Positions 1 to 55,906 of a stretch of DNA of 55,906 nucleotides are shown one piece after another (the first letter of the stretch is position 1; every line of letters begins with the position of its first letter). The DNA is taken from positions 1-55,906 of the forward strand of contig NZ_LEKH01000016.1 of NCBI RefSeq assembly GCF_001029505.1, written 5' to 3'. Below the pieces are notes generated by a model that was not told the DNA's origin, did no database searches, and saw nothing but the letters and a program-made list of their open reading frames with translations. Source of the stretch: Rubrobacter aplysinae. GTDB lineage: Bacteria; Actinomycetota; Rubrobacteria; Rubrobacterales; Rubrobacteraceae. Made by a program: the position numbers and the translations under genes.

Positions 1-117
1 ACCAAGAAGACTCTAGTAGAGGCGATGGGCGCAGCGCTATCCGCAATTACTGCTGCAGAGGCCCTGGGCTTTTTCGAGCACGCAGGGTACCGGCAAACTG
101 CGGTTCATCTACTGTGA
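1..117 (+). mobile_element. IS630-family transposase, C-terminal fragment (cut by window edge)
   Basis: The frame open from base 1 encodes 38 residues ending GFFEHAGYRQTAVHLL and a TGA at 115-117. The GFFEHAGY-type ending is typical of IS630/Tc1-like DDE transposases, where it closes the catalytic domain just inside the element's right end. The catalytic acidic residues would lie to the left of the window. The element's terminal repeat should fall within roughly the next hundred bases but I could not identify it without the other end. It runs tail to tail into the HEPN-like gene, whose stop codon at 105-107 lies inside this coding sequence. The IS630 assignment rests on a short tail. Confidence 0.65.
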
Positions 118-1049
118 AACGCGCTGTCAGAGGGATGAGCGCCAGAGAAATTCAAGTCCCCGTGAACGAACCTAGACCTTAGATCGTACATGCGAGTTAT
201 CTCTTTCTTGTGGCTATTTTGAGCACCAAGTAGAAGCTGACTCTTCTCCCTTACCTGCTCTTGAATTCCCGAGCTGCCTTTAGTGTATAGAGCTTCAAGG
301 CCAACCATCGACCAGAAAAGCTCGGTGCCTTCATCTATAATGCTTGCAGGAAGTAGCAAGTGTGTGAAAGCGTTCAAAGCTCTTCCAGTTGGACCACCAC
401 CAAACCCTTCCATGAAACCTTTTTTAGTAGAGATCCAATTCCAAACTTCTAGAATGTTCAAGGCTTTTATCGGAGGCCAACCAATCGACAGGGCATATTC
501 TGTAGCCTCCGTAAGTGATTGAGCGCTGCAAGTGGCTATGATGTCCTCTAACCCGTTTTCTGAGACCATTACTGACTTATCCAATATAATAGAGCCAACG
601 TGGGCAATATTTGCAGCGACGATGAGCCTATGAATATAACTCGCGAAATCAGAGCCAATTGCCGAACTGTATACAACTCTCGCTTCTTCACCTTCGTATC
701 GAGTTATTGTACCTTCGTCATCGTACATCTTCGCAAAGTCGGTGGGCACGGTCGCGTCTAGCGAGACTTCGACGATCATAGTAGGTCTAGGAGAAAGGTG
801 AGCTGACTTTCTTATAGAAGTAGAAGCTGCTAAATATTCTCTGACCCGCTTCTCTTCTAAGCTAGAAGACTCTAAGGCTCTGATTTGAAGCACAGCCTCA
901 TCAGTACCATGAGAACTTAAACTAAGCTCACCGGATAAACTGCACAAGTCTTCTACGGCCGCGTGAAATTTGTTGGCCTCATTACCTCTGCTCCTAATAG
1001 GGTACAGAAGGGATAAATAAGCAGTTAAGGTTAGATTCACGCCACTCAT
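105..1049 (-). CDS. HEPN-like (Apea-type) protein, C-terminus probably cut by IS630 insertion
   Basis: This 314-residue protein has base composition and codon use clearly more AT-rich than the rest of the window. The C-terminal third contains ELFWSMVGLEALYT and later MYDLRSRFVHGD, an R-x4-H motif of the kind found in HEPN domains of the Apea group, which occur in RNase toxins and phage-defence proteins. The N-terminal two thirds are unassigned. The last dozen or so residues have no HEPN character and the stop lies within transposase sequence, so the natural C-terminus has probably been replaced by insertion of the IS. The start ATG has only a weak AGGA in front. A function in defence or RNA cleavage is inference; the protein may no longer be active. 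Confidence 0.5.
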   Translation of the reverse strand: MSGVNLTLTAYLSLLYPIRSRGNEANKFHAAVEDLCSLSGELSLSSHGTDEAVLQIRALESSSLEEKRVREYLAASTSIRKSAHLSPRPTMIVEVSLDATVPTDFAKMYDDEGTITRYEGEEARVVYSSAIGSDFASYIHRLIVAANIAHVGSIILDKSVMVSENGLEDIIATCSAQSLTEATEYALSIGWPPIKALNILEVWNWISTKKGFMEGFGGGPTGRALNAFTHLLLPASIIDEGTELFWSMVGLEALYTKGSSGIQEQVREKSQLLLGAQNSHKKEITRMYDLRSRFVHGDLNFSGAHPSDSAFHSR

Positions 1050-1140
1050 TCCTAGCTTCTGAATTCTGGGTTTACTTTATCAATACCGATAATTTTACTT
1101 TAGTAGTAGCCTGTGAACGGTCTCTGAGATAAGCTGAATG

Positions 1141-1164
1141 CCCCGGACGTTACTAGTGCCGGGG
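1141..1164. terminator. Short GC hairpin upstream of the EF-G-like gene
   Basis: CCCCGG at 1141-1146 pairs with CCGGGG at 1159-1164 across a 12-base loop. It lies in the 147-base gap between the HEPN-like gene and the GTPase, 33 bases before the ATG. It could be a terminator remnant or part of the leader; no U tract follows. Confidence 0.3.
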
Positions 1165-1196
1165 AGGGGATAGGAAAATCGGGAGAGGAGGTCCCT

Positions 1197-3248
1197 ATGG
1201 CCGTCGAGCCGGAGACTATTCGCAACGTGTGCCTGATCGGACACCGGGGCAGTGGTAAGACCATGCTCGGGGAGGAGATGATAGCCCTGTGCGCCGGAAG
1301 GGGCCCCGGCGAGAGGGTGTCGGGGGGCATCCTCGATAACGCCGAGGAGGAGGCCGAGCGCGGTATGACCCTCGGCATGGGGATAGCGAGCCTGGAGTGG
1401 AAAGGGCGTCAGATCAACCTCCTCGACACTCCCGGTGACGGCGGGTTCATCGGGGACGCATTCGTCGCCCATCGGGTAGCCGATTGCGCGGTGCTCGTCG
1501 TCCACGCCCAGGACCCGGTCCAGGTCGTCACGGAAAGGGTGTGGCGTAGGGGCGAGAAGGAGGGCATCCCGCACGTGGTCGTCGTGAACCACCTCGACCG
1601 CGAGCGGGCCGACTTCGGGGCCGTGGTCGAGCAGCTCCGGGAGAGGTTCGGTCAGGAGATCGTGCCGCTCAACCTGCCTATCGGGCAGGGTGAGGATCTC
1701 AAGGGCATCTACGGCCTGCTCAGTGGCCTCGCCTTCGTGGATGGAGGCCAGACCTCAGAGATACCGTCCGGCATGGAGGCGGAGGTGGACGAGGCCAAGG
1801 TCCGGCTCTTCGAGGCCATCGCCGAGAGCGACGACACGCTGCTGGAGAAGTACCTGGCCGACGAGGAGTTCACCACCGAGGAGGCGTTCGATGCCATAAA
1901 GAAGGGCATTGCCGACGGCCTCATAATCCCGGTGGTGGCAGCGAGCGCGGAGCGCGGCATCGGGGTGGATAGGCTCCTGGACGTGATCGCGGGCAGCGCT
2001 CCCTCGCCGGTGGACCGCTCGCGCTGGATCTCGACGGAGGGTGACGAGGCCCTCTGCGACACCGAAGCCCCTTTTAGCGCCTACGCCTTCAAGACCTACG
2101 TGGATCCGTTCGCCGGGCGCATAACGGCGCTCAGGGTGGTGAGTGGCCGATGCCGCTCGGACGAGGCGCTCGTGAACCCCCGCACCGGCACCGCCGAGCG
2201 GCTCGGCGGCGTGTCACACCTGTACGGTAAGGAGCGAGTCTCCACGGACGAAGCCGTGGCCGGGGACATAATCGCCGTAGCCAAGCTGCGCGACGTACAG
2301 ACCTTCGACACCCTGTGCCGCGCCGACCGGACCGTGGTCTATCCGCCGGTCGAGCTGCCCGAGCCCACGGCGGCCTGCGCGGTCTCCGCCGAGAGCCGGG
2401 GCGAGGAGGAGAAGGTCTTCGAGGCGCTGCGTCGGGTGGCCGACGAGGACCCGTCGCTGGCGCTCACACGCTCGGAGTCCACGGGCGAGGATCTGTTGCG
2501 GGGTCTCGCGCCGCTGCACCTGGAGTTCGCGCTCGAACGGGCGCGGCGGCGCTACGGGGCTGGGATCGAGGCCCACGCCCCGAAGGTGCCGTTCGAGGAG
2601 ACGATCACGCGCTCCTCAAGCGCACAGGGACGCTACAAAAAGCAGTCCGGCGGGCGGGGCCAGTTCGGAGACTGTCACATCGAGGTCTCGCCGCTGGAGC
2701 GCGGCGCGGGCTTCGAGTTCGTGGACGAGATCGTGGGCGGAGCCATCCCCCGCCAGTACATCCCGGCGGTCGAGAAGGGCATCCTCGAGGCGATGGCCGA
2801 GGGTGTCGTGGCCGGGTATCCGGTGGTGGACGTTCGCGTCCGGCTCTACGACGGCGGCTTCCACTCGGTGGACTCCTCGGAGATGGCCTTCAAGGTGGCG
2901 GGCTCGATGGCTTTCAAGAACGCGGTGGCGGACGCCGGTCCGGTACTGCTGGAGCCGTTCCAGATGGTAGAGGTGCTCTCACCCACGGAGCTCGTCGGAG
3001 ACGTTATGGGGGACCTCTCGGGCAGACGCGGCCGTCCGCTCGGCATCGAGCAGCGCGGCGAGCGCCAGGTGGTGCGCGCCGAGGTGCCGCAGGCCTCCCT
3101 GCGCGATTACGCCCGCGAGCTACGCGCGATAACCGGCGGCAAGGCGAACTTCCACGTCGAGCCCGCCCACTACGAGGAGGTCCCCGAGAACCTGGTCGAG
3201 AAGGTGCTCGCCGTAAATGCCGAGGCCGAGAAGGAGAAAGTGGGGTAG
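1197..3248 (+). CDS. Elongation factor G-like GTPase
   Basis: This 683-residue protein has the five-domain layout of EF-G. The GTPase domain comes first: P loop GHRGSGKT near residue 15, a switch region with ERGMTLG, DTPGDGGF near 80 and NHLD near 130. Domain II follows around 290-380, and domains III-V after it (KKQSGGRGQFGD, then a C-terminal GDLSGRRGRPLG). It is a paralogue, not the housekeeping factor: the usual AHIDAGKTT P loop and NKMD motif are changed, and no rpsL, rpsG or tuf lies nearby. Proteins of this type are annotated as EF-G-like; their role on the ribosome is not settled. A GGAGAGGAGG-like ribosome site precedes the ATG. Confidence 0.88.
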   Translation: MAVEPETIRNVCLIGHRGSGKTMLGEEMIALCAGRGPGERVSGGILDNAEEEAERGMTLGMGIASLEWKGRQINLLDTPGDGGFIGDAFVAHRVADCAVLVVHAQDPVQVVTERVWRRGEKEGIPHVVVVNHLDRERADFGAVVEQLRERFGQEIVPLNLPIGQGEDLKGIYGLLSGLAFVDGGQTSEIPSGMEAEVDEAKVRLFEAIAESDDTLLEKYLADEEFTTEEAFDAIKKGIADGLIIPVVAASAERGIGVDRLLDVIAGSAPSPVDRSRWISTEGDEALCDTEAPFSAYAFKTYVDPFAGRITALRVVSGRCRSDEALVNPRTGTAERLGGVSHLYGKERVSTDEAVAGDIIAVAKLRDVQTFDTLCRADRTVVYPPVELPEPTAACAVSAESRGEEEKVFEALRRVADEDPSLALTRSESTGEDLLRGLAPLHLEFALERARRRYGAGIEAHAPKVPFEETITRSSSAQGRYKKQSGGRGQFGDCHIEVSPLERGAGFEFVDEIVGGAIPRQYIPAVEKGILEAMAEGVVAGYPVVDVRVRLYDGGFHSVDSSEMAFKVAGSMAFKNAVADAGPVLLEPFQMVEVLSPTELVGDVMGDLSGRRGRPLGIEQRGERQVVRAEVPQASLRDYARELRAITGGKANFHVEPAHYEEVPENLVEKVLAVNAEAEKEKVG

Positions 3249-3362
3249 GAGCGGCTCGGAACGTCGACAGTACACCAAGAACGTGTAACGAGTAGCCGCG
3301 GCGCCGGTTTGAGGAGGGGTAAACGGAGATCTTGCGTACCCGCGCAGTGAAAGGGAGACGCT

Positions 3363-4343
3363 ATGAAGGCAATCGCCCGGGATACCTACGGCTCGACCGA
3401 GGCCCTTGAGCTCAGGGAGGTTGACGAGCCCGAGATCTCGGACGACGAGGTGCTGGTAGGCGTTAGCGCGGCCGGCGTGGGCCGGGAGGTCTGGCATCTC
3501 ATGACGGGTCTGCCGTATCCCGTGCGCCTCGCGGGGTACGGGCTGCGCGCGCCCAAGGAGCCCGTTATCGGCTCGGACGTGGCCGGCGTCGTGCAGGCGG
3601 TCGGAAATGGCGTGAGCAGGTTTCAGGCCGGAGACGAGGTGTTCGGCATCGCCACGGGCTCGTACGCCGAGTATGCGCGTGCCTCAGAGAAGAAGCTCGC
3701 GTCCAAGCCGGAAAACCTCACCTTCGATCAGGCGGCGGTGATCGCCATCTCCGGATTGACCGCCTTGCAGGGCCTGCGGGACCACGGACGGGTAGAGCCG
3801 GGGCAGGAGGTGCTCGTCATCGGCGCATCGGGCGGTGTGGGCACCTTCGCCGTGCAGATAGCCAAGGCTTTCGGCGCGCGGGTCACCGGCGTGTGCGGCG
3901 CCACGAAGGCCGAGATGGTGAGATCCATCGGTTCGGATCACGTCCTCGACTACACTCGGGAGGACTTCGCCGAATTTGCCGGAGGGGAGCGACGCTACGA
4001 CGTGATCCTGGACATCGGCGGGAACTCTTCGCTTTCGCACCTCCGGCATGCCCTCGCCTCCCGGGGGATCCTCGTCATCGTCGGCGGCGAGAACGGTGGA
4101 CGGTGGCTCGGGGGTACGGATCGCCAGCTCCGGGCGCTCGCGTTGTCGCCGTTCGTGAGTCAGAAGCTCGGCACGTTTATCTCCTCGGAGAACCACGAGG
4201 ATATGATCGCCTTGAAGGAACTTATCGAGTCTGGGAAGGTCACGCCGGTCGTAGATCGAGCCTACCCGCTCGCCGAGTCACCCAAGGCCATCCGGTACCT
4301 CCTGGAGGGACACGCCAGGGGAAAGGTCGTCATCACCGTGTGA
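3363..4343 (+). CDS. NAD(P)-dependent medium-chain reductase (quinone oxidoreductase-like)
   Basis: The protein is 326 residues, the normal length for a zinc-free medium-chain dehydrogenase/reductase. An N-terminal GroES-like domain carries GSDVAGVV and GDEVFGI. The Rossmann domain follows, with VIGASGGVGTFAVQIAKAFGA as the nucleotide-binding loop near residues 145-170. The zinc-ligand cysteines of classical alcohol dehydrogenases are missing, which places it with quinone oxidoreductases and enoyl reductases. It would reduce a small carbonyl or quinone with NADPH; the substrate cannot be read from the sequence. AAGGGAG lies just before the ATG. It stands alone, with 114 bases to the EF-G-like gene and a convergent gene downstream. 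Confidence 0.85.
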   Translation: MKAIARDTYGSTEALELREVDEPEISDDEVLVGVSAAGVGREVWHLMTGLPYPVRLAGYGLRAPKEPVIGSDVAGVVQAVGNGVSRFQAGDEVFGIATGSYAEYARASEKKLASKPENLTFDQAAVIAISGLTALQGLRDHGRVEPGQEVLVIGASGGVGTFAVQIAKAFGARVTGVCGATKAEMVRSIGSDHVLDYTREDFAEFAGGERRYDVILDIGGNSSLSHLRHALASRGILVIVGGENGGRWLGGTDRQLRALALSPFVSQKLGTFISSENHEDMIALKELIESGKVTPVVDRAYPLAESPKAIRYLLEGHARGKVVITV

Positions 4344-4404
4344 GGCGCAGGAGGCCCGGCGAGCGGGCTCGGGGGCTTCACTCCTAAAGGCTGACCGCTA
4401 AGAG

Positions 4405-5391
4405 CTACCCGACCCGCTGTACCTCGGCCATCGGCGGGCGCTCGACGAGCTCCTCGACGTACTCCATTAGCTCCAGCCCGTCTGGCGTTGCTACGGCGTG
4501 GCGGTAGTCGGAGAACTGGAACAGGGTGTCCGGGAGGCTGGCGTCCCGGATCTGGTGCAGCCTGCCGTCCTCGCGCAGCCGCCGGGCGACGGCGCGCAGC
4601 ACCGAGTACGACATGCGAGAGAGGTCGCGGAGCGGCTGGTGGCGGTTCTGGCGCTCGCCGAGGTCTACCTGGGCCATCGCGTCCAGCCCGACCTTGCCCA
4701 TCACGTCTATCATGATCCCGGTCTCCACCGCGTAGCCGGTCAGAAACGGTATGGACAGGAGAAGCTCCCGGTCCGCGGCGAACTCTCCGGCCAGCGGCTG
4801 TACGAAGCCGGTCAGTTCGGGGTAGAAGAGGTTGAACAGCGGCTTGGTGGAGAGCTCCGTTACCCGGCCGCCGCCGTCGGGCTCTACGTTCTCGCCGGAC
4901 CTGAACGGGCGGCGGTAGGCGGCCTTCACGTACCGGACCTCCGGTACGGTCAGTATCGGGCCGAGGGTGCCCGAGATGAACTCGGGCTTGAAGTCCCTGG
5001 TGTCGGCGTCGGCGAACATCACGATGTCCCCGGTCGCCACCGCCAAGGAGCGCCACATGGCATCGCCTTTACCGTGGGCACCGCCGTAGGACGGCATCAG
5101 ATCGCTCTCCGAGTAGACCTCCGCCCCGTGTTCCGCGGCTACCTCCGCGCTCCCGTCCTCGGAGTCCGCGTCCACGGCGACGATCTGGTCAACCAGTGTC
5201 GTCCGCTCGTTTACGCCTCGTATCTCGTCTACTATCCCGCCGACCGTCTCGGCGACCTCGTGACACGGCAGCACCAAGCTGACCGTGAGGCCGAGATCCC
5301 GCTTCCGACGCCCCAGCTCCGTGGGGTCCGGGAACTGCGAGTGCTCGTATGAACGGCGGCTGAACCACTCTGCGGCGCTGTCTGGTCTCAC
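4405..5391 (-). CDS. gpgS: Glucosyl-3-phosphoglycerate synthase
   Basis: This 328-residue GT-A glycosyltransferase transfers glucose from an NDP-glucose to 3-phosphoglycerate, the first step to glucosylglycerate, a compatible solute and a precursor in some actinobacteria. The N-terminus WFSRRSYEHSQF is characteristic of GpgS. The nucleotide-sugar fold VSLVLPCHEVAETVG follows, with the metal-binding DADT near residue 128 and PSYGGAHGKGDAMW just before it. Later, LAGEFAADRELL and TGYAVETGIMID match the acceptor region, and QNRHQPLRDL closes the domain. The GTG start has ACCTCCT (AGGAGGT on the coding strand) 6 bases away. No phosphatase partner (GpgP) is recognisable beside it; the neighbouring HAD protein is on the other strand. 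Confidence 0.9.
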   Translation of the reverse strand: MRPDSAAEWFSRRSYEHSQFPDPTELGRRKRDLGLTVSLVLPCHEVAETVGGIVDEIRGVNERTTLVDQIVAVDADSEDGSAEVAAEHGAEVYSESDLMPSYGGAHGKGDAMWRSLAVATGDIVMFADADTRDFKPEFISGTLGPILTVPEVRYVKAAYRRPFRSGENVEPDGGGRVTELSTKPLFNLFYPELTGFVQPLAGEFAADRELLLSIPFLTGYAVETGIMIDVMGKVGLDAMAQVDLGERQNRHQPLRDLSRMSYSVLRAVARRLREDGRLHQIRDASLPDTLFQFSDYRHAVATPDGLELMEYVEELVERPPMAEVQRVG

Positions 5392-5397
5392 GATGCT

Positions 5398-5420
5398 ACC
5401 TCCTGCTAATACTGATTATA
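5398..5420 (-). promoter_or_regulatory. Promoter -10 and ribosome binding site of gpgS
   Basis: On the minus strand TATAAT occupies 5415-5420, followed about 10 bases later by AGGAGGT at 5398-5404 and the GTG at 5391. This gives a short conventional leader of roughly 17 bases. Confidence 0.5.
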
Positions 5421-5667
5421 AGGGTTGGGGCGAGTTAGAGGTTACCCTTCTACCCGAAATTTTATACACGCTTTATACATGCGGCGTTTATCCTGTACTG
5501 TTCTGTTTTGATCCATCCTGCCCCGTAGTGCTTTGGCCCCACGGGTCCGGTTAACGCGGGAACGCTGGTCCGGTGATCGTAATGGTAAACTAGGCAATCC
5601 CGAGCGACGGCGCTACACGGCGTGCGTCTTCGGGCTTTGTGATGTCTAACCCAAAGAGCAATAGTAG

Positions 5668-6510
5668 ATGCAAAAGATGCGAATCGTACTTACCAATGAC
5701 GATGGGATAGAGGCTCCCGGTATCGCCGCCGCCCGGCGTGCCCTGGAGCGGTCCGAGGCGGTCTCCGAGGTGCTGGTGGTGGCCCCGGACCGCAACCGCT
5801 CCGGCGTCGGGCGCAGCATCACCTTCGACGAGCGGCTGCGCCTCAAAGAGCATCCGATGGCCGACGGGGTGACCGGGTACGCCTGCAGCGGCACGCCGGT
5901 GGACTGCGTGCGGCTGGTATCGCTCGGGCTGATGGACTTCGAGCCGGATCTCGTGTTCTCCGGGATCAACCACGGCGAGAACCTCGGCGACGACATAACC
6001 TACTCGGGCACGGTCGCCGGGGCCTTTGAGGGGATCGTGATCGGGGTGCCCGGCATTGCCGTCTCGCTCTCCACAGAGCGGCCCTGGCATTCCGGTGTGG
6101 AGCCGGAGCTGCACTTCGGCCCCGTGGCGGAGTTCTCGGCGCGGCTGGCCGAGGCCGCCGTGGAGAAGCTGCCCGCCGAGCGCATCCTGAACGTCAACGC
6201 CCCGAACCTGCCGCTCTCCGAGCTCTCCGGCACCCGGATAACCCGGCTGGGCCGCAGGCTGTACAAGGACGAGCTCGTCGAGATCGCCGACAAGGACGGC
6301 AGCGTGACCTACGATATCTACAACAACCCGCCCAGGCACCACCACGAGGAGGGCACCGACCTGCTCGCCGTGGAGCAGGGTGAGATCAGTATCACCCCGG
6401 TACACCTGAACCTCACGGACTCCGACGGCATCCAGAACATCTCCGGCTGGAACCTCGGGTCGCTCCTGGAGGACCCCCAAGACGTCTCCGGCGAAGCGGA
6501 GACCGGCTGA
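5668..6510 (+). CDS. surE: 5'/3'-nucleotidase SurE
   Basis: This 280-residue protein is a divalent-metal nucleoside monophosphatase that removes phosphate from damaged or surplus nucleotides in the cytosol. MRIVLTNDDGIEAPG at the N-terminus carries the paired DD metal ligands. VVAPDRNRSGVGRSIT provides the serine loop and FSGINHGENLGDDITYSGTVAGA the Asn ligand and the active-site loop. Translation may start at 5668 or at the ATG at 5677 that begins MRIVL. The stop TGA overlaps the ATG of the HAD phosphatase (TGATG), so the two are translationally coupled, suggesting a shared phosphate-removal role. Confidence 0.93.
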   Translation: MQKMRIVLTNDDGIEAPGIAAARRALERSEAVSEVLVVAPDRNRSGVGRSITFDERLRLKEHPMADGVTGYACSGTPVDCVRLVSLGLMDFEPDLVFSGINHGENLGDDITYSGTVAGAFEGIVIGVPGIAVSLSTERPWHSGVEPELHFGPVAEFSARLAEAAVEKLPAERILNVNAPNLPLSELSGTRITRLGRRLYKDELVEIADKDGSVTYDIYNNPPRHHHEEGTDLLAVEQGEISITPVHLNLTDSDGIQNISGWNLGSLLEDPQDVSGEAETG

Positions 6511-7193
6511 TGGGGCAGAAGCGGGAGACGCCCCTGAGCGCCGTGCTCTTCGACTTCGACGGCACGCTCGTGGACACGACAGAGCTGATCCACCAGTCCA
6601 TGCGCCACGCCACCTCCGCCGTCCTGGGCCGGGACTATCCGCGCGAGAGGCTCTTGAACGGGGTCGGTACGCCTCTACCGGAGCAGATGAAGGCATTCGA
6701 CCCGGAGCGCGTGGACGAGTTGCTGGAGTCCTATCGAAGCCACCAGGAGGCCCACCACGACGAGCTCATAAAGGAGTTTCCCGGGGTGGAGAAGGCGCTC
6801 TCCCGGCTCCAGGAGGCCGGACTGGATCTCGGGGTGGTCACCTCCAAGCGCCGGGCGTCCGTGGACCAGGCGCTAGAGACCTTTCCCGGGCTCGGGCGGG
6901 TCGTGGACCGCTTCGTGACGATGGAGGACACTACCGAGCACAAGCCCCGCCCCGAGCCGCTCCTGCGGGGCCTCCAGATGCTGGGCGCCACCCGCGAGGA
7001 AGCCGTCTACGTCGGGGACGCCCCCTACGACGTCGCGGCCGCGAAGGCCGCCGGCCTCGTTAGCGTCGCGGTTAGCTGGGGAGCATTCCCCCACGAGAGC
7101 CTCCGGGAGGCAGGGCCGGATCACCTCTCCGAGGACATAGGAGGCGTGGTGGACACGCTGCTCCGGCTCGCCGGCCAGAGCCAGACTACCTGA
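6510..7193 (+). CDS. HAD-superfamily phosphatase (phosphoglycolate phosphatase/PpaX-like)
   Basis: This 227-residue HAD hydrolase has FDFDGTLVDTTELI near residue 13 as the nucleophile motif, VVTSKRR near 110 as motif II, a lysine in HKPRPEPL near 147 as motif III, and YVGDAPYDVAAAKAAG near 170 as motif IV. The helical cap lies between motifs I and II (residues about 20-90), typical of phosphoglycolate phosphatases and PpaX. It probably dephosphorylates a small phosphate ester such as phosphoglycolate or pyrophosphate. The start is set by the one-base overlap with surE. Substrate is uncertain. Confidence 0.85.
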   Translation: MGQKRETPLSAVLFDFDGTLVDTTELIHQSMRHATSAVLGRDYPRERLLNGVGTPLPEQMKAFDPERVDELLESYRSHQEAHHDELIKEFPGVEKALSRLQEAGLDLGVVTSKRRASVDQALETFPGLGRVVDRFVTMEDTTEHKPRPEPLLRGLQMLGATREEAVYVGDAPYDVAAAKAAGLVSVAVSWGAFPHESLREAGPDHLSEDIGGVVDTLLRLAGQSQTT

Positions 7194-7209
7194 GACTAAC
7201 TGACCGCCC

Positions 7210-7797
7210 CTACCTGACCCGGCCCGACCCGCCGGGCTCTCTGGAAGGGCCGACGAAGAGCCGAGTCGAGGCTATTCTGGGGGCGACCGCCGCCGCTAGC
7301 ACGGTCGCGAACACGACCTTTACCGCGTCGAAGACCACGAAAGGCGCGACCCCGGCCGCGAAGGCTGCGCCGGGGGAGAGCCCCGCCTGCACCGCGAGCC
7401 AGCTCGCGCCGACCCCGTAGATAATCGCGAGCGCGGCTACACCCGCGCCGACGCCCCAGGCTATCGCCGCCGGCCGCCGCGATCCCGCGAGAGCCGGGGC
7501 CACGAGCCCGGCAACAGCCACCGCCAGCGGGTACGACAAAAGGTAGCCGCCAGTAGGCCCCAGCAAGTGGCCGAGCCCAGACCCAAAATTGGAGAACACC
7601 GGGACCCCGACCGCCCCGATGAGCAGGTACACCAGCATCGCCATCGCCCCGTAGCGGGGGCCCAGCAGGTAACCTGCAAGCATCACCGCCAGCACCTGCA
7701 GGGTAAACGGGACCGGAGGTATCGGGACGGCTATCTGGGTCATCACCGCCGTGAGCGCCGTCATCAGTGCTATACGAACCATCGCCGCCGGTCTCAA
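7210..7797 (-). CDS. bioY: Biotin transporter substrate-binding protein BioY
   Basis: The protein is a 195-residue, six-helix S component of an ECF-type vitamin transporter. Helix 1 holds ALMTALTAVMTQIAVPIPPVPFTLQVLAVMLAG, with the PPVPFTLQ motif of BioY, and GPTGGYLLSYPLAV carries the second family motif. It binds biotin in the membrane. No ATPase (EcfA) or EcfT is adjacent, so it either works alone or uses a shared module encoded elsewhere. The TTG at 7797 has GGGGAGG 7-8 bases in front on its own strand; an internal ATG five codons later is the alternative. I see no obvious BirA- or BioR-type operator upstream. Confidence 0.9.
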   Translation of the reverse strand: MRPAAMVRIALMTALTAVMTQIAVPIPPVPFTLQVLAVMLAGYLLGPRYGAMAMLVYLLIGAVGVPVFSNFGSGLGHLLGPTGGYLLSYPLAVAVAGLVAPALAGSRRPAAIAWGVGAGVAALAIIYGVGASWLAVQAGLSPGAAFAAGVAPFVVFDAVKVVFATVLAAAVAPRIASTRLFVGPSREPGGSGRVR

Positions 7798-7895
7798 GAT
7801 CCCGCCTCCCCCTCTAAGCTACTCACGACGCTACACACAACGCGTGGATCATAGCCGAACGTGCGTGTTTTGCAGAGCCCCCGCCGCACGCCGGG

Positions 7896-7925
7896 CTACG
7901 TGGTTCTACGTGGTTCTACGTGGTT
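7896..7925. repeat. Three exact tandem copies of a 10-bp unit
   Basis: CTACGTGGTT occurs at 7896-7905, 7906-7915 and 7916-7925. The stop codon of the class V aminotransferase (TAG on the minus strand at 7916-7918) lies within the third copy, so the array covers the 3' end of that gene and its downstream flank. Confidence 0.9.
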
Positions 7926-9115
7926 TGCAGGCGTCCCACGGCCTCGGTCAGGGCTTCGAGCTCCTCTCCGGTGTTGAAGAGGTGGGTGCTCGCGCGGACG
8001 TACGGGTGGGGCTCGGGTATGAAGCGGACGACGAGCCGCTCCTCCAGCAGCCTGTCCGCGACCTCCTTGGACCCGACCCCGGACACCGTGAAGCTAACGA
8101 GCCCGGAGTGGACGGGCCTCGGGGAGACGATCTCGACTCCCGGCAGCTCATCGAGCATGTCCATCAGGAGCTCAGCCCGGCTCCGGATGCCGTCGGGCCC
8201 GGCGTCGCCGCGACGTATCGCGTCCTCCGCGGCCTGGGCGAAGCCGCCCGCGAGGGCGGGGCTCGTGGTCGAGGCCTCGAAGCGGCGGGCCCCGGGGTGC
8301 TGGCTGTAGCTCCCCTCGTAGTCGAAGCCGTCCGCGAGCGAGGCTCCGCCGACGTTCGGGCTGCGGACCGGAGATCCGGGCCGGACGTAGAGCGTGCCCA
8401 TCCCCTCGGGACCGAGCAGCCACTTGTGGCCGGTAAAGGCGTACAGGTCGGTGCCGGTGGCCGGGATGTCCACGGATATGTTTCCGACCGACTGTGCGCC
8501 GTCTACCAGGGTAAGTGCGCCCCCCTCGCGGACGATCCCGGCTATCTCCGCCAGCGGTAGCTCCTCGCCCGTGGTCCAGTCCACGTGCGAGAGCGCGACC
8601 ATCCGCGTGCGCGGGGTCATGGCGGCCCGGATCTTCTCCGGCGTCACCGGCGGGTCCACGAGCTTTAGCTTCGCCCCGAAACGGGCCTCGACCTCGTGTA
8701 GCGGCGCGATGCATCCCGGATGCTCGCTGGAGACCGAGATCGCCTCGTCCCCCTCGCGCCAGTCTATGGAGAAGATGCCCAGGTTCATGCCGTGGGTCGT
8801 GTTCTGGGTCAGGGCCAGGTCCCCGGGGTCGGCGTTCACGAGCCGGGCCGCCGCCCCGCGCGCCCGGTCGTTCGCCTCGCCCTGGCGGGCGAAGAAGGCC
8901 GCGCCCTGCAGGTAGGCCTCGCCGAGGCACAGCTCGTCGGTGGCGCGCCCGGCCTCCACCACGTCCCGCGTCGGCGGGCCGGAGCCGCCGGAGTTTAGGT
9001 AGGCGTAGTCGTTGTCCGCGAGGGCCGGGATGCTCTCGCGCGGTATCGAGGCCCGCGGGTCGGCCGGCAGCTTCCGGGCGCTGTTCAGGGGATTCGAGGA
9101 GTTCGAGGGATTCAA
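7916..9115 (-). CDS. Class V aminotransferase (cysteine desulfurase/isopenicillin N epimerase-like)
   Basis: This 399-residue PLP enzyme has the class V fold. NTTHGMNLG near 120 is the phosphate-binding loop, VSHVDWTTGEELPL and LVDGAQSVGN near 205-235 place the cofactor aspartate and glutamine, and FTGHKWLLGPEGMGTLYVRP near 255 carries the Schiff-base lysine. Members remove sulfur from cysteine, epimerise or transaminate amino acids; nothing in the sequence decides which, and the flexible cysteine loop of IscS is not obvious. TTG at 9115 has AAGGAG 8 bases upstream. The first codons (MNPSNSSNPLNS) come from a degenerate 9-10-bp repeat. The gene diverges from the PBP gene. Confidence 0.82.
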   Translation of the reverse strand: MNPSNSSNPLNSARKLPADPRASIPRESIPALADNDYAYLNSGGSGPPTRDVVEAGRATDELCLGEAYLQGAAFFARQGEANDRARGAAARLVNADPGDLALTQNTTHGMNLGIFSIDWREGDEAISVSSEHPGCIAPLHEVEARFGAKLKLVDPPVTPEKIRAAMTPRTRMVALSHVDWTTGEELPLAEIAGIVREGGALTLVDGAQSVGNISVDIPATGTDLYAFTGHKWLLGPEGMGTLYVRPGSPVRSPNVGGASLADGFDYEGSYSQHPGARRFEASTTSPALAGGFAQAAEDAIRRGDAGPDGIRSRAELLMDMLDELPGVEIVSPRPVHSGLVSFTVSGVGSKEVADRLLEERLVVRFIPEPHPYVRASTHLFNTGEELEALTEAVGRLQTT

Positions 9116-9217
9116 GGGTTGTGCTCCTTACGTTCATTACGTGCGACTCCGCCAGTTGCCACGAGAATATCCCGCACCGCGGGGAGGGTCCCACGGGGAA
9201 GGAGATGCTCTCTCCGG

Positions 9218-9223
9218 TATAAT
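9218..9223 (+). promoter_or_regulatory. -10 element TATAAT placed for a leaderless PBP transcript
   Basis: TATAAT lies 9 bases before the ATG at 9233 and there is no ribosome site in between. Transcription would start at or next to the start codon. No good -35 is visible. Confidence 0.5.
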
Positions 9224-9232
9224 AAACCCTCT

Positions 9233-11623
9233 ATGTCGAGAAACGATCCGGTCCGGGTCGCGCGCGGCAGGGCCCTGCGCCGGCGTCAGAGAAACAGAGC
9301 ACTGCCCCGGGTGAGGAACGTGCTCGTGGCGCTCGGCGTCGTGTCCGTGGTGGCTTCTCTGGGGGCGGTCGCGAGCTTTGGCTACGCCTACGACCGTTTC
9401 TCGGAGGAGCTGCCCGAGATAGACGACTACCAGGCCGCAGAGCTCGCCCAGACCTCCGTCGTCTACGATCGGGACGGCGAGCCGGTGGACGAGCTGCACG
9501 GCGTGCAGAACCGCTACGTGGTGCCACGAGACGAGGTCTCGCCCTACCTGCGTGACGCCGTGGTCGCCATCGAGGACAACCGCTTCTACCGGCACGAAGG
9601 CCTCGACTTCGAGGCCATAGGCCGGGCGATGGCCTCGAACCTGCGCACCCTCTCCGTGCAGGAAGGCGGCTCCACCATCACCCAGCAGCTCATAAAGAAC
9701 ACCTACATAGACAAAGAGCTCAGGGCGGTGCCGAGCTTCCAGCGCAAGATCAACGAGGCCGCCCTCGCCTGGCAGTACGAGGACGAACACTCCAAAAAGG
9801 AGATCCTCAACCAGTACCTGAACACGGTGTACTTCGGGAAGAACGCCTACGGCGCGGAGGCCGCCTCCCGCGCCTACTTCGACGAGTCCGCCAGCGAGCT
9901 GGAGCTCGGCGAGGCCGCGATGCTGGCCGGGATCATCAACCTCCCGAGCACCTACGACCCCTTCGCCTTCCCAAAGAGCGCCCGCAAGCGCCGCGACGTG
10001 GTGCTAGACAACATGCTCGCACAGGATAGGATCTCCGAGGCCGAGCACCGGGAGGCCGTCTCCTCCGACCTCGGCGTGGACCGGGGCAATCTGGAAGAGA
10101 ACGAGGCTGACGACTACTTCCTGAACGCCGTCCGCCAGGAGATCATCCGCGAGCGTGGCCGGGAGACCCTCTACCAGGGCGGCCTCGACATCTACACTAC
10201 CCTCGACCCGGAGCTCCAGAAAGAGGCCGACGCCGCCGTAGAGCAGATAGTCAAGCCGGAAGAGGGCGACCCTTCGGCCTCGCTGGTCTCCGTGGAGCCT
10301 TCGAGCGGCGCGGTGAGGGCGATGGTCGGCGGCTCGGACCTCGCCGACGTGCAGTTCAACCTCGCCACCCAGGCCAAGCGCCAGCCCGGCAGCACGTTCA
10401 AGACCTTCGTGCTCGCCGAGGCCATCAAACAGGGCATCTCGCTCGACACCGTGTACGAGTCAAAGTTCCTGCAGATACCGCTGTCCGACTCAGACGAGGT
10501 GTACGAGGTGGACAACTACGACAGCATCCGGCGCGGCGAGATAGACCTCCGCAAGGCCATAGCGCAGTCGGACAACACCGTATTCGTGCAGCTCGCGCTG
10601 GACCTCGGGATGGAGAAGGTTATACAGACCGCCGAGGCGATGGGCGTAGAGGCCGAGCTCGAGCCCTACCCGTCAACCGCCATCGGCGGTCTCGGCGAGG
10701 GCGTGTCGCCGCTCGAGATGGCCTCCGCGTACTCCACGCTCGCGAACGGCGGGGTCCACGCCGATCCGTATCTGGTAAGAGAAGTAAAGCGTCCGGTGGA
10801 CGGCGAGGACGAGACCGTGGAGGAGCACGAGCTAGAGGAGGAGCGGGTGCTCTCCGGGGACGAGGCGGCGGCCGTTACGCAGGCCCTGAAAGGCGTCGTG
10901 GAAGAGGGTGGGACCGCGAGCTACTACCGGGACATTCCCGCCGAGATAGGCCGGGAGTCCGCCGGCAAGACCGGCACCACCGACGCCTTCATAGACGCCT
11001 GGTACGTCGGCTACATCCCGCAGCTCACGACCAGCGTGTGGGTCGGCTACCCGACCGAGCGGCGCTCGATGGTAAACATCCGGGGCTACGAGGAGATCAA
11101 CGGCGAGAACTTCCCGCTCGACATCTGGTCCGTGTACATGCAGAGCGTGGTCGGCCGCTACTCCGCACAGCAGTTCGCGGAGCCCGGCGAGGACTTCCTG
11201 GAAGGCCTGCGGGAGAACAAGGTCGGCATCCCGCCAGACGAGCAGGAGAAACCGGAGACCACGGTCCGGAAAACTACCACGGAGGGCACCGCGAAAGACA
11301 CCACCGCCGGGGAGAAGAACGGGCAGGGTGCTAACCGGGGGCCGGAGGATTTCCTGGACCGGGTCACGCCGGGCCGCAACACGCCTTCAGGCGGGAGCAC
11401 GCAACCCGCCGTCTCTCCTCCGTCTTCAGAGCCGTCTCGGGCGCAGCGTCAGCAGCGGTCCCAGAGACGACAGCAACAGCGTCAACAGCGTCAACAGCGG
11501 CAGCAACGCCAGCAGGCGGCCCCTCAAGCCCCGGAGCCGGGCGTGAGCGGCCAGCCCGCGTGGCGGCAGGACGCCGCTCCTGGCAACCCGGGTAACGTAA
11601 GGCCCCGGAGCCCGGGCCGCTAG
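9233..11623 (+). CDS. Class A penicillin-binding protein (glycosyltransferase/transpeptidase)
   Basis: The 796-residue bifunctional enzyme polymerises lipid II and cross-links peptidoglycan outside the membrane. A basic N-terminus precedes one membrane helix (VLVALGVVSVVASLGAVASFGYA, about residues 24-46). The GT51 domain shows VVAIEDNRFYRHEGLD and QEGGSTITQQLIKNTY. The transpeptidase has the catalytic S-x-x-K in PGSTFK, the SDN motif in AIAQSDNTVF and SAGKTGTTDAFIDAWYVGY. The final 120 residues are disordered, with a run of arginine and glutamine encoded by short CAG/CGT-rich repeats around 11450-11515. The ATG at 9233 is preferred: the frame is open upstream to 9119 but those residues are not PBP-like, and the -10 sits just before 9233. 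Confidence 0.92.
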   Translation: MSRNDPVRVARGRALRRRQRNRALPRVRNVLVALGVVSVVASLGAVASFGYAYDRFSEELPEIDDYQAAELAQTSVVYDRDGEPVDELHGVQNRYVVPRDEVSPYLRDAVVAIEDNRFYRHEGLDFEAIGRAMASNLRTLSVQEGGSTITQQLIKNTYIDKELRAVPSFQRKINEAALAWQYEDEHSKKEILNQYLNTVYFGKNAYGAEAASRAYFDESASELELGEAAMLAGIINLPSTYDPFAFPKSARKRRDVVLDNMLAQDRISEAEHREAVSSDLGVDRGNLEENEADDYFLNAVRQEIIRERGRETLYQGGLDIYTTLDPELQKEADAAVEQIVKPEEGDPSASLVSVEPSSGAVRAMVGGSDLADVQFNLATQAKRQPGSTFKTFVLAEAIKQGISLDTVYESKFLQIPLSDSDEVYEVDNYDSIRRGEIDLRKAIAQSDNTVFVQLALDLGMEKVIQTAEAMGVEAELEPYPSTAIGGLGEGVSPLEMASAYSTLANGGVHADPYLVREVKRPVDGEDETVEEHELEEERVLSGDEAAAVTQALKGVVEEGGTASYYRDIPAEIGRESAGKTGTTDAFIDAWYVGYIPQLTTSVWVGYPTERRSMVNIRGYEEINGENFPLDIWSVYMQSVVGRYSAQQFAEPGEDFLEGLRENKVGIPPDEQEKPETTVRKTTTEGTAKDTTAGEKNGQGANRGPEDFLDRVTPGRNTPSGGSTQPAVSPPSSEPSRAQRQQRSQRRQQQRQQRQQRQQRQQAAPQAPEPGVSGQPAWRQDAAPGNPGNVRPRSPGR

Positions 11624-11661
11624 GCTCGGTATCGGGGGAGAGGGGTGTAGCTGACGCGGTT

Positions 11662-12480
11662 TTAGCCGCCGGAAAGGGTCTGGATCACCTCGTCGTGCAG
11701 GCGTCCGTTGGTGGCGATCAGGGCGTCGGAATCGAGGTTCCAGGGCTCGCCCCGGGAGTCCGTGCAGCGTCCGCCGGCCTCGGAGACCAGCAGCGCGGTG
11801 GTCGCGTAATCCCAGAGGGTGTTGCGGGTGCCGATGGAGACGTCCAGGTATCCTGCCGCCGTCCAGGCTCCTCTAATGCCCGCGCTACCCAGGGCCCGGA
11901 GCTGCCAGCTCGTGGAGAAAACCTCACGCAGTCCCCGTTTTTGGGGATCCGACTCCGCCCCCGCGCTCTGCAGGCCGGTAAAAGACAGGTCCGCGCCGGT
12001 GAAGGCGTACTCCAGCTCTGCGGTATCGCTGACGCTGACCCGCTCGCCGTCTTTGCCCCCCGTGCTGCGGTAGGCGCCACCCCCCAGATAAGCGTGATAC
12101 AGGTCGCCGACCCGTGGCGCGGCGACGGCGGCGTGGGTCACCTCGCCGTCCTCCACCACCGAGACGCAGACGCAGAAGAGCGGGTTTGCGCGGGAGAAGT
12201 TGGCCGTGCCGTCCACCGGGTCCAGGAGCCAGCTCCGGCCCCTCTCGGCTATCTCACCGCCGCGCTCCTCGGAGAGGATGGCGTCCTCGGGGTAGAACTC
12301 CTGTATGCGGGAGATCAAGAGCTCCTCGCAGAGGTAATCAACCTCGGTAACGAGGTCCTTGGGCTCTTTCTCCGTGATCTCCCCCGGACGCTCGTAGCGG
12401 GAGAGCTGTAGCTCTCCCGCCGAACGGGCCACGTCGCAGACGAAGCCGTGTAGCTCTTCTCGTATGGTGTCTCGGCTCAC
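11662..12480 (-). CDS. Inositol monophosphatase family protein
   Basis: This 272-residue Mg-dependent phosphatase is of the IMPase/FBPase fold. ILSEERGGEI near residue 70 carries the first metal-binding glutamate. LLDPVDGTANFSRANPLFCV near 87 supplies the DPxDGT metal site, and WDYATTALLVSEAGGRCTDSRG near 225 carries the second aspartate motif. It dephosphorylates inositol-1-phosphate or a related sugar or nucleotide phosphate (3'-phosphoadenosine-5'-phosphate and histidinol phosphate are alternatives). The start is GTG with GGAG about 11 bases upstream. It lies 32 bases downstream of the sigma factor gene on the same strand and may be co-transcribed. Confidence 0.85.
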   Translation of the reverse strand: MSRDTIREELHGFVCDVARSAGELQLSRYERPGEITEKEPKDLVTEVDYLCEELLISRIQEFYPEDAILSEERGGEIAERGRSWLLDPVDGTANFSRANPLFCVCVSVVEDGEVTHAAVAAPRVGDLYHAYLGGGAYRSTGGKDGERVSVSDTAELEYAFTGADLSFTGLQSAGAESDPQKRGLREVFSTSWQLRALGSAGIRGAWTAAGYLDVSIGTRNTLWDYATTALLVSEAGGRCTDSRGEPWNLDSDALIATNGRLHDEVIQTLSGG

Positions 12481-12512
12481 CGCCGGGTCACTCCGGATTC
12501 ACTACAGGTTCA

Positions 12513-13628
12513 CTACTTCAGGTACTCGCGCAGGTTCTGCGTGCGGCGCTGCTCCCGCAGGAGGTTCAGGGTCTTCATCTGGATCTGACGCACCCGCTCG
12601 CGGGTGATGTCGAACTCCCGGCCGACCTCCTCCAAGGTGCGGGGCCGGTCGTCCTTCATCCCGAAGCGCAGCTCCACGATCTGGCGCTCCCGCTCGGGTA
12701 GCTCGTTCAGCGCCTCGTGCAGGTGGCTCTTGAGCAGCGAGTCCGAGACGGCGTCGGTCGGGGTGATGGAGGTCGCGTCCTCCAGGAAGTCGCCCAGAGA
12801 CGAAGAGTCTTCCTCCCCGACCGGGGTCTCGAGGCTGATGGCGCGCTGGCTGATCTCCTGCAGGCGCAGTACCTCGTCCACCGTGATCTCGAGCTCGCGC
12901 GCTATCTCCTCGTCCCACGGCTCGCGGCCGAGGTCCTGGGTCATGCGGCGGTGGGTGCGGTGGAACTTGTTTACCTTCTCCACCATGTGTACCGGGATGC
13001 GGATGGTGCGGCCCTTGTCGGCGATGGCGCGGGTGATGGCCTGCCGGATCCACCATGTCGCGTAGGTCGAGAACTTGTAACCCTTGGTGTGGTCGAACTT
13101 CTCCGCCGCCCGGATCAGGCCCAGGTTCCCCTCCTGGATGAGGTCCAGGAACGAGACTCCCCGGTTGCGGTACTTCTTGGCTATCGAGACCACGAGCCGG
13201 AGGTTGGCCTCCACGAGCTTATCCTTGCAGCGTTTGTCGCCGCGGGCGATGCCTTTTGCGAGCCGGATCTCGTCGGCGTGCGTCAGGAGCCGGACACGCC
13301 CGATCTCGGCCAGATACATCCTGATGGAGTCCCCGGTGGCCACCGCGTGGGCGATCTGCATCGCCGGAACCTCGGGCATCGGGTTCTCCGCCGGGGCCTG
13401 GGCCCTTACCCTCTCCGCGGCCTCCACGGCGTCCGCGGCCTCGCCCTCGACCACGGTAATGTCCTCTTCCTCTAAGGCCGCGTAGAACTCCTCGACTTCC
13501 GTCGCCGAGAGCTCACCTTCCTTCAGCAGGTCGGTGACCTCCTCCGTACTGACGAAACCCTGACTGCGTCCCCGGTTGAGAAGCTCATCCGTGCGCTCCG
13601 TCAGCACCATGGTGTTCTCGGTCGACAT
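12513..13628 (-). CDS. Primary RNA polymerase sigma factor (RpoD/SigA group)
   Basis: This 371-residue sigma-70 protein has a degenerate acidic region 1.1 in the first 60 residues. Region 1.2 contains [21 protein letters not shown]. Region 2 contains [31 protein letters not shown] and [18 protein letters not shown], the -10 recognition helix. Region 3 contains [12 protein letters not shown], and region 4 ends with [20 protein letters not shown], the -35-binding helix-turn-helix. Length and intact region 1.2 point to the housekeeping factor or a close primary paralogue. The -10 hexamers seen in this window (TATAAT, TAGAAT, TACAAT) are what it should read. The ATG is preceded by an AGGAGATGGATG stretch. 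Confidence 0.9.
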
Positions 13629-13989
13629 CCATCTCCTCTCTCGGCCGGATCTAGATCTCTGTTGGTCCGGGCCGTCGCTTCCGCCACAACCTTACGCCGC
13701 GGCCCGCGCCGGTAACGCGACTTCGTAACTTCGTATCTCCAGGGGCCAGCCAATAAAGGCTACAGGGACCCAACGAGAACCCGACAAGACGAAAGTCTCG
13801 GTGAAATCCTTATTAACTCCTGGAGAGCGACTTGGGTAGGTTATCACACGAAAATGGGGAGAAAGCCGGAAATTTAAGTAATCTCGTTTACCGGCTTCCG
13901 GCTATTATTGTTACTCCGGACACATAGGGGACCGCATGATGCTCCCGTCCCGGCGGCTCCCGGCGTGCTTCCGGGGGGCTGTTGCTTGC
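13629..13989. other. Divergent intergenic region between the sigma factor and murE
   Basis: No gene is seen here. The only clear structure is an 8-bp inverted repeat, AGCCGGAA at 13864-13871 and TTCCGGCT at 13896-13903, separated by 24 bases. It lies about 100 bases before the murE start and could be an operator or the stem of a leader. The stretch from 13800 to 13920 is locally AT-richer, as promoter regions are. Confidence 0.45.
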
Positions 13990-13995
13990 TACACT
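13990..13995 (+). promoter_or_regulatory. -10 element TACACT placed for a leaderless murE transcript
   Basis: TACACT ends 7 bases before the ATG at 14003. No purine-rich ribosome site lies between them, which fits a transcript beginning at the start codon. Confidence 0.35.
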
Positions 13996-14002
13996 ACACG
14001 GC

Positions 14003-15568
14003 ATGTCTGCACGCCATGAGCAAACGGTCTCCGGGGCCGTCCCACTGGGCCGGGGAGAGGTGGCCCGGGTGCTTGGCGTGGAGCCGCCCGCCGACGCCCC
14101 GCCAGATGGTTCCAAAGGGAAGATAACGGGGGTGACGCACGACTCCCGCGAGGCCGGGCCCGGCGTCGCCTTCGTGGCCGTGCCGGGCTTCAGGCACGAC
14201 GGGGCGGAGTTCGTGCCCGAGGCCCTGGAGCGTGGCGCGGAGCTGGCGGTCGCCGAGCGCGGGGTGCCGGGTTATCCCGTGGCCGTGGTCCCCGACGCCC
14301 GGGCCGCGCTCGCCGCGCTGGCCTGCGCCGTGTACGGCGACCCCTCGCACGAGATGGAGGTGTACGGCGTGACCGGCACCAACGGCAAGACCACCACCTC
14401 TTACGCGCTGTACTCGATACTGGCCGGCTGCGGAGGAGAAGAGGAGACGGGGCTGCTTACCACCGCGGAGACCATTATCGGTGGGGAGCGGGTGGACGCG
14501 ATAAGGACCACCCCCGAGGCGACCGAGGTGCAGCGTCTGCTGGCGGCCATGCGGGACTCCGGCGCGCGGCGGGTGGCGATGGAGGTTTCCTCACACGGCA
14601 TCGCCCTCAAGCGGGTCTCCGGGGTGAGGTTCGCGGGCGCGCTGTTCACCAACCTCACCCGGGATCACCTCGACCTGCACGGCACGATGGAGGAGTATTA
14701 CCGGGCGAAACGCGAGCTCTTCTACCGGGTCGTGGAAGGCGGCCCCAAGCTCGCCAACGCCGACGACGAGCACGGCCGCCGCCTGGCCCGTGAGGTGGAA
14801 GGCGTGACCACCTTCGGCGCCGCGCCGGACGCGGACTACCGCGTCGAGAGCGTGCGGACGGAGCCCCGGGGCACGGCGTTCACCCTCTGCCGGGGAGCCG
14901 GAGCGGAGAGAAGGCTGGAGCTAAAGACGCCGCTCCTCGGCGGCTATAACGTCATGAACGCGGCGGGGGCGGCCTCGCTCGCGCTCGCGGCCGGGGTGGA
15001 TGATGCCGAGGTGGCCCGCGCCGTCGCCGGGATGCCCCAGGTGCCGGGCCGGTTCGAGCGGGTCACGGCCCGCGGGGCGGGGGAGCCGGGGTTCGAGGTG
15101 ATCGTGGACTACGCCCACACCGACGTGGGCCTCGAAGCCGCCCTCGGGGTGGCGCGCGAGGTCGCTGCTGGCGGGCGGGTGATCTGTGTCTTCGGGGCCG
15201 CCGGGGACCGGGATGGGGCGAAGCGGCCGCTCATGGGCCGGGTGGCCGCCAGGCTCTCGGAGGTGGCGATCATAACCACCGACGACGCCTACTCAGAGCC
15301 CCCGGAGAAGATAGCCCGCGAGGTCGAGTCCGGGGCGGATAAGGGGGCGTGTGAGGTGATCCTGGACCGCCGCGAGGCGATACGCCGCGCCCTCTCCTAC
15401 GCCCGGCGCGGGGACGTGGTGCTCGTCGCCGGCAAGGGCCACGAGCGGGTCCAGCACCTGCCCGGAGAGGACGTGCCGTTCCACGACGCAACCGTCGTCG
15501 GCGAGCTGCTCGGGGAGTTGGCCGGGGAGAGCTCGGAGAGGAGTGAGAGGAGCAGTCAGGGTGCGTAG
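14003..15568 (+). CDS. murE: UDP-N-acetylmuramoyl-tripeptide synthetase MurE
   Basis: This 521-residue Mur ligase adds the third amino acid to UDP-MurNAc-L-Ala-D-Glu in the cytosol. The N-terminal UDP-binding domain has THDSREAGPGVAFVAVPG. The central ATPase has YGVTGTNGKTTTSYAL, the P loop, near residue 115, and VAMEVSSHGIALKRV further on. The C-terminal domain has FGAAGDRDGAKRPLMG and ends GKGHER. The DNPR signature of meso-diaminopimelate enzymes is replaced by DDAYSEPP, so a lysine or other substrate is more likely; L-lysine cell walls are known in Rubrobacter. ATG at 14003 is preferred to TTG at 13982 because a -10 lies just before it. The rest of the mur cluster is absent. Confidence 0.88.
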   Translation: MSARHEQTVSGAVPLGRGEVARVLGVEPPADAPPDGSKGKITGVTHDSREAGPGVAFVAVPGFRHDGAEFVPEALERGAELAVAERGVPGYPVAVVPDARAALAALACAVYGDPSHEMEVYGVTGTNGKTTTSYALYSILAGCGGEEETGLLTTAETIIGGERVDAIRTTPEATEVQRLLAAMRDSGARRVAMEVSSHGIALKRVSGVRFAGALFTNLTRDHLDLHGTMEEYYRAKRELFYRVVEGGPKLANADDEHGRRLAREVEGVTTFGAAPDADYRVESVRTEPRGTAFTLCRGAGAERRLELKTPLLGGYNVMNAAGAASLALAAGVDDAEVARAVAGMPQVPGRFERVTARGAGEPGFEVIVDYAHTDVGLEAALGVAREVAAGGRVICVFGAAGDRDGAKRPLMGRVAARLSEVAIITTDDAYSEPPEKIAREVESGADKGACEVILDRREAIRRALSYARRGDVVLVAGKGHERVQHLPGEDVPFHDATVVGELLGELAGESSERSERSSQGA

Positions 15569-15821
15569 GGAGGCCAGAAAAGAGGTGCTGCGGCGGCTCA
15601 AGAGCGTCGAGGGGCACGTGCGGGGCATCGAGAAGATGGTCGAGGAGGAGGGCGTAACCTACGCCGAGGTCGTGCAGCAGACCAACGCCGTGTTCTCCGC
15701 CATCCGGCGCATAAACACCGTCGTCCTCAAGGACTATATCGAGGACCGGGCGGAAGAGGACGATGCCTCCGAACAGATGATAAACGACCTCCTGAAGGCG
15801 ATAGACCGGGTGGTGAAGTAG
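15561..15821 (+). CDS. CsoR/RcnR-fold regulator lacking the metal ligands
   Basis: This 86-residue all-helical protein belongs to the CsoR/RcnR/FrmR family of tetrameric repressors, with RLKSVEGHVRGIEKMVEE and INDLLKAIDRVVK matching the family ends. Aligned to copper-sensing CsoR, the Cys-His-Cys ligands are replaced by Thr, Tyr and Arg, so copper or nickel sensing by the known mode is not possible. It may sense another signal or act structurally. GTG at 15561 is chosen because GAGAGGAG lies 8-9 bases upstream; GTG at 15543 is an alternative. It overlaps the end of murE by 8 bases, so it belongs to that operon. No transporter partner is adjacent. Confidence 0.75.
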   Translation: MRREARKEVLRRLKSVEGHVRGIEKMVEEEGVTYAEVVQQTNAVFSAIRRINTVVLKDYIEDRAEEDDASEQMINDLLKAIDRVVK

Positions 15822-15823
15822 CC

Positions 15824-16078
15824 TTGTCCAGGAACCGGACGAGCCCGATGGTGATGCTGTTCGCGCTGGTCGGGGCCATGCCGCTGCTGGCCGGCGCGGC
15901 CGGGCTAGCCGGGCTGCTGCTGCAGCGCGCGGACTTTGGCATCCTAGTCTGGGGACTCGTGCCGCTACTCGGTCTGCTCGCCGTGGCGGCCGTGCTCGGG
16001 GTGATTCTCGGAAAGGCAGCCGGCGGCAGACGAGACCGGCGGGATAAGCGGGAAGAGTCGCGAAAGCCGCAGGAGTAA
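15824..16078 (+). CDS. Small two-helix membrane protein, unknown function
   Basis: 84 residues from the TTG at 15824, or 76 from the ATG at 15848. Two hydrophobic helices (about residues 9-33 and 40-63) are followed by a strongly basic tail, GGRRDRRDKREESRKPQE, which would face the cytosol. It starts 2 bases after the CsoR-fold gene and so is part of the murE transcript. I do not recognise a family. Position suggests a cell-envelope or small accessory role, which is only inference. Confidence 0.55.
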   Translation: MSRNRTSPMVMLFALVGAMPLLAGAAGLAGLLLQRADFGILVWGLVPLLGLLAVAAVLGVILGKAAGGRRDRRDKREESRKPQE

Positions 16079-16135
16079 GCCGGAACTCGCGGACCCGAGC
16101 CTGCGGGAGCCTGCGGAAAAGCGTAAGACATGATG

Positions 16136-16141
16136 TATAGT
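16136..16141 (+). promoter_or_regulatory. -10 element TATAGT placed for a leaderless transcript
   Basis: TATAGT ends 8 bases before the ATG at 16150 and no ribosome site lies between. It resembles the arrangement at 9218 and 39908. Confidence 0.45.
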
Positions 16142-16149
16142 CCGGCCCT

Positions 16150-16473
16150 ATGGAAGACGCGGAGAAGGCGGACGGAAGCCCCGGGATAGAGGGAATAGAG
16201 GGCCTGGAGAAGCGGGTCGCCGAGCTGGAGAGCCTGGGTGAGAGCCTGGGGCGCGCCCCGGATGGGGAGCTATCCGGCCTGCTAGAGCGGGCTATCGAGC
16301 TACTGGAAGAGGTCAATGCCGCCGTAGAGAGCCGCATCTCCGAGGCGAGCCAGGAGTCCGGGGAGGCCGAGGGTCTGCTCGACCGGGTGGACTTCGGGGC
16401 GTTCGACGCCGCTCTGGGCAGCCTGGAGCACGAGAACCCCGGAGGCGCAGGCCCCGGAAAGGGCGAGGGGTGA
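16150..16473 (+). CDS. Small acidic coiled-coil protein, unknown
   Basis: The 107-residue protein is rich in glutamate, with heptad-like helices (LEKRVAELESLGESLG, then LLERAIELLEEVNAAVESR). It vaguely recalls the exonuclease VII small subunit in size and helical pairing, but the XseB signature is not present and xseA is not adjacent, so I leave it unnamed. Its stop TGA overlaps the GTG of pyrE (GTGA), so the two are translationally coupled. The start has a -10 directly upstream instead of a ribosome site. Confidence 0.55.
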   Translation: MEDAEKADGSPGIEGIEGLEKRVAELESLGESLGRAPDGELSGLLERAIELLEEVNAAVESRISEASQESGEAEGLLDRVDFGAFDAALGSLEHENPGGAGPGKGEG

Positions 16474-17006
16474 GCTTATCCGGGGAGGACACTGGTCTGG
16501 CGGAACGCGTGCGGCGTGCCGCCCTCCTCGAAGGCGACTTCACGCTCTCCAGCGGGGAGCGCAGCCGGTTCTACGTGGACAAGTACCTGTTCTCCACCGA
16601 GCCCAGGCTCCTGTGGGAGCTCGCCGGGGAGCTCTCCCGGAGGCTGCCCGAGGGTGTAGACCGGCTCGCCGGCGTGGAGCTCGGGGCGGTGCCGCTGGTG
16701 GTGGCGCTCTCGCTCCGCACCGGGATCCCGTATGTAATAGTGCGCCGGAGCGCCAAGGATTATGGCACGGCGCGGAACTTGGAAGGCGGGCTACGGGCGG
16801 GAGAGAAGATCGCGCTCGTCGAGGACGTCGTGACCACCGGGGCCCAGGCGCTACAGGCCGCCCGCGGCCTCGTGGAGGCCGGATGCGGGGTCGAAAAGCT
16901 GCTCGCCGTGCTGGACCGCCGGGAGAGCCCGGGGGCCGATCTCGGGGAGTTTCCGTTCGAGGCCCTGCTTAGAATGGCCGATCTAGGGGTAGAAAACCGG
17001 GATTGA
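16470..17006 (+). CDS. pyrE: Orotate phosphoribosyltransferase
   Basis: This 178-residue PRTase of pyrimidine synthesis joins orotate to PRPP to make OMP. GDFTLSSGERSRFYVDKY near residue 25 is the OPRTase N-terminal signature, and KIALVEDVVTTGAQALQAA near 112 is the PRPP-binding loop. YVIVRRSAKDYGTARNLEG supplies the basic flexible loop. GTG at 16470 overlaps the previous stop. The partner pyrF is 0.6 kb downstream, separated by the HU gene. No other pyr genes lie in the window. Confidence 0.92.
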   Translation: MSLSGEDTGLAERVRRAALLEGDFTLSSGERSRFYVDKYLFSTEPRLLWELAGELSRRLPEGVDRLAGVELGAVPLVVALSLRTGIPYVIVRRSAKDYGTARNLEGGLRAGEKIALVEDVVTTGAQALQAARGLVEAGCGVEKLLAVLDRRESPGADLGEFPFEALLRMADLGVENRD

Positions 17007-17025
17007 GGCCCGTAGGAGGCTCTGG

Positions 17026-17031
17026 TATAGT
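17026..17031 (+). promoter_or_regulatory. Extended -10 promoter of the HU gene
   Basis: TGG-TATAGT (extended -10, hexamer at 17026-17031) lies 52 bases before the HU ATG, which has its own AAGGAGGT ribosome site. This is a conventional leadered promoter overlapping the end of pyrE and its flank. Confidence 0.5.
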
Positions 17032-17083
17032 CCTCCGAATTGCGCGGCGGGACGAGGATGGAGACCAAACAAGGAGGTCATGA

Positions 17084-17392
17084 ATGGCGGATAAGGCAAT
17101 GAACAAGGGCGAGCTTATAGAGAAGATCGCTGATGAGATGAACCAAGACAACAAGGAGCATACGGTCTCCAAGAGTGAAGCCCAGCGGTTCTTCGACTCC
17201 TTTCAGCGGGTAGTGACCGACTCACTCAACAACGAAGTAGACGTACAGATAACGGGCTTTGGCAAGTTCTACGTGCAAAAGCGCGAGGCCCGCGAAGGCA
17301 TCAACCCGCAGACCAAGTCCAAGATCAACATCGCCGCCTCGAAGGTACCGAAGTTCACGGCCGGCAACGCCCTCAAGGACGCGATCAAGTAG
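17084..17392 (+). CDS. HU-family DNA-binding protein
   Basis: This 102-residue nucleoid protein forms dimers that bend DNA. MNKGELIEKIADEM starts the helical half and VDVQITGFGKFYVQKREAREGINPQTKSKINI is the beta arm with the conserved GFGKF and G-x-NPQT motif. The C-terminus VPKFTAGNALKDAIK is typical. It lacks the lysine/alanine-rich tail found in mycobacterial HU. The arm reads KINIAASK, close to the usual form. A strong AAGGAGGT lies 5 bases from the ATG and a stable hairpin follows the gene, suggesting a monocistronic, highly expressed gene. Confidence 0.94.
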   Translation: MADKAMNKGELIEKIADEMNQDNKEHTVSKSEAQRFFDSFQRVVTDSLNNEVDVQITGFGKFYVQKREAREGINPQTKSKINIAASKVPKFTAGNALKDAIK

Positions 17393-17429
17393 CAGCCGCC
17401 TGCGATAGTTGCGTATGCTACAGGGCCTC

Positions 17430-17465
17430 GCGGCCCGGAGACACGGGTCTCCGCCGCGGGGCTTT
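17430..17465 (+). terminator. Hairpin after the HU gene
   Basis: CGGAGAC at 17436-17442 pairs perfectly with GTCTCCG at 17447-17453 around an ACGG loop, with extra GC-rich pairing outside. A short GGGGCTTTC follows rather than a long U tract. Confidence 0.65.
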
Positions 17466-17470
17466 CGCAC

Positions 17471-17560
17471 GTTTTGCGTGGTTTCGAGCGGTTCCGGGCG
17501 GTTCCGGGCGGTTTTGAATGGTTTTGAACGGCTCTGGGTAGTTCTGGTCGGTTGAGTCTG
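17471..17560. repeat. Nine degenerate 10-bp direct repeats upstream of pyrF
   Basis: Nine consecutive 10-base units, all starting GTTTT, GTTTC, GTTCC, GTTCT, GCTCT or GTTGA, run in exact register from 17471 to 17560. Two adjacent units are identical (GTTCCGGGCG). The approximate consensus is GTTYYGRGYG. The period equals one helical turn. The array fills the whole space between the HU terminator and pyrF. Confidence 0.85.
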
Positions 17561-17582
17561 GAGGTGGGTGCTGGAGGCTTTG

Positions 17583-18449
17583 ATGCGGTCCGCGCGCCGG
17601 CGCGGCAGCGTGCTCGTCGCGGGCCTCGACCCTTATCCGGGGCGTTTGCCGCCGGAGATCTTCTCCCGGGTCTCTGATGGATTTCCGGAGTCGGCGGCGG
17701 TGCGGGAGTTCTGTCTCGGCGCGCTGGAGGCCGTGGAGCCCGAGGCGGCGGCGGTAAAGCTCCAGGCCGCGTTCTTCGAGCGTCTGGGACCGGAGGGCAT
17801 GGAGGTGTACCGGGACCTGATAGCGGCGGCGGGCGACTTAGACCTGCCCGTGATCTCGGACGTCAAACGGGGCGATATAGGCCCCGTGGCGGCGGCCTAC
17901 GCAGAGGCGCACCTCGCGGTGTACGGGGCTGCCTGCGTTACGGTGAACCCATACATGGGCGCAGACGCTGTGGAGCCTTTCCTGCGGGAGACGCGGCGTC
18001 TGGGTCGGGGCGGAGGCGTGTTCTCCCTGGTCGCCACCTCCAACCCCTCGGCCGGGGAGCTGCAGGGAGCGGGGAGCCCGCCGCTCTTCGAGCTGGCCGC
18101 CCGGCTCGTAGCCGGGCTCGGCGAGGTCCGCGGCGACTACTCGGACGCGGGCGCGGTCGTCGGGGCGACCCGGCCGGAGATCGGGGCCAGGGTCCGCGAG
18201 CTGATGCCGGATGCGCTCTTCCTGGTGCCCGGTTTCGGGGCCCAGGGCGGCTCGGCGCGGGCGATACAGGGGATGCTCGACCGCAGGGGCGGCGGCGTGC
18301 TGGTCAACAGTAGCCGGGGCGTCCTATACGCGTACGAAGCCGGACACTCTGGCGGGGCGGACGGCCCCGCCTCCGACTACCGGAGCCTGGCCCGGCGGGC
18401 CGCGGCGGAGGCCAGGGAAGCGTTACGAGAGGCCGGGGCGCGACCCTGA
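17583..18449 (+). CDS. pyrF: Orotidine 5'-phosphate decarboxylase, type 2
   Basis: This 288-residue TIM-barrel enzyme is the last step of UMP synthesis, of the longer actinobacterial type. SVLVAGLDPYPGRLP near residue 10 carries the first aspartate, and VISDVKRGDIG near 88 is the K-x-D catalytic motif. TVNPYMGADAVEPFL and LVATSNPSA follow, and FLVPGFGAQGG near 210 is the phosphate loop. ATG at 17583 has GGAGG 5 bases upstream; the frame extends to a GTG at 17568. The upstream flank is the phased 10-bp repeat array, so its promoter must lie in or before it. Confidence 0.9.
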   Translation: MRSARRRGSVLVAGLDPYPGRLPPEIFSRVSDGFPESAAVREFCLGALEAVEPEAAAVKLQAAFFERLGPEGMEVYRDLIAAAGDLDLPVISDVKRGDIGPVAAAYAEAHLAVYGAACVTVNPYMGADAVEPFLRETRRLGRGGGVFSLVATSNPSAGELQGAGSPPLFELAARLVAGLGEVRGDYSDAGAVVGATRPEIGARVRELMPDALFLVPGFGAQGGSARAIQGMLDRRGGGVLVNSSRGVLYAYEAGHSGGADGPASDYRSLARRAAAEAREALREAGARP

Positions 18450-18625
18450 GACTTCCAGGGAAGGTTAGGGTCGCCGGAGAGCGCTAGAGTCTATAAAGCG
18501 TTTTGTGGGTTTTGTAGAAGGAGCGAACCTTCATACACCTTCGTACAGAATGCTCCGTCAGGAAGCCGATACCCGAGTGCTGAATACACGGTTTGCGGCG
18601 GGACGCAAGCTTCGTGCCAACCGCC
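18450..18625. other. Intergenic region after pyrF
   Basis: About 175 bases without a gene. GAAGG/CCTTC form a small hairpin near 18518-18533, which may help terminate pyrF. Nothing else is clear. The small minus-strand gene at 18626-18718 ends here. Confidence 0.4.
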
Positions 18626-18718
18626 TTAGAAGAGGTGTACGACCCCGGCGACGGTGACGACCACTATACCGATCGCTATCACTACGCCGAGCAGATTTAC
18701 CAGGTTGTCACGGGCCAT
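18626..18718 (-). CDS. 30-residue single-helix membrane peptide
   Basis: ATG at 18716-18718 on the minus strand opens a 30-codon frame, MARDNLVNLLGVVIAIGIVV then VTVAGVVHLF, ending in TAA. AGGAGG lies 4 bases upstream, an excellent ribosome site. A short polar N-terminus is followed by one hydrophobic helix that takes up nearly the whole peptide. It resembles the small hydrophobic peptides that modify membrane complexes or act as toxins, but no family can be named. It lies 130 bases downstream of the TlpA-fold gene on the same strand. Confidence 0.6.
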   Translation of the reverse strand: MARDNLVNLLGVVIAIGIVVVTVAGVVHLF

Positions 18719-18848
18719 GATTCCTCCTGTTTCTTCTGTTTCTGGTGCGGTCTCTTCGTGCCGGGTGCGACTGTCGTGAGCCTGTAATTTACACCGTTTG
18801 CACCGCTTACATTAGTTTACGCTGTCTGCCTCTGTTACCCCGGTTAAC

Positions 18849-19388
18849 CTAGCCGTCCGACCGTAGGGTGTCCTCTAGCTCTCGTCTCATGTCGCGCTCC
18901 TGTCTTTCGGAGAATCCGTCCTGGGAGAGGTGTACTTCTCCGTCTTTGACGAGGAAGATCCGGGGCACGCGCTTGACGTTGTACAGGGAGGTCAGCTCGC
19001 CGGCGCCGTCCTGTATGACGGCGTACGGGGCGTCGCCACGGTCGTCTCTGGGTATGCCGCCGACGTACACGGCCACGAACGTCACCTCCGAGCCGGCGTA
19101 CTGGCCCGCCAGGCGTTCGAAAGCCGGACGCGAGCTCTGGGACGCCTGGTTCAGGCCGCTCCAGAAGGAGATCACGTAGGCCCCGTCGTCGGGCATCTCG
19201 AACTCCTCCCCGTTCATCCGGGTCGCGCCGAAGTTGGGCGCGACCTCTCCGGGCGCCGGAGAGGGCTGCGCGAGGGTCAGGGTGCCGGTCCCGGTGCTCT
19301 CGGGCTCCGAGGAGTTGAGCTCCAGTGGGTCGCGGTAGATAAAGGCCACCACGGCGACCAGCACCGCCACGATCACCAGCCGCCTCAA
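18849..19388 (-). CDS. TlpA/thioredoxin-fold exported protein without the CxxC
   Basis: A 179-residue protein with an N-terminal signal anchor (LVIVAVLVAVVAFIY) and an extracytoplasmic thioredoxin fold. VAPNFGATRMNGEEFEMPD matches the TlpA/ResA start, and VPRIFLVKDGEV holds the cis-proline. At the active site FWSGLNQASQSSRPAFE aligns with FWATWCGPCRAEMPAFE, so both catalytic cysteines are gone (NQAS in place of CGPC). It cannot be a disulfide reductase and may instead bind a client. TTG at 19388 has GGAGAG about 5 bases upstream. It diverges from the D,D-carboxypeptidase. Confidence 0.75.
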   Translation of the reverse strand: MRRLVIVAVLVAVVAFIYRDPLELNSSEPESTGTGTLTLAQPSPAPGEVAPNFGATRMNGEEFEMPDDGAYVISFWSGLNQASQSSRPAFERLAGQYAGSEVTFVAVYVGGIPRDDRGDAPYAVIQDGAGELTSLYNVKRVPRIFLVKDGEVHLSQDGFSERQERDMRRELEDTLRSDG

Positions 19389-19553
19389 CTGCTCTCCAAG
19401 ATATGCGGCATCTAACGAAACATCTCCCGGGCCTCTCGAACACCATCTCCGGCGAAGTCCCCGGCGGGGCCGGACACATCCGACATTGTAGCCTGCTCGG
19501 CGCTCCGCGTGGTGCTCTGTGTAGTGCTCCGCCTGGAACTCTGCCCAGAGCTT

Positions 19554-19578
19554 GTTACAGGCTGCTTCTTTCTGTAAC
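19554..19578. promoter_or_regulatory. Inverted repeat in the divergent region before the carboxypeptidase
   Basis: GTTACAG at 19554-19560 and CTGTAAC at 19572-19578 form a perfect 7-bp inverted repeat with an 11-base spacer, immediately before the TTG at 19590 and 165 bases from the TlpA-fold start. It may be an operator or a leader hairpin. Confidence 0.4.
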
Positions 19579-19589
19579 CTCTTGGAGCT

Positions 19590-20834
19590 TTGGGAGCCTT
19601 GGGATCAAAGAACGCATACGGTTCGGGTCGTCTACGTCCCGCTTCCCGGCGCCGCTTGACGGCCTCCGGTCGCTCCGCGCACTCCATGTGCCTGGTGTGC
19701 CTGATGTGCGCGCTCGCGGCCTCCGTGGCGCTCTGCTCTGCGTCACCGGCGTCCGCCCAGAGCGGCCAGCCGGGAGCGCCGGACGTATCGGCTGGCGCGT
19801 GGACGCTGGTGGACGAGGTGAGCGGCGAGCGGCTGGCCGGAGAGAACGCCTCTGAGGAGCTGCCGATGGCCTCGACGACCAAGATCATGACCGCCCTAGT
19901 GACCCTGGACGAGGCGAGCCTCGACGAGGAGGTGACTGTCTCGGCGGAGGCCGCGGAGTACGCCAGGCCCCCGTACAGCAACGTCGGACTGCGTGAGGGC
20001 GACGTGCTCACCGTGAGAGAGCTCCTGACGGCGGCCATGCTTGAGTCCGGCAACGACGCCGCTTACGCTCTGGCCTACCACGTCGGCGACGGCAGCGTCG
20101 AGCAGTTCGTGCAGATGATGAACGGCTACGCCGGGGACATGGGTCTCCGGCACACGAGCTTCGAGAACCCGGTCGGGTTGGATCATCCCGAGCAATACTC
20201 CAGCGCCGACGACCTGGCAAAGATGGCGCGCCGGGCGCTATCGGAGCCCGCGCTGCGGGAGATCGTGGACACCCCCTCCGCCGTCATAGACACGGAGCGG
20301 GGCCGGGATATACCCTTGCAAACCACGAACGAGCTGCTCGCCTCCTACCCCGCCGCGAACGGGGTAAAGACCGGCACGACCCCCGCCGCCGGGGCGAGCC
20401 TCGTCGCCTCCGCCGCCGACGGCGACGAGTCCTACATAGCGGTCCTGCTAGATGCCGAGGACCGTTTCGGTGCCGCCACCGAGGAGCTGGAGTACGGCTT
20501 CTCCGCTTATGACCGGCGGCAGGTTATAAGGGCCGGACGCCGCTACGCCAGCGAGCCTCTGCCCCAGCGGCCCGATCAGGAGGTACGGCTGGTGGCCGGA
20601 GAGGGGGCCGAGAGGCTGGTCGCTGCCGGGGCCGGCGTAGAGCGCCGGGTAGAGGTCGTGGACGAGTTGCCCGGCTCGGCCGAGGCCGGAGACAGGCTCG
20701 GGCGGATAGTAGCCGAGAGCGGGGGAGAGCGCGTGGCCCAGGCGCCGCTGGTCGCGGCCGAAGGCTACGAGGAGGCCTCCCTGTGGCAAAGACTGTGGTA
20801 TACAGCCGGGAGTATCTTCGGGGACGGGAGATGA
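19590..20834 (+). CDS. D-alanyl-D-alanine carboxypeptidase (PBP5/DacA family)
   Basis: This 414-residue serine peptidase trims the terminal D-alanine of the peptidoglycan stem. A basic N-region and hydrophobic stretch ending ASPASAQ form the signal peptide. The three active-site motifs are all present: ASTTK near residue 93, SGN near 153 and KTGTTPAAG near 258. A C-terminal beta domain and a final amphipathic segment (EEASLWQRLWYTAGSIF) would hold it on the membrane. TTG at 19590 is the likely start because it supplies the arginine-rich N-region; ATG at 19686 would leave a signal peptide without positive charge. Confidence 0.85.
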   Translation: MGALGSKNAYGSGRLRPASRRRLTASGRSAHSMCLVCLMCALAASVALCSASPASAQSGQPGAPDVSAGAWTLVDEVSGERLAGENASEELPMASTTKIMTALVTLDEASLDEEVTVSAEAAEYARPPYSNVGLREGDVLTVRELLTAAMLESGNDAAYALAYHVGDGSVEQFVQMMNGYAGDMGLRHTSFENPVGLDHPEQYSSADDLAKMARRALSEPALREIVDTPSAVIDTERGRDIPLQTTNELLASYPAANGVKTGTTPAAGASLVASAADGDESYIAVLLDAEDRFGAATEELEYGFSAYDRRQVIRAGRRYASEPLPQRPDQEVRLVAGEGAERLVAAGAGVERRVEVVDELPGSAEAGDRLGRIVAESGGERVAQAPLVAAEGYEEASLWQRLWYTAGSIFGDGR

Positions 20835-21025
20835 CCCAGCCAGGCCGGAGAGTATCCGGCGTTTTTACGTCTAATACAGGAGCTTCCTACATGAGCCGTC
20901 CGTGCGAAAGTCCGCGGGGTTTGATGTAGGGGGCGGGAAGCCGTGAGCAGTCGTGGGCCGGGCGCGGGCAGCGTCCGGGACGTGGATGCAAGAGAAGGCA
21001 GGAGGCGCGCGAGCATGATCCGAGC

Positions 21026-21979
21026 ATGATTCTGACCGTAACCCTCAACGCCGCCGTGGCGCGGACGATGGTGGTGCCCAGCCTGAACTTCGGGCAGCGC
21101 CACCGGGCCTCGGAGAGCATCTCCCGCGCCGGTGGCAAGGGGATGAACATAGCCCGCTCTCTGCGGGAGCTGGGCGCGCCGGTGCTCGCCACGGGCTTCG
21201 CCGGCGGGCGCAGCGGAGACGCGATCCGCGACGGACTCTCCGAGGCGTCCATACCCTTCGATCTCGTGGAGATAGCAAGCTCCTCGCGGACCTCGACCGC
21301 CATAGTGGACCCCACCAGCGGCGTGCAGACCGAGATAAACGAGCACGGGCCGCTCATAACCCAGGCCGAGGCCCGTGAGTTCACCCGCCGCCTGGAGTTT
21401 CTGATGGAGTACGCGAGCGCCGTGGTCTTCGCCGGAAGCCTCCCCGAGGGGATAGACGAGGACTTCCTCGCCGGGCTCGTGCATCGCTCGCGGGAGCGGG
21501 GGATCTTTACCGTGGTGGACTCCACCCCGCAGGTGCTCAAGGTCGCGCTCAAGGCCCGGCCTTCGCTCGTCAGCCCGAACCAGGGCGAGGCCGAGAGCGT
21601 GGCCGGCTTCGACTTCATTGAGGAGGACGATTTCTCGCGGGGCACGGCCCGGCTCGTGGAGCTCGGTGCCGAGAGAGCCTGCGTTACCTCGCCAGAGGGG
21701 CACTCCTACCTGACCACCGCCGACGGCGTGATCTCGGCCCAGGCACCCCGGGTCGAGGCGCGCTCGACCATCGGCAGCGGCGACGCCTATCTCGCCGGTC
21801 TCCTGAGCGGCATGCTCCACCGTAACCTCTCGGCCGTGGACGCCGTAAAGCTAGCCGCGGGCTGCGCGGCGGCGAACGCCGAGACCCTCGGGGCCGGCTC
21901 CTTCGAGGCCCGGCACGCCGAGGAGCTGGCGGAGGAGGTGCAGGTCGAGGTCCACTCCGGCGGCAAGCACCGCTTGTAG
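21026..21979 (+). CDS. PfkB-family sugar kinase (1-phosphofructokinase-like)
   Basis: This 317-residue ribokinase-fold enzyme belongs to the hexose-phosphate branch. MILTVTLNAAVARTM at the N-terminus and GGKGMNIARSLRELG near residue 36 are the substrate-binding signature of FruK, LacC and PfkB. FAGSLPEGI lies near 135, and ARSTIGSGDAYLAGLLSGML near 248 carries the catalytic aspartate and anion hole (GSGD for GAGD). It phosphorylates a fructose- or tagatose-phosphate with ATP. No phosphotransferase genes lie nearby, so the substrate is undecided. Confidence 0.82.
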   Translation: MILTVTLNAAVARTMVVPSLNFGQRHRASESISRAGGKGMNIARSLRELGAPVLATGFAGGRSGDAIRDGLSEASIPFDLVEIASSSRTSTAIVDPTSGVQTEINEHGPLITQAEAREFTRRLEFLMEYASAVVFAGSLPEGIDEDFLAGLVHRSRERGIFTVVDSTPQVLKVALKARPSLVSPNQGEAESVAGFDFIEEDDFSRGTARLVELGAERACVTSPEGHSYLTTADGVISAQAPRVEARSTIGSGDAYLAGLLSGMLHRNLSAVDAVKLAAGCAAANAETLGAGSFEARHAEELAEEVQVEVHSGGKHRL

Positions 21980-22087
21980 CCCGTGGAGGCGCAGAGGATA
22001 CAGAGAAGTACACGTAGGTACACAGAGCTACGTAGAGGCGGCCCGCGGGGACGGCTACCCGGCGCGGGAAGGCTTACCGGCCCATGC

Positions 22088-22093
22088 TAGAAT
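22088..22093 (+). promoter_or_regulatory. Extended -10 promoter of the thioredoxin gene
   Basis: TGC-TAGAAT (hexamer at 22088-22093) gives an extended -10 about 53 bases before the ATG, which has CGGAGG close upstream. No good -35 is seen. Confidence 0.45.
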
Positions 22094-22145
22094 GTCCTGG
22101 CAAGCGTGAAAAAGCGCGGAAAATTTTGAGACACGGAGGTTCTCG

Positions 22146-22481
22146 ATGGCGGTTAGCGAGGTAACCGACGCGACATTTGAAAACGAGGTACTACAGGCCG
22201 ACAAGCCGGTCATAGTTGACTTCTGGGCCCCGTGGTGCGGCCCGTGCAAGAGGATCTCGCCGATCCTGGATGAGTTCTCGGAAAGCCGTGACGACGTGCA
22301 TTTCGTAAAGCTCAACGTGGACGATAACCCGCAGACGGCCATGAGCTACAGCGTCCAGAGCATCCCGACCATCATCCGCTTCGAGGGCGGCGAGCAAAAG
22401 GAGAAGGCCGTGGGCGCCCTCCCCAAGCCCCAGCTCTCGGCGCAGCTCGGGCTGGATTCCGAGAGGCCCCGCGAGGCCTGA
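22146..22481 (+). CDS. trxA: Thioredoxin
   Basis: This 111-residue cytosolic disulfide reductase has the classic order: KPVIVDFWAPWCGPCKRISP near residue 20 with WCGPC, VDDNPQTAMSYSVQSIPTIIRF with the cis-proline, and a short C-terminal helix. Unlike the TlpA-fold protein 3 kb upstream, the active site is intact. It lies between the PfkB kinase and groES, with its own promoter. Thioredoxin reductase is not in the window. Confidence 0.93.
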   Translation: MAVSEVTDATFENEVLQADKPVIVDFWAPWCGPCKRISPILDEFSESRDDVHFVKLNVDDNPQTAMSYSVQSIPTIIRFEGGEQKEKAVGALPKPQLSAQLGLDSERPREA

Positions 22482-22514
22482 GCCGGAGCCCCGGCCCCGG
22501 CAAGGCCCCGGCAA

Positions 22515-22543
22515 TTGCGTCTCGTAACCCGCACGGTTACAAT
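22515..22543 (+). promoter_or_regulatory. groES promoter with an inverted repeat covering the -10
   Basis: TTGCGT (22515-22520), a 17-base spacer and TACAAT (22538-22543) make a good sigma-A promoter. GTAACC at 22524-22529 and GGTTAC at 22535-22540 form a perfect inverted repeat with a 5-base spacer that overlaps the -10. Repressor binding would block the promoter. No CIRCE or HAIR box was found. Confidence 0.55.
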
Positions 22544-22622
22544 CGCGAGCGGCAATCCGGCTCGCGGCTCTTTCGAGGGCCGGTAGAGACCGGCGTGAAG
22601 TCATAGACGAGGGAGGAAGATC

Positions 22623-22889
22623 ATGAAGTTCAAGCCCCTAGGTGACCGGGCTCTGGCCCAGATCATCGAGCGCGAGGAGAAGACCGAGTCTGGCATCGTA
22701 CTGCCGGATACCGCCAAGGAGAAGCCGCAGACCGCCGACATCGTCGCGGTCGGCGACGGCGAAGAGGTAAAGGTCAAGGAAGGCGACACGATAGTGTTCG
22801 CCAAGTACGCCGGAACCGAGATCAAGCTCGACGGCCAGGACTACATGATCCTGGACGCCGAGGACATCCTCGGGGTCGTCGAAGACTAG
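22623..22889 (+). CDS. groES: Co-chaperonin GroES
   Basis: The 88-residue protein is a little shorter than E. coli Gro[18 protein letters not shown] opens the beta barrel, and [19 protein letters not shown] is the mobile loop that docks on Gro[39 protein letters not shown] is the conserved C-terminal half. The expected groEL does not follow; a large hairpin terminates the unit and an amidase gene comes next, so the chaperonin is encoded elsewhere. A GAGGGAGGAAG ribosome site precedes the ATG. Confidence 0.94.
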
Positions 22890-22920
22890 AGCACCGGCCA
22901 CGAGGCCAGTGTCCGCCAAA

Positions 22921-22983
22921 CAGAGCGCCGAGCCTCCCGGCAGGGCCCTCGCGGCACCTCCGGCAAGAGGGCTCGGCGCTCTG
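22921..22983. terminator. Long 14-bp stem hairpin after groES
   Basis: CAGAGCGCCGAGCC at 22921-22934 pairs perfectly with GGCTCGGCGCTCTG at 22970-22983 across a 35-base GC-rich loop. It probably ends groES transcription. No U tract is present, which is common in GC-rich actinobacteria. Confidence 0.7.
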
Positions 22984-23058
22984 GCTTTGCCGAGCTTTCC
23001 AAGTTTCTCGATCTCGGCGCGCATGGTGGGTATGGCCCGGAGCCTCCGGTAGACAGCC

Positions 23059-24216
23059 TTGGACTCTCAGAACCCCCAGAACCGACAGAGCCGCCAAAAC
23101 CACCGGTCCCACGAGACTCACCAGAGAAGCCCGGGTGCCAACGCCCGCTATCTGGCCCCCGGAGACCGGGGCCGGGAGGTCGTGGACCTCCAGACCCGGC
23201 TGCACTCGGCGGGCTTCGAGCTCGGTAGCCGGGGGATAGACGGCGTCTTCGACGCCGATACCAGGCGCGCCGTAAAGGCTTTCCAGCAGTCGGTCGGTGT
23301 GCTGGCCGACGGTCTCGTCGGTCCCGTTACCTGGTGGGAGCTGGTGGAGAGCGGTTTCCGGCCCGGCGGCAGGCTACTGTACCTGCGGCAGCCGCCGTTC
23401 CGCGGGGCCGACGTAATGCAGCTACAAAGGATGCTAAACGATCTCGGCTTCGACCCTGGCGCGGTGAACGGCCTCTTTGACGCCCGTACCGCCCGGGCTG
23501 CGGCGGACTTCCAGAAAAACGCCGGGCTCGTCGCGGACGGGGCGGTAGACGCGGCGTTGTTCAAGGTGCTCGGCACCTACGCCGATCAGAGCCTGGGTAC
23601 CCATCCGCTGCCGGACAAGTACGGGGGCTACTTCGCCGACGACCTGTTCTCCGGGACCATCGTGGTGGACGCGGCGCACGGCGGGCGCGATGCCGGCTAT
23701 CTGCCGCCGGACGGCGGCCCCTCGGAGGCGGACCTGAACCTGTCCATCGCAATGGAGCTGGCGCAGATACTCCCGGCGAAGGAGGTCCTGCTTACCCGCA
23801 GCGACGACGTCGAGGTGTCCAACTCGAATCGGGCGTATCTGGCCAATACCTCCGGAGCGAGCATGGTCATAAGCATCCATCATGCCTCCTACCACTCTCC
23901 CGGGGCAAACGGCACGGCCACCTTCTACTTCGACCGGCTCGGCTACCAGTCCCATCGGGGCCAGATGGCCGCGACCTACGTGCAACGGGGCGTGAGCCGG
24001 GCGCTAGAGACCACGGACCTCGGCGAGTTCGGGCGCTCCTACGAGATACTGCGCGAGACCAACATCCCGGCTCTGGTGATAGAGCCCCTGTATCTCACCA
24101 ACCCGGACGACCTCGAGCTCGCCAGGGACGGCTACTATCCCGTCACGGTGGCCGAAGCCGTGGCCAAGTCTCTGAAACAGTACTCGGGCCGCGACGCGGG
24201 GTTTATAGCCGTATAG
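23059..24216 (+). CDS. N-acetylmuramoyl-L-alanine amidase with two peptidoglycan-binding domains
   Basis: This 385-residue cell-wall hydrolase has a low-complexity N-terminus (QNPQNRQSRQN), then two PGB_1 repeats, each with L-Q-x-x-L near residues 45 and 123 (GVFDADTRRAVKAFQ and GLFDARTARAAADFQ). An Amidase_3 domain starts at FSGTIVVDAAHGGRDAG near residue 205. Zinc ligands are the His in AAHGG, the Glu in PSEADLNLS and the His in ISIHHASYH, and the catalytic Glu is in ALVIEPLYLTNPDDL. No signal peptide is visible, which is a puzzle for a wall enzyme. TTG at 23059 is the only possible start, because a stop lies three codons upstream. Confidence 0.87.
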   Translation: MDSQNPQNRQSRQNHRSHETHQRSPGANARYLAPGDRGREVVDLQTRLHSAGFELGSRGIDGVFDADTRRAVKAFQQSVGVLADGLVGPVTWWELVESGFRPGGRLLYLRQPPFRGADVMQLQRMLNDLGFDPGAVNGLFDARTARAAADFQKNAGLVADGAVDAALFKVLGTYADQSLGTHPLPDKYGGYFADDLFSGTIVVDAAHGGRDAGYLPPDGGPSEADLNLSIAMELAQILPAKEVLLTRSDDVEVSNSNRAYLANTSGASMVISIHHASYHSPGANGTATFYFDRLGYQSHRGQMAATYVQRGVSRALETTDLGEFGRSYEILRETNIPALVIEPLYLTNPDDLELARDGYYPVTVAEAVAKSLKQYSGRDAGFIAV

Positions 24217-24243
24217 CCGCAGGCCCCCGTGAGCCCGCCGAGG

Positions 24244-24262
24244 GCCGGGAGTTTCTCCCGGC
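24244..24262 (+). terminator. Hairpin after the amidase gene
   Basis: GCCGGGAG and CTCCCGGC form an 8-bp stem around TTT, followed by ACATTCTTTC. This is a good intrinsic terminator shape. Confidence 0.65.
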
Positions 24263-24333
24263 ACATTCTTTCGCAGCCCGGATCATCCAAAACCGGCGAT
24301 GTGGTGGTGGTGGTCAAAGCCGGGCTCCTCGTA

Positions 24334-24339
24334 TAGAAT
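24334..24339 (+). promoter_or_regulatory. -10 element of tRNA-Pro
   Basis: TAGAAT at 24334-24339 lies 11 bases before the first tRNA base, so the leader is only about 5 bases. A weak TGGTCA at 24311-24316 is in the -35 position. Confidence 0.5.
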
Positions 24340-24350
24340 GGGCCCTCAGT

Positions 24351-24424
24351 CGGGACGTAGCGCAGCCTGGTAGCGCGCCTCGTTCGGGACGAGGAAGTCG
24401 GAGGTTCAAATCCTCTCGTCCCGA
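24351..24424 (+). tRNA. tRNA-Pro (anticodon CGG)
   Basis: A complete cloverleaf: acceptor CGGGACG/CGTCCCG, D arm GCGC-GCGC, anticodon stem CCTCG/CGAGG with loop TTCGGGA (anticodon CGG), and T arm GGAGG-TTCAAAT-CCTCT. The discriminator is A. CCA is not encoded in place (ACTCCA follows). It reads CCG codons, frequent in this GC-rich genome. Confidence 0.95.
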
Positions 24425-24462
24425 CTCCACAGTGGTCGGTAGTTATTTCCAGCCGTCGGCCC

Positions 24463-24490
24463 CCGTCGGCTCCCGCCGACGGTATTCTTG
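24463..24490. terminator. Bidirectional terminator between tRNA-Pro and the ABC-F gene
   Basis: CCGTCGGC (24463-24470) and GCCGACGG (24475-24482) form an 8-bp stem with a TCCC loop, followed by TATTCTTG. It lies between convergent units and can serve both. Confidence 0.65.
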
Positions 24491-24547
24491 TCGGATAGTC
24501 CGGTAGTGCCAGGGTTTTGCTGATAGCCGAGCGCCGATAGCCAACGG

Positions 24548-26482
24548 TTACAGATCCGCCGCTTCGGCCTCCCGCATCAGGGACTCCCAGTCCTCGTATA
24601 ATCCTTCCAGGGTTGTCTTGAGCTCGCGGTGCTCGGTGACGACCTTGCGCGAGCGTTCGGCGTCGGTGTAGGTCTCGGAGGTTGCCAGCTCTTTTTCGAG
24701 GCGGCTTATGCGGCGCTCGGTGGCGTCTATCTCGCCCTCCACCGCGACGAGCCGGGTGGCGACGACGTTCTGCTCGCGGCTCATGCCCGGGCGGACGCGG
24801 CGGCGGGGCTTCTTGCGGCCACCATCCTTGCCGGTCTCGTCCAGACGGCGGTGGGAACGGTAGTAGTCGTAGCCGCCGAGGTAGTTCGTGAGCCCCTTGT
24901 TCTCGAGCTCGACGACGCGGGTTGCGAGCTTGCGCAGGAAGTAGCGGTCGTGGGAGATAAAGAAGATGGTGCCGCCATAATTTACGAGGGCCTCTTCGAG
25001 TGCCTCGCGGGCCGGGATGTCGAGGTCGTTTGTCGGCTCGTCCAGCAGCAAGAGGTTCGAGTCGCTGGCCACGATCTCGGCTAGCGATAGCCGCCGTTTT
25101 TCGCCGCCCGAGAGTGCGCCGACCTTCTTGAAAACCTCCTCGCCGGAAAAGAGGAACGCCCCGAGGAGATCCCGCGCCCCGGCCCGGTCGAAGCCGGTCG
25201 TCGACATGGCCTCTTCGAGCACGGTCTTCTTGTCGTCCAGGCGCTCTAGCTGCTGGTCCTGGTATGCGGGGGTCACGTTGTGGCCGGTCTGTACCTGGCC
25301 CTCCTCCGGTACGAGCTCGCCAGTTGCGAGGCGCATCAGGGTGCTCTTGCCGGTTCCATTCGGCCCGAGCATGGCGACCCGCTCACCACGCTCGACCACG
25401 AGGCCGAGGTTCGACAGCAGACGGCCGCCTTCTCCGGCCTCTCCGCCGGAGCCGTTTTTCGGGCTATCGTAGCCGTAGCCGACGCCGGATAGCTCTAGCA
25501 CGACCCGCCCGGCCCGGCGCTGCTCGCCGAGGTCGAGGCGCATGTTCTTGGAGTTTTTGCCGTTTTTGGGGGCCTCGACCTTTTCCATGCGGTCGAGCAT
25601 CTTCTGCTTGTTCTTTGCCTGGCTGGACTTGCGGGCCTTGGCGCGGTTCTTCTCCACGAACCGCTCTAGCTGGGCCCGGCGCTCGGCGTTCGCCTTGGCC
25701 TTGCGGGCGAGCCGCTCGTCGGCGGCCTTCTTCTGCTCCACGTAGCTGGTGTAGCCGCCCGTGTAGCGGTTTACCTGGCCGTCTTCGAGCTCCAGGGTCG
25801 CGTCCGAGACGGAGTCCAAAAAGTAGCGGTCGTGGCTGACGACGAGCACGGCGCTCTTCGAGGACTTTATGAACTCCTCGAGCCACTCGATGGCGCGGAG
25901 GTCGAGGTGGTTAGTGGGCTCGTCGAGGAGGACGAGATCCGGCTCCTCCAGTAGCAGCCGCGCCAGCGCGACCCGGCTCTGCTCGCCGCCGGAGAAGGAC
26001 CCGACGGGCCGCTTCCACTGGTCGGGGTCGAAGCCCAGCGAGGTGAGCGTGGAGGCTGCGCGGGCGCGGTACTCGTAGCCTCCGTCGCGCTCGAACTCGG
26101 ACTGCAGGCGGCCGTAGCGCTCCATCTCCTTTCCGGAGGAGCCTTCGCCGAGGCTCGCCGCCAGCTCTTCGAGTTCCTTCTCCCGGCGCATCATGCCCGA
26201 GAAAGCGCCGAAGATCTCATCCTCCACAGAGACCTCGCCGCGCGGCCCGGCGTACAGGCTCTGGCTGGTCAGCGCCACCCTGGAGCCGCCGGGGCTGTCT
26301 ATGGAGCCGCCGTCGGGCTCTTCCTGGCCGGCGAGCAGGCGCAAGAGGCTCGTCTTGCCGACGCCGTTGCGCCCGACCATGCCGAGCTTCTCCCCGGCCT
26401 CGACGGAGAAGGTCGCGCCGGAGAGAACCTTGAGGTCGCCGCCGTGGTACTTGACCAGCTCGCTCGCTATGAGAACCTTCAT
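24548..26482 (-). CDS. ABC-F family ATPase (ribosome-associated)
   Basis: The 644-residue protein has two ATPase domains and no membrane domain. Domain 1 has GRNGVGKTSLLRLL near residue 38, SFSGGEQSRVALARLL near 162 and LLDEPTNHLDLRAIEWL. The linker (about 245-315) is lysine- and arginine-rich and coiled, as in the P-site tRNA interaction motif of ABC-F proteins. Domain 2 has GPNGTGKSTLMRL, ALSGGEKRRLSL and LLDEPTNDLDIP. A C-terminal basic coiled-coil domain (about 550-644) resembles the Uup/EttA-type tail. It probably acts on stalled or antibiotic-bound ribosomes. It lies alone on its strand. Confidence 0.88.
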   Translation of the reverse strand: MKVLIASELVKYHGGDLKVLSGATFSVEAGEKLGMVGRNGVGKTSLLRLLAGQEEPDGGSIDSPGGSRVALTSQSLYAGPRGEVSVEDEIFGAFSGMMRREKELEELAASLGEGSSGKEMERYGRLQSEFERDGGYEYRARAASTLTSLGFDPDQWKRPVGSFSGGEQSRVALARLLLEEPDLVLLDEPTNHLDLRAIEWLEEFIKSSKSAVLVVSHDRYFLDSVSDATLELEDGQVNRYTGGYTSYVEQKKAADERLARKAKANAERRAQLERFVEKNRAKARKSSQAKNKQKMLDRMEKVEAPKNGKNSKNMRLDLGEQRRAGRVVLELSGVGYGYDSPKNGSGGEAGEGGRLLSNLGLVVERGERVAMLGPNGTGKSTLMRLATGELVPEEGQVQTGHNVTPAYQDQQLERLDDKKTVLEEAMSTTGFDRAGARDLLGAFLFSGEEVFKKVGALSGGEKRRLSLAEIVASDSNLLLLDEPTNDLDIPAREALEEALVNYGGTIFFISHDRYFLRKLATRVVELENKGLTNYLGGYDYYRSHRRLDETGKDGGRKKPRRRVRPGMSREQNVVATRLVAVEGEIDATERRISRLEKELATSETYTDAERSRKVVTEHRELKTTLEGLYEDWESLMREAEAADL

Positions 26483-26700
26483 GCCGAAGACACCGGCAAA
26501 ACCAGAAAGACCAGAAAAATCAGAAAAACCAAATAAACTTCCACATCCGAGAGACTACACGTACCATTACACACCCATTGATTTCTACCGCGCCGTCAAG
26601 CCCGGATTACCCCGGGGCGGGGGCGACGTGGCTCTACGCCCCTAGAGACTGCATACCCAGAGGCCGTATAAGGACGGTTCTGTACCGGCCGGTGCGCGGC

Positions 26701-27045
26701 TTATTGCTCGCCCCGATCCAGCCACTCTTGGACCGGAACGCCCGTGCCGTCTGCCTCGCAGCCGAACTCCTCGGGGGGCATGCCCATCTCCTGGGCCTCC
26801 TGGACGTCCATCTGGGCGCACTGGGCGTCGAGCTCCCGCTGGGCCTCGCTTAGCTCCTCCGGGGTCCGGGGGCTGGCATCCCGCACGGTGGGCTCGTCCA
26901 GCGGAACCTGTATGGTCTTCTCGGAGTCTCTGCCGGGCGAGTCCGGGGCGCCTTCGGAGTCCTGACCAGGGGTCTCGCCGGAGCACCCTGCCACGAGCAG
27001 CGTCAACAGCGTCCACATCACGATTGCGAGAACGGCCCGATTCAT
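26701..27045 (-). CDS. Small secreted lipoprotein, unknown
   Basis: This 114-residue protein begins MNRAVLAIVMWTLLTLLVAGCSG, a lipoprotein signal with lipobox LVAGC. The mature part is acidic and rich in Glu, Gln and Pro, with two cysteines (DAQCAQM and EEFGCEA) that could form a disulfide. No family is recognised. It diverges from the methyltransferase gene. Confidence 0.75.
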   Translation of the reverse strand: MNRAVLAIVMWTLLTLLVAGCSGETPGQDSEGAPDSPGRDSEKTIQVPLDEPTVRDASPRTPEELSEAQRELDAQCAQMDVQEAQEMGMPPEEFGCEADGTGVPVQEWLDRGEQ

Positions 27046-27203
27046 GCCCTTCCTCTCCGGTACACGGGTCCTCTAGAATCTGCTTGATTGTATCGGCTAT
27101 GGTCCGGGCACGCGGGTTAGTGCGAGTTCAGAGCCAACTGGAGATGGCCGCGGGCCGGACAAGAGGCGAGAGGGAGACGAGTTGCCCGGACCGGGAGCTT
27201 AGA

Positions 27204-27980
27204 ATGCAGGCTGGACCGCCTCCGGGAGGCCCGCTCTCCGCCGCCGAGCGCGAGGAGTTCGAGCAGGATCTCATCTCGTTCTGCGACCGGGCCCTGGGCC
27301 TCCTCGGCGACGTATCCGGCATGAGTGTGCTGTATGCGGGCGGCGCAGCACCGCTGTGGCTCGAAGGACTGTCCGAGAAGATCGGCCCCGGAGGCTCGCT
27401 GACCGCACTGGAGGCCGACTCCGGGAAAGCCGGTGACGCGCGGAGCTGGATCGCCGGGGCCGGGCTACCCTGTACCGTCCGGGTCCTGGACGGGGACGTA
27501 TTCTCCCCGCCCTTCGCCCCCGGCTCGTTCGACCTCGTCTACTCCGCGGGCCTGCTCCACGAGCTGGACACGAGCCTCCGGGGAGCGGAGGCCGCGATAA
27601 GCGCCCTCGCCGCGGCCCTCCGGCCCGGCGGCAGGCTCGCCACCGACGACTTCATAGACTCCGTGCCCGCCGTCCAGCTCGCGGACGAGGCGCTCGAAGA
27701 CGAGGCCCGCTGGATACTCCACGGGGAGGAACCCTACGGGATAGGAGGGCCGGGGCGCTTGATCTCACTGCACCAGAGAGAGCTCGCCGGGGTGACCTGG
27801 CGGACGCTGCCGCCGTTCGGGATACGGCACCTCGACCGGCTCTCCCTGGCGGAGACCGAGGAGGAGGCCCCGGCTCACGAGTCTCTCCAGGAGAAGCGCC
27901 TGGCCCTGCGCGGGCGGATCGCCCGAGAGGGGTACACCCGGCCCGCCACACTCTACGTCGAAGGGCGGAGGCCGGCCTGA
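27204..27980 (+). CDS. SAM-dependent methyltransferase-like protein
   Basis: 258 residues with a class I methyltransferase fold. MSVLYAGGAAPLWLEGL followed by TALEADSGKA stands for motif I and the acidic residue of motif II, though the usual GxGxG is degenerate (YAGGAAPLW). GDVFSPPFAPGSFDLVYSAGLLHELD resembles motifs III and IV, and AALRPGGRLATDDF is the typical post-motif strand. The start is uncertain. ATG at 27204 has GGGAG 6 bases upstream and starts close to the domain; the frame is open back to 27024, overlapping the divergent lipoprotein gene. Substrate unknown. Confidence 0.65.
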   Translation: MQAGPPPGGPLSAAEREEFEQDLISFCDRALGLLGDVSGMSVLYAGGAAPLWLEGLSEKIGPGGSLTALEADSGKAGDARSWIAGAGLPCTVRVLDGDVFSPPFAPGSFDLVYSAGLLHELDTSLRGAEAAISALAAALRPGGRLATDDFIDSVPAVQLADEALEDEARWILHGEEPYGIGGPGRLISLHQRELAGVTWRTLPPFGIRHLDRLSLAETEEEAPAHESLQEKRLALRGRIAREGYTRPATLYVEGRRPA

Positions 27981-28007
27981 ACCTCAACTGAATCCCTAAC
28001 TGAACCC

Positions 28008-28448
28008 CTAACGTTCCAGCACGAGCGTTACCGGGCCGTCGTTTAGCAGCTCGACGTCCATCATCGCGCCAAACCGTCCGGTCCTTACCTCTGGAACGCC
28101 GTGCTCGCGCAGCCTCTCACAGAGGTAGTCGAAGAGTGGCCGGGCCTCCTCCGGCGGGGCGGCCTCTACGAAGCTCGGGCGGTTGCCCTTGCGCACGTCG
28201 CCGAGCAGGGTGAACTGGGAGACGGCCAGCACCGCGCCGCCGGTCTCCGCCACGCTCAGGTTCATCCTGCCGCTCTCGTTGGAGAAGACCCGGAGCCCGG
28301 CGACCTTGCGGGCGAGCCAGTCGGCCGCCTCCCGGTTATCGCCCGCCGCCACGCCCACGAGCAGCAGGAGGCCGGGGCCTATCTCCGAGACCGGCTCGTC
28401 CCCGACGGCTACCGAGGCGCGGCGTACTCTCTGTAGCACGATCTTCAC
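28008..28448 (-). CDS. dtd: D-aminoacyl-tRNA deacylase
   Basis: This 146-residue enzyme frees tRNA mischarged with D-amino acids (or glycine) and protects translation. [16 protein letters not shown] at the start, [19 protein letters not shown] near residue 76 and [12 protein letters not shown] at the end carry the SQFTL and Gly-cis-Pro motifs that give it chiral discrimination. It is full length for the family. It heads away from the DUF2203 and phosphoesterase genes, which lie upstream on the same strand. Confidence 0.93.
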
Positions 28449-28490
28449 GGCCCGGTCTTCTTACCTGACGTGCCCGTCATATCCGGCGAG

Positions 28491-28886
28491 CTAGAGCGGC
28501 TTGCGGCCCGGATATCCGGCATCCAGCTCGTGCCAGTACAGGATCTCCTCCTCCGGCGGGTGCCAGCAGAGGAACACGACCCGGCCCTCGCGCTCGTGCG
28601 GGAAATCCAGCAGCCCCGAGTCGAGGTCCTTCAGGTAAACGCCCTCCTCCCGGATGCGCTCTATGGCCAGGTACAGGTTGTACGCCTCGACGCCGTACTC
28701 CGAGCCCACCTTACCGCCCCCGTTCGCGCCCGCCGCCGCGAGGATGGGCTCCAGGTGCGGCGCCTTCTCGCGCATGGCGTCGCGGCGGGTGGCGACCTCC
28801 CCGAGGCACTCCTCCATCAGGGGCAAAAGCTCGTTTGCCTCCCGTACGCTAAAGAGCCTTTTGAAGTTTTCGAAGCCCTGCTCCAC
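28491..28886 (-). CDS. DUF2203 family protein
   Basis: The 131-residue protein begins FSVREANELLPLMEECL and ends YLKDLDSGLLDFPHEREGRV then CWHPPEEEILYWHELDAGYPGRKPL, both typical of DUF2203. Members are soluble and without known function. It lies 42 bases upstream of dtd and 25 bases downstream of the phosphoesterase gene on the same strand, so the three probably form one transcript. Confidence 0.82.
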   Translation of the reverse strand: MEQGFENFKRLFSVREANELLPLMEECLGEVATRRDAMREKAPHLEPILAAAGANGGGKVGSEYGVEAYNLYLAIERIREEGVYLKDLDSGLLDFPHEREGRVVFLCWHPPEEEILYWHELDAGYPGRKPL

Positions 28887-28911
28887 GTCGCTCCTCCCGC
28901 CCTTGCCGAGC

Positions 28912-29661
28912 CTAGCGGCCCTGGGCGAGCCGGTCGGCGAGGACGGCCGGCAGCCCGGCGGCCCTTATCTTTTCCTGCGCGGAGCCCAGATCGTACTCCA
29001 CGAAGCGGTAAGCTATGCTCGGCGGCCGGTCCGAGTCTGGCTCCGTGCCCTCGGCGAGCACGTAGGAGGCGAAAGTGTCGCCGTCGCGGGGTTGGCCGAC
29101 CGAGCCCGGGTTTACCAGGTACGGGCCGTCTTCCGAGAGGTCTATGGGCTCGGAAGGCCCGACCGGGGCCTGATCGCCGGGGAATGGGGCGATGGCCTTG
29201 ACGTGGGTGTGGCCGAAGAAGCAGAGTGCAACCTCGGGATGTTCCCGGGCAAGCAGAGAGAGGCTCTTCTCCGCGGCCGCCGAGTCCATGATGTACTCGT
29301 CCGGGTCCCGCACGGAGCCGTGTACGAAGAACGCCCCGTGCCCCGACATGGTCCGGGGTAGCGAGTAGAGAAACGAGGCGTTCTCGGCCGTGATCCGCTC
29401 GCGCGTCCACTCCACGGCTCTGGCGGCGACCGGATTGAACCACGCAAGGTCGGTCTCCGGGTCGGTAACCGCGAGGTCGTGATTCCCGCTTATAACGGGG
29501 ATCTCACGCTCCCTGACCCGGTCGCAGCACTCGTTGGGGCTCGCGCCGTAGCCGATTACGTCTCCCAGACAGTAGACCTCGTCTACCCCCTCTGGGATGT
29601 CGTCCAGAACCGCTTCGAGCGCTTCCAGATTGCCGTGGATGTCCGAGATCACCGCGTACAT
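28912..29661 (-). CDS. Metallophosphoesterase of the calcineurin fold
   Basis: 249 residues with all metal-binding motifs: MYAVISDIHGNLEALEAVL at the start, YCLGDVIGYGASPNEC near residue 30, VISGNHDLAV near 58, and CFFGHTHVKAIAP near 148, followed by LVNPGSVGQPRDGD. The family includes phosphodiesterases and diadenosine tetraphosphatases; the target is unknown. ATG at 29661 is preferred because it starts at the conserved beta strand; a TTG 15 codons upstream is an alternative. No ribosome site is visible at either. Confidence 0.85.
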   Translation of the reverse strand: MYAVISDIHGNLEALEAVLDDIPEGVDEVYCLGDVIGYGASPNECCDRVREREIPVISGNHDLAVTDPETDLAWFNPVAARAVEWTRERITAENASFLYSLPRTMSGHGAFFVHGSVRDPDEYIMDSAAAEKSLSLLAREHPEVALCFFGHTHVKAIAPFPGDQAPVGPSEPIDLSEDGPYLVNPGSVGQPRDGDTFASYVLAEGTEPDSDRPPSIAYRFVEYDLGSAQEKIRAAGLPAVLADRLAQGR

Positions 29662-29809
29662 GGGCGTCAGACGCGGTAGTTTAACCGTTTGCGGAGGCTT
29701 TCTCAAAGCGCGGGGCCCGAACCCCGACGACCCGTTCGACGGCTCGCCTGGCGTTGAACGGAGCCTCTGGCTGGGTTACCATGCTCAGGCGGCTCAGGCC
29801 GCGCTGCGT

Positions 29810-29885
29810 GGGCCCGTAGCTCAGGGGATAGAGCACTGGTTTCCGGTACCAGGTGTCGGAGGTTCGAATCCTTCCGGGCCCGCCA
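29810..29885 (+). tRNA. tRNA-Arg (anticodon CCG)
   Basis: GGGCCCG/CGGGCCC acceptor, D arm GCTC-GAGC, anticodon stem CTGGT/ACCAG with loop TTCCGGT (anticodon CCG), and T arm GGAGG-TTCGAAT-CCTTC. Discriminator G and an encoded CCA end the gene. It lies between two minus-strand genes. Confidence 0.95.
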
Positions 29886-29900
29886 CTCTCAACCTCCACC

Positions 29901-30656
29901 CTAAGAGGGCTCGCGTACCTCGTAGAGTTCCCGGACGACGTGCAGGTCGAGGTGTCCTGGTAAGAACAGGTTGTACGACCACTGCGCCGGACGCCCGGTT
30001 CCGAGATACATGGTCTCCACCAATGAGAGCGCGGCGGAAGGGGCTCCGAGATAGAGCCTCCGCCCCGCCTCCTCTCCCGGGGAGACTATCTCGGCATCTA
30101 TGGAGAGCTTGCTGAACCCGATCTGCAGGCCCTCTATGACCAGGAGATCCAGCAGCATGGCCTCCGGCCTGATCCGCTTTCTCACAACCTCCGCCGACAT
30201 GAGCCCCTCCGGGACCACGTCCACCATCCAGGCGGCGGGCGCCCCGTCCACGAGAAGGGTACGGGAGACCTTTACCAAAGGGGCTCCTACGGCCACGTCG
30301 AGCGTCGAGGCCTCCGACGAATCGGCGGCCTCCTCCTCGACCCGGAGATCCCGGCTGTCCAGAGTCAGCCCCAGCCGGTGGGCGTGTACCGTGTAGGTCT
30401 CCAGCCGTTCGAGGCCGTTACGTAGCCTCACCCCTCTCGGTGGACTGACGAGAAAGGTTCCGCTACCCTGCCGGCGCTCCAACAGCCCGCGCTCTACCAG
30501 CCGCGCCAGCCCGGCGCGCACCGTTGCCCGGGAGACCTCCAGCCTACCCACGAGCTCCGCCTCCGTCGGGAGGCGGTCTCCGACCCTGTAGCGCCTGCCC
30601 ACCAGCAAATCCTCTATTTGCTCCTCCACTTGCACGTAGAGAAGACTCTTGCTCAA
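29901..30656 (-). CDS. GntR-family regulator with UTRA sensor domain
   Basis: This 251-residue repressor or activator has a winged helix at the N-terminus (RVGDRLPTEAELVGRLEVSRATVRAGLARLVERGLLERRQGSGTFL), the GntR signature, then a UTRA effector domain typical of the HutC subfamily, ending with LFLPGHLDLHVVREL. It diverges from the amino-alcohol operon, and paired palindromes lie between, so it most likely controls that operon in response to a substrate or intermediate. TTG at 30656 is listed as start, but the strong AGGAGG (30691-30696) sits about 35 bases upstream in an open frame that has only ATA or CTG as start codons. Confidence 0.85.
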   Translation of the reverse strand: MSKSLLYVQVEEQIEDLLVGRRYRVGDRLPTEAELVGRLEVSRATVRAGLARLVERGLLERRQGSGTFLVSPPRGVRLRNGLERLETYTVHAHRLGLTLDSRDLRVEEEAADSSEASTLDVAVGAPLVKVSRTLLVDGAPAAWMVDVVPEGLMSAEVVRKRIRPEAMLLDLLVIEGLQIGFSKLSIDAEIVSPGEEAGRRLYLGAPSAALSLVETMYLGTGRPAQWSYNLFLPGHLDLHVVRELYEVREPS

Positions 30657-30760
30657 GGGCCCGATCTGGTTACGTTCCAGCTCTATCTCTCCTCCTTCTC
30701 AAAAAGATTGTAGCAACGAAACCTCTAAAGCCTCGTGGCAGATTCCTCACTAAATAACCT

Positions 30761-30794
30761 ATTTGTATGTTTGCACAACAAATAAATTTTTGTT
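30761..30794. promoter_or_regulatory. Overlapping palindromes, candidate GntR operator
   Basis: ATTTGT (30761-30766) and ACAAAT (30778-30783) are spaced by 11 bases. AACAAA (30777-30782) and TTTGTT (30789-30794) are spaced by 6 bases and overlap the first. The 30657-30879 gap is strongly AT-rich and holds the promoters of both the regulator and the permease operon. Nothing else in it looks like a gene. Confidence 0.5.
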
Positions 30795-30879
30795 AACTTA
30801 ATCACCGGAATGAAGTAATGTTCGTTGCCTGTGGGGATTCGCGGCGTTCATTCGTTCATTATTTGGGAAAGGGGTAGAG

Positions 30880-32334
30880 GTGACGGAAGGTGATCAGAGG
30901 CGAGCCAGACAGAGCGTGGATCACGAGAGTGTCGGCGAAGAGTATCTCGAGAACCGTCAACTAAGGAGTGGGGCCGCGGGATGGGTGCTCCTGGTCGGCC
31001 TCGGCGTTGCTTACGTCATCTCGGGAGACTTCGCCGGGTGGAACAACGGGCTTGCCCAGGGCGGGTGGGGCGGCTTGCTTATCGCGGCCATTCTCATGGC
31101 GACCATGTATACGACGATGGTCTTCGCGCTGGCGGAGCTCTCTTCGACGATACCCACCGCCGGGGGCGGGTACGGGTTCGCCCGGCGGGCGATGGGGCCG
31201 TGGGGAGGCTTTCTCACGGGGACGGCGATACTCATAGAGTACGCCATAGCCCCGGCGGCCATCGCCACGTTTATCGGGGCGTACGTGGAGTCGCTCGTCG
31301 GCTTCGGCGGGCCGCTCGTCTACCTGCTCTTTTATGCGATCTTTATCGGTATACACCTGTACGGCGTCGGAGAAGCGCTGAAGCTGATGTTCGCGATCAC
31401 GGCGGTTGCGGCGCTCGCGCTGGTGGTGTTCATGGTAGGCATGATCCCGCACTTCGATCCGGCCAACCTCTTCGACATCGCGCCGACCGACGCCGCCGGG
31501 GCCAGCCCGTTCCTGCCCTTCGGGTACCTGGGCATCTGGGCGGCGCTGCCGTACGCGATCTGGTTCTTCCTCGCCATAGAGGGAGTGCCGCTCGCCGCGG
31601 AGGAGAGCCGTAACCCCTCCAGAGACATGCCCCGGGGGCTCATAGGGGGGATGCTGGTGCTGCTCGTGTTCGCCGCGTTTATTCTCACCTTTGGTCCCGG
31701 CGGCGCGGGCTCCTCGACCCTGCAGGACGTGGGCGACCCCCTGCCGGCGGCGCTCACCGCGCCCGAGGCTTACGGCGGGCAAACCATCTTCTCGGGCTTC
31801 GTGAACGTCGTGGGGCTGGCGGGCCTCATAGCGAGCTTCTTCTCCATCATCTTCGCCTACTCCCGTCAGACGTTCGCCCTCTCCCGGGCCGGGTATCTCC
31901 CCAGGGTGCTCTCGCTGACCGGCCGCCGGAGGACGCCTTTTATGGCGCTTCTGGTACCCGGAGTCATCGGGTTTCTATTGTCGCTTACCGGTCAGGGGGA
32001 CCTTTTGATCCTCATAGCCGTATTCGGGGCGACCCTCTCCTACGCGCTGATGATGCTCTCTCACATCGTGCTCCGCCGCAGGGAGCCGGACCTGGAGCGA
32101 CCCTACAAGACGCCGGGCGGGACGCTCACCTCCGGTGTGGCGCTCGTCCTGAGCCTCGCGGCCATAGTCGCCGGGTTCCTGGTGGACCCCCGCGTGCTCA
32201 TCGGGACGGCGGTCGTGTACGCGATAGCCATAGCCTACTTCGGTCTCTACAGCCGTCACCACCTCGTGGCCCAGGCCCCCGAGGAGGAGTTCGCGGCCAT
32301 AGAAGAGGCCGAGTCCGAGCTGGTCGAAAACTAA
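30880..32334 (+). CDS. APC-superfamily permease, ethanolamine-permease type
   Basis: A 484-residue membrane protein with about 12 helices. The N-terminal LRSGAAGWVLLVGLGVAYVI then SGDFAGWNNGLAQGGWGG, and AELSSTIPTAGGGYGFARRA, GTAILIEYAIAPAAIATFIG are close to ethanolamine permeases (the EAT branch of the APC superfamily) as I remember them, more than to amino-acid carriers. It should bring an amine or amino alcohol into the cell with a cation. GTG at 30880 follows a GGGGTAGAGG ribosome site. The next gene starts 36 bases later. Confidence 0.82.
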   Translation: MTEGDQRRARQSVDHESVGEEYLENRQLRSGAAGWVLLVGLGVAYVISGDFAGWNNGLAQGGWGGLLIAAILMATMYTTMVFALAELSSTIPTAGGGYGFARRAMGPWGGFLTGTAILIEYAIAPAAIATFIGAYVESLVGFGGPLVYLLFYAIFIGIHLYGVGEALKLMFAITAVAALALVVFMVGMIPHFDPANLFDIAPTDAAGASPFLPFGYLGIWAALPYAIWFFLAIEGVPLAAEESRNPSRDMPRGLIGGMLVLLVFAAFILTFGPGGAGSSTLQDVGDPLPAALTAPEAYGGQTIFSGFVNVVGLAGLIASFFSIIFAYSRQTFALSRAGYLPRVLSLTGRRRTPFMALLVPGVIGFLLSLTGQGDLLILIAVFGATLSYALMMLSHIVLRRREPDLERPYKTPGGTLTSGVALVLSLAAIVAGFLVDPRVLIGTAVVYAIAIAYFGLYSRHHLVAQAPEEEFAAIEEAESELVEN

Positions 32335-32370
32335 AGAAGCTAGAGAAACTAAAGGTTCAGGAGGAGTACT

Positions 32371-33741
32371 TTGGAGACGGTAGACAGAGAAGGCATGCTC
32401 GACCTCGACACCCTGCGGCTTGAGGCCGGAGAGGGACGCATAGACACGGTGCTGCTGGCGATGGTGGACATGCAGGGCCGGCTGCAGGGCAAGCGGCTCA
32501 CGGCGGAGCACTTCCTGGACGAGGTCGTCGAGCACGACGCCGAGGGCTGTAACTACCTGCTCGCCGTGGACGTGGAGATGAACCCCGTGGAAGGCTACGC
32601 CATGGCTTCCTGGGAACGAGGCTACGGAGACTTCGTCTTCAAGCCCGATCTCGACACCCTGCGGCGCGTCCCCTGGCAGGAGGGTACCGCCCTCGTGATG
32701 TGCGACCTGGAGTGGGAGGACGGCACGCCCGTTGTGGCCTCGCCGCGCCAGATCCTGCGCCGCCAGATAGAGCGGCTCGCAGAGCGCGGGCTGACGGCCA
32801 TGGCGGGCACGGAGCTCGAGTTCATGGTGTTCAACGACACCTACGAGGCTGCGTGGCGCAAGGGCTACAAGGAGCTCGATCCCGCGAACCTGTACAACGT
32901 GGACTACTCTCTGCTCGGCACGTCGCGGGTAGAGCCCCTGCTGCGGCGCATCCGCAACGACATGTCCGGCGCGGGGCTCGTCGTCGAGGACGCCAAGGGC
33001 GAGTGCAACTTCGGCCAGCACGAGATCAACTTCCGCTTCGACCGGGCGCTCGCCGCCGCCGACGGTCACGCCATCTACAAGAACGGCGCCAAGGAGATCT
33101 CCGCCGACCTCGGCTACGCGCTGACCTTCATGCCCAAGTTCGACGAGCGGGAGGGGAGCTCCTGCCACATACACCTCAGTCTCAAGGGTGAGGACGGCTC
33201 ACCCGTCTTCGCCGCCGGGGAAGGCCACGGCTTCTCGCCGATGTTCGAGAGTTTTCTGCAGGGTCAGATCTCCGGCATGCGGGAGCTCACGTTGCTCTTC
33301 GCGCCGAATATAAACTCCTACAAGCGTTACACGCCGGGCAGCTTCGCGCCCACCAAGGTCGCCTGGGGCAGGGACAATCGCACCTGCGCGCTGCGCGTCG
33401 TCGGCCACGGCCCCTCGCTGCGGGCGGAGAACCGCGTGCCGGGCGGCGACGTGAACCCCTACCTGGCCCTAGCAGCCATGATCGCCGCCGGAATCCACGG
33501 CATGGACAACGGCCTGTCCCTCGAAGAGGAGCACTCCGGCAGCGCCTACGAGACGGACAAGCCCCGCGTACCCCCGACCCTGCGCGAGGCGCGAGACCTC
33601 TTCGTCGAGAGCTCCATGGCTCGCGAGGCGTTCGGCGACGAGGTGGTCGAGCACTACACGAATATGGCCCGCGTCGAGATCGAAGCCTTCGAGGCCGCCG
33701 TTACCGACTGGGAACGCTACCGCAACTTCGAGAGGCTGTAG
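32371..33741 (+). CDS. Glutamine synthetase-like gamma-glutamyl-amine ligase
   Basis: 456 residues of the class I glutamine synthetase fold. TAMAGTELEFMVF, GECNFGQHEINFRF, EGSSCHIHLSL and NPYLALAAMIAAGIHG carry the Glu and His metal ligands, and NSYKRYTPGSFAPTKVAWGRDNRTCALR is the ATP-binding region. Compared with true glutamine synthetases the tyrosine adenylylation motif and the usual ammonium pocket are absent, as in PuuA, GlnA3/GlnA4 and IpuC, which ligate glutamate to polyamines, ethanolamine or amino alcohols. In this operon it most likely makes a gamma-glutamylated amine from ATP, glutamate and the imported compound. TTG at 32371 has AGGAGG 6 bases away. Confidence 0.85.
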   Translation: METVDREGMLDLDTLRLEAGEGRIDTVLLAMVDMQGRLQGKRLTAEHFLDEVVEHDAEGCNYLLAVDVEMNPVEGYAMASWERGYGDFVFKPDLDTLRRVPWQEGTALVMCDLEWEDGTPVVASPRQILRRQIERLAERGLTAMAGTELEFMVFNDTYEAAWRKGYKELDPANLYNVDYSLLGTSRVEPLLRRIRNDMSGAGLVVEDAKGECNFGQHEINFRFDRALAAADGHAIYKNGAKEISADLGYALTFMPKFDEREGSSCHIHLSLKGEDGSPVFAAGEGHGFSPMFESFLQGQISGMRELTLLFAPNINSYKRYTPGSFAPTKVAWGRDNRTCALRVVGHGPSLRAENRVPGGDVNPYLALAAMIAAGIHGMDNGLSLEEEHSGSAYETDKPRVPPTLREARDLFVESSMAREAFGDEVVEHYTNMARVEIEAFEAAVTDWERYRNFERL

Positions 33742-33746
33742 CCCCC

Positions 33747-34517
33747 ATGAGTCCCGTGAGAAGTGCAAGACCGAACATCGGCATCACCGCCGCGACCGAG
33801 ACCGTAAGCTACGGTGCCTGGGAGGATGTACCCGCCGTCATGAGCCCGGCGGGCTACGTGCGGGCGGTGCAGCGGGCCGGAGGACGCCCGGTTCTCCTGT
33901 GCCCCGATCCGGAAGACACCCGAGACCCGGGCGAGCTTCTGGATCTCCTCGACGCCGTGATAATTACCGGCGGTGCGGGCGACCTCGACCCCGCGCTCTA
34001 CGGCCAGGAACCGCACCCGGAGGCCGGGCCCGTGCAGGAGGAGCGCGACGCCTACGAGCTCTCGCTGGCCCGGGCCGCGAGACAGCGTGGCGACCTCACA
34101 CTCGGCGTCTGTCGGGGCATGCAGATGCTAAACGTCGTCTATGGCGGCTCCGTCGAGCAACACCTGCCGGACGTACTCGGCCACGAGGGCCACCGCGTGA
34201 CCCGCGGCATCTTCTCCGACCACGAGGTCGGCCTGGAGCCCGGCTCGCTCGCCGCCCGCGCCGTCGGAGGGGAGACCACGCCCGTCAAGTCCCACCACCA
34301 TCAGGGGGTGCGCGAGGCCGGCCCCGGCCTCGTGGTTACCGGCAAAGACCCCGAAGACGGCGCGGTGGAGGCTATAGAGGACCCGGAGAAGCCGTTCTTC
34401 CTCGGCGTCCTCTGGCACCCAGAGGAGGACGAGAATAGCCGCGTCATAGAGGCGCTGGTCTCGAAAGTCATGGAGCTAAAAGAGTCTACGGAGGTGAAAA
34501 GTGCTGGAGGTCGTTAA
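33747..34517 (+). CDS. Gamma-glutamyl hydrolase, class I glutamine amidotransferase-like (PuuD type)
   Basis: 256 residues of the peptidase C26 family. IGITAATETVSYGAW near the start and AVIITGGAGDLDPALYG precede the nucleophile elbow TLGVCRGMQMLNVVYGG with its cysteine near residue 130, and GVLWHPEED near 225 supplies His and Glu. It cleaves the gamma-glutamyl bond of the oxidised intermediate, returning glutamate and freeing the product acid. It begins 5 bases after the ligase gene and overlaps the aldehyde dehydrogenase by 17 bases. Confidence 0.87.
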   Translation: MSPVRSARPNIGITAATETVSYGAWEDVPAVMSPAGYVRAVQRAGGRPVLLCPDPEDTRDPGELLDLLDAVIITGGAGDLDPALYGQEPHPEAGPVQEERDAYELSLARAARQRGDLTLGVCRGMQMLNVVYGGSVEQHLPDVLGHEGHRVTRGIFSDHEVGLEPGSLAARAVGGETTPVKSHHHQGVREAGPGLVVTGKDPEDGAVEAIEDPEKPFFLGVLWHPEEDENSRVIEALVSKVMELKESTEVKSAGGR

Positions 34518-35862
34518 CCCCGCAACCGAGGAGGTGCTGCGCAGGCTGGAGCCCGCCTCCGAAGAGGAGGCGAACAGGGCCGTCGCCCGGGCGAACGAGG
34601 CTTTTCCGAAATGGAGCGCCGTCGCCCCGGACGAGCGGGCCCGCATGCTCCGGCGGCTGGCCGCGGCCCTGGACGACGAGCAGGAGGGTCTGGCGCTTCT
34701 GGAGTCGAGGAACACCGGTAAGCCCATCTCCGACGCCCGCGCCGAGATGGGGATGGTCGCGGAGACGTTCCACTACTACGCTGCGGCCCCGGAGCGCCTG
34801 CTCGGCGACACCATCCCCGTCCCCGGCGGCGTGACCATGACCTTCCGGGAGCCCCTGGGCGTGGTCGGGCTCATAGTGCCATGGAACTTCCCTTTGACCA
34901 TCGCCAGCTGGAAGATGGCCCCGGCGCTCGCCGCCGGCAACACCCTGGTGTTGAAGCCGGCCGAGATCACACCGCTAACCGCGCTGGAGTTCGAGCGCAT
35001 CGCCCTCGAAGCCGGCATCCCCGAGGGCGTGATAAACGTGGTCGTCGGACCCGGCAGCACGGTTGGCCAGACCCTCGCCGAGCACCCGGACGTGGCCAAG
35101 ATCGCCTTTACCGGCTCAACCGGCGTGGGGAAGGGGATCATGTCCGCCGCTGCCGGCACCATTAAGCGGGTGACGCTGGAGCTCGGCGGCAAGTCGGCGA
35201 ACGTCGTCTTCGCCGACGCCGACCTCGAGGCCGCCGCGGCCTCCGCGCCGTTCGCCGTGTTCGAGAACGCCGGACAGGACTGCTGCGCCCGCTCGCGCAT
35301 CCTGGTGGAGAGGGGCGTCTACGATGAATTCCTCTCGTATCTCAAGGAGTCGGTAGAGGCCCTGCGGGTGGGCGATCCCATGAGCGAGGACACCCAGATA
35401 GGGCCGCTCATCTCCGCCGAGCACCGCGAGAAGGTCGCCTCGTTCGTCCCGGAGGGCGCGCCGGTGGCGGCCCAGGGCTCAGCGCCCGGAGGCAAGGGCT
35501 TCTGGTTCGCGCCGACGGTGCTCTCGCCGGTGAGCATCTCCGACCGGGCCGCGAGGGAGGAGATCTTCGGCCCCGTCGCCGTGGTCATCCCGTTTGAGGG
35601 CGAGGAGGAGGCTCTAAGGCTCGCAAACGACACGATCTACGGTCTCTCCGGCTCGATCTGGACCCGCGACGGTGCGCGGGCGATGCGGATGGCCCGCGGC
35701 ATAGACAGCGGCGTGCTCTCTATAAACTCCAACACCTCCGTACGGGTCTCTACGCCCTTCGGCGGATTCAAGCAGTCCGGCGTCGGGCGCGAGCTCGGCC
35801 CGCACGCCCTGGAGCAATACTCCGAGCCAAAGAGCGTCTACTTCAAGACGGAGGAGGACTAG
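34501..35862 (+). CDS. NAD(P)-dependent aldehyde dehydrogenase
   Basis: This 453-residue enzyme has GVVGLIVPWNFPLTIASWKM near residue 118, TGSTGVGKGIM near 203, LELGGKSANVVFADAD with the general-base glutamate near 222, and AGQDCCARSRILVERG with the catalytic cysteine near 261. EEIFGPV and GGFKQSGVGRELGPHAL complete the family motifs. In the operon it should oxidise the gamma-glutamylated aldehyde to the acid, analogous to PuuC. GTG at 34501 has GGAGGT 5 bases upstream, inside the preceding gene. Confidence 0.9.
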   Translation: MLEVVNPATEEVLRRLEPASEEEANRAVARANEAFPKWSAVAPDERARMLRRLAAALDDEQEGLALLESRNTGKPISDARAEMGMVAETFHYYAAAPERLLGDTIPVPGGVTMTFREPLGVVGLIVPWNFPLTIASWKMAPALAAGNTLVLKPAEITPLTALEFERIALEAGIPEGVINVVVGPGSTVGQTLAEHPDVAKIAFTGSTGVGKGIMSAAAGTIKRVTLELGGKSANVVFADADLEAAAASAPFAVFENAGQDCCARSRILVERGVYDEFLSYLKESVEALRVGDPMSEDTQIGPLISAEHREKVASFVPEGAPVAAQGSAPGGKGFWFAPTVLSPVSISDRAAREEIFGPVAVVIPFEGEEEALRLANDTIYGLSGSIWTRDGARAMRMARGIDSGVLSINSNTSVRVSTPFGGFKQSGVGRELGPHALEQYSEPKSVYFKTEED

Positions 35863-35864
35863 CC

Positions 35865-36632
35865 ATGCCCGGACGCCTGCAGGACAAGGTCGCGGTAATA
35901 ACCGGCGGAGCGGGCGGCATAGGCCGCGAGAGCGCCCGGCGCTTCGCCGAGGAGGGGGCGAGCGTGTACGTGGTCGACCTGGACCACGGAGCGGGCAAGG
36001 ACGCCGCCGCGGAGGTCGGCGGCTCCTACATACACGCCGACGTCACCGCTCCCGAGGACGTGCAGCGGATGTACCGGGAGGCCGCCGAGGGCTCCGGCGG
36101 CATAGACGTCCTCTTCAACAACGCCGGAATCTCCCCGACCGACGACGAGTCCATCCTGAACACGGACTACGAGGTCTGGCAGCGGGTGCAGGACGTGAAC
36201 CTGAAGTCCGTATACCTGTGCTGCAAGTACGGGATACCGTACCTGCGGGAGAGGGGCGGCGGATCGGTCATAAACACCGCCTCGTTCGTCTCGGTGATGG
36301 GCGCCGCCACGTCCCAGATCTCCTACACCGCCTCCAAGGGCGGCGTCCTCTCCATGAGCCGCGAGCTGGGGGTGGAGTTCGCCCGCGAGGGCATAAGGGT
36401 CAACGCCCTGTGCCCCGGGCCGGTCAGCACCCCGCTCCTGGAGGAGCTCTTTGCCAATGACCCGGAGAAGGCCGCCCGCAGAATGGTTCACCTGCCCATG
36501 GGCCGTTTTGCGGAGGCCGTGGAGATCGCCAACGCCGCCCTCTTCCTGGCCTCTGACGAGTCCTCCTACATCACCTCCTCGACCTTCATGGTGGACGGCG
36601 GGCTCTCCGGGGCGTACGTTACCCCGGAGTAG
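35865..36632 (+). CDS. Short-chain dehydrogenase/reductase
   Basis: This 255-residue SDR has VAVITGGAGGIGRESARRF for NAD(P) binding, VLFNNAGIS near residue 90, a serine in NTASFVSVMG near 142 and YTASKGG near 155 as catalytic tetrad members, and FMVDGGLSGAY at the end. Aspartate after strand beta 2 (VVDLDHG) suggests NAD. In this operon it is the only candidate alcohol dehydrogenase and would oxidise the hydroxyl of a gamma-glutamylated amino alcohol to the aldehyde. It begins 2 bases after the aldehyde dehydrogenase. Confidence 0.88.
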   Translation: MPGRLQDKVAVITGGAGGIGRESARRFAEEGASVYVVDLDHGAGKDAAAEVGGSYIHADVTAPEDVQRMYREAAEGSGGIDVLFNNAGISPTDDESILNTDYEVWQRVQDVNLKSVYLCCKYGIPYLRERGGGSVINTASFVSVMGAATSQISYTASKGGVLSMSRELGVEFAREGIRVNALCPGPVSTPLLEELFANDPEKAARRMVHLPMGRFAEAVEIANAALFLASDESSYITSSTFMVDGGLSGAYVTPE

Positions 36633-36646
36633 GTGGAAGGGAGGCT

Positions 36647-36739
36647 ATGGTGGATCAAAGGTCGGCGCGTAACGGCGGTATCTCGGAAAGCATACTGGAC
36701 GCCATAGGCGATACGCCGCTGCGCCGAGAACTTTGCTAG
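36647..36739 (+). pseudogene. 5' remnant of a cysteine synthase-like PLP enzyme gene
   Basis: ATG at 36647 with GGGAGG just upstream opens a frame that reads SESILDAIGDTPLRREL and stops at 36739. S-I-L-D-A-I-G-D/N-T-P-L is the hallmark N-terminus of cysteine synthases and cystathionine beta-synthases, which run on for about 300 residues (usually TPLVRL). Here the frame departs right after TPL and hits a stop, and none of the rest follows. The sixth gene of the amino-alcohol operon has therefore been lost by a deletion or rearrangement with a junction near 36720-36730. Confidence 0.75.
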
Positions 36740-36775
36740 CTTACTATTTTGCCCGTCTCGGAACATACGTAGGCC

Positions 36776-36912
36776 GGGAGCCAGGGTGTAGGGCTCCCTC
36801 GACGCCCATCCATCAGAGGCGGATGCGGCGAGCCCTAAAGACCGCCTCTTACACGACGCGACGTGAAAAAAATAACCTGGTGCTCGGACAGAGCGGGCTT
36901 TATGCTCTATCC
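36776..36912 (+). ncRNA. Structured 5' leader with several hairpins before the NlpC/P60 gene
   Basis: Hairpin 1: GGGAGCC (36776-36782) with GGCTCCC (36792-36798), loop 9. Hairpin 2: AGAGGCGG (36815-36822) with CCGCCTCT (36842-36849), loop 19. A short CACG/CGTG hairpin (36852-36865) is followed by a run of A, and AGAGC (36890-36894) pairs with GCTCT (36904-36908). The 36740-36951 stretch has no gene. It could be a riboswitch or other cis-acting RNA. It does not match the c-di-AMP riboswitch consensus that I remember for such genes. Confidence 0.45.
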
Positions 36913-36951
36913 TCTTCGCCTGTTGGTTAACGTATGTCTGGAGGGGCATAG

Positions 36952-37413
36952 ATGCAGAATGTTGCTGTAACACGTTTAGCGGTGCTCGTTGCAACCGCGA
37001 TGCTTCTGTCGGTGGCTCTTTTGCTAGGGTCTTCCGAGGAAGCCGAGGCTCAGACGGCCACGGATCAGCAGATCGTACAGGAGGCGAGGAGCTGGATCGG
37101 CACTCCCTACGTCTTCGGTGGCGCTTCGGCGGCTACCCCTTATGGTGTGGATTGCTCGGGCCTTACCATGAGCGTCATGTCGCAGTTCGGCGTATCCTTG
37201 CCGGATAGCCCCGCCGCGCAGTATGGTTATGGTTCCGCCTCGAACGCCGGGGCCGGCGACCTGGTCTTCTTCACCGACGGCTACGGCGGCATCTCGAACG
37301 TCGGCATCGCCACCGGCGAGGGCACGGTCGTGAGCGCCAAGCACGGCGTCGGCGTGACCGAGACTCCGATAGGGCAGTACTGGGGCTACGTCGGCGCGAA
37401 GGACGTTACCTAA
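36952..37413 (+). CDS. Secreted NlpC/P60-fold protein with altered catalytic histidines
   Basis: This 153-residue protein has a signal peptide (VLVATAMLLSVALLLGSSEEAEA, cut before Q34) and then one NlpC/P60 domain. RSWIGTPYVFGGAS and YGVDCSGLTMSVMSQFG near residue 68 give the nucleophile cysteine; GAGDLVFF is normal. The motif HVGIY is NVGIA (N116) and the later I/V-H-A position is VVSA (S128), so both histidines of the MepS-type triad are replaced, although H131 lies close by. It may be inactive, a wall binder, or use a shifted histidine. GGAGGGG lies 5 bases before the ATG. Confidence 0.8.
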   Translation: MQNVAVTRLAVLVATAMLLSVALLLGSSEEAEAQTATDQQIVQEARSWIGTPYVFGGASAATPYGVDCSGLTMSVMSQFGVSLPDSPAAQYGYGSASNAGAGDLVFFTDGYGGISNVGIATGEGTVVSAKHGVGVTETPIGQYWGYVGAKDVT

Positions 37414-37478
37414 GGGGCCTAAGAAAGCGTCCCGGACCACGGGGGCGTCGCCTTCTGGCGGCGTCTCCGGGTAGTTCT

Positions 37479-37516
37479 GGCGGGTGGGTGCCTCCGGGTG
37501 CCCGCCCGTCTTTTTT
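37479..37516 (+). terminator. Intrinsic terminator after the NlpC/P60 gene
   Basis: GGCGGG (37479-37484) pairs with CCCGCC (37501-37506), with additional pairing inside, followed by GTC and six T. This is the best textbook terminator in the window. Confidence 0.85.
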
Positions 37517-37826
37517 GTTGTCTTCCCTGTCGCCCGCTCTGTCTGTTGGCATTTCTATCTCACGGCTCATGCGTCTCACCTGATGGAATATAAAATGGGG
37601 ATACCACGCGAGCCCGTTATTCACCGGAGCGTCGGGGTTTTTGCACCCGGTCGAGCAGACGGGTCGTGGTCTTCTCTAACATTCTCCTGGTCTCCGAGGC
37701 TCCGAGGCTTTGACGGCTACGTTTTATCGGAGAGTCGTCCGGTCGCGTGACGGTCAGGGTGCTTCTCTCATGCTTCCATTCTTATCGCCGAGGGGTGCGG
37801 GCCACGAGGCGGTATCCGATGGTGCA
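37517..37826. other. Intergenic region before the end of murJ
   Basis: 310 bases with no supported gene. A small open frame from 37598 (about 50 codons) lacks a ribosome site and a recognisable product. TCCGAGGC is repeated twice near 37695. The region separates convergent units. Confidence 0.5.
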
Positions 37827-39452
37827 CTACTCCTGGTTACCGGCCTCCGAAGAGGACCTTCGTCTTAGTAGCGCGGCCACGGAGCGCAGCTCCTCGATCC
37901 TCAGCATCAGGGCCGCTGCGAGATAGGCCGCGAGGGACACGGCGCCGACGAGCAACAGGGTGAGCGCGTACTGGAGGGTCTCGAAGCCTTCTCCCAGCAA
38001 GGTCGTCCCGGCCGAGGCGACGGCATACATAACCGCCCCGGCCAGCCCTATTCGCAGCAGGGAGGAGGCAAGCCGGCGTCCGTCCACGCCCCCGACCTCA
38101 CGCCGCATCGCCGCCAGCAGGACGAGGGCGGTCGCACCGTAGGAGACGGTGAACGCCAGGGCGACGCCCCGGATGCCGAACAGGGCGGAGAGCGAGACCG
38201 CCGAGGCCACGTACAGCGCGAGCAGGCCGGCGTTGATCGCCGCCGGCGTCAGGGTGTTCTGGCGGGCGTAGAACGAGCGGGCGAGCACGAAGTAGGCAGA
38301 GTAGCCCACGAGTCCGAAGGAGTAGGATGCGAGTATGGCCGCCACCAACCGTGTATCCCCGAGGTCGAAGTCCCCGCGCTGGTACAGAAGCCCGATCGCC
38401 GGCACGGAAAGGGTGGCCATGCCGACCGCCGCCGGGACCGAGATGAACGAGGCGGTCCTGATGCCGGAGGAGAGCGTCTGGCGGTAGCCTCCCACATCGC
38501 CCCGGGCGAAGCGTTCCGAGAGGTCCGGCATCAGGGCCATCGCTATGGAGACGATGAAGATCCCGTACGGCAGCTGGAAGACCACGAAGGCGTACTGCAG
38601 GTCCGGGGCCGCGTTGAAGCGGGTCGCGAGGTAGTAGGCGAAGAGCTGTACCCCGACCGAGGCCGCCACGAACACGAACATGGGCCCCGCGAGCCGGGCT
38701 GCCGTGCCGAGTGCCGGATGCCCGAGCCTGAGGCGGGGCCGGTATCCGAGCCGGTACGCCGTCGGCACGAGGACCGCGCCCATCAGCGCGACCCCGAGGG
38801 TCGTGCCCCAGGCGAGGAGCAGGATCGCGGCCTCAAGCCTCTCCGGGGCCAGGAGCGCGTAGCCGCCGAAGGCGGCGATCACGACCAGGTTGTTCAGCAC
38901 CGGGGCTATGGCCGGTAGGAAGAAATACCGGTGGGAGTTCAGGATACCTATCCCGAGCGCCCCGAGGCCGTAGAAGAGTATCTGAACCGCGAAGATCCTG
39001 AACAAGAGCACCGCGAGCTCCGTCGTCTCCCCGCCCGTCGCGCCGCTCCAGCCCGTCGTGAAGCTGACTATGGGCCGGGCGAAGACGACCCCGGCGGCCA
39101 CCACGGCGGTCAGCACCGGCAGGATCAGGGTGAGCAGCGCGCCCACCAACCGGCGGGCGTCTTCCTCTCCGTTGTTGGTGAGGCGCTCGACCAGGATGGG
39201 GATGAAGATTGACGAGAGTAGCCCGCCCATGAACAGCTCGTACACCTGATTCGGCAGCGTGTTCGAGAAGGTGTAGGCGTTCGCCACCACCCCGGTCCCG
39301 AGCGTCGCCGCCTGGGTCATGGTACGCAGAAAGCCCGTGATTCTGGATAGCGCCGTAGCCACCGACATGGAGACCACGGACTTTAGGAGGGCGGACACCC
39401 GCGGGATGTTAACCCCCGGACCTTCGGGATGTCTAACCGCTCCGCGGACCAA
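37827..39452 (-). CDS. murJ: Lipid II flippase MurJ (MviN family)
   Basis: This 541-residue polytopic membrane protein has about 14 helices. SMSVATALSRITGFLRTMTQAATLG near the start, with the conserved arginine, ANAYTFSNTLPNQVYELFMGGLLSS and FYARQNTLTPAAINAG are MurJ signatures. It flips the peptidoglycan precursor lipid II to the outer face. TTG at 39452 opens the frame, but the conserved region begins at about residue 19 (VSALLKSVVSMS), so a GTG there (plus-strand 39396-39398) is a serious alternative. It lies 18 bases after the 109-residue gene upstream, probably one operon. Confidence 0.9.
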   Translation of the reverse strand: MVRGAVRHPEGPGVNIPRVSALLKSVVSMSVATALSRITGFLRTMTQAATLGTGVVANAYTFSNTLPNQVYELFMGGLLSSIFIPILVERLTNNGEEDARRLVGALLTLILPVLTAVVAAGVVFARPIVSFTTGWSGATGGETTELAVLLFRIFAVQILFYGLGALGIGILNSHRYFFLPAIAPVLNNLVVIAAFGGYALLAPERLEAAILLLAWGTTLGVALMGAVLVPTAYRLGYRPRLRLGHPALGTAARLAGPMFVFVAASVGVQLFAYYLATRFNAAPDLQYAFVVFQLPYGIFIVSIAMALMPDLSERFARGDVGGYRQTLSSGIRTASFISVPAAVGMATLSVPAIGLLYQRGDFDLGDTRLVAAILASYSFGLVGYSAYFVLARSFYARQNTLTPAAINAGLLALYVASAVSLSALFGIRGVALAFTVSYGATALVLLAAMRREVGGVDGRRLASSLLRIGLAGAVMYAVASAGTTLLGEGFETLQYALTLLLVGAVSLAAYLAAALMLRIEELRSVAALLRRRSSSEAGNQE

Positions 39453-39470
39453 ACCAGGTGGCTCTCGGTG

Positions 39471-39800
39471 CTAGATTCTGTCGATCCTGTCTATCTCGTG
39501 GTCGCCCTCGGAGAGAGCCTCGTGGATCGAGCGCCTTATCTTCCTGGCCCGCTTCCCGGGTCCGAGGTGCTCTCCCGCGAGGGCATCTGCCTCCAGGAGG
39601 TGCTCTAAGGCGGGCTTGCTCGGGCACTCGCCTTCGAGGAGCATCGGCCGTCGCCCGAGGCGCCGCTCTATCTCGTACTGCGCCTGGTCTATACGTTTCC
39701 TGGTGGACCCTGCATCCGGCCCCAGCAAGACGAAGGCGTACCGCAGGTGCTTGTGTATCTTTACGAGCACCTCGCCGGAGGCCCCTTGCTCGGCGTTCAC
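39471..39800 (-). CDS. Small basic/acidic protein, unknown
   Basis: The 109-residue protein is charged and helical (RKRIDQAQYEIERRLGRR, ALEHLLEADALAGEHLGPGKRARKIRRSIHEAL). No family is recognised. The start is a GTG with AAGGAGGGAG in front, a strong ribosome site. Being just upstream of murJ it may be co-transcribed; a role with it is speculation. Confidence 0.6.
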   Translation of the reverse strand: MNAEQGASGEVLVKIHKHLRYAFVLLGPDAGSTRKRIDQAQYEIERRLGRRPMLLEGECPSKPALEHLLEADALAGEHLGPGKRARKIRRSIHEALSEGDHEIDRIDRI

Positions 39801-39878
39801 CGCGTCTCCCTCCTTACAATGCCAAACTCTTCGCGCAGGATAACCCGTGCCGGAGACCGTTTAAGCGAAAGCGTTCTC

Positions 39879-39913
39879 AGGGAGTTCCGAGACTCCCTCG
39901 CGTGGCGTAGAAT
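39879..39913 (+). promoter_or_regulatory. Palindrome plus leaderless -10 before the 151-residue gene
   Basis: AGGGAGT (39879-39885), a 6-base spacer and ACTCCCT (39892-39898) form a perfect 7-bp inverted repeat covering the -35 position. TAGAAT (39908-39913) ends only 6 bases before the ATG at 39920, with no ribosome site. This looks like an operator and a leaderless promoter. Confidence 0.5.
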
Positions 39914-39919
39914 CCCGGT

Positions 39920-40375
39920 ATGGTCTCGGGCATCCTGGGTTTATTCGGGCGGCGTGGCGCGGGGAGGCTGCGGCCGGAGCAGTCGCTTGGCGCTTTCCCC
40001 CTGAAAAACGGCGACGTCTCGCCGCTCTACGTGCTGTTTACGGTATACAACCCGGGCCCTGAGGCTGCGGTTGCCGAGAGGATCTACCTGCGGGCCGGGC
40101 GGGGTGCCGTGTTGGATCTCACGGGCGAGCTTGGCGGCGACGGGAGTGGAGGGAGTGGCGAGGAGAATGATAGGGGCGGGCTCCCACGAGAGATACCGCC
40201 AGACGGCTCCGCGACTCTCTGGATGCGGGCCAAGGAGCTCTCCAGCAGGCTCCAGGACGCCGGATGTACGGGGACGCCAAAGCTCGGTCTCGTGGTGGTG
40301 GACTCCGGGGGCGCAGAGCATGCGACCACCTTCAAGCTCCGCGTGGACGAGTACCTGCGGCTAAAGGACGAGTAA
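39920..40375 (+). CDS. Hypothetical protein, possible beta-sandwich
   Basis: 151 residues with alternating hydrophobic strands (PLYVLFTVYNPGPEAAVAERIYLR, KLGLVVVDSGGAEHATTFKLRVDEYL) that suggest an immunoglobulin-like or C2-like beta sandwich with an insert GGDGSGGSGEENDRGG. No signal peptide. No family recognised. It is expressed from its own near-leaderless promoter and ends before the convergent NIF3-family gene. Confidence 0.6.
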   Translation: MVSGILGLFGRRGAGRLRPEQSLGAFPLKNGDVSPLYVLFTVYNPGPEAAVAERIYLRAGRGAVLDLTGELGGDGSGGSGEENDRGGLPREIPPDGSATLWMRAKELSSRLQDAGCTGTPKLGLVVVDSGGAEHATTFKLRVDEYLRLKDE

Positions 40376-40425
40376 GCTTCGGTGTCGCGGGTGTGAGGGC
40401 GGCCGTGAGAGCGGACCTGACAGAG

Positions 40426-41517
40426 CTAGCGCCGCACCCGGCTAACCTCCACCGGCACGTCTACCATCTCCCCGAGTCGCTCGGCGAGTGGGGCCAGCGC
40501 GGGGAACTCGCTCGGTCCGTGACCGGCGTCTATCGCGGCGAGACCGAGGTGCTCCGCGTCCAGTGCGTGGTGGTAGCTGAGATCTCCGGTGACGTAGGCA
40601 TCCGCTCCCGAGGCCGCCACCTCGCCGAGGAACGAGCCGCCCGAACCCCCGAGCACGGCTACGCGCCGGATCTCTCGAACGCCGGGATCGGCCACCAACC
40701 GGGCCTCGAAGCCTAAAGACGCCGAGACGCGCTCCGTTAGCTCCCGGGGAGATAGCGGCTCCGGCAACTCCCCCACGCGCCCGAGGCCGCAGCCCTCGGG
40801 GCGGCCGTCGACGGGGTAGAGGTCGTAGGCCATCTCCTCGTAGGGGTGGGCTTTACGGGCTAGTTTCAGGGCGCGGGGGGCATCGTGGGCTGCGACGACG
40901 GTTTCGAGGCGGATCTCGCTCTCGTGCTGGAGCCTGCCGCGCTCACCGGAGTACGGCTCCGAGGCCTCGCCCGGCAGGAAGGTCCCCGTGCCCGGCGTGC
41001 GGAACGTGCAGCGGGTGTAGTCCCCGATCACGCCCGCCCCGCCCCTGTCGAGCGCCTCTGAAACGCTGCCGAGCGCCTCCTCGGGGACGAAGACCACGAG
41101 CTTTCGCAGCCCGCCGCGGGCCGAGATCACGTCCAGTGGTCCTTCTAGTCCGAGGGTGCGGGCGAGCGCGACCGAGACCCCGTCCGGGGCGGAGTCGTAG
41201 CTGGTGTGCGCGGCGTAGACCGCGACGCCGCTCTTTATGGCGCGGGAGATCAGGCCGCCCGGATACCTCCCGGTGTCCACCGAGTGTAGCCCGCCGAAGA
41301 TCAGGGGATGGTGGAAGAGCAGAAAGTCCGCGCCTCTTTGTTCCGCCTCCTCGAAGACCTCTTCCAGTGGGGTGAGCGCGACCAGCGCGCGGCTTACCCC
41401 GGCGTCCGGGTCTCCGACCTGCAGGCCGCAGTTATCCCAGCTCTCGGCCAGCGACGGCGGGGCCACGCGCTCCACGGCGCGGGCTACGTCTCTTACGGTA
41501 GTGGTGGCTGTGCTCAT
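40426..41517 (-). CDS. NIF3-family dinuclear-metal protein (GTP cyclohydrolase type 2-like)
   Basis: 363 residues of the NIF3/YbgI group. AESWDNCGLQVGDPDAGVSRALVALTPLEEV near residue 25, FLLFHHPLIFGGL with paired histidines near 62, and AHTSYDSAPDGVS near 102 supply metal ligands, and a middle domain (about 125-250) marks the long form. GGSGGSFLGEVAASGADAYVTGDLSYHHALDA near 300 completes the site. The fold forms a hexameric ring; its reaction is unproven. The frame is open well upstream but ATG at 41517 is chosen because the family motif starts soon after and TACAAT lies 7 bases in front. Confidence 0.86.
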   Translation of the reverse strand: MSTATTTVRDVARAVERVAPPSLAESWDNCGLQVGDPDAGVSRALVALTPLEEVFEEAEQRGADFLLFHHPLIFGGLHSVDTGRYPGGLISRAIKSGVAVYAAHTSYDSAPDGVSVALARTLGLEGPLDVISARGGLRKLVVFVPEEALGSVSEALDRGGAGVIGDYTRCTFRTPGTGTFLPGEASEPYSGERGRLQHESEIRLETVVAAHDAPRALKLARKAHPYEEMAYDLYPVDGRPEGCGLGRVGELPEPLSPRELTERVSASLGFEARLVADPGVREIRRVAVLGGSGGSFLGEVAASGADAYVTGDLSYHHALDAEHLGLAAIDAGHGPSEFPALAPLAERLGEMVDVPVEVSRVRR

Positions 41518-41524
41518 GGGCGGC

Positions 41525-41534
41525 ATTGTACAAT
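41525..41534. promoter_or_regulatory. Palindromic -10 shared by two divergent leaderless genes
   Basis: ATTGTACAAT is a perfect 10-bp palindrome that contains TACAAT on both strands (plus 41529-41534, minus 41525-41530). The NIF3-family ATG is 7 bases away on the minus strand and the GTG of the membrane protein is 9 bases away on the plus strand, neither with a ribosome site. The whole divergent control region is 26 bases. Confidence 0.6.
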
Positions 41535-41543
41535 CCGCCGGAC

Positions 41544-42140
41544 GTGAGCCCCGGAGCACTCGTCCAAAGCGTCTGGTTCGTCTGGATCTTCTCGAACGCC
41601 ACCCGGATGCCCGTGATCTCCGCGCCGCTGTTCCTCGCGCTCGGGGTAGCGGGGGCGGAGTCTGCTCTTGCGGGGACGCTTTGGGCCGCGCTGTGCCTGC
41701 TACTGACCTCCGGGCTCTCCACCGCGTATCTAGGCTACCTGCGCCGTAACGTGAGGCTCGGCGACCCGGCGCGTCTCTCACGGGGCGGGGCCTTGCGGCC
41801 GGTGCGTGTCGTGGCGGCGCAGTACCTCCTGGCGTGGGCGCTCCTCACCCTGCTGGGCGTCCCGTTCGGCCTCGGCTCTGTGGTGCTCGTGCACGCGACG
41901 CTCGTTACCCTGCTGGCGATCCTGGTCCCAGAAGAGGAGATATCGCTCCACGCCGCCGCCGTCTGCGGCGCGGCCATCGCCCTGGCCCACGCCTTCGGCC
42001 CCTGGGGCCTTTCCGCCGTGCTCCTGCTACCGCCCGTGTGGTGGGCAAGGACCGCGACCGGACGCCACACCCCCGGACAGATAGCCTCCGGCGCGCTGGC
42101 CGGAACCCTGGGAGGGCTCGTCGTGTTCCTGCTCACCTGA
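41544..42140 (+). CDS. Membrane protein, PAP2-phosphatase-like
   Basis: 198 residues with about six helices. The C-terminal WWARTATGRHTPGQIASGALAGTLGG resembles the GRHTPxQVxAG ending of PAP2 family lipid phosphatases, but the N-terminal K-x6-RP motif and the SxxxHxxxxS motif are not clear, so it may be a diverged member without activity. GTG at 41544 is preferred; the frame can be read from a TTG at 41526 that lies within the promoter. Confidence 0.55.
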   Translation: MSPGALVQSVWFVWIFSNATRMPVISAPLFLALGVAGAESALAGTLWAALCLLLTSGLSTAYLGYLRRNVRLGDPARLSRGGALRPVRVVAAQYLLAWALLTLLGVPFGLGSVVLVHATLVTLLAILVPEEEISLHAAAVCGAAIALAHAFGPWGLSAVLLLPPVWWARTATGRHTPGQIASGALAGTLGGLVVFLLT

Positions 42141-42222
42141 GCCCGAAATAGAGCTACACACAGAGCCCGGCCCGGGCTCGTCCCGGAAACTCCCTCACCC
42201 GCCTGGGCGTAGTGGGCCCGGC

Positions 42223-42269
42223 TTGACAAAGAGCCTCGGCTGCGTTTTATTTTAGCCTAGGCTAAAATA
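42223..42269 (+). promoter_or_regulatory. Promoter with DtxR/MntR-type palindrome before the ZIP gene
   Basis: TTGACA (42223-42228) is a perfect -35. A perfect 22-bp palindrome at 42248-42269, core TTTTAGCCTAGGCTAAAA, covers the -10 and start region. The TTAG-x-CT-x-CTAA layout recalls iron or manganese boxes of the DtxR/IdeR/MntR family. A metal-loaded repressor would shut off the downstream ZIP transporter. Confidence 0.65.
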
Positions 42270-42299
42270 TTTACTTTATCTAGTTGGGAGGCTTGTTAC

Positions 42300-42440
42300 G
42301 TGATCCAGGGCCGATTGTTACTCGGATGGTCGCGGCGGCGGAGAAGCGTGCAACAGGTGCGGGACAACTTGAGCCGGTTGGACGGATCTGCGGGCCGGGT
42401 GCGTTGGTGGCCGGGTGCGTCGGGGGGCCGGGATGAGTGA
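42300..42440 (+). CDS. Possible 46-residue upstream peptide overlapping the ZIP start
   Basis: GTG at 42300, with GGGAGG 9 bases upstream, opens a 46-codon frame that ends in TGA at 42438-42440, just past the ZIP ATG at 42433. The product is arginine-rich ([20 protein letters not shown]) and resembles nothing known. It could couple translation of the transporter to that of a leader peptide, or be chance. Confidence 0.3.
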
Positions 42441-43254
42441 GTTTTTGGCGGGCATGCCGCCGGTCTTGCAGGCTCTGCTCGCCGGGGTCTTCACCTGGGG
42501 CATGACGGCCCTCGGAGCGGCGTTGGTACTGGGCACGAAGAAGGTACCCCGCAAGCTGCTGGACGGGATGCTCGGCTTCGCGGCGGGGGTCATGATCGCG
42601 GCCAGCTTCTGGTCGCTGCTCGCCCCGGCCATCGAGCTCTCGGGCGCAGGGTCGTTGCCGGAGTACGTGCCGCCGCTCATCGGGTTCTTGCTAGGCGGCG
42701 TCTTCTTGCGGCTGCTGGACCGCGTTCTACCGCACTTGCATCCCGGGCTCTCGATAACCGAGGCCGAGGGGGTGGAGACGCACTGGCGCCGCAGCGTGCT
42801 GCTCGTTTCGGCGATTACGCTGCACAATATACCCGAAGGACTCGCCATCGGGGTCGCCTTCGGGGCGGTCGGGGTCGGGCTCGGGGCGGGCGTGCCGGCG
42901 GCCACGCTGGGCGGGGCCATCGCCCTGGCCATCGGGATCGGGCTCCAGAACTTCCCCGAGGGGACGGCGGTCTCCATGCCCCTGAGACGCGAGGGGATGT
43001 CGCCGGGCAAGAGCTTCTTCTTCGGGCAGATGTCCGGGATCGTCGAGCCGATAGCCGCGGTCGTGGGGGCGGTCGCCGTGGTCGTGGCGCAGCCGATACT
43101 GCCCTACGCCCTCGCGTTCGCGGCCGGGGCCATGATCTTCGTCGTCGCCGAGGAGCTGATACCGGAGGCCAAGCGCGGCAGCCCGGACATAGCGGCGATG
43201 TCCCTGATGTTCGGCTTCGCCGTGATGATGACCCTCGACGTGGCCCTGGGTTAG
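42433..43254 (+). CDS. ZIP-family divalent metal transporter
   Basis: 273 residues with eight predicted helices. [20 protein letters not shown] carries the HNxPEG metal site in helix IV, and [21 protein letters not shown] the second in helix V, as in ZupT/ZIP proteins that take up zinc, manganese or iron. [25 protein letters not shown] and a charged cytoplasmic loop complete the family layout. ATG at 42433 is chosen; GTG at 42415 is possible. The DtxR/MntR-type palindrome upstream points to control by iron or manganese rather than zinc. Confidence 0.9.
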
Positions 43255-43433
43255 CCGCCCCCACCGGCCTTTCATCGGCGTTCGACAGGAAATCGCCGGG
43301 TTGTGGCCGCTCTTACGGGACCGCAAGGGATCCGGCTGCATAACCTGGAATATCTAGAAGAACCAGAACAACCCGCTCAGGACATGCGGGACGGGCGGTG
43401 CAAACGGTTTGCGGAAGGAGCACGGAAGCGAGG

Positions 43434-44486
43434 ATGGCGCAGAAAGCGCAGAAGGCGGGGGAACACGTGCTCTTCCGCACTGGTATCCGGCGGCTCGGCA
43501 CCAAGGAGAGTGGTTTCTTCTACCGCTACGTCCAGATGAACGAGACCGTGCGTGACGGGCGGACCCTGGAGCGCATACAGGGTCTGAAGGTCCCCCCGGC
43601 CTGGCGGCAGGCCCGGATAGCGAAGAGCCCCGGCGCCAGGGTGCAGGCCGTCGGCTACGACACGAGCGGCAGGCTACAGTATCAGTACAGCGCCAGCTAC
43701 CGGGAGCAGAAAGAGCGGGAGAAGTTCGAGCGGGTGCTACGCTTCGCCGACGCCCTGCCCGGGATGCGACAGACCACCAGCGCCCACCTCCGCCGCGAGG
43801 GGCCGGACCGGGAGAAGGTGCTGGCCGCGATGACGCGGCTCATGAACGTGGCCTACTTCCGGGTCGGGGACGAGCGCTACGCCAAGAATGGCACCTATGG
43901 CATCGCGACCCTGCGCGAGCGTCATCTCACCATAGACGGAGACACCATAATCTTCGAGTACTCCGGCAAGTGGGGCCGGGTCCGGCGTCAGGCCGTGACC
44001 GACCGGCGTCTGAGGACCGTCGTCGAGGAGTGCGTGGCCCTGCCCGGCAACGAGGTCTTCAAGTACCGCACTGGAGAAGGGGAGGTCCGGGACGTGAAGT
44101 CCAGGGACCTCAGCGCCTATGTAAAGCGGGTCGTGGGCGAGGAGTTCTCGCCAAAGGATTTTCGCACCTGGGCGGGCACCCTGGTCGCCGCCGTAAAGCT
44201 CTCCGAGCTCGGGGCCGCCGAGGACGAGAAGGCGGCCCAGAAGAACGTGCTCGCCGCGGTCGACGAGGCCGCAGAGAGACTCGGCAACACCCGCGACATC
44301 GCCCGGGCTTCCTACGTGAGCCCGCGCCTCATAGACCACTACCTCGAAGGCTCCGTGATAGCGCGCGGTGCCGACCGGGTGGAGGAGGTCATAGCCGCCG
44401 AGCAGGAGGGGCTTACGGAAGAAGAGGAGGCCCTGCTCGGGCTGCTCGGCGGCCGTCTGCGCCGGGAGCTGGAAGAGGCGGCATAG
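43434..44486 (+). CDS. DNA topoisomerase IB
   Basis: 350 residues of the bacterial and poxvirus type IB family. RLGTKESGFFYRYVQMNETVRD forms the N-terminal domain. The catalytic residues lie in the second half: an Arg/Lys set around KWGRVRRQ, FRTWAGTLVAAVKL (RTWxGT motif), and the tyrosine nucleophile in ARASYVSPRLIDHYLEG near residue 290. It relaxes supercoils through a 3'-phosphotyrosine bond. ATG at 43434 is preferred; a GTG at 43398 extends it by 12 residues. DUF4385 follows 25 bases later, likely as one operon. Confidence 0.9.
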   Translation: MAQKAQKAGEHVLFRTGIRRLGTKESGFFYRYVQMNETVRDGRTLERIQGLKVPPAWRQARIAKSPGARVQAVGYDTSGRLQYQYSASYREQKEREKFERVLRFADALPGMRQTTSAHLRREGPDREKVLAAMTRLMNVAYFRVGDERYAKNGTYGIATLRERHLTIDGDTIIFEYSGKWGRVRRQAVTDRRLRTVVEECVALPGNEVFKYRTGEGEVRDVKSRDLSAYVKRVVGEEFSPKDFRTWAGTLVAAVKLSELGAAEDEKAAQKNVLAAVDEAAERLGNTRDIARASYVSPRLIDHYLEGSVIARGADRVEEVIAAEQEGLTEEEEALLGLLGGRLRRELEEAA

Positions 44487-44511
44487 AGGACCCGGAGGAT
44501 GGAGGTTTGGA

Positions 44512-45003
44512 GTGGGCGTCGAGGGTGAGTTCGACTACGGGCTGGACTTCGAGAACACGGATTTCCGGAAGAGGCCGGAGCTCTACAAGACGGGTAGAGG
44601 CGAGCAGGGCGTCCTCCTCGTGGAGCCCTACAAGTCCGAGATCCTCCCGCACTGGCGCTTCAAGACCCCCGGGATAGCCCGTGAATCTTCGGAGAAGATA
44701 TACGCCATATTCCTTGAGTACCGGGAAGCCGGTGACTTCGTCGGTATGGACATGGCTCGCAAGTTTCTACAGATGGGCTACACCCGGGCCCGGCGCTACG
44801 CGAACCACCGCTCGGGCCGCAAGTACGAGGAGGAGTCTAAAAAGGTAAGACCCCAGGACGAGGGTGCCCTGGACGGTGAGAAGGCCGCGGCGGCTCGCAT
44901 CTTCTACGAGAAGTACGTGCTCGCCCGGGACGACGAGTACTACGCGGGTCGGCGTAGAAACTGGGCGGAGAGGGAGAAGTCCGGCGAGGACCCTACGGAA
45001 TAA
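44512..45003 (+). CDS. DUF4385 family protein
   Basis: This 163-residue protein has the diagnostic FDYGLDFENTDFRKRPELYK, EQGVLLVEPYKSEILPHWRF and MDMARKFLQMGYTRARRYANH blocks of DUF4385, a soluble family of unknown function spread across bacteria and phages. It is full length. The GTG start has GGAGG close upstream. Co-occurrence with topoisomerase IB suggests a DNA-related role, which is inference. Confidence 0.85.
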   Translation: MGVEGEFDYGLDFENTDFRKRPELYKTGRGEQGVLLVEPYKSEILPHWRFKTPGIARESSEKIYAIFLEYREAGDFVGMDMARKFLQMGYTRARRYANHRSGRKYEEESKKVRPQDEGALDGEKAAAARIFYEKYVLARDDEYYAGRRRNWAEREKSGEDPTE

Positions 45004-45014
45004 CCGGCCTGAAG

Positions 45015-45087
45015 TGGACCCGGGGGGACTCGAACCCCCGGCCTCCGCCATGCGAAGGCGGCGCTCTCCCAACTGAGCTACGGGCCC
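45015..45087 (-). tRNA. tRNA-Ala (anticodon CGC)
   Basis: On the minus strand: acceptor GGGCCCG/CGGGTCC (one G-T pair), D arm GCTC-GAGC, anticodon stem CCGCC/GGCGG with loop TTCGCAT (anticodon CGC), and T arm CGGGGG-TTCGAGT-CCCCCC. Discriminator A; CCA is not encoded. Confidence 0.95.
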
Positions 45088-45483
45088 TGGTACCTGCCAG
45101 CGCCTCGCAATCCTAACAGCCGGTCATCGAAATTCAAGCGGTTAGAGCCGGGCCGCCGGTGGCGGCTGTTGGCCGTGTCGTGCTCCCCACCCTCGCGAAC
45201 TGCCGGTCCTGCGCACCTTCCCGGTGCCGGAAAGGTGAAGGGGCGGGGAGGCCTGATCCAGCCGTGCCTATAGCCGCTTTTCGGCGCCTCATGGAGAGCC
45301 TTTTCGAAGCCCGCTCCTACCGTAGCCGATCCAGCCCGAGCCTATGCAACCAAAGACGCCCCCCGGGAGCTAAGAGGGGGGAGTCGCTGGCTTGCTCAAC
45401 CCGCTCCCGGGCCAGAGTCGTATTTCACGGCAATGGTCGTACATTGTAGGAGAAAGGTTCTGACACCTGGGCCAGGATCAGGG
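45088..45483. other. 396-bp gene-free region with several inverted and direct repeats
   Basis: CACCTT/AAGGTG form a hairpin near 45217-45240. GATCCAGCC...GCCTAT occurs twice (45255-45271 and 45328-45345, nearly identical). CCCGGGAGC (45362-45370) and GCTCCCGGG (45403-45411) form a perfect 9-bp stem with a 32-base loop. On the minus strand TACAAT stands near 45440. It could encode a minus-strand structured RNA. The open frames here do not look like genes. Confidence 0.4.
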
Positions 45484-45825
45484 CTACCGGTTTTTCTCTG
45501 GGCTCTCTAACTTGCGTCCATTCCGGGCCCCACGGCGCGCGTCCCGCCGGGCTTTACGTCTGGCGCGCTGCTCGTCGCGCCGGGGCACCGTCATCCGGGA
45601 GACCGGCCAGGGCTTGCCGTCGGCGAGGCGATTGTCCCAGCGGGCCGCCCGGAACTCCTCCTCCCCGGCGACCAGGATCACGATCTCCCCCGTCTCGGCG
45701 GTGATCGGCTCGGAGACCGCCCTGTAGCCCACGCGCCACTCTTCGTTTTCGAGTAGCAGTACCCTCTGGCCCGGGTCCGGGACCTTGGGCTTCTTGTCGA
45801 ACATCGTGCGCAGGAACGAGATCAT
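45484..45825 (-). CDS. Hypothetical protein with basic C-terminal tail
   Basis: 113 residues. Residues 1-75 form a likely beta-rich domain (QRVLLLENEEWRVGYRAVSEPI, GEIVILVAGEEEFRAARWDNRL). The last 40 are strongly basic (RRDEQRARRKARRDARRGARNGRK), suggesting binding to nucleic acid or ribosomes. No family recognised. The ATG has no ribosome site; TAACTT on the minus strand (45834-45839) ends 8 bases before it, a possible leaderless start. Confidence 0.55.
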   Translation of the reverse strand: MISFLRTMFDKKPKVPDPGQRVLLLENEEWRVGYRAVSEPITAETGEIVILVAGEEEFRAARWDNRLADGKPWPVSRMTVPRRDEQRARRKARRDARRGARNGRKLESPEKNR

Positions 45826-45916
45826 CGGTCACAAAGTTATCATCAAAGCTCCCGCTCTCAAAGCCCTTGCGGGTAGAACTTCTCCAGACCCTTCATATAG
45901 GGCGTAGCCGCAAGAT

Positions 45917-45946
45917 GAATAACTCTGAATAACTCTGAATAACTCG
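45917..45946. repeat. Three tandem copies of a 10-bp unit
   Basis: GAATAACTCT at 45917-45926 and 45927-45936, and GAATAACTCG at 45937-45946. It lies in the divergent gap between the 113-residue gene and the zincin gene. Confidence 0.9.
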
Positions 45947-45972
45947 CTATCCGGTACGGGCCGCTGGCGATC

Positions 45973-46014
45973 GGAACCCGATTAATATATGGTTCCCGAC
46001 TGTAGTAATAGTCG
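45973..46014 (+). promoter_or_regulatory. Inverted repeat and hairpin in the zincin promoter region
   Basis: GGAACC (45973-45978), 12 AT-rich bases and GGTTCC (45991-45996) form a perfect inverted repeat with a TTAATAT-type -10 between the arms. CGACT (45997-46001) and AGTCG (46010-46014) form a small stem immediately after. Candidate operator plus leader hairpin. Confidence 0.4.
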
Positions 46015-46073
46015 TTCCGTGCCACCGGTGCTCCGGCAGGCGCGGGAGAGCGAGACCAGGAGGGGGAAAATTA

Positions 46074-46457
46074 ATGGAAAGGTGGATGGGCCGTGACGCC
46101 CGTGCCGTCCGTGCCGTGAGGGTCTGCATCGTGGGTCTTTGCATGGCTCTCGTGGTGGCATTGACGGTGGGTAAAGCCGAGGCGAGCACCGGCTCGGCCG
46201 GGATCGATAGCGACGGGTACGTGCCGGTGGTCTACTCCTGCTTCGGTGGAGGCTCGGTCGGTACCTATAACTGGTTCTCCGACGGGTACCAGACTTATGG
46301 CAAGGTGATCGTCAACCAGTGCCTGTTGAATAACCTGGGCGCCGGACCACAGGATTTCGCGCGGGTCGTCGCACACGAGATGGGGCACTCCAGGGGCCTG
46401 CTGCACAGCGCCTACTCTTCCATCATGAACCCCGTGATCTTCATCACCGGGCTGTAG
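46074..46457 (+). CDS. Very small secreted zincin (metzincin-like) protease
   Basis: 127 residues. A basic N-terminus and hydrophobic stretch (VCIVGLCMALVVALTVGKAEA) form a signal peptide cut near residue 37. HEMGHSRGLLH at 101-111 is a complete metzincin zinc motif (His101, Glu102, His105, Gly108, His111), and SSIMNP with Met118 is a plausible Met-turn. Only about 63 residues lie between the signal and the motif, where matrixins have over 100, so this would be a minimal or truncated catalytic domain. Two cysteines (56 and 83) could bridge. AGGAGGGGG precedes the ATG. Confidence 0.75.
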   Translation: MERWMGRDARAVRAVRVCIVGLCMALVVALTVGKAEASTGSAGIDSDGYVPVVYSCFGGGSVGTYNWFSDGYQTYGKVIVNQCLLNNLGAGPQDFARVVAHEMGHSRGLLHSAYSSIMNPVIFITGL

Positions 46458-46470
46458 CATAGGGAGGGTA

Positions 46471-46490
46471 AGGAGGCTTTTCCGCCTCCT
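46471..46490 (+). terminator. Hairpin after the zincin gene
   Basis: AGGAGGC (46471-46477) and GCCTCCT (46484-46490) form a 7-bp stem around TTTTCC. It has no U tract. Confidence 0.55.
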
Positions 46491-46655
46491 GCTCGAAATC
46501 TCCGTTCGATCCGGGAGCCGGTCCGGGAACTTCTGGATGCCGGGTGAATCCGCCGGATATCCTGGCCGGCTCTCACGGAGGAGCGCGCCAAGACACGCGA
46601 GCCTGGAGGCCAGGCCCTCGTAGTAGAATCTCTATAATCTCTGTAAGTAAGGGCT

Positions 46656-46943
46656 ATGCTTGGCCCGCGGTCAGACTCGGGGGGTGCTATGGGCAGAAAG
46701 GGCGTGGGGGAGCTACAGGGGCTTACGGCGCAGGAAATCTGGGACGCCCACTTCAGAAACGAGCTGGAGGAGGAAAGCGAGACGGAGACGGTCTGGCAGG
46801 CGGCGGGGTTCCTGGCCGAGAGGGGCTACGACGTCTGGGAGTATCGCGAGACCGGGAGCAGAGGAACCGTCTGGCAGGATGGCCTGAGCAAGCTCTGGCT
46901 CGTGGACCACACGACGGAAGATATAAACGAGCTGGGCGAGTAG
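46656..46943 (+). CDS. Small acidic protein, unknown
   Basis: 95 residues from the ATG at 46656, or 84 from the ATG at 46689. Most of it is a compact acidic domain (LTAQEIWDAHFRNELEEESETETVWQAAGFLAERGYDVWEYRETGSRGTVWQ). TATAAT at 46633-46638 and TAAGTAAGGG before the first ATG support 46656. No family recognised. Confidence 0.6.
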   Translation: MLGPRSDSGGAMGRKGVGELQGLTAQEIWDAHFRNELEEESETETVWQAAGFLAERGYDVWEYRETGSRGTVWQDGLSKLWLVDHTTEDINELGE

Positions 46944-47055
46944 GCTGGCCCTTCTCCCGCTCTGCTGAGCAACCTTGTTTACCCCGGCTCGTCGTCTCTG
47001 ATAGAGCCTCACGTAGACCGTAAACGGGAGAGCCTATCTAGCCTATCCGGTCTCT

Positions 47056-47859
47056 CTACTCGTCCGCGCCCTCCGAGGCCGTAACCTTCGATAGGCGGGT
47101 GGTTACCTTGGAGCCCGCGACCTGCCCGTAGTTCAGCAGGGTTACCAGCACGAGGCCGCCTACTATGTTACCGATCGTCGTGGGCAGCATGAAGCCGCCG
47201 AGGTACTCCGCGACGCTCACGTCGCCCGAGAAGACCCCCATCAGCACCGCCGAAGAGCCCGCGATGCAGTGAGTCAGCCCTGCCGCCGGTATTAGCGCCG
47301 AGAGCGCCGAGACGAAGAAGATCTGGGAGATCGTGTCCTGGGAGGCCGCCACGAGCCAGGCTATCAACGCCACCAGCCAGCCCCCGAAGACGGCCTTCAC
47401 GCCGGTTGTCCAGAAGCCGTAGGCGTTTTTGCTCGAGACGTATTCCAGCAGGTACTCCATGCCGCCCGAGCTGAGGAGCTTCCCGTAGTACGCGACCACC
47501 GCGAACACGAGGGTGCCTAGGACGTTGAAGATAAATACAATGGCCCACAGCCTGAGCATGTTCGGCAGCCGCCGGGACTGGGCCAGTACCACCGTTACCG
47601 GCGTTACGGTGTTCTCGGTAAAGAGCTGCGACCTGCCGAGGATGACGATCAGGAACCCCAGTGGATACACGGCGTATGCCGCGAGGCCCACCCCGCCCGT
47701 CAGGGAGGCGACGATGGCGAGGGCGACCGTGGCGAAAGAGACGTTGAGACCCGCAGCAAAACCGCTAACCGCCAGACCGGCGCTCGCCCGATCCAACTCG
47801 TTCTTGCCGTCCTGTATGACGGTCTCTAGTATCTGCTGCGCCGATTTCGAGGCGGCCAT
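47056..47859 (-). CDS. Formate/nitrite transporter (FNT) family channel
   Basis: This 267-residue membrane protein has six helices. SFATVALAIVASLTGGVGLAAYAVYPLGFLIVILGRSQLFTENTVTPV carries the FTEN selectivity motif, and GLTHCIAGSSAVLMGVFSGDVS the second half of the pseudo-repeat. FNT pentamers pass formate, nitrite or hydrosulfide. The protein belongs with the YfdC-like branch rather than FocA, judging from the long N-terminal helix, so the substrate is not certain. No formate or nitrite metabolism gene is nearby. Confidence 0.85.
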   Translation of the reverse strand: MAASKSAQQILETVIQDGKNELDRASAGLAVSGFAAGLNVSFATVALAIVASLTGGVGLAAYAVYPLGFLIVILGRSQLFTENTVTPVTVVLAQSRRLPNMLRLWAIVFIFNVLGTLVFAVVAYYGKLLSSGGMEYLLEYVSSKNAYGFWTTGVKAVFGGWLVALIAWLVAASQDTISQIFFVSALSALIPAAGLTHCIAGSSAVLMGVFSGDVSVAEYLGGFMLPTTIGNIVGGLVLVTLLNYGQVAGSKVTTRLSKVTASEGADE

Positions 47860-48003
47860 GCGAACCCGGTCTCTCTAAAAGGTGGTGTTTACCGCATCAT
47901 CTCACTACACAGCTCCGCACCGTGTAGCACCGCTTATCGTGCCGGATGCGCCGGATGTGCTGGATTTGCTGGCGTGCCTCGTGGTCGGGGCCGCCGGAGA
48001 GTC

Positions 48004-48453
48004 CTAGCTCTGGTTGTTCCCAACCTTGACGCTTTGTGGCTCGGAGAGCGTGGCGTAATCCCGGACCGAGATCTCAAGTACCCCGTTCTCCAGGGAAGTC
48101 TCGACGCCGTCCGCCCGCACACCATGCGGCAGCGTCACGCTCCTCCTGAAGTAGCCGAAGCGGCGCTCCCGGGCGTAGTACTCCCCGCTAGTGTCGCGCG
48201 AGCTCTTCTGCCCGGATATCGTGAGAATACCATCCGACAGCGAGAGGTCTATGCCGTCCTCCCTGACTCCGGGAAGGTCGACCAGCATCACCAGGTCCGA
48301 GCCTTCCGAGACCACGTCCAACTCCGGTGTCCAGGCGTCGGCGTGGCCCCGCTCTTTCTGTACCTCCCCCGGATGGGGACCGCTCATCCAGTTCTCCACG
48401 GCCCGGTTGTTCTCGCTTATGCTGTCGAAGAATCCTCTAAACGGGTTCGTCAT
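48004..48453 (-). CDS. Small heat-shock protein Hsp20 (alpha-crystallin family)
   Basis: This 149-residue protein has an N-terminal FRGFFDSISENNRAVENWM region and an alpha-crystallin domain from DVVSEGSDLVMLVDLPGVREDGIDLSLSDGILTISG to FGYFRRSVTLPHGVRADGVETSLENGVLEISVRD. It holds denatured proteins in oligomers. The C-terminal I-x-I anchor is not clear. GGAAGGAG lies 7 bases before the ATG. It is downstream of the ferritin-like 71-residue gene, with a stable hairpin in between, in a unit that starts at a sigma-B-like promoter. Confidence 0.92.
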   Translation of the reverse strand: MTNPFRGFFDSISENNRAVENWMSGPHPGEVQKERGHADAWTPELDVVSEGSDLVMLVDLPGVREDGIDLSLSDGILTISGQKSSRDTSGEYYARERRFGYFRRSVTLPHGVRADGVETSLENGVLEISVRDYATLSEPQSVKVGNNQS

Positions 48454-48508
48454 GCCTCAACTCCTTCCGTGCAAGGCTTTGAGCGCCCGCACTAGCGTCC
48501 GCCGCGCA

Positions 48509-48534
48509 GGGGGAAGCGGGCTTCCGCCTCCCCC
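48509..48534. other. Intercistronic hairpin between the 71-residue gene and hsp20
   Basis: GGGGGA (48509-48514) pairs with TCCCCC (48529-48534), one mismatch, then GCGG with CCGC around a GCTT loop. It lies in the 99-base space before hsp20 and could stabilise or partly terminate the upstream message. Confidence 0.5.
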
Positions 48535-48552
48535 GTACAGCCTGGCTAGAGC

Positions 48553-48768
48553 CTAGCGCTGGCCCAGGAGGGACTTCGCCCTCTGCGCCCTCTCGGCGTC
48601 CTGCTGCTGGGACTCCCGGAAGAACTGCGCCAGCTCGGTGTCGCCTTCCTTCTCGGCGTCGTCTATGTACTGGGCGTACGTGTAGCCGCCCTCGGCCGCG
48701 CGATTGAGCACGCTGATGAGGTTGTATACCCGATCGCTGAGGCCGGTGTTATCGGTTCCGCCAACCAT
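48553..48768 (-). CDS. Small ferritin-like helical protein, stress-associated
   Basis: 71 residues forming two helices: LSDRVYNLISVLNRAAEGGYTYAQYIDDAEKEGDTELAQFF and QQDAERAQRAKSLL. The same pattern (VYNLISVL, YIxDAEExGDxELAxFF, ExRRRAExAKxLL) recurs in small proteins of many bacteria related to ferritin-like folds, without a demonstrated function. It is the first gene of the hsp20 unit and has a strong TAAGGAGG ribosome site. Confidence 0.75.
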   Translation of the reverse strand: MVGGTDNTGLSDRVYNLISVLNRAAEGGYTYAQYIDDAEKEGDTELAQFFRESQQQDAERAQRAKSLLGQR

Positions 48769-48804
48769 GTTTCCTCCTTACGAGGTTTGCTTACGAAACC
48801 AAGA

Positions 48805-48830
48805 GTACCCTAGAGTGCGCTTCATTAAAC
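48805..48830 (-). promoter_or_regulatory. Sigma-B-like promoter of the hsp20 unit
   Basis: On the minus strand GTTTAA (48825-48830), a 14-base spacer and GGGTAC (48805-48810) match the sigma-B type GTTTAA-N14-GGGTAT. The spacer holds AGCGCACT three bases from each element. The first gene starts about 37 bases downstream. Confidence 0.6.
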
Positions 48831-48857
48831 CAAAGTGCTCTAAAATTCTTTTCGGCA

Positions 48858-50138
48858 TCATTCCCGGCGGTCTCGTCCGCTTTGCCCGCCGATCTCGCCA
48901 CGGCGGTCTCCCGGGAAGGTCGGCGCAGGCTCGGAACCGGTCTCCGGGGGGCGCTCGGGGCCGCCGTCGCGGGCTTGCGGGGGAGTCTGCGGCGTGCCCC
49001 GGTCCCCTCTCCCGGCCGGTGTGCCGGCCTTCGAGACCGGGGGTTTACGCCACGGCTCGAAGAGCAAGGTCTGTCTCAGGTAGCCGAGGGCGGCGGAGAT
49101 TATGGCTATGGCGGGCAGGGCGAAGAGGGCTCCGACGATGCCGTAGAGGGTGGAGGCGGCCATCACGCCGAAGAGCACCCAAAGGGGATGGACGTTCACG
49201 GAGTCGCCGATCACCTTCGGGACGAGGATGTTGCCCTCTATCTGCTGGGCCACGAGAAAGAGGGCGGCCACCACGAGGGCCTGGACCGGGCTCACGAGCA
49301 ACGCCACCGCGACCGCCGGCACGGCCCCGAGGAATGCCCCGATCACGGGTATAAACTCCATGAGCCCGACCCAGAGGCCGAGCGCTATGGCGTAGCTTCC
49401 GATGGTGAACTGCACTATCGCCCACCCTATGACCCCCATGAGCAGGCACAGGAGGAGCTGACCCTTGATGAACTTGACGAAACGCTGCTCGACCACCTCC
49501 AGCATCTGTACGGTCTGGTCGCGCACGGTCTCCGGCAGCGCCCAGAGCGCCGCGCCCGTCACCCTCTCGCGGTCCACGAGCAGGTAGATGGAGATGATCG
49601 CGAGCAGGAAAAGGTTGAATACCGTGCCGAACACGCCGCCGACGAAGCCGGTGAGCGCCCTGGAGACGGTCTGCCCGGAGGGCGCCGCCTTCTGGGCGCG
49701 GCTCATCAAGGACTGGCGGTCGAGGCTGCCGATCTGATCCCCGAGGTACGGGATGGACCGGGCGCGGTCCACGAGCTGCGTGGCGCCGTCCACCAGGATC
49801 TGGGGGTTGCTGAAGAGGCTCTGTATCTGCCGGACCGCCGGCACGACCAGTGCCAGCCCCGCCACGCCGAGCACCGTCCCCAGTACGGCGAAGACCCCGA
49901 GCACCGCCACGACCCTCGGTACCCTCCGGCCCTCCAGCCGCTTCACGACCGGGTTGAGCACGTAGGCCAGTATCGCCGCCGCGAGGAAGATCAAGAGCAC
50001 CCCCACGAGCTGGCGCACCAGCACCACGAGCAGCAATATGCCGACGGCGAGTGCTATGTACTGCACGTAGTCGGCGATGACCAGCCTGCGCGGACCATCC
50101 TCTTCGTACCTCTCGTGCCTCTCGGACCTCTCGGGCAT
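48858..50138 (-). CDS. AI-2E-family (PerM-type) membrane transporter
   Basis: This 426-residue protein has about eight helices. VIADYVQYIALAVGILLLVVLVRQLVGVLLIFLAAAILAYVLNPVVKRLEGR opens the family, the extracellular-type domain follows (about 90-190), and GVIGWAIVQFTIGSYAIALGLWVGLMEFIPVIGAFLGAVPAV is the signature of AI-2E/PerM proteins. VNVHPLWVLFGVMAAS and GALFALPAIAII complete it. Members export autoinducer-2 or act as Na+/H+ antiporters. A disordered Pro/Gly/Arg-rich tail of about 70 residues is unusual. The N-terminus PERSERHERYEED derives from a 9-bp repeat. It is read from a sigma-B-like promoter. Confidence 0.83.
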   Translation of the reverse strand: MPERSERHERYEEDGPRRLVIADYVQYIALAVGILLLVVLVRQLVGVLLIFLAAAILAYVLNPVVKRLEGRRVPRVVAVLGVFAVLGTVLGVAGLALVVPAVRQIQSLFSNPQILVDGATQLVDRARSIPYLGDQIGSLDRQSLMSRAQKAAPSGQTVSRALTGFVGGVFGTVFNLFLLAIISIYLLVDRERVTGAALWALPETVRDQTVQMLEVVEQRFVKFIKGQLLLCLLMGVIGWAIVQFTIGSYAIALGLWVGLMEFIPVIGAFLGAVPAVAVALLVSPVQALVVAALFLVAQQIEGNILVPKVIGDSVNVHPLWVLFGVMAASTLYGIVGALFALPAIAIISAALGYLRQTLLFEPWRKPPVSKAGTPAGRGDRGTPQTPPQARDGGPERPPETGSEPAPTFPGDRRGEIGGQSGRDRRE

Positions 50139-50154
50139 TACCTTCCTCTCGTAA

Positions 50155-50205
50155 AGTCCCTGCCGTTCGCGCCGGTGTTCAGTCCCTGCCGTTCGCGCCG
50201 GTGTT
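50155..50205. repeat. Exact 25-bp tandem duplication
   Basis: A 25-base segment beginning AGTCCCTGCC and ending GCCGGTGTT occurs at 50155-50179 and again, identically, at 50181-50205. It lies in the leader between the sigma-B-like promoter and the AI-2E-family start. Confidence 0.9.
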
Positions 50206-50210
50206 GCCTC

Positions 50211-50236
50211 TTACCCAAAAGTGCGCTAGAGTACAC
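50211..50236 (-). promoter_or_regulatory. Sigma-B-like promoter of the AI-2E-family gene
   Basis: On the minus strand GTGTAC (50231-50236), a 14-base spacer and GGGTAA (50211-50216). The spacer again has AGCGCACT three bases from each element, identical to the hsp20 promoter. Further AGTRCNCT-type octamers lie on the plus strand at 50220, 50230 and 50240. Confidence 0.55.
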
Positions 50237-50289
50237 TAAAATACTCTCAAGAGCTTAGTCGTAATCGTTTTGTCGTATATCCGTAGGTC

Positions 50290-51102
50290 GTGGCAGGCGG
50301 CGGGAAGGTGGATCGCGTGGACCGGGCTGCCAGAGGGGGCGCATTGCGGGGCGCATTATCGGAGAGCAAGGAGATACTGGAGGTGGGGGAGGTCGCCGCT
50401 TACCTGGGGGTCGGAAACGTCACGGTACACCGCTGGTGCCGGGACGGCCGGCTGCCGTGCTTCAAGGCCGGGCGACTGTGGCGTATCCGGCGCGGGGCGC
50501 TGGAGGAGTTCATGGAGCGTGGCGAGCAGCCCGAGACGCTGGCCGGCAGGCTGAGGTCTTTTATCGAGGTGCCGGACAACGTGCTCGGCATCGCCCAGAG
50601 CGTGGACCTGATGCACCGGCTGGATGCGGCGTTTTTCAAGGTCGGTGAGGCCCGTGGCGGGGTCTTGATCAAGTACCACGCCGGTGCCTCGGGGACCGGC
50701 CTCGAGCGGCTGAAGTCCTCTCTCGAACGGCACGGCTTCGAGGCCCGGAGGCTGGAGGGAGAGGGGCGGTTCCGGATGCTGGCGGACGTGTCCAAGCCGG
50801 GGCAGCGGGCCGAGGAGCTCCAGCGGCTCGCCTCTGAAGAGCCCGTGGACGGACGCTCGGTCTGGGCCGCCTTCAACTGGGAGGAGCGGCTGAGCCTGGA
50901 CGCCTCGCTGGAGCAGCAGAGGTCGCTTACCAGGTTCGTCGAGGGTAGCTCGGTGGTGGTCAAGACCAGCGTGCTCGAGGAGGCGCTCGGGGAGTGGCCG
51001 GACGGTGGTGACCGCCGGGCCCAGCTCCAGCATTCTGGCTCCATATGGCTCTCCGAGGAGGGGATGTCCCTGAGCCGTACCAGCCCCACGCCCCCGGATT
51101 AG
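50290..51102 (+). CDS. Excisionase-type HTH regulator with a MEDS-like sensor domain
   Basis: 270 residues. EILEVGEVAAYLGVGNVTVHRWCRDGRLPCFKAGRLWRIRRGALEEF near residue 35 is a MerR/excisionase-like DNA-binding helix-turn-helix. The rest (about 85-260) resembles the sensory domain of DcmR-type (MEDS) proteins, with VWAAFNWEERLSLDASLEQQRSLTRF and VVVKTSVLEEALGEWP then QHSGSIWLSE. The signal is unknown. GTG at 50290 is listed; a GTG at 50308 is possible. It diverges from the AI-2E-family gene and heads a run of small genes it may control. Confidence 0.7.
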   Translation: MAGGGKVDRVDRAARGGALRGALSESKEILEVGEVAAYLGVGNVTVHRWCRDGRLPCFKAGRLWRIRRGALEEFMERGEQPETLAGRLRSFIEVPDNVLGIAQSVDLMHRLDAAFFKVGEARGGVLIKYHAGASGTGLERLKSSLERHGFEARRLEGEGRFRMLADVSKPGQRAEELQRLASEEPVDGRSVWAAFNWEERLSLDASLEQQRSLTRFVEGSSVVVKTSVLEEALGEWPDGGDRRAQLQHSGSIWLSEEGMSLSRTSPTPPD

Positions 51103-51493
51103 GGGGTTAGGGGAGCAGGCTCTGATCAGATTTTTCGGGAGATACGGTAGGCTCGGGAAAGGCGCGGGAGCCGGGCCGTAGCCAGAGAGGGTTTCGTTAG
51201 AGGGTTACCGGGAAAAGATGAGCCGGTAGACGGATGAGACTCCTTCACTCTCGGATACGCCTGGACCGTGAGCGGCCTCGTGGCCGGTGGATCTCGCTCT
51301 CCGACGAGGGTGCGGGGCTTGGCGGCGTCCGAGGCCCCGGCCTGGAGTCGGGTGTCCTCCCGGAGAGCGGTCGGGTTGCGATAGGCCGTCTCCCCGGTCC
51401 CGGCGTACCCCGGCGGGGGTCTCTCTGGTGGTGAAAAGACGTTGCTACAACGTGGCATAGAGGCTGAAAGACGATAAGAGAAAGGATGAAGAG
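51103..51493. other. Intergenic region before the 123-residue gene
   Basis: 390 bases without a supported gene. The minus-strand frame at 51126-51458 has no ribosome site and Pro/Arg-rich nonsense composition. TACAAC near 51445 may be a -10. Nothing else is clear. Confidence 0.5.
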
Positions 51494-51865
51494 ATGTCAG
51501 AAGCGCAGATAAGTACCCAGGACCTCGACAGTACGCTCACGAACCTCGGAAACGGGGTAAGAGAGCTGGTGCTGGATAGGGCTATAGCTGAAGTTTCCGG
51601 CTGGCAGCGTAAGCTGGAAGCCTCCGGCGAGGAGGATCTCGTGGACATATCGCGGGATCTTCTCCAGCTCCGTGAGGAGCTTGACAAGGGTGTCGGCGAC
51701 GGCGGACTGGATACCGGAGCCGTAGGCGAGCTGCTCAACAAGCTCGGCTCCAAGGTCCAGGCCGTGGCGGATAAAAGGGGCACCTCGGCCGGTCCCGGCG
51801 TAGAGGAGAAGCTCAAGGCCCTCGGCGGCCTGCTCTCCAACGAGGCGGCCTCCATCTCCAGCTAG
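51494..51865 (+). CDS. Small acidic helical protein, unknown
   Basis: 123 residues, helical and acidic (TQDLDSTLTNLGNGVRELVLDRAIAEVSGWQRKLEASGEEDLVDISRDLLQLREELDKG). No signal, no membrane helix, no cysteine. The W-Q-R-K-L-E-A centre might be a small fold of its own. A GAAAGGA site precedes the ATG. First of five small genes on this strand. Confidence 0.6.
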   Translation: MSEAQISTQDLDSTLTNLGNGVRELVLDRAIAEVSGWQRKLEASGEEDLVDISRDLLQLREELDKGVGDGGLDTGAVGELLNKLGSKVQAVADKRGTSAGPGVEEKLKALGGLLSNEAASISS

Positions 51866-51872
51866 CGAGACC

Positions 51873-51926
51873 GCGCAAGACCACGCGAGGCCGCCACGGA
51901 GTGCGCGGCGGAGTGCGGTCTTGCGC
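51873..51926 (+). terminator. Long 10-bp stem hairpin after the 123-residue gene
   Basis: GCGCAAGACC (51873-51882) pairs perfectly with GGTCTTGCGC (51917-51926) across a 34-base loop that holds an inner CCGCC/GGCGG pair. Same layout as the hairpin after groES. Confidence 0.65.
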
Positions 51927-51999
51927 CGTGGCGCGGGGAAAGTAGAGCTACGGCCTAAATACCAGAGCTAAGAGTGCAGAGACGAGAAAAGGAGCGGAC

Positions 52000-52389
52000 G
52001 TGCAGTATCAGGAGTTTGTGAATCGGGTAAACGAGCAGATACAGACCCGGGCCCCGGGCGACGCCGAGCTCGCCATCCAGGCAACGCTGTCCACCCTCGG
52101 CGAGCGCATAAGCGGCGGAGAGGCGGAGAACCTCGCGGCCCAGTTGCCCGCCGAGCTACAGACACAGCTAGAGTCCGGTAATCAGTCGGAGGAGGCCGAG
52201 CCCTTCTCACTGGACGAGTTCTACCTGAGGGTCGCCGAGCGGGAAGGGGTCTCCTCGCCGGACGCGGCCGTGGAGCACGCTAGCACGGTGATGGAGCAGC
52301 TCACGCGGGCGGTGACCGGCGGCGAGCTCGCGGACATCCAGCGCCAGCTCCCGGAGGAGTTCGAGCCGCTCTTCAACAAGCGGAGCTAA
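52000..52389 (+). CDS. DUF2267 family protein
   Basis: 129 residues. The two halves repeat the DUF2267 pattern: YQEFVNRVNEQIQTRAPGDAELAIQATLSTLGERISGGEAENLAAQLPAELQ and FSLDEFYLRVAEREGVSSPDAAVEHASTVMEQLTRAVTGGELADIQRQLPEEFEPLF. Such proteins occur near stress and DNA-repair genes in actinobacteria and cyanobacteria, but have no proven role. GTG has AAAAGGAG 6 bases before it. Confidence 0.85.
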   Translation: MQYQEFVNRVNEQIQTRAPGDAELAIQATLSTLGERISGGEAENLAAQLPAELQTQLESGNQSEEAEPFSLDEFYLRVAEREGVSSPDAAVEHASTVMEQLTRAVTGGELADIQRQLPEEFEPLFNKRS

Positions 52390-52631
52390 CGGAGCTAAAA
52401 CGCGGAGCCAGGAGCCCCTCGGGGTAGGAACTTACGCGCATTTCCCGTACAGTCCCTTACAGGAGCCTTTACCGGGAGTGGGAGCAAACTGGGCCAGTAT
52501 GCGGCTCTCCGAGCTCGATAAGCTCTCGATAAGAGAGCCGGGCAAGGAAGATCAGGCAAGAGTAGATAGAAGCGCAGAAGATAGAACCGCAGAGCAAAGA
52601 AGAGCAGAAGAAGAGCAGAGGAAGAACCACA
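52390..52631. other. Intergenic region with a nested hairpin and a purine-rich leader
   Basis: GGCTCTC (52503-52509) pairs with GAGAGCC (52533-52539), enclosing GAGCT/AGCTC (52511-52525). From about 52540 to 52625 the sequence is almost pure AG on the plus strand (AAGAGCAGAAGAAGAGCAG). This would make an unstructured, purine-rich leader just before the next gene. Confidence 0.5.
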
Positions 52632-53444
52632 TTGAGCGTAATGACCATCACCCAGATAGCCTCCACCGTCTCCAGCATTCTGGTGGGCTTCATCTTCGCC
52701 TACCTGTACTGGCGGCTCGTGAAGCTCCAGAGATACACCATAGACGAGCAGCGGGAGCAGAGGATCTCCGGCGGGCGGCCCCAGATCATCGTCGAGGCCG
52801 ATTACCGGAGGCTGCCGGAGATAGACCTCGTCGTGCGCAACGTCGGCGGCGGTCCGGCGAAGAACATAGGCTTCGACTTTTCGGCGAACATAAAGAGCTC
52901 GACCGGGTTCGTCCTGACCGACCTCTTCTACCTCAGGGACGGCATGGACTTCCTTGCGCCGGGCGGGGAGATCCGGTGCCTCTGGGACGACATGCACTCT
53001 CTCGAGGAGACGCTCAAGGAGGAAGGCCTCCAGCACGGTATCCGGGTAAGGACCTTCTACGAGGGCATGAACGGGGATGACTACGACGAGAGCTACGGCA
53101 TAAACCCGCTCCTCTACCAGGGCATCCGCAACGCCACCCGCCGGGACATGGACGATCTCGTCGAGGTCCTGGAAGAGCGGCTGCCGGGCGGCACGGGCGA
53201 CCAGTCCCCGGACAGCGCGGAGGAGTTCGAGCAGCAGCGGGACGAAGGAGAGCACTCAGACCAAGAAGACCAAGAAGGTCAAGAGGGGCAAGACGGTCAG
53301 GAGCAGCAGCCGGACGGTGAGCAGAGGCCCCAGGGCCGAAAAGAAGGGCATGACGGGAGCAGTACATACGGCTCCTGGGCCGCCCGCACCACGCCGGACT
53401 GGGCCTCTTCCGACGCCGCCTCCGAACCCACTAACAATCAGTAA
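52632..53444 (+). CDS. Membrane-anchored protein with disordered acidic tail, unknown
   Basis: 270 residues. An N-terminal helix (TITQIASTVSSILVGFIFAYLYWRLVKL) anchors it. Residues about 48-165 form a beta-rich cytosolic or extracytosolic domain (PQIIVEADYRRLPEIDLVVRNVGGGPAKNIGFDF), comparable to domains in phage-defence or sensing proteins but not assignable. The tail is low-complexity (DQEDQEGQEGQDGQEQQPDGEQ) and is encoded by short GACCAAGAA-like repeats. TTG at 52632 or ATG at 52641 may be the start. Confidence 0.65.
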   Translation: MSVMTITQIASTVSSILVGFIFAYLYWRLVKLQRYTIDEQREQRISGGRPQIIVEADYRRLPEIDLVVRNVGGGPAKNIGFDFSANIKSSTGFVLTDLFYLRDGMDFLAPGGEIRCLWDDMHSLEETLKEEGLQHGIRVRTFYEGMNGDDYDESYGINPLLYQGIRNATRRDMDDLVEVLEERLPGGTGDQSPDSAEEFEQQRDEGEHSDQEDQEGQEGQDGQEQQPDGEQRPQGRKEGHDGSSTYGSWAARTTPDWASSDAASEPTNNQ

Positions 53445-53451
53445 AGCATCA

Positions 53452-53478
53452 GTAAACGATCAGCCAAGCCCAGGGTAC
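53452..53478 (+). promoter_or_regulatory. Possible third sigma-B-like promoter
   Basis: GTAAAC (53452-53457), a 15-base spacer and GGGTAC (53473-53478) lie 17 bases before the 106-residue gene. The -10 is identical to that of hsp20 but the -35 is weak and the spacer box is absent. Confidence 0.3.
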
Positions 53479-53495
53479 CTGGAGTAGAAGGAGAG

Positions 53496-53816
53496 ATGGC
53501 GATGGCACTTACGGAGTTCAGCGAGCACCAGACACAGCAGATGCTACAGGCGGTTCGCGGTTGGCTGGGCCGTCAGCAGGAGGCACAGGGAGGCCAGTCG
53601 TCGGGGGGCGGCTACGTGAAGCTAGACGCTGACACCGTAGAGAGCCTGGGGAGCGACTTCGGCCTCGACAAGCCCTCTTCCCACAGGCTGCTAATAGACC
53701 TGGTGGAAGAAGGCTATCTGGACGCGGAGTGTCATACCTCAGGCTCGGAGGTGACCCCGCTGCGCCACGCGGAGGTAAGAGGGCTGACCGACAAGGCCGC
53801 CGGAGAGCTCTCCTAG
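53496..53816 (+). CDS. Small protein, possible winged helix, unknown
   Basis: 106 residues. LTEFSEHQTQQMLQAVRGWLGRQQ, then VKLDADTVESLGSDFGLDKPSSHRLLIDLVEEGYLDAECHTSG and VTPLRHAEVRGLTDKAAGEL look like helix-turn-helix with a wing, but no family matches. The second ATG (53502) has the better distance from AGGAG, so the protein may start MALTEF. Confidence 0.6.
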   Translation: MAMALTEFSEHQTQQMLQAVRGWLGRQQEAQGGQSSGGGYVKLDADTVESLGSDFGLDKPSSHRLLIDLVEEGYLDAECHTSGSEVTPLRHAEVRGLTDKAAGELS

Positions 53817-53905
53817 CCCGAGAGCCCGGTAGGTACACCCGGTTTCATCCGGGCCATTCGCATCATCCACGCTATTCACGTCCGTTTACAGGGAGGAGGC
53901 CGCTA

Positions 53906-54211
53906 ATGGCCGACCGGAGCAAGAGGGAGCGGAAGTTGATCTCGCTCATGATCAACGACTTTGAGGCCGCCGAGCTTAGTGAGGCGCGGATGAGCGAGCT
54001 GACCTCCGAGGTCGAAAACCTCTCCGACGAGGAGCTCGGGGACATGCTAACCACCCGGCTCGGGCTGTCCGGCGCGAGCAGCGAGGCGGAGCTAGACGAG
54101 GCCCTGGATAACGTATCGGAGCCGGAGTTGATCTCCGGTTCCGGGCTGGACGACTTTACGCGCGCACCGGACATGAGCCACGAGCCACGCCCGGAGGAGC
54201 GCGAAGGATAA
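53906..54211 (+). CDS. Small acidic protein, unknown
   Basis: 101 residues, acidic (ELTSEVENLSDEELGDMLTTRLGLSGASSEAELDEALDNVSEPE). GGGAGGAGG lies 6 bases before ATG 53906, which decides the start although the frame is open to 53729. Composition resembles small adaptor or stress proteins. No family recognised. Confidence 0.6.
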   Translation: MADRSKRERKLISLMINDFEAAELSEARMSELTSEVENLSDEELGDMLTTRLGLSGASSEAELDEALDNVSEPELISGSGLDDFTRAPDMSHEPRPEEREG

Positions 54212-54349
54212 GGATCACCCGGCCCGGGGCGCGTGTAGACGGCCGATCAAACCTCCCGTAAAGTCCCACAAAGCTCGACAAAGTCCCGGAAAGAGCCCGG
54301 CAGCACAGATAAGCCCACTCCGTCAGGATGTGCCACCGCCAGGGAATGT

Positions 54350-55063
54350 TCAGACTGGGCTTCCCGTGCCTCCGGAGCAGCCGTTACCGGAGAGCGGAGC
54401 CGTCTGGCTAATACGGAACTGCTCGACGAATTGATCGAGTCGGGGGTCGCCAGCCTCTTCGAGACGGAGTTGGTTTCTCCAGGCGGTCACGGTCACCGGG
54501 GCGGGCTGATCCGGATACGGGCTTACGAGCACATACTCCTCGTCCGAGTAAGAGCGCAGGGTATCCACCTGCCGCTGCGGGAGATCCGGCCCGTAGGTGA
54601 TCCAGACCGCGCCGTGATCCAGGCTGTGGACCGCGTTCTCGTCCCGCACCGGCTCCGGATAGAACCCGCAGTTCTGCCACAGCGGGCCGTGGTCTCCGTT
54701 GGTCGGCGGCGTCCGCTCGTAGTCCACCTCGCCCTCGACGAGGCCGTTCGTCGTTGCCGGATACGTCTTTACGCCTTCCGGCGGGTTCTCCGGTGGCGGC
54801 TGTGCCGGGTCTGGCTCTCCGCCGCCCGCCGGCAGCATGCTCGAGTTCTCCTCCGGACCGACGGTCGCCTCCGCCGGTGTTAGCCCGCTTTCAGAGGCTC
54901 CAGAGGCCTTAGAGGCCCGCTCCTCTCCGCTTTTCGAGGTCGCCGCGGTGCCGTTCGTAGTCTCGAAATCGGCCTCCCCCGAGCCCCCGCCACAGGATGC
55001 GGACAGCACCACGAGGGCGAGCATGAGAAAGACCGCCGGGATACGGGTTTTCGTGCTCTCCAC
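54350..55063 (-). CDS. DUF3105 lipoprotein
   Basis: 237 residues. The signal peptide ends at lipobox LSASC (cysteine about 24). A Ser/Glu/Pro-rich linker (residues about 28-105) leads to the DUF3105 domain: GLVEGEVDYERTPPTNGDHGPLWQNCGFYPEPVRDENAVHSLDHGAVWITYGPDLP and VLVSPYPDQPAPVTVTAWRNQLRLEEAGDPRLDQFVEQFR. The family is surface-exposed in actinobacteria and has a conserved His-rich core that may bind metal; its activity is unknown. AGGAGAG precedes the GTG. Confidence 0.88.
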   Translation of the reverse strand: MESTKTRIPAVFLMLALVVLSASCGGGSGEADFETTNGTAATSKSGEERASKASGASESGLTPAEATVGPEENSSMLPAGGGEPDPAQPPPENPPEGVKTYPATTNGLVEGEVDYERTPPTNGDHGPLWQNCGFYPEPVRDENAVHSLDHGAVWITYGPDLPQRQVDTLRSYSDEEYVLVSPYPDQPAPVTVTAWRNQLRLEEAGDPRLDQFVEQFRISQTAPLSGNGCSGGTGSPV

Positions 55064-55673
55064 GCTCTCCTACTCTCCAGTGTTTCCCGTGGTTGAACGT
55101 CGCCGGAGCCGGTTCCGGGCGGGAACTGCTTCCGGATACTGTGCCGTATAATTGAGCCTAAATGAATTTAACAGCTTACCGTTTGCCGAAATAGTGCGTC
55201 GTATTACTTTGTGCTGGACTGTGGTCTGCCTCCCCGATGTGAGCGGAAGCTCTTGGGTGGGGCCCTGCGTATAACGCGTCCAGGAGACGCTCGTCTCCTT
55301 CGCGGGTTTCACGAGAACGTCCCCGGCATCCAGACCGTAACGTCCGGCGGCGCGCTTCGCGTGTATTCGCGTGTAGGAGAACCCGGAGCACGCCCCGGCG
55401 TAGAGACCGCTGCGGAAGATGAACCTCTCCTCGATACCGTTTCTATACCGACTTGCCCGGCATCCCTGGCATCTGCAACAATGCCGGGAGCTTCAAGGAG
55501 CCGGGGCTCCAGGAGGAGAGGGTGGGTATGGTCCCCTACGAAAACGTACGAAAAACTCCCGGCGCTTCCCGGGGTTCGCGTGGGAATGGGGAACGCTTGC
55601 AGGCTGGGGTAGAGGATCGCGGGTAAGGTCCACGGACATCACCCGGACGGCGCGAGACGAATAAGGAGGAGAG
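55064..55673. other. Long intergenic region before the semialdehyde dehydrogenase
   Basis: About 610 bases without a supported gene. TATAAT at 55145-55150 is on the plus strand. AGGAGAC (55282-55288) and GTCTCCT (55293-55299) make a 7-bp hairpin with a GCTC loop. The plus frame at 55211-55612 lacks a ribosome site and gene-like composition. A long leader or a small RNA is possible, but nothing decisive is visible. Confidence 0.45.
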
Positions 55674-55906
55674 ATGAGAGAGGTCAGGAATCTCATAGGG
55701 GGAGAGTGGGAGGATGGAAATGGCTCTTCAGCCCAAGACACAGAGTCAACGGAGCCGGTTTACGACCCGGCAACCGGCGAGGTCATAGCAAGTACCCCGC
55801 TCTCTAGCAGGGAAGAGCTAGACCGGGCGGTTAGCGCCGCGGGGGAGGCCTTCAGGGCGTGGTCGGCAACCCCGGTGGTGGATAGGGCCAGGGTACTATT
55901 TCGCTA
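55674..55906 (+). CDS. Aldehyde dehydrogenase, methylmalonate-semialdehyde type (partial)
   Basis: The first 77 residues are in the window. NLIGGEWEDGNGSS, VYDPATGEVIASTPLSSREELDRAVSAAGEAFRAW and ATPVVDRARVLFR match the N-terminus of CoA-acylating methylmalonate-semialdehyde dehydrogenase (MmsA/IolA), which converts malonate or methylmalonate semialdehyde to an acyl-CoA in valine or inositol breakdown. The cysteine and CoA motifs lie beyond the window, so a related dehydrogenase is possible. AAGGAGGAGAG precedes the ATG. Confidence 0.75.
   Translation, partial: MREVRNLIGGEWEDGNGSSAQDTESTEPVYDPATGEVIASTPLSSREELDRAVSAAGEAFRAWSATPVVDRARVLFR

Follow-up and report, generated by a model that had tools for sequence, protein, structure and literature searches.

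The locus and its stress-type promoters

The window (that is, the whole 56-kb stretch of DNA analysed) contains a minus-strand unit made up of a gene for a 71-aa protein and hsp20, a minus-strand gene for an AI-2E family transporter and, divergent from the latter, a gene for a candidate regulator. Two promoter-like sequences precede the minus-strand units, and each of them lies wholly within an array of 10-bp repeats. The features are as follows.

48004..48453, minus strand: Hsp20 small heat-shock protein (Pfam PF00011, 5e-16)
48553..48768, minus strand: 71-aa protein, first gene after array 1, with homologs in 14 other genomes
48804..48843, plus strand: array 1, units AGTACCCTAG, AGTGCGCTTC, ATTAAACCAA and AGTGCTCTAA
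48805..48830, minus strand: predicted promoter 1, GTTTAA-N14-GGGTAC, serving the 71-aa gene and hsp20, wholly within array 1
48814..48821, minus strand: octamer AGCGCACT, copy 1, in unit 2 of array 1
48858..50138, minus strand: AI-2E family transporter (Pfam PF01594, 7e-59)
50210..50249, plus strand: array 2, units CTTACCCAAA, AGTGCGCTAG, AGTACACTAA and AATACTCTCA, the first unit being degenerate
50211..50236, minus strand: predicted promoter 2, GTGTAC-N14-GGGTAA, serving the AI-2E gene, wholly within array 2
50220..50227, minus strand: octamer AGCGCACT, copy 2, in unit 2 of array 2
50290..51102, plus strand: candidate regulator with an N-terminal HTH_17 and a C-terminal KaiC/RecA-like domain; the true start may be the GTG at 50317

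The first-pass annotation had described two minus-strand sites of the form GTKTAM-N3-AGCGCACT-N3-GGGTAM, and both were recovered exactly at the same positions, site 1 (48805-48830) being GTTTAATGAAGCGCACTCTAGGGTAC and site 2 (50211-50236) GTGTACTCTAGCGCACTTTTGGGTAA. The full pattern was in excess over shuffled sequence, with two real copies and no match in 100 shuffles. The genome-wide scan which that annotation had proposed found these two sites again but no further one, there being no third copy within three mismatches in the whole 3.19-Mb genome and none in the reversed control. The octamer alone occurred in the window at chance frequency (2 found, 2.0 expected).

The earlier reading of the hexamers as SigB-like promoters stands. 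In M. smegmatis the consensus for SigF is GTTT-N14-19-GGGTA, and some SigF-dependent promoters have GTGT-N16-GGGTA (PMC4694148), so that both GTTT-N16-GGGTA and GTGT-N16-GGGTA agree with the actinobacterial consensus; site 1 fits it exactly, its -10 end lying 37 nt before the gene, and site 2 corresponds to the GTGT variant. A SigBFG sigma factor is encoded in the genome (271 bits against a curated cut-off of 234), and GTTT-N16-18-GGGTAM is enriched, with 19 matches compared to 4 in the reversed control. Ten of the 19 are intergenic, and nine of these end 37-92 nt before a gene on the same strand. The hexamers are credible, if predicted, promoters of the SigB/SigF type. The genes behind GTTT-N16-18-GGGTAM, which form a candidate SigB regulon of this genome (L117-L134), include Mn catalase, DUF892, BON, adenylate kinase, IrrE-like and Zip-like genes. 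Heat-shock control by HspR, whose HAIR consensus is the inverted repeat CTTGAGT-N7-ACTCAAG, was rejected for the window promoters, as no match was found in the window at up to three mismatches.

Tandem 10-bp repeats across both promoters

On the plus strand the octamer reads AGTGCGCT, and the repeat goes on from there in strict 10-bp steps. That is, the octamer is one unit of a longer 10-bp direct-repeat feature that was overlooked in the first-pass annotation, and it is this array, not the octamer itself, that would serve as a recognition element. At each site four units of the form AGTRCNCTAR follow one another in tandem on the plus strand; one unit of array 1 is poor, and a weak fifth unit (AATTCTTTTC) extends this array to 48853. 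Both arrays extend over the SigB/SigF-like promoters from the -35 through the spacer to the -10, and most of the quoted promoter hexamers are in fact pieces of repeat units, the site 1 '-10' (GGGTAC) and the site 2 '-35' (GTGTAC) being repeat units in reverse reading. Array 2 sits between the AI-2E gene and the divergent HTH_17 gene, just upstream of the latter. Tandem Repeats Finder did not detect the arrays because the units are too diverged. A separate repeat, a perfect tandem duplication of a 26-bp unit (50155-50205), was seen in the leader between the AI-2E promoter and the start codon.

The arrays were scored with a hold-out unit matrix trained on relatives only, from which the window arrays had been excluded. 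When four units were scored, arrays 2 and 1 ranked as the top two of the 56-kb window (30.9 and 25.9, respectively), with a best off-site score of 11.6, and the three-unit score of array 2 was 35.4. In 24 million positions simulated at window composition neither score was reached; 3 Mb of an AT-rich intergenic model yielded five scores matching array 1 and none matching array 2. The genome itself was also scanned with patterns and with a profile (R1), which at E values up to 10 returned only two matches, array 2 (E 6e-4) and array 1 (E 2.2), and whose matches in relatives were nearly all the regulators' own upstream regions; these results are descriptive because the R1 training set contained those same sequences, that is, the window's own arrays and the relatives' regulator upstream regions. 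Two-unit pattern scans across genomes, allowing one or two mismatches, were discarded as too unspecific, controls giving about as many hits as there were matches.

Arrays accompany the regulator gene in relatives

Homologs of the candidate regulator, with ~45-63% identity and mostly of full length, are present in most of the same-family genomes searched, often several in each; the named homolog records come from Rubrobacter, Rubrobacteraceae and one Thermomicrobiales metagenome-assembled genome (MAG). Autocorrelation of the 120 bp upstream of 35 homologs, a procedure that assumes no motif, revealed a pronounced period (lag 10, z = 13.8; lag 20, z = 9.0) with half-unit signals at lags 5 and 15 and nothing at lags 9 or 11 (z under 2). 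In 156 regions preceding other genes of these loci, lag 10 gave no signal. An iterative motif search in the homolog upstream regions converged on the unit AGTAcACTAA, the family consensus being AGTACACTAA, and in 34 of the 36 sequences the best array had the same strand as the regulator gene. The arrays adjoin the regulator gene in nearly all relatives, wherever that gene lies. In relatives, though, they often lie upstream of a plausible sigma-A -10 box instead of across a promoter of the SigB type, which means that the overlap seen in the window is no general rule. Two HTH classes of the regulators, GKHW/GKRW and the rest, show preferences for the operator variants AGTCAAC and [GA]TAC[AG] (Fisher p 0.009 and 0.025), as would be expected if the protein reads the array; the association is modest and is confounded by shared ancestry, which the Fisher test ignores.

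The homolog from the Thermomicrobiales MAG has a three-unit array (AGTGTAACAA, AGTGCTACAA and AGAACACAAC; L081:4814-4843) just upstream, which suggests either inter-phylum transfer of the regulator together with its operator or a binning error. The gene divergent from this homolog encodes a large PAS/GAF histidine kinase.

Gene content around the homologs was also recurrent, with AI-2E transporters in five loci of other genomes, Hsp20 in five, and PRC/DUF2382 proteins, encoded divergently, in three. Genome G011 has the regulator on one contig and the 71-aa gene's ortholog on another, and this ortholog bears a four-unit array that scores 34.6 and was outside the matrix training set. In a same-genus genome without the regulator (G001), no array was found at the 71-aa homolog or at the closest hsp20. 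A further G011 array, away from the regulators of that genome, was noted before a gene judged by eye to be pyruvate oxidase-like (TPP enzyme; G011:C47:3564-3584, L107).

The candidate regulator

The HTH_17 domain of the candidate regulator is well supported (Pfam PF12728, 1e-15, 58 bits against a cut-off of 27). The protein passed the generic excise model TIGR01764 (48.7, cut-off 28.8) and scored 21 bits with NCBIfam HTH_BldC, below the cut-off of 77; it may therefore work like BldC, but it is not a BldC ortholog. In searches of the PDB with the family profile, only two matches were obtained, 6AMA and 6AMK, both of them BldC-DNA complexes (E 0.001). Thr27, Arg30 and Trp31 of BldC, which contact DNA (PMC5859096), align with the invariant Thr45, Arg48 and Trp49 of the regulator family, and the flexible specificity residue Lys26 aligns with a variable position.

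The AlphaFold model (pLDDT 85) consists of a winged helix followed by a KaiC/RecA-like domain, and the latter resembles FlaH and KaiC in Foldseek (E 6e-7). The Walker A motif is absent from all 30 regulator homologs checked. A MEDS identity of the C-terminal domain was considered and rejected, as there was no Pfam match to PF14417 in this part of the protein, hhalign against the genome's one MEDS protein gave a non-significant E of 0.06, and the fold is KaiC/RecA-like. The genome encodes a paralog (G000:C4:77774-78511, L043) that is 50% identical to the regulator and has a weaker array upstream; it stands divergent from a weakly Zip-like membrane protein.

A predicted operator array and its reader

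Taken at the level of sequence, the two arrays are very probably operator arrays of the HTH_17 regulator encoded at 50290-51102. The regulator would bind the 10-bp units head to tail through its BldC/Xis-type winged helix, with one protomer per helical turn, that is, per unit, and the directional nature of the repeats is consistent with such head-to-tail oligomers on DNA. On array 2 (50210-50249) it would control its own gene together with that for AI-2E, which is divergent from it, and on array 1 (48804-48843) the small-protein/hsp20 unit. Once there, it would probably block the stress promoters sterically, and this repression would be lifted when the C-terminal KaiC/RecA-like domain senses a signal.

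The first-pass annotation had proposed a second recognition event in the spacer, by a regulator or by a lineage-specific sigma subclass, and the regulator alternative has gained support, since the octamer proved to be a fragment of a 10-bp array that tracks with the HTH_17 regulator gene. Identical octamers at identical spacing in two promoters, in a genome that does encode a SigBFG sigma factor, could indeed be taken for a lineage-specific addition to the SigB promoter that a sigma subclass recognises. This is nevertheless very improbable, as the octamer occurs in no other SigB-like promoter of the genome, seven 71-aa gene homologs from other genera have retained a GTTT-like/GGGTA promoter that lacks it, and the repeat both runs on beyond the promoter and precedes regulator genes that have no SigB promoter. 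Because the SigB-type promoter occurs without the octamer in these homologs, promoter and array are best seen as two overlapping signals. Even less credible is a chance similarity of AT-rich promoter DNA: although the octamer alone is not above expectation and array 1 includes a weak unit, the lag-10 period, the hold-out ranking, the control regions and the simulations are strong arguments to the contrary, especially for array 2, and chance was rejected.

If the arrays are real operators, another protein might read them, such as the paralog, which is 50% identical, or an unlinked HTH_17 protein, small proteins of this kind (weak matches) being common in these genomes. We consider this improbable, given that the best array match of the genome adjoins this very regulator and that nearly all relatives have an array beside the regulator gene, no matter where this gene lies. 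A more serious contender, albeit still an unlikely one, is that the regulator activates transcription by binding beside the -10, where it would stand in for a -35 element. Several relatives have a TATGAT/TATTAT-like box, a plausible -10 of the regulator's own promoter, ~7-11 bp after the last unit (located by eye), with the array at the place of the -35, a layout that activation would also fit. In the window, however, each array overlies its minus-strand promoter from the -35 through to the -10, where a bound protein would block the polymerase. With such an overlap, repression by the predicted reader is likelier than activation here, and we lean towards repression of the stress promoters as the sign of regulation.

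Comparison with known systems

Direct-repeat binding by the BldC/Xis-type fold is already known. BldC lines up head to tail on direct repeats of 9 bp (PMC5859096), and Xis-type proteins bind direct repeats one helical turn apart, 10-11 bp in the case of phage Apl (PMC7498355). The MerR-like BldC of Streptomyces (whiI and smeA-sffA operators) shares with the candidate regulator the HTH_17-type winged helix and a Thr-x-x-Arg-Trp recognition helix, and its asymmetric head-to-tail binding to runs of varying numbers of direct repeats at regulated promoters is the predicted likeness. BldC, in contrast, is a 68-aa protein with no extra domain, whereas ~190 aa of KaiC-like domain are added here; it reads AATTXXXX(C) in 9-bp repeats as opposed to 10-bp units with the consensus AGTACACTAA, and it has many targets while those of the present regulator seem to be few and for the most part local. 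Excisionase/RDF proteins (phage 186 Apl, Pukovnik Xis, lambda Xis and RdfS) have a related winged-helix domain and operators with direct repeats about one helical turn apart, like the arrays described here, and Apl also represses promoters. The regulator differs from them in its extra C-terminal domain and its linkage to chromosomal stress genes, and no integrase was noticed next to it in an unsystematic look at the stretch examined. The DcmR regulator of Methylorubrum has the motif GATC(C/G)ATAGCCT in both promoters (PMC9320726). It likewise adjoins a divergent target with a shared motif in both promoters, but the motif is another one and DcmR has a MEDS sensory domain, to which the C-terminal domain of the regulator has no significant match. 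As for SigB/SigF stress promoters of Actinobacteria, the window sites resemble them in having GTTT/GTGT-N16-GGGTA at both positions and depart from the consensus, which has no spacer octamer, the octamer of the window belonging to the predicted overlapping operator.

A limited literature search returned nothing relevant on Rubrobacter regulators with direct repeats, and no family combining a KaiC-like domain, a sequence-specific 10-bp operator and stress-promoter overlap. Judged from sequence features, the arrays very probably reveal an undescribed family of regulators and their predicted binding sites, so that at least 30 uncharacterised regulators gain a predicted binding site, binding mode and target genes. 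If true, BldC/Xis-type direct-repeat binding would extend to proteins with a large, possibly sensory domain, and the arrays over stress promoters suggest a local layer of control on general-stress promoters. More tentatively, it is conceivable that a Rubrobacteraceae-centred family combines a filament-forming BldC/Xis-type domain with a KaiC/RecA-like domain lacking Walker A, and that its members assemble on 10-bp arrays as ligand-gated head-to-tail filaments, thereby turning stress promoters of the SigB type on and off.

Further genes were noted around the locus. A small protein with no Pfam match is encoded after the regulator (51494-51865), and its relatives are found near regulator homologs in two other loci (L074 and L075). 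A DUF2267 gene is located nearby (52000-52389), and a gene that appears DUF2267-like by eye (L153:819-1193) directly follows the closest hsp20 in the same-genus genome G001.
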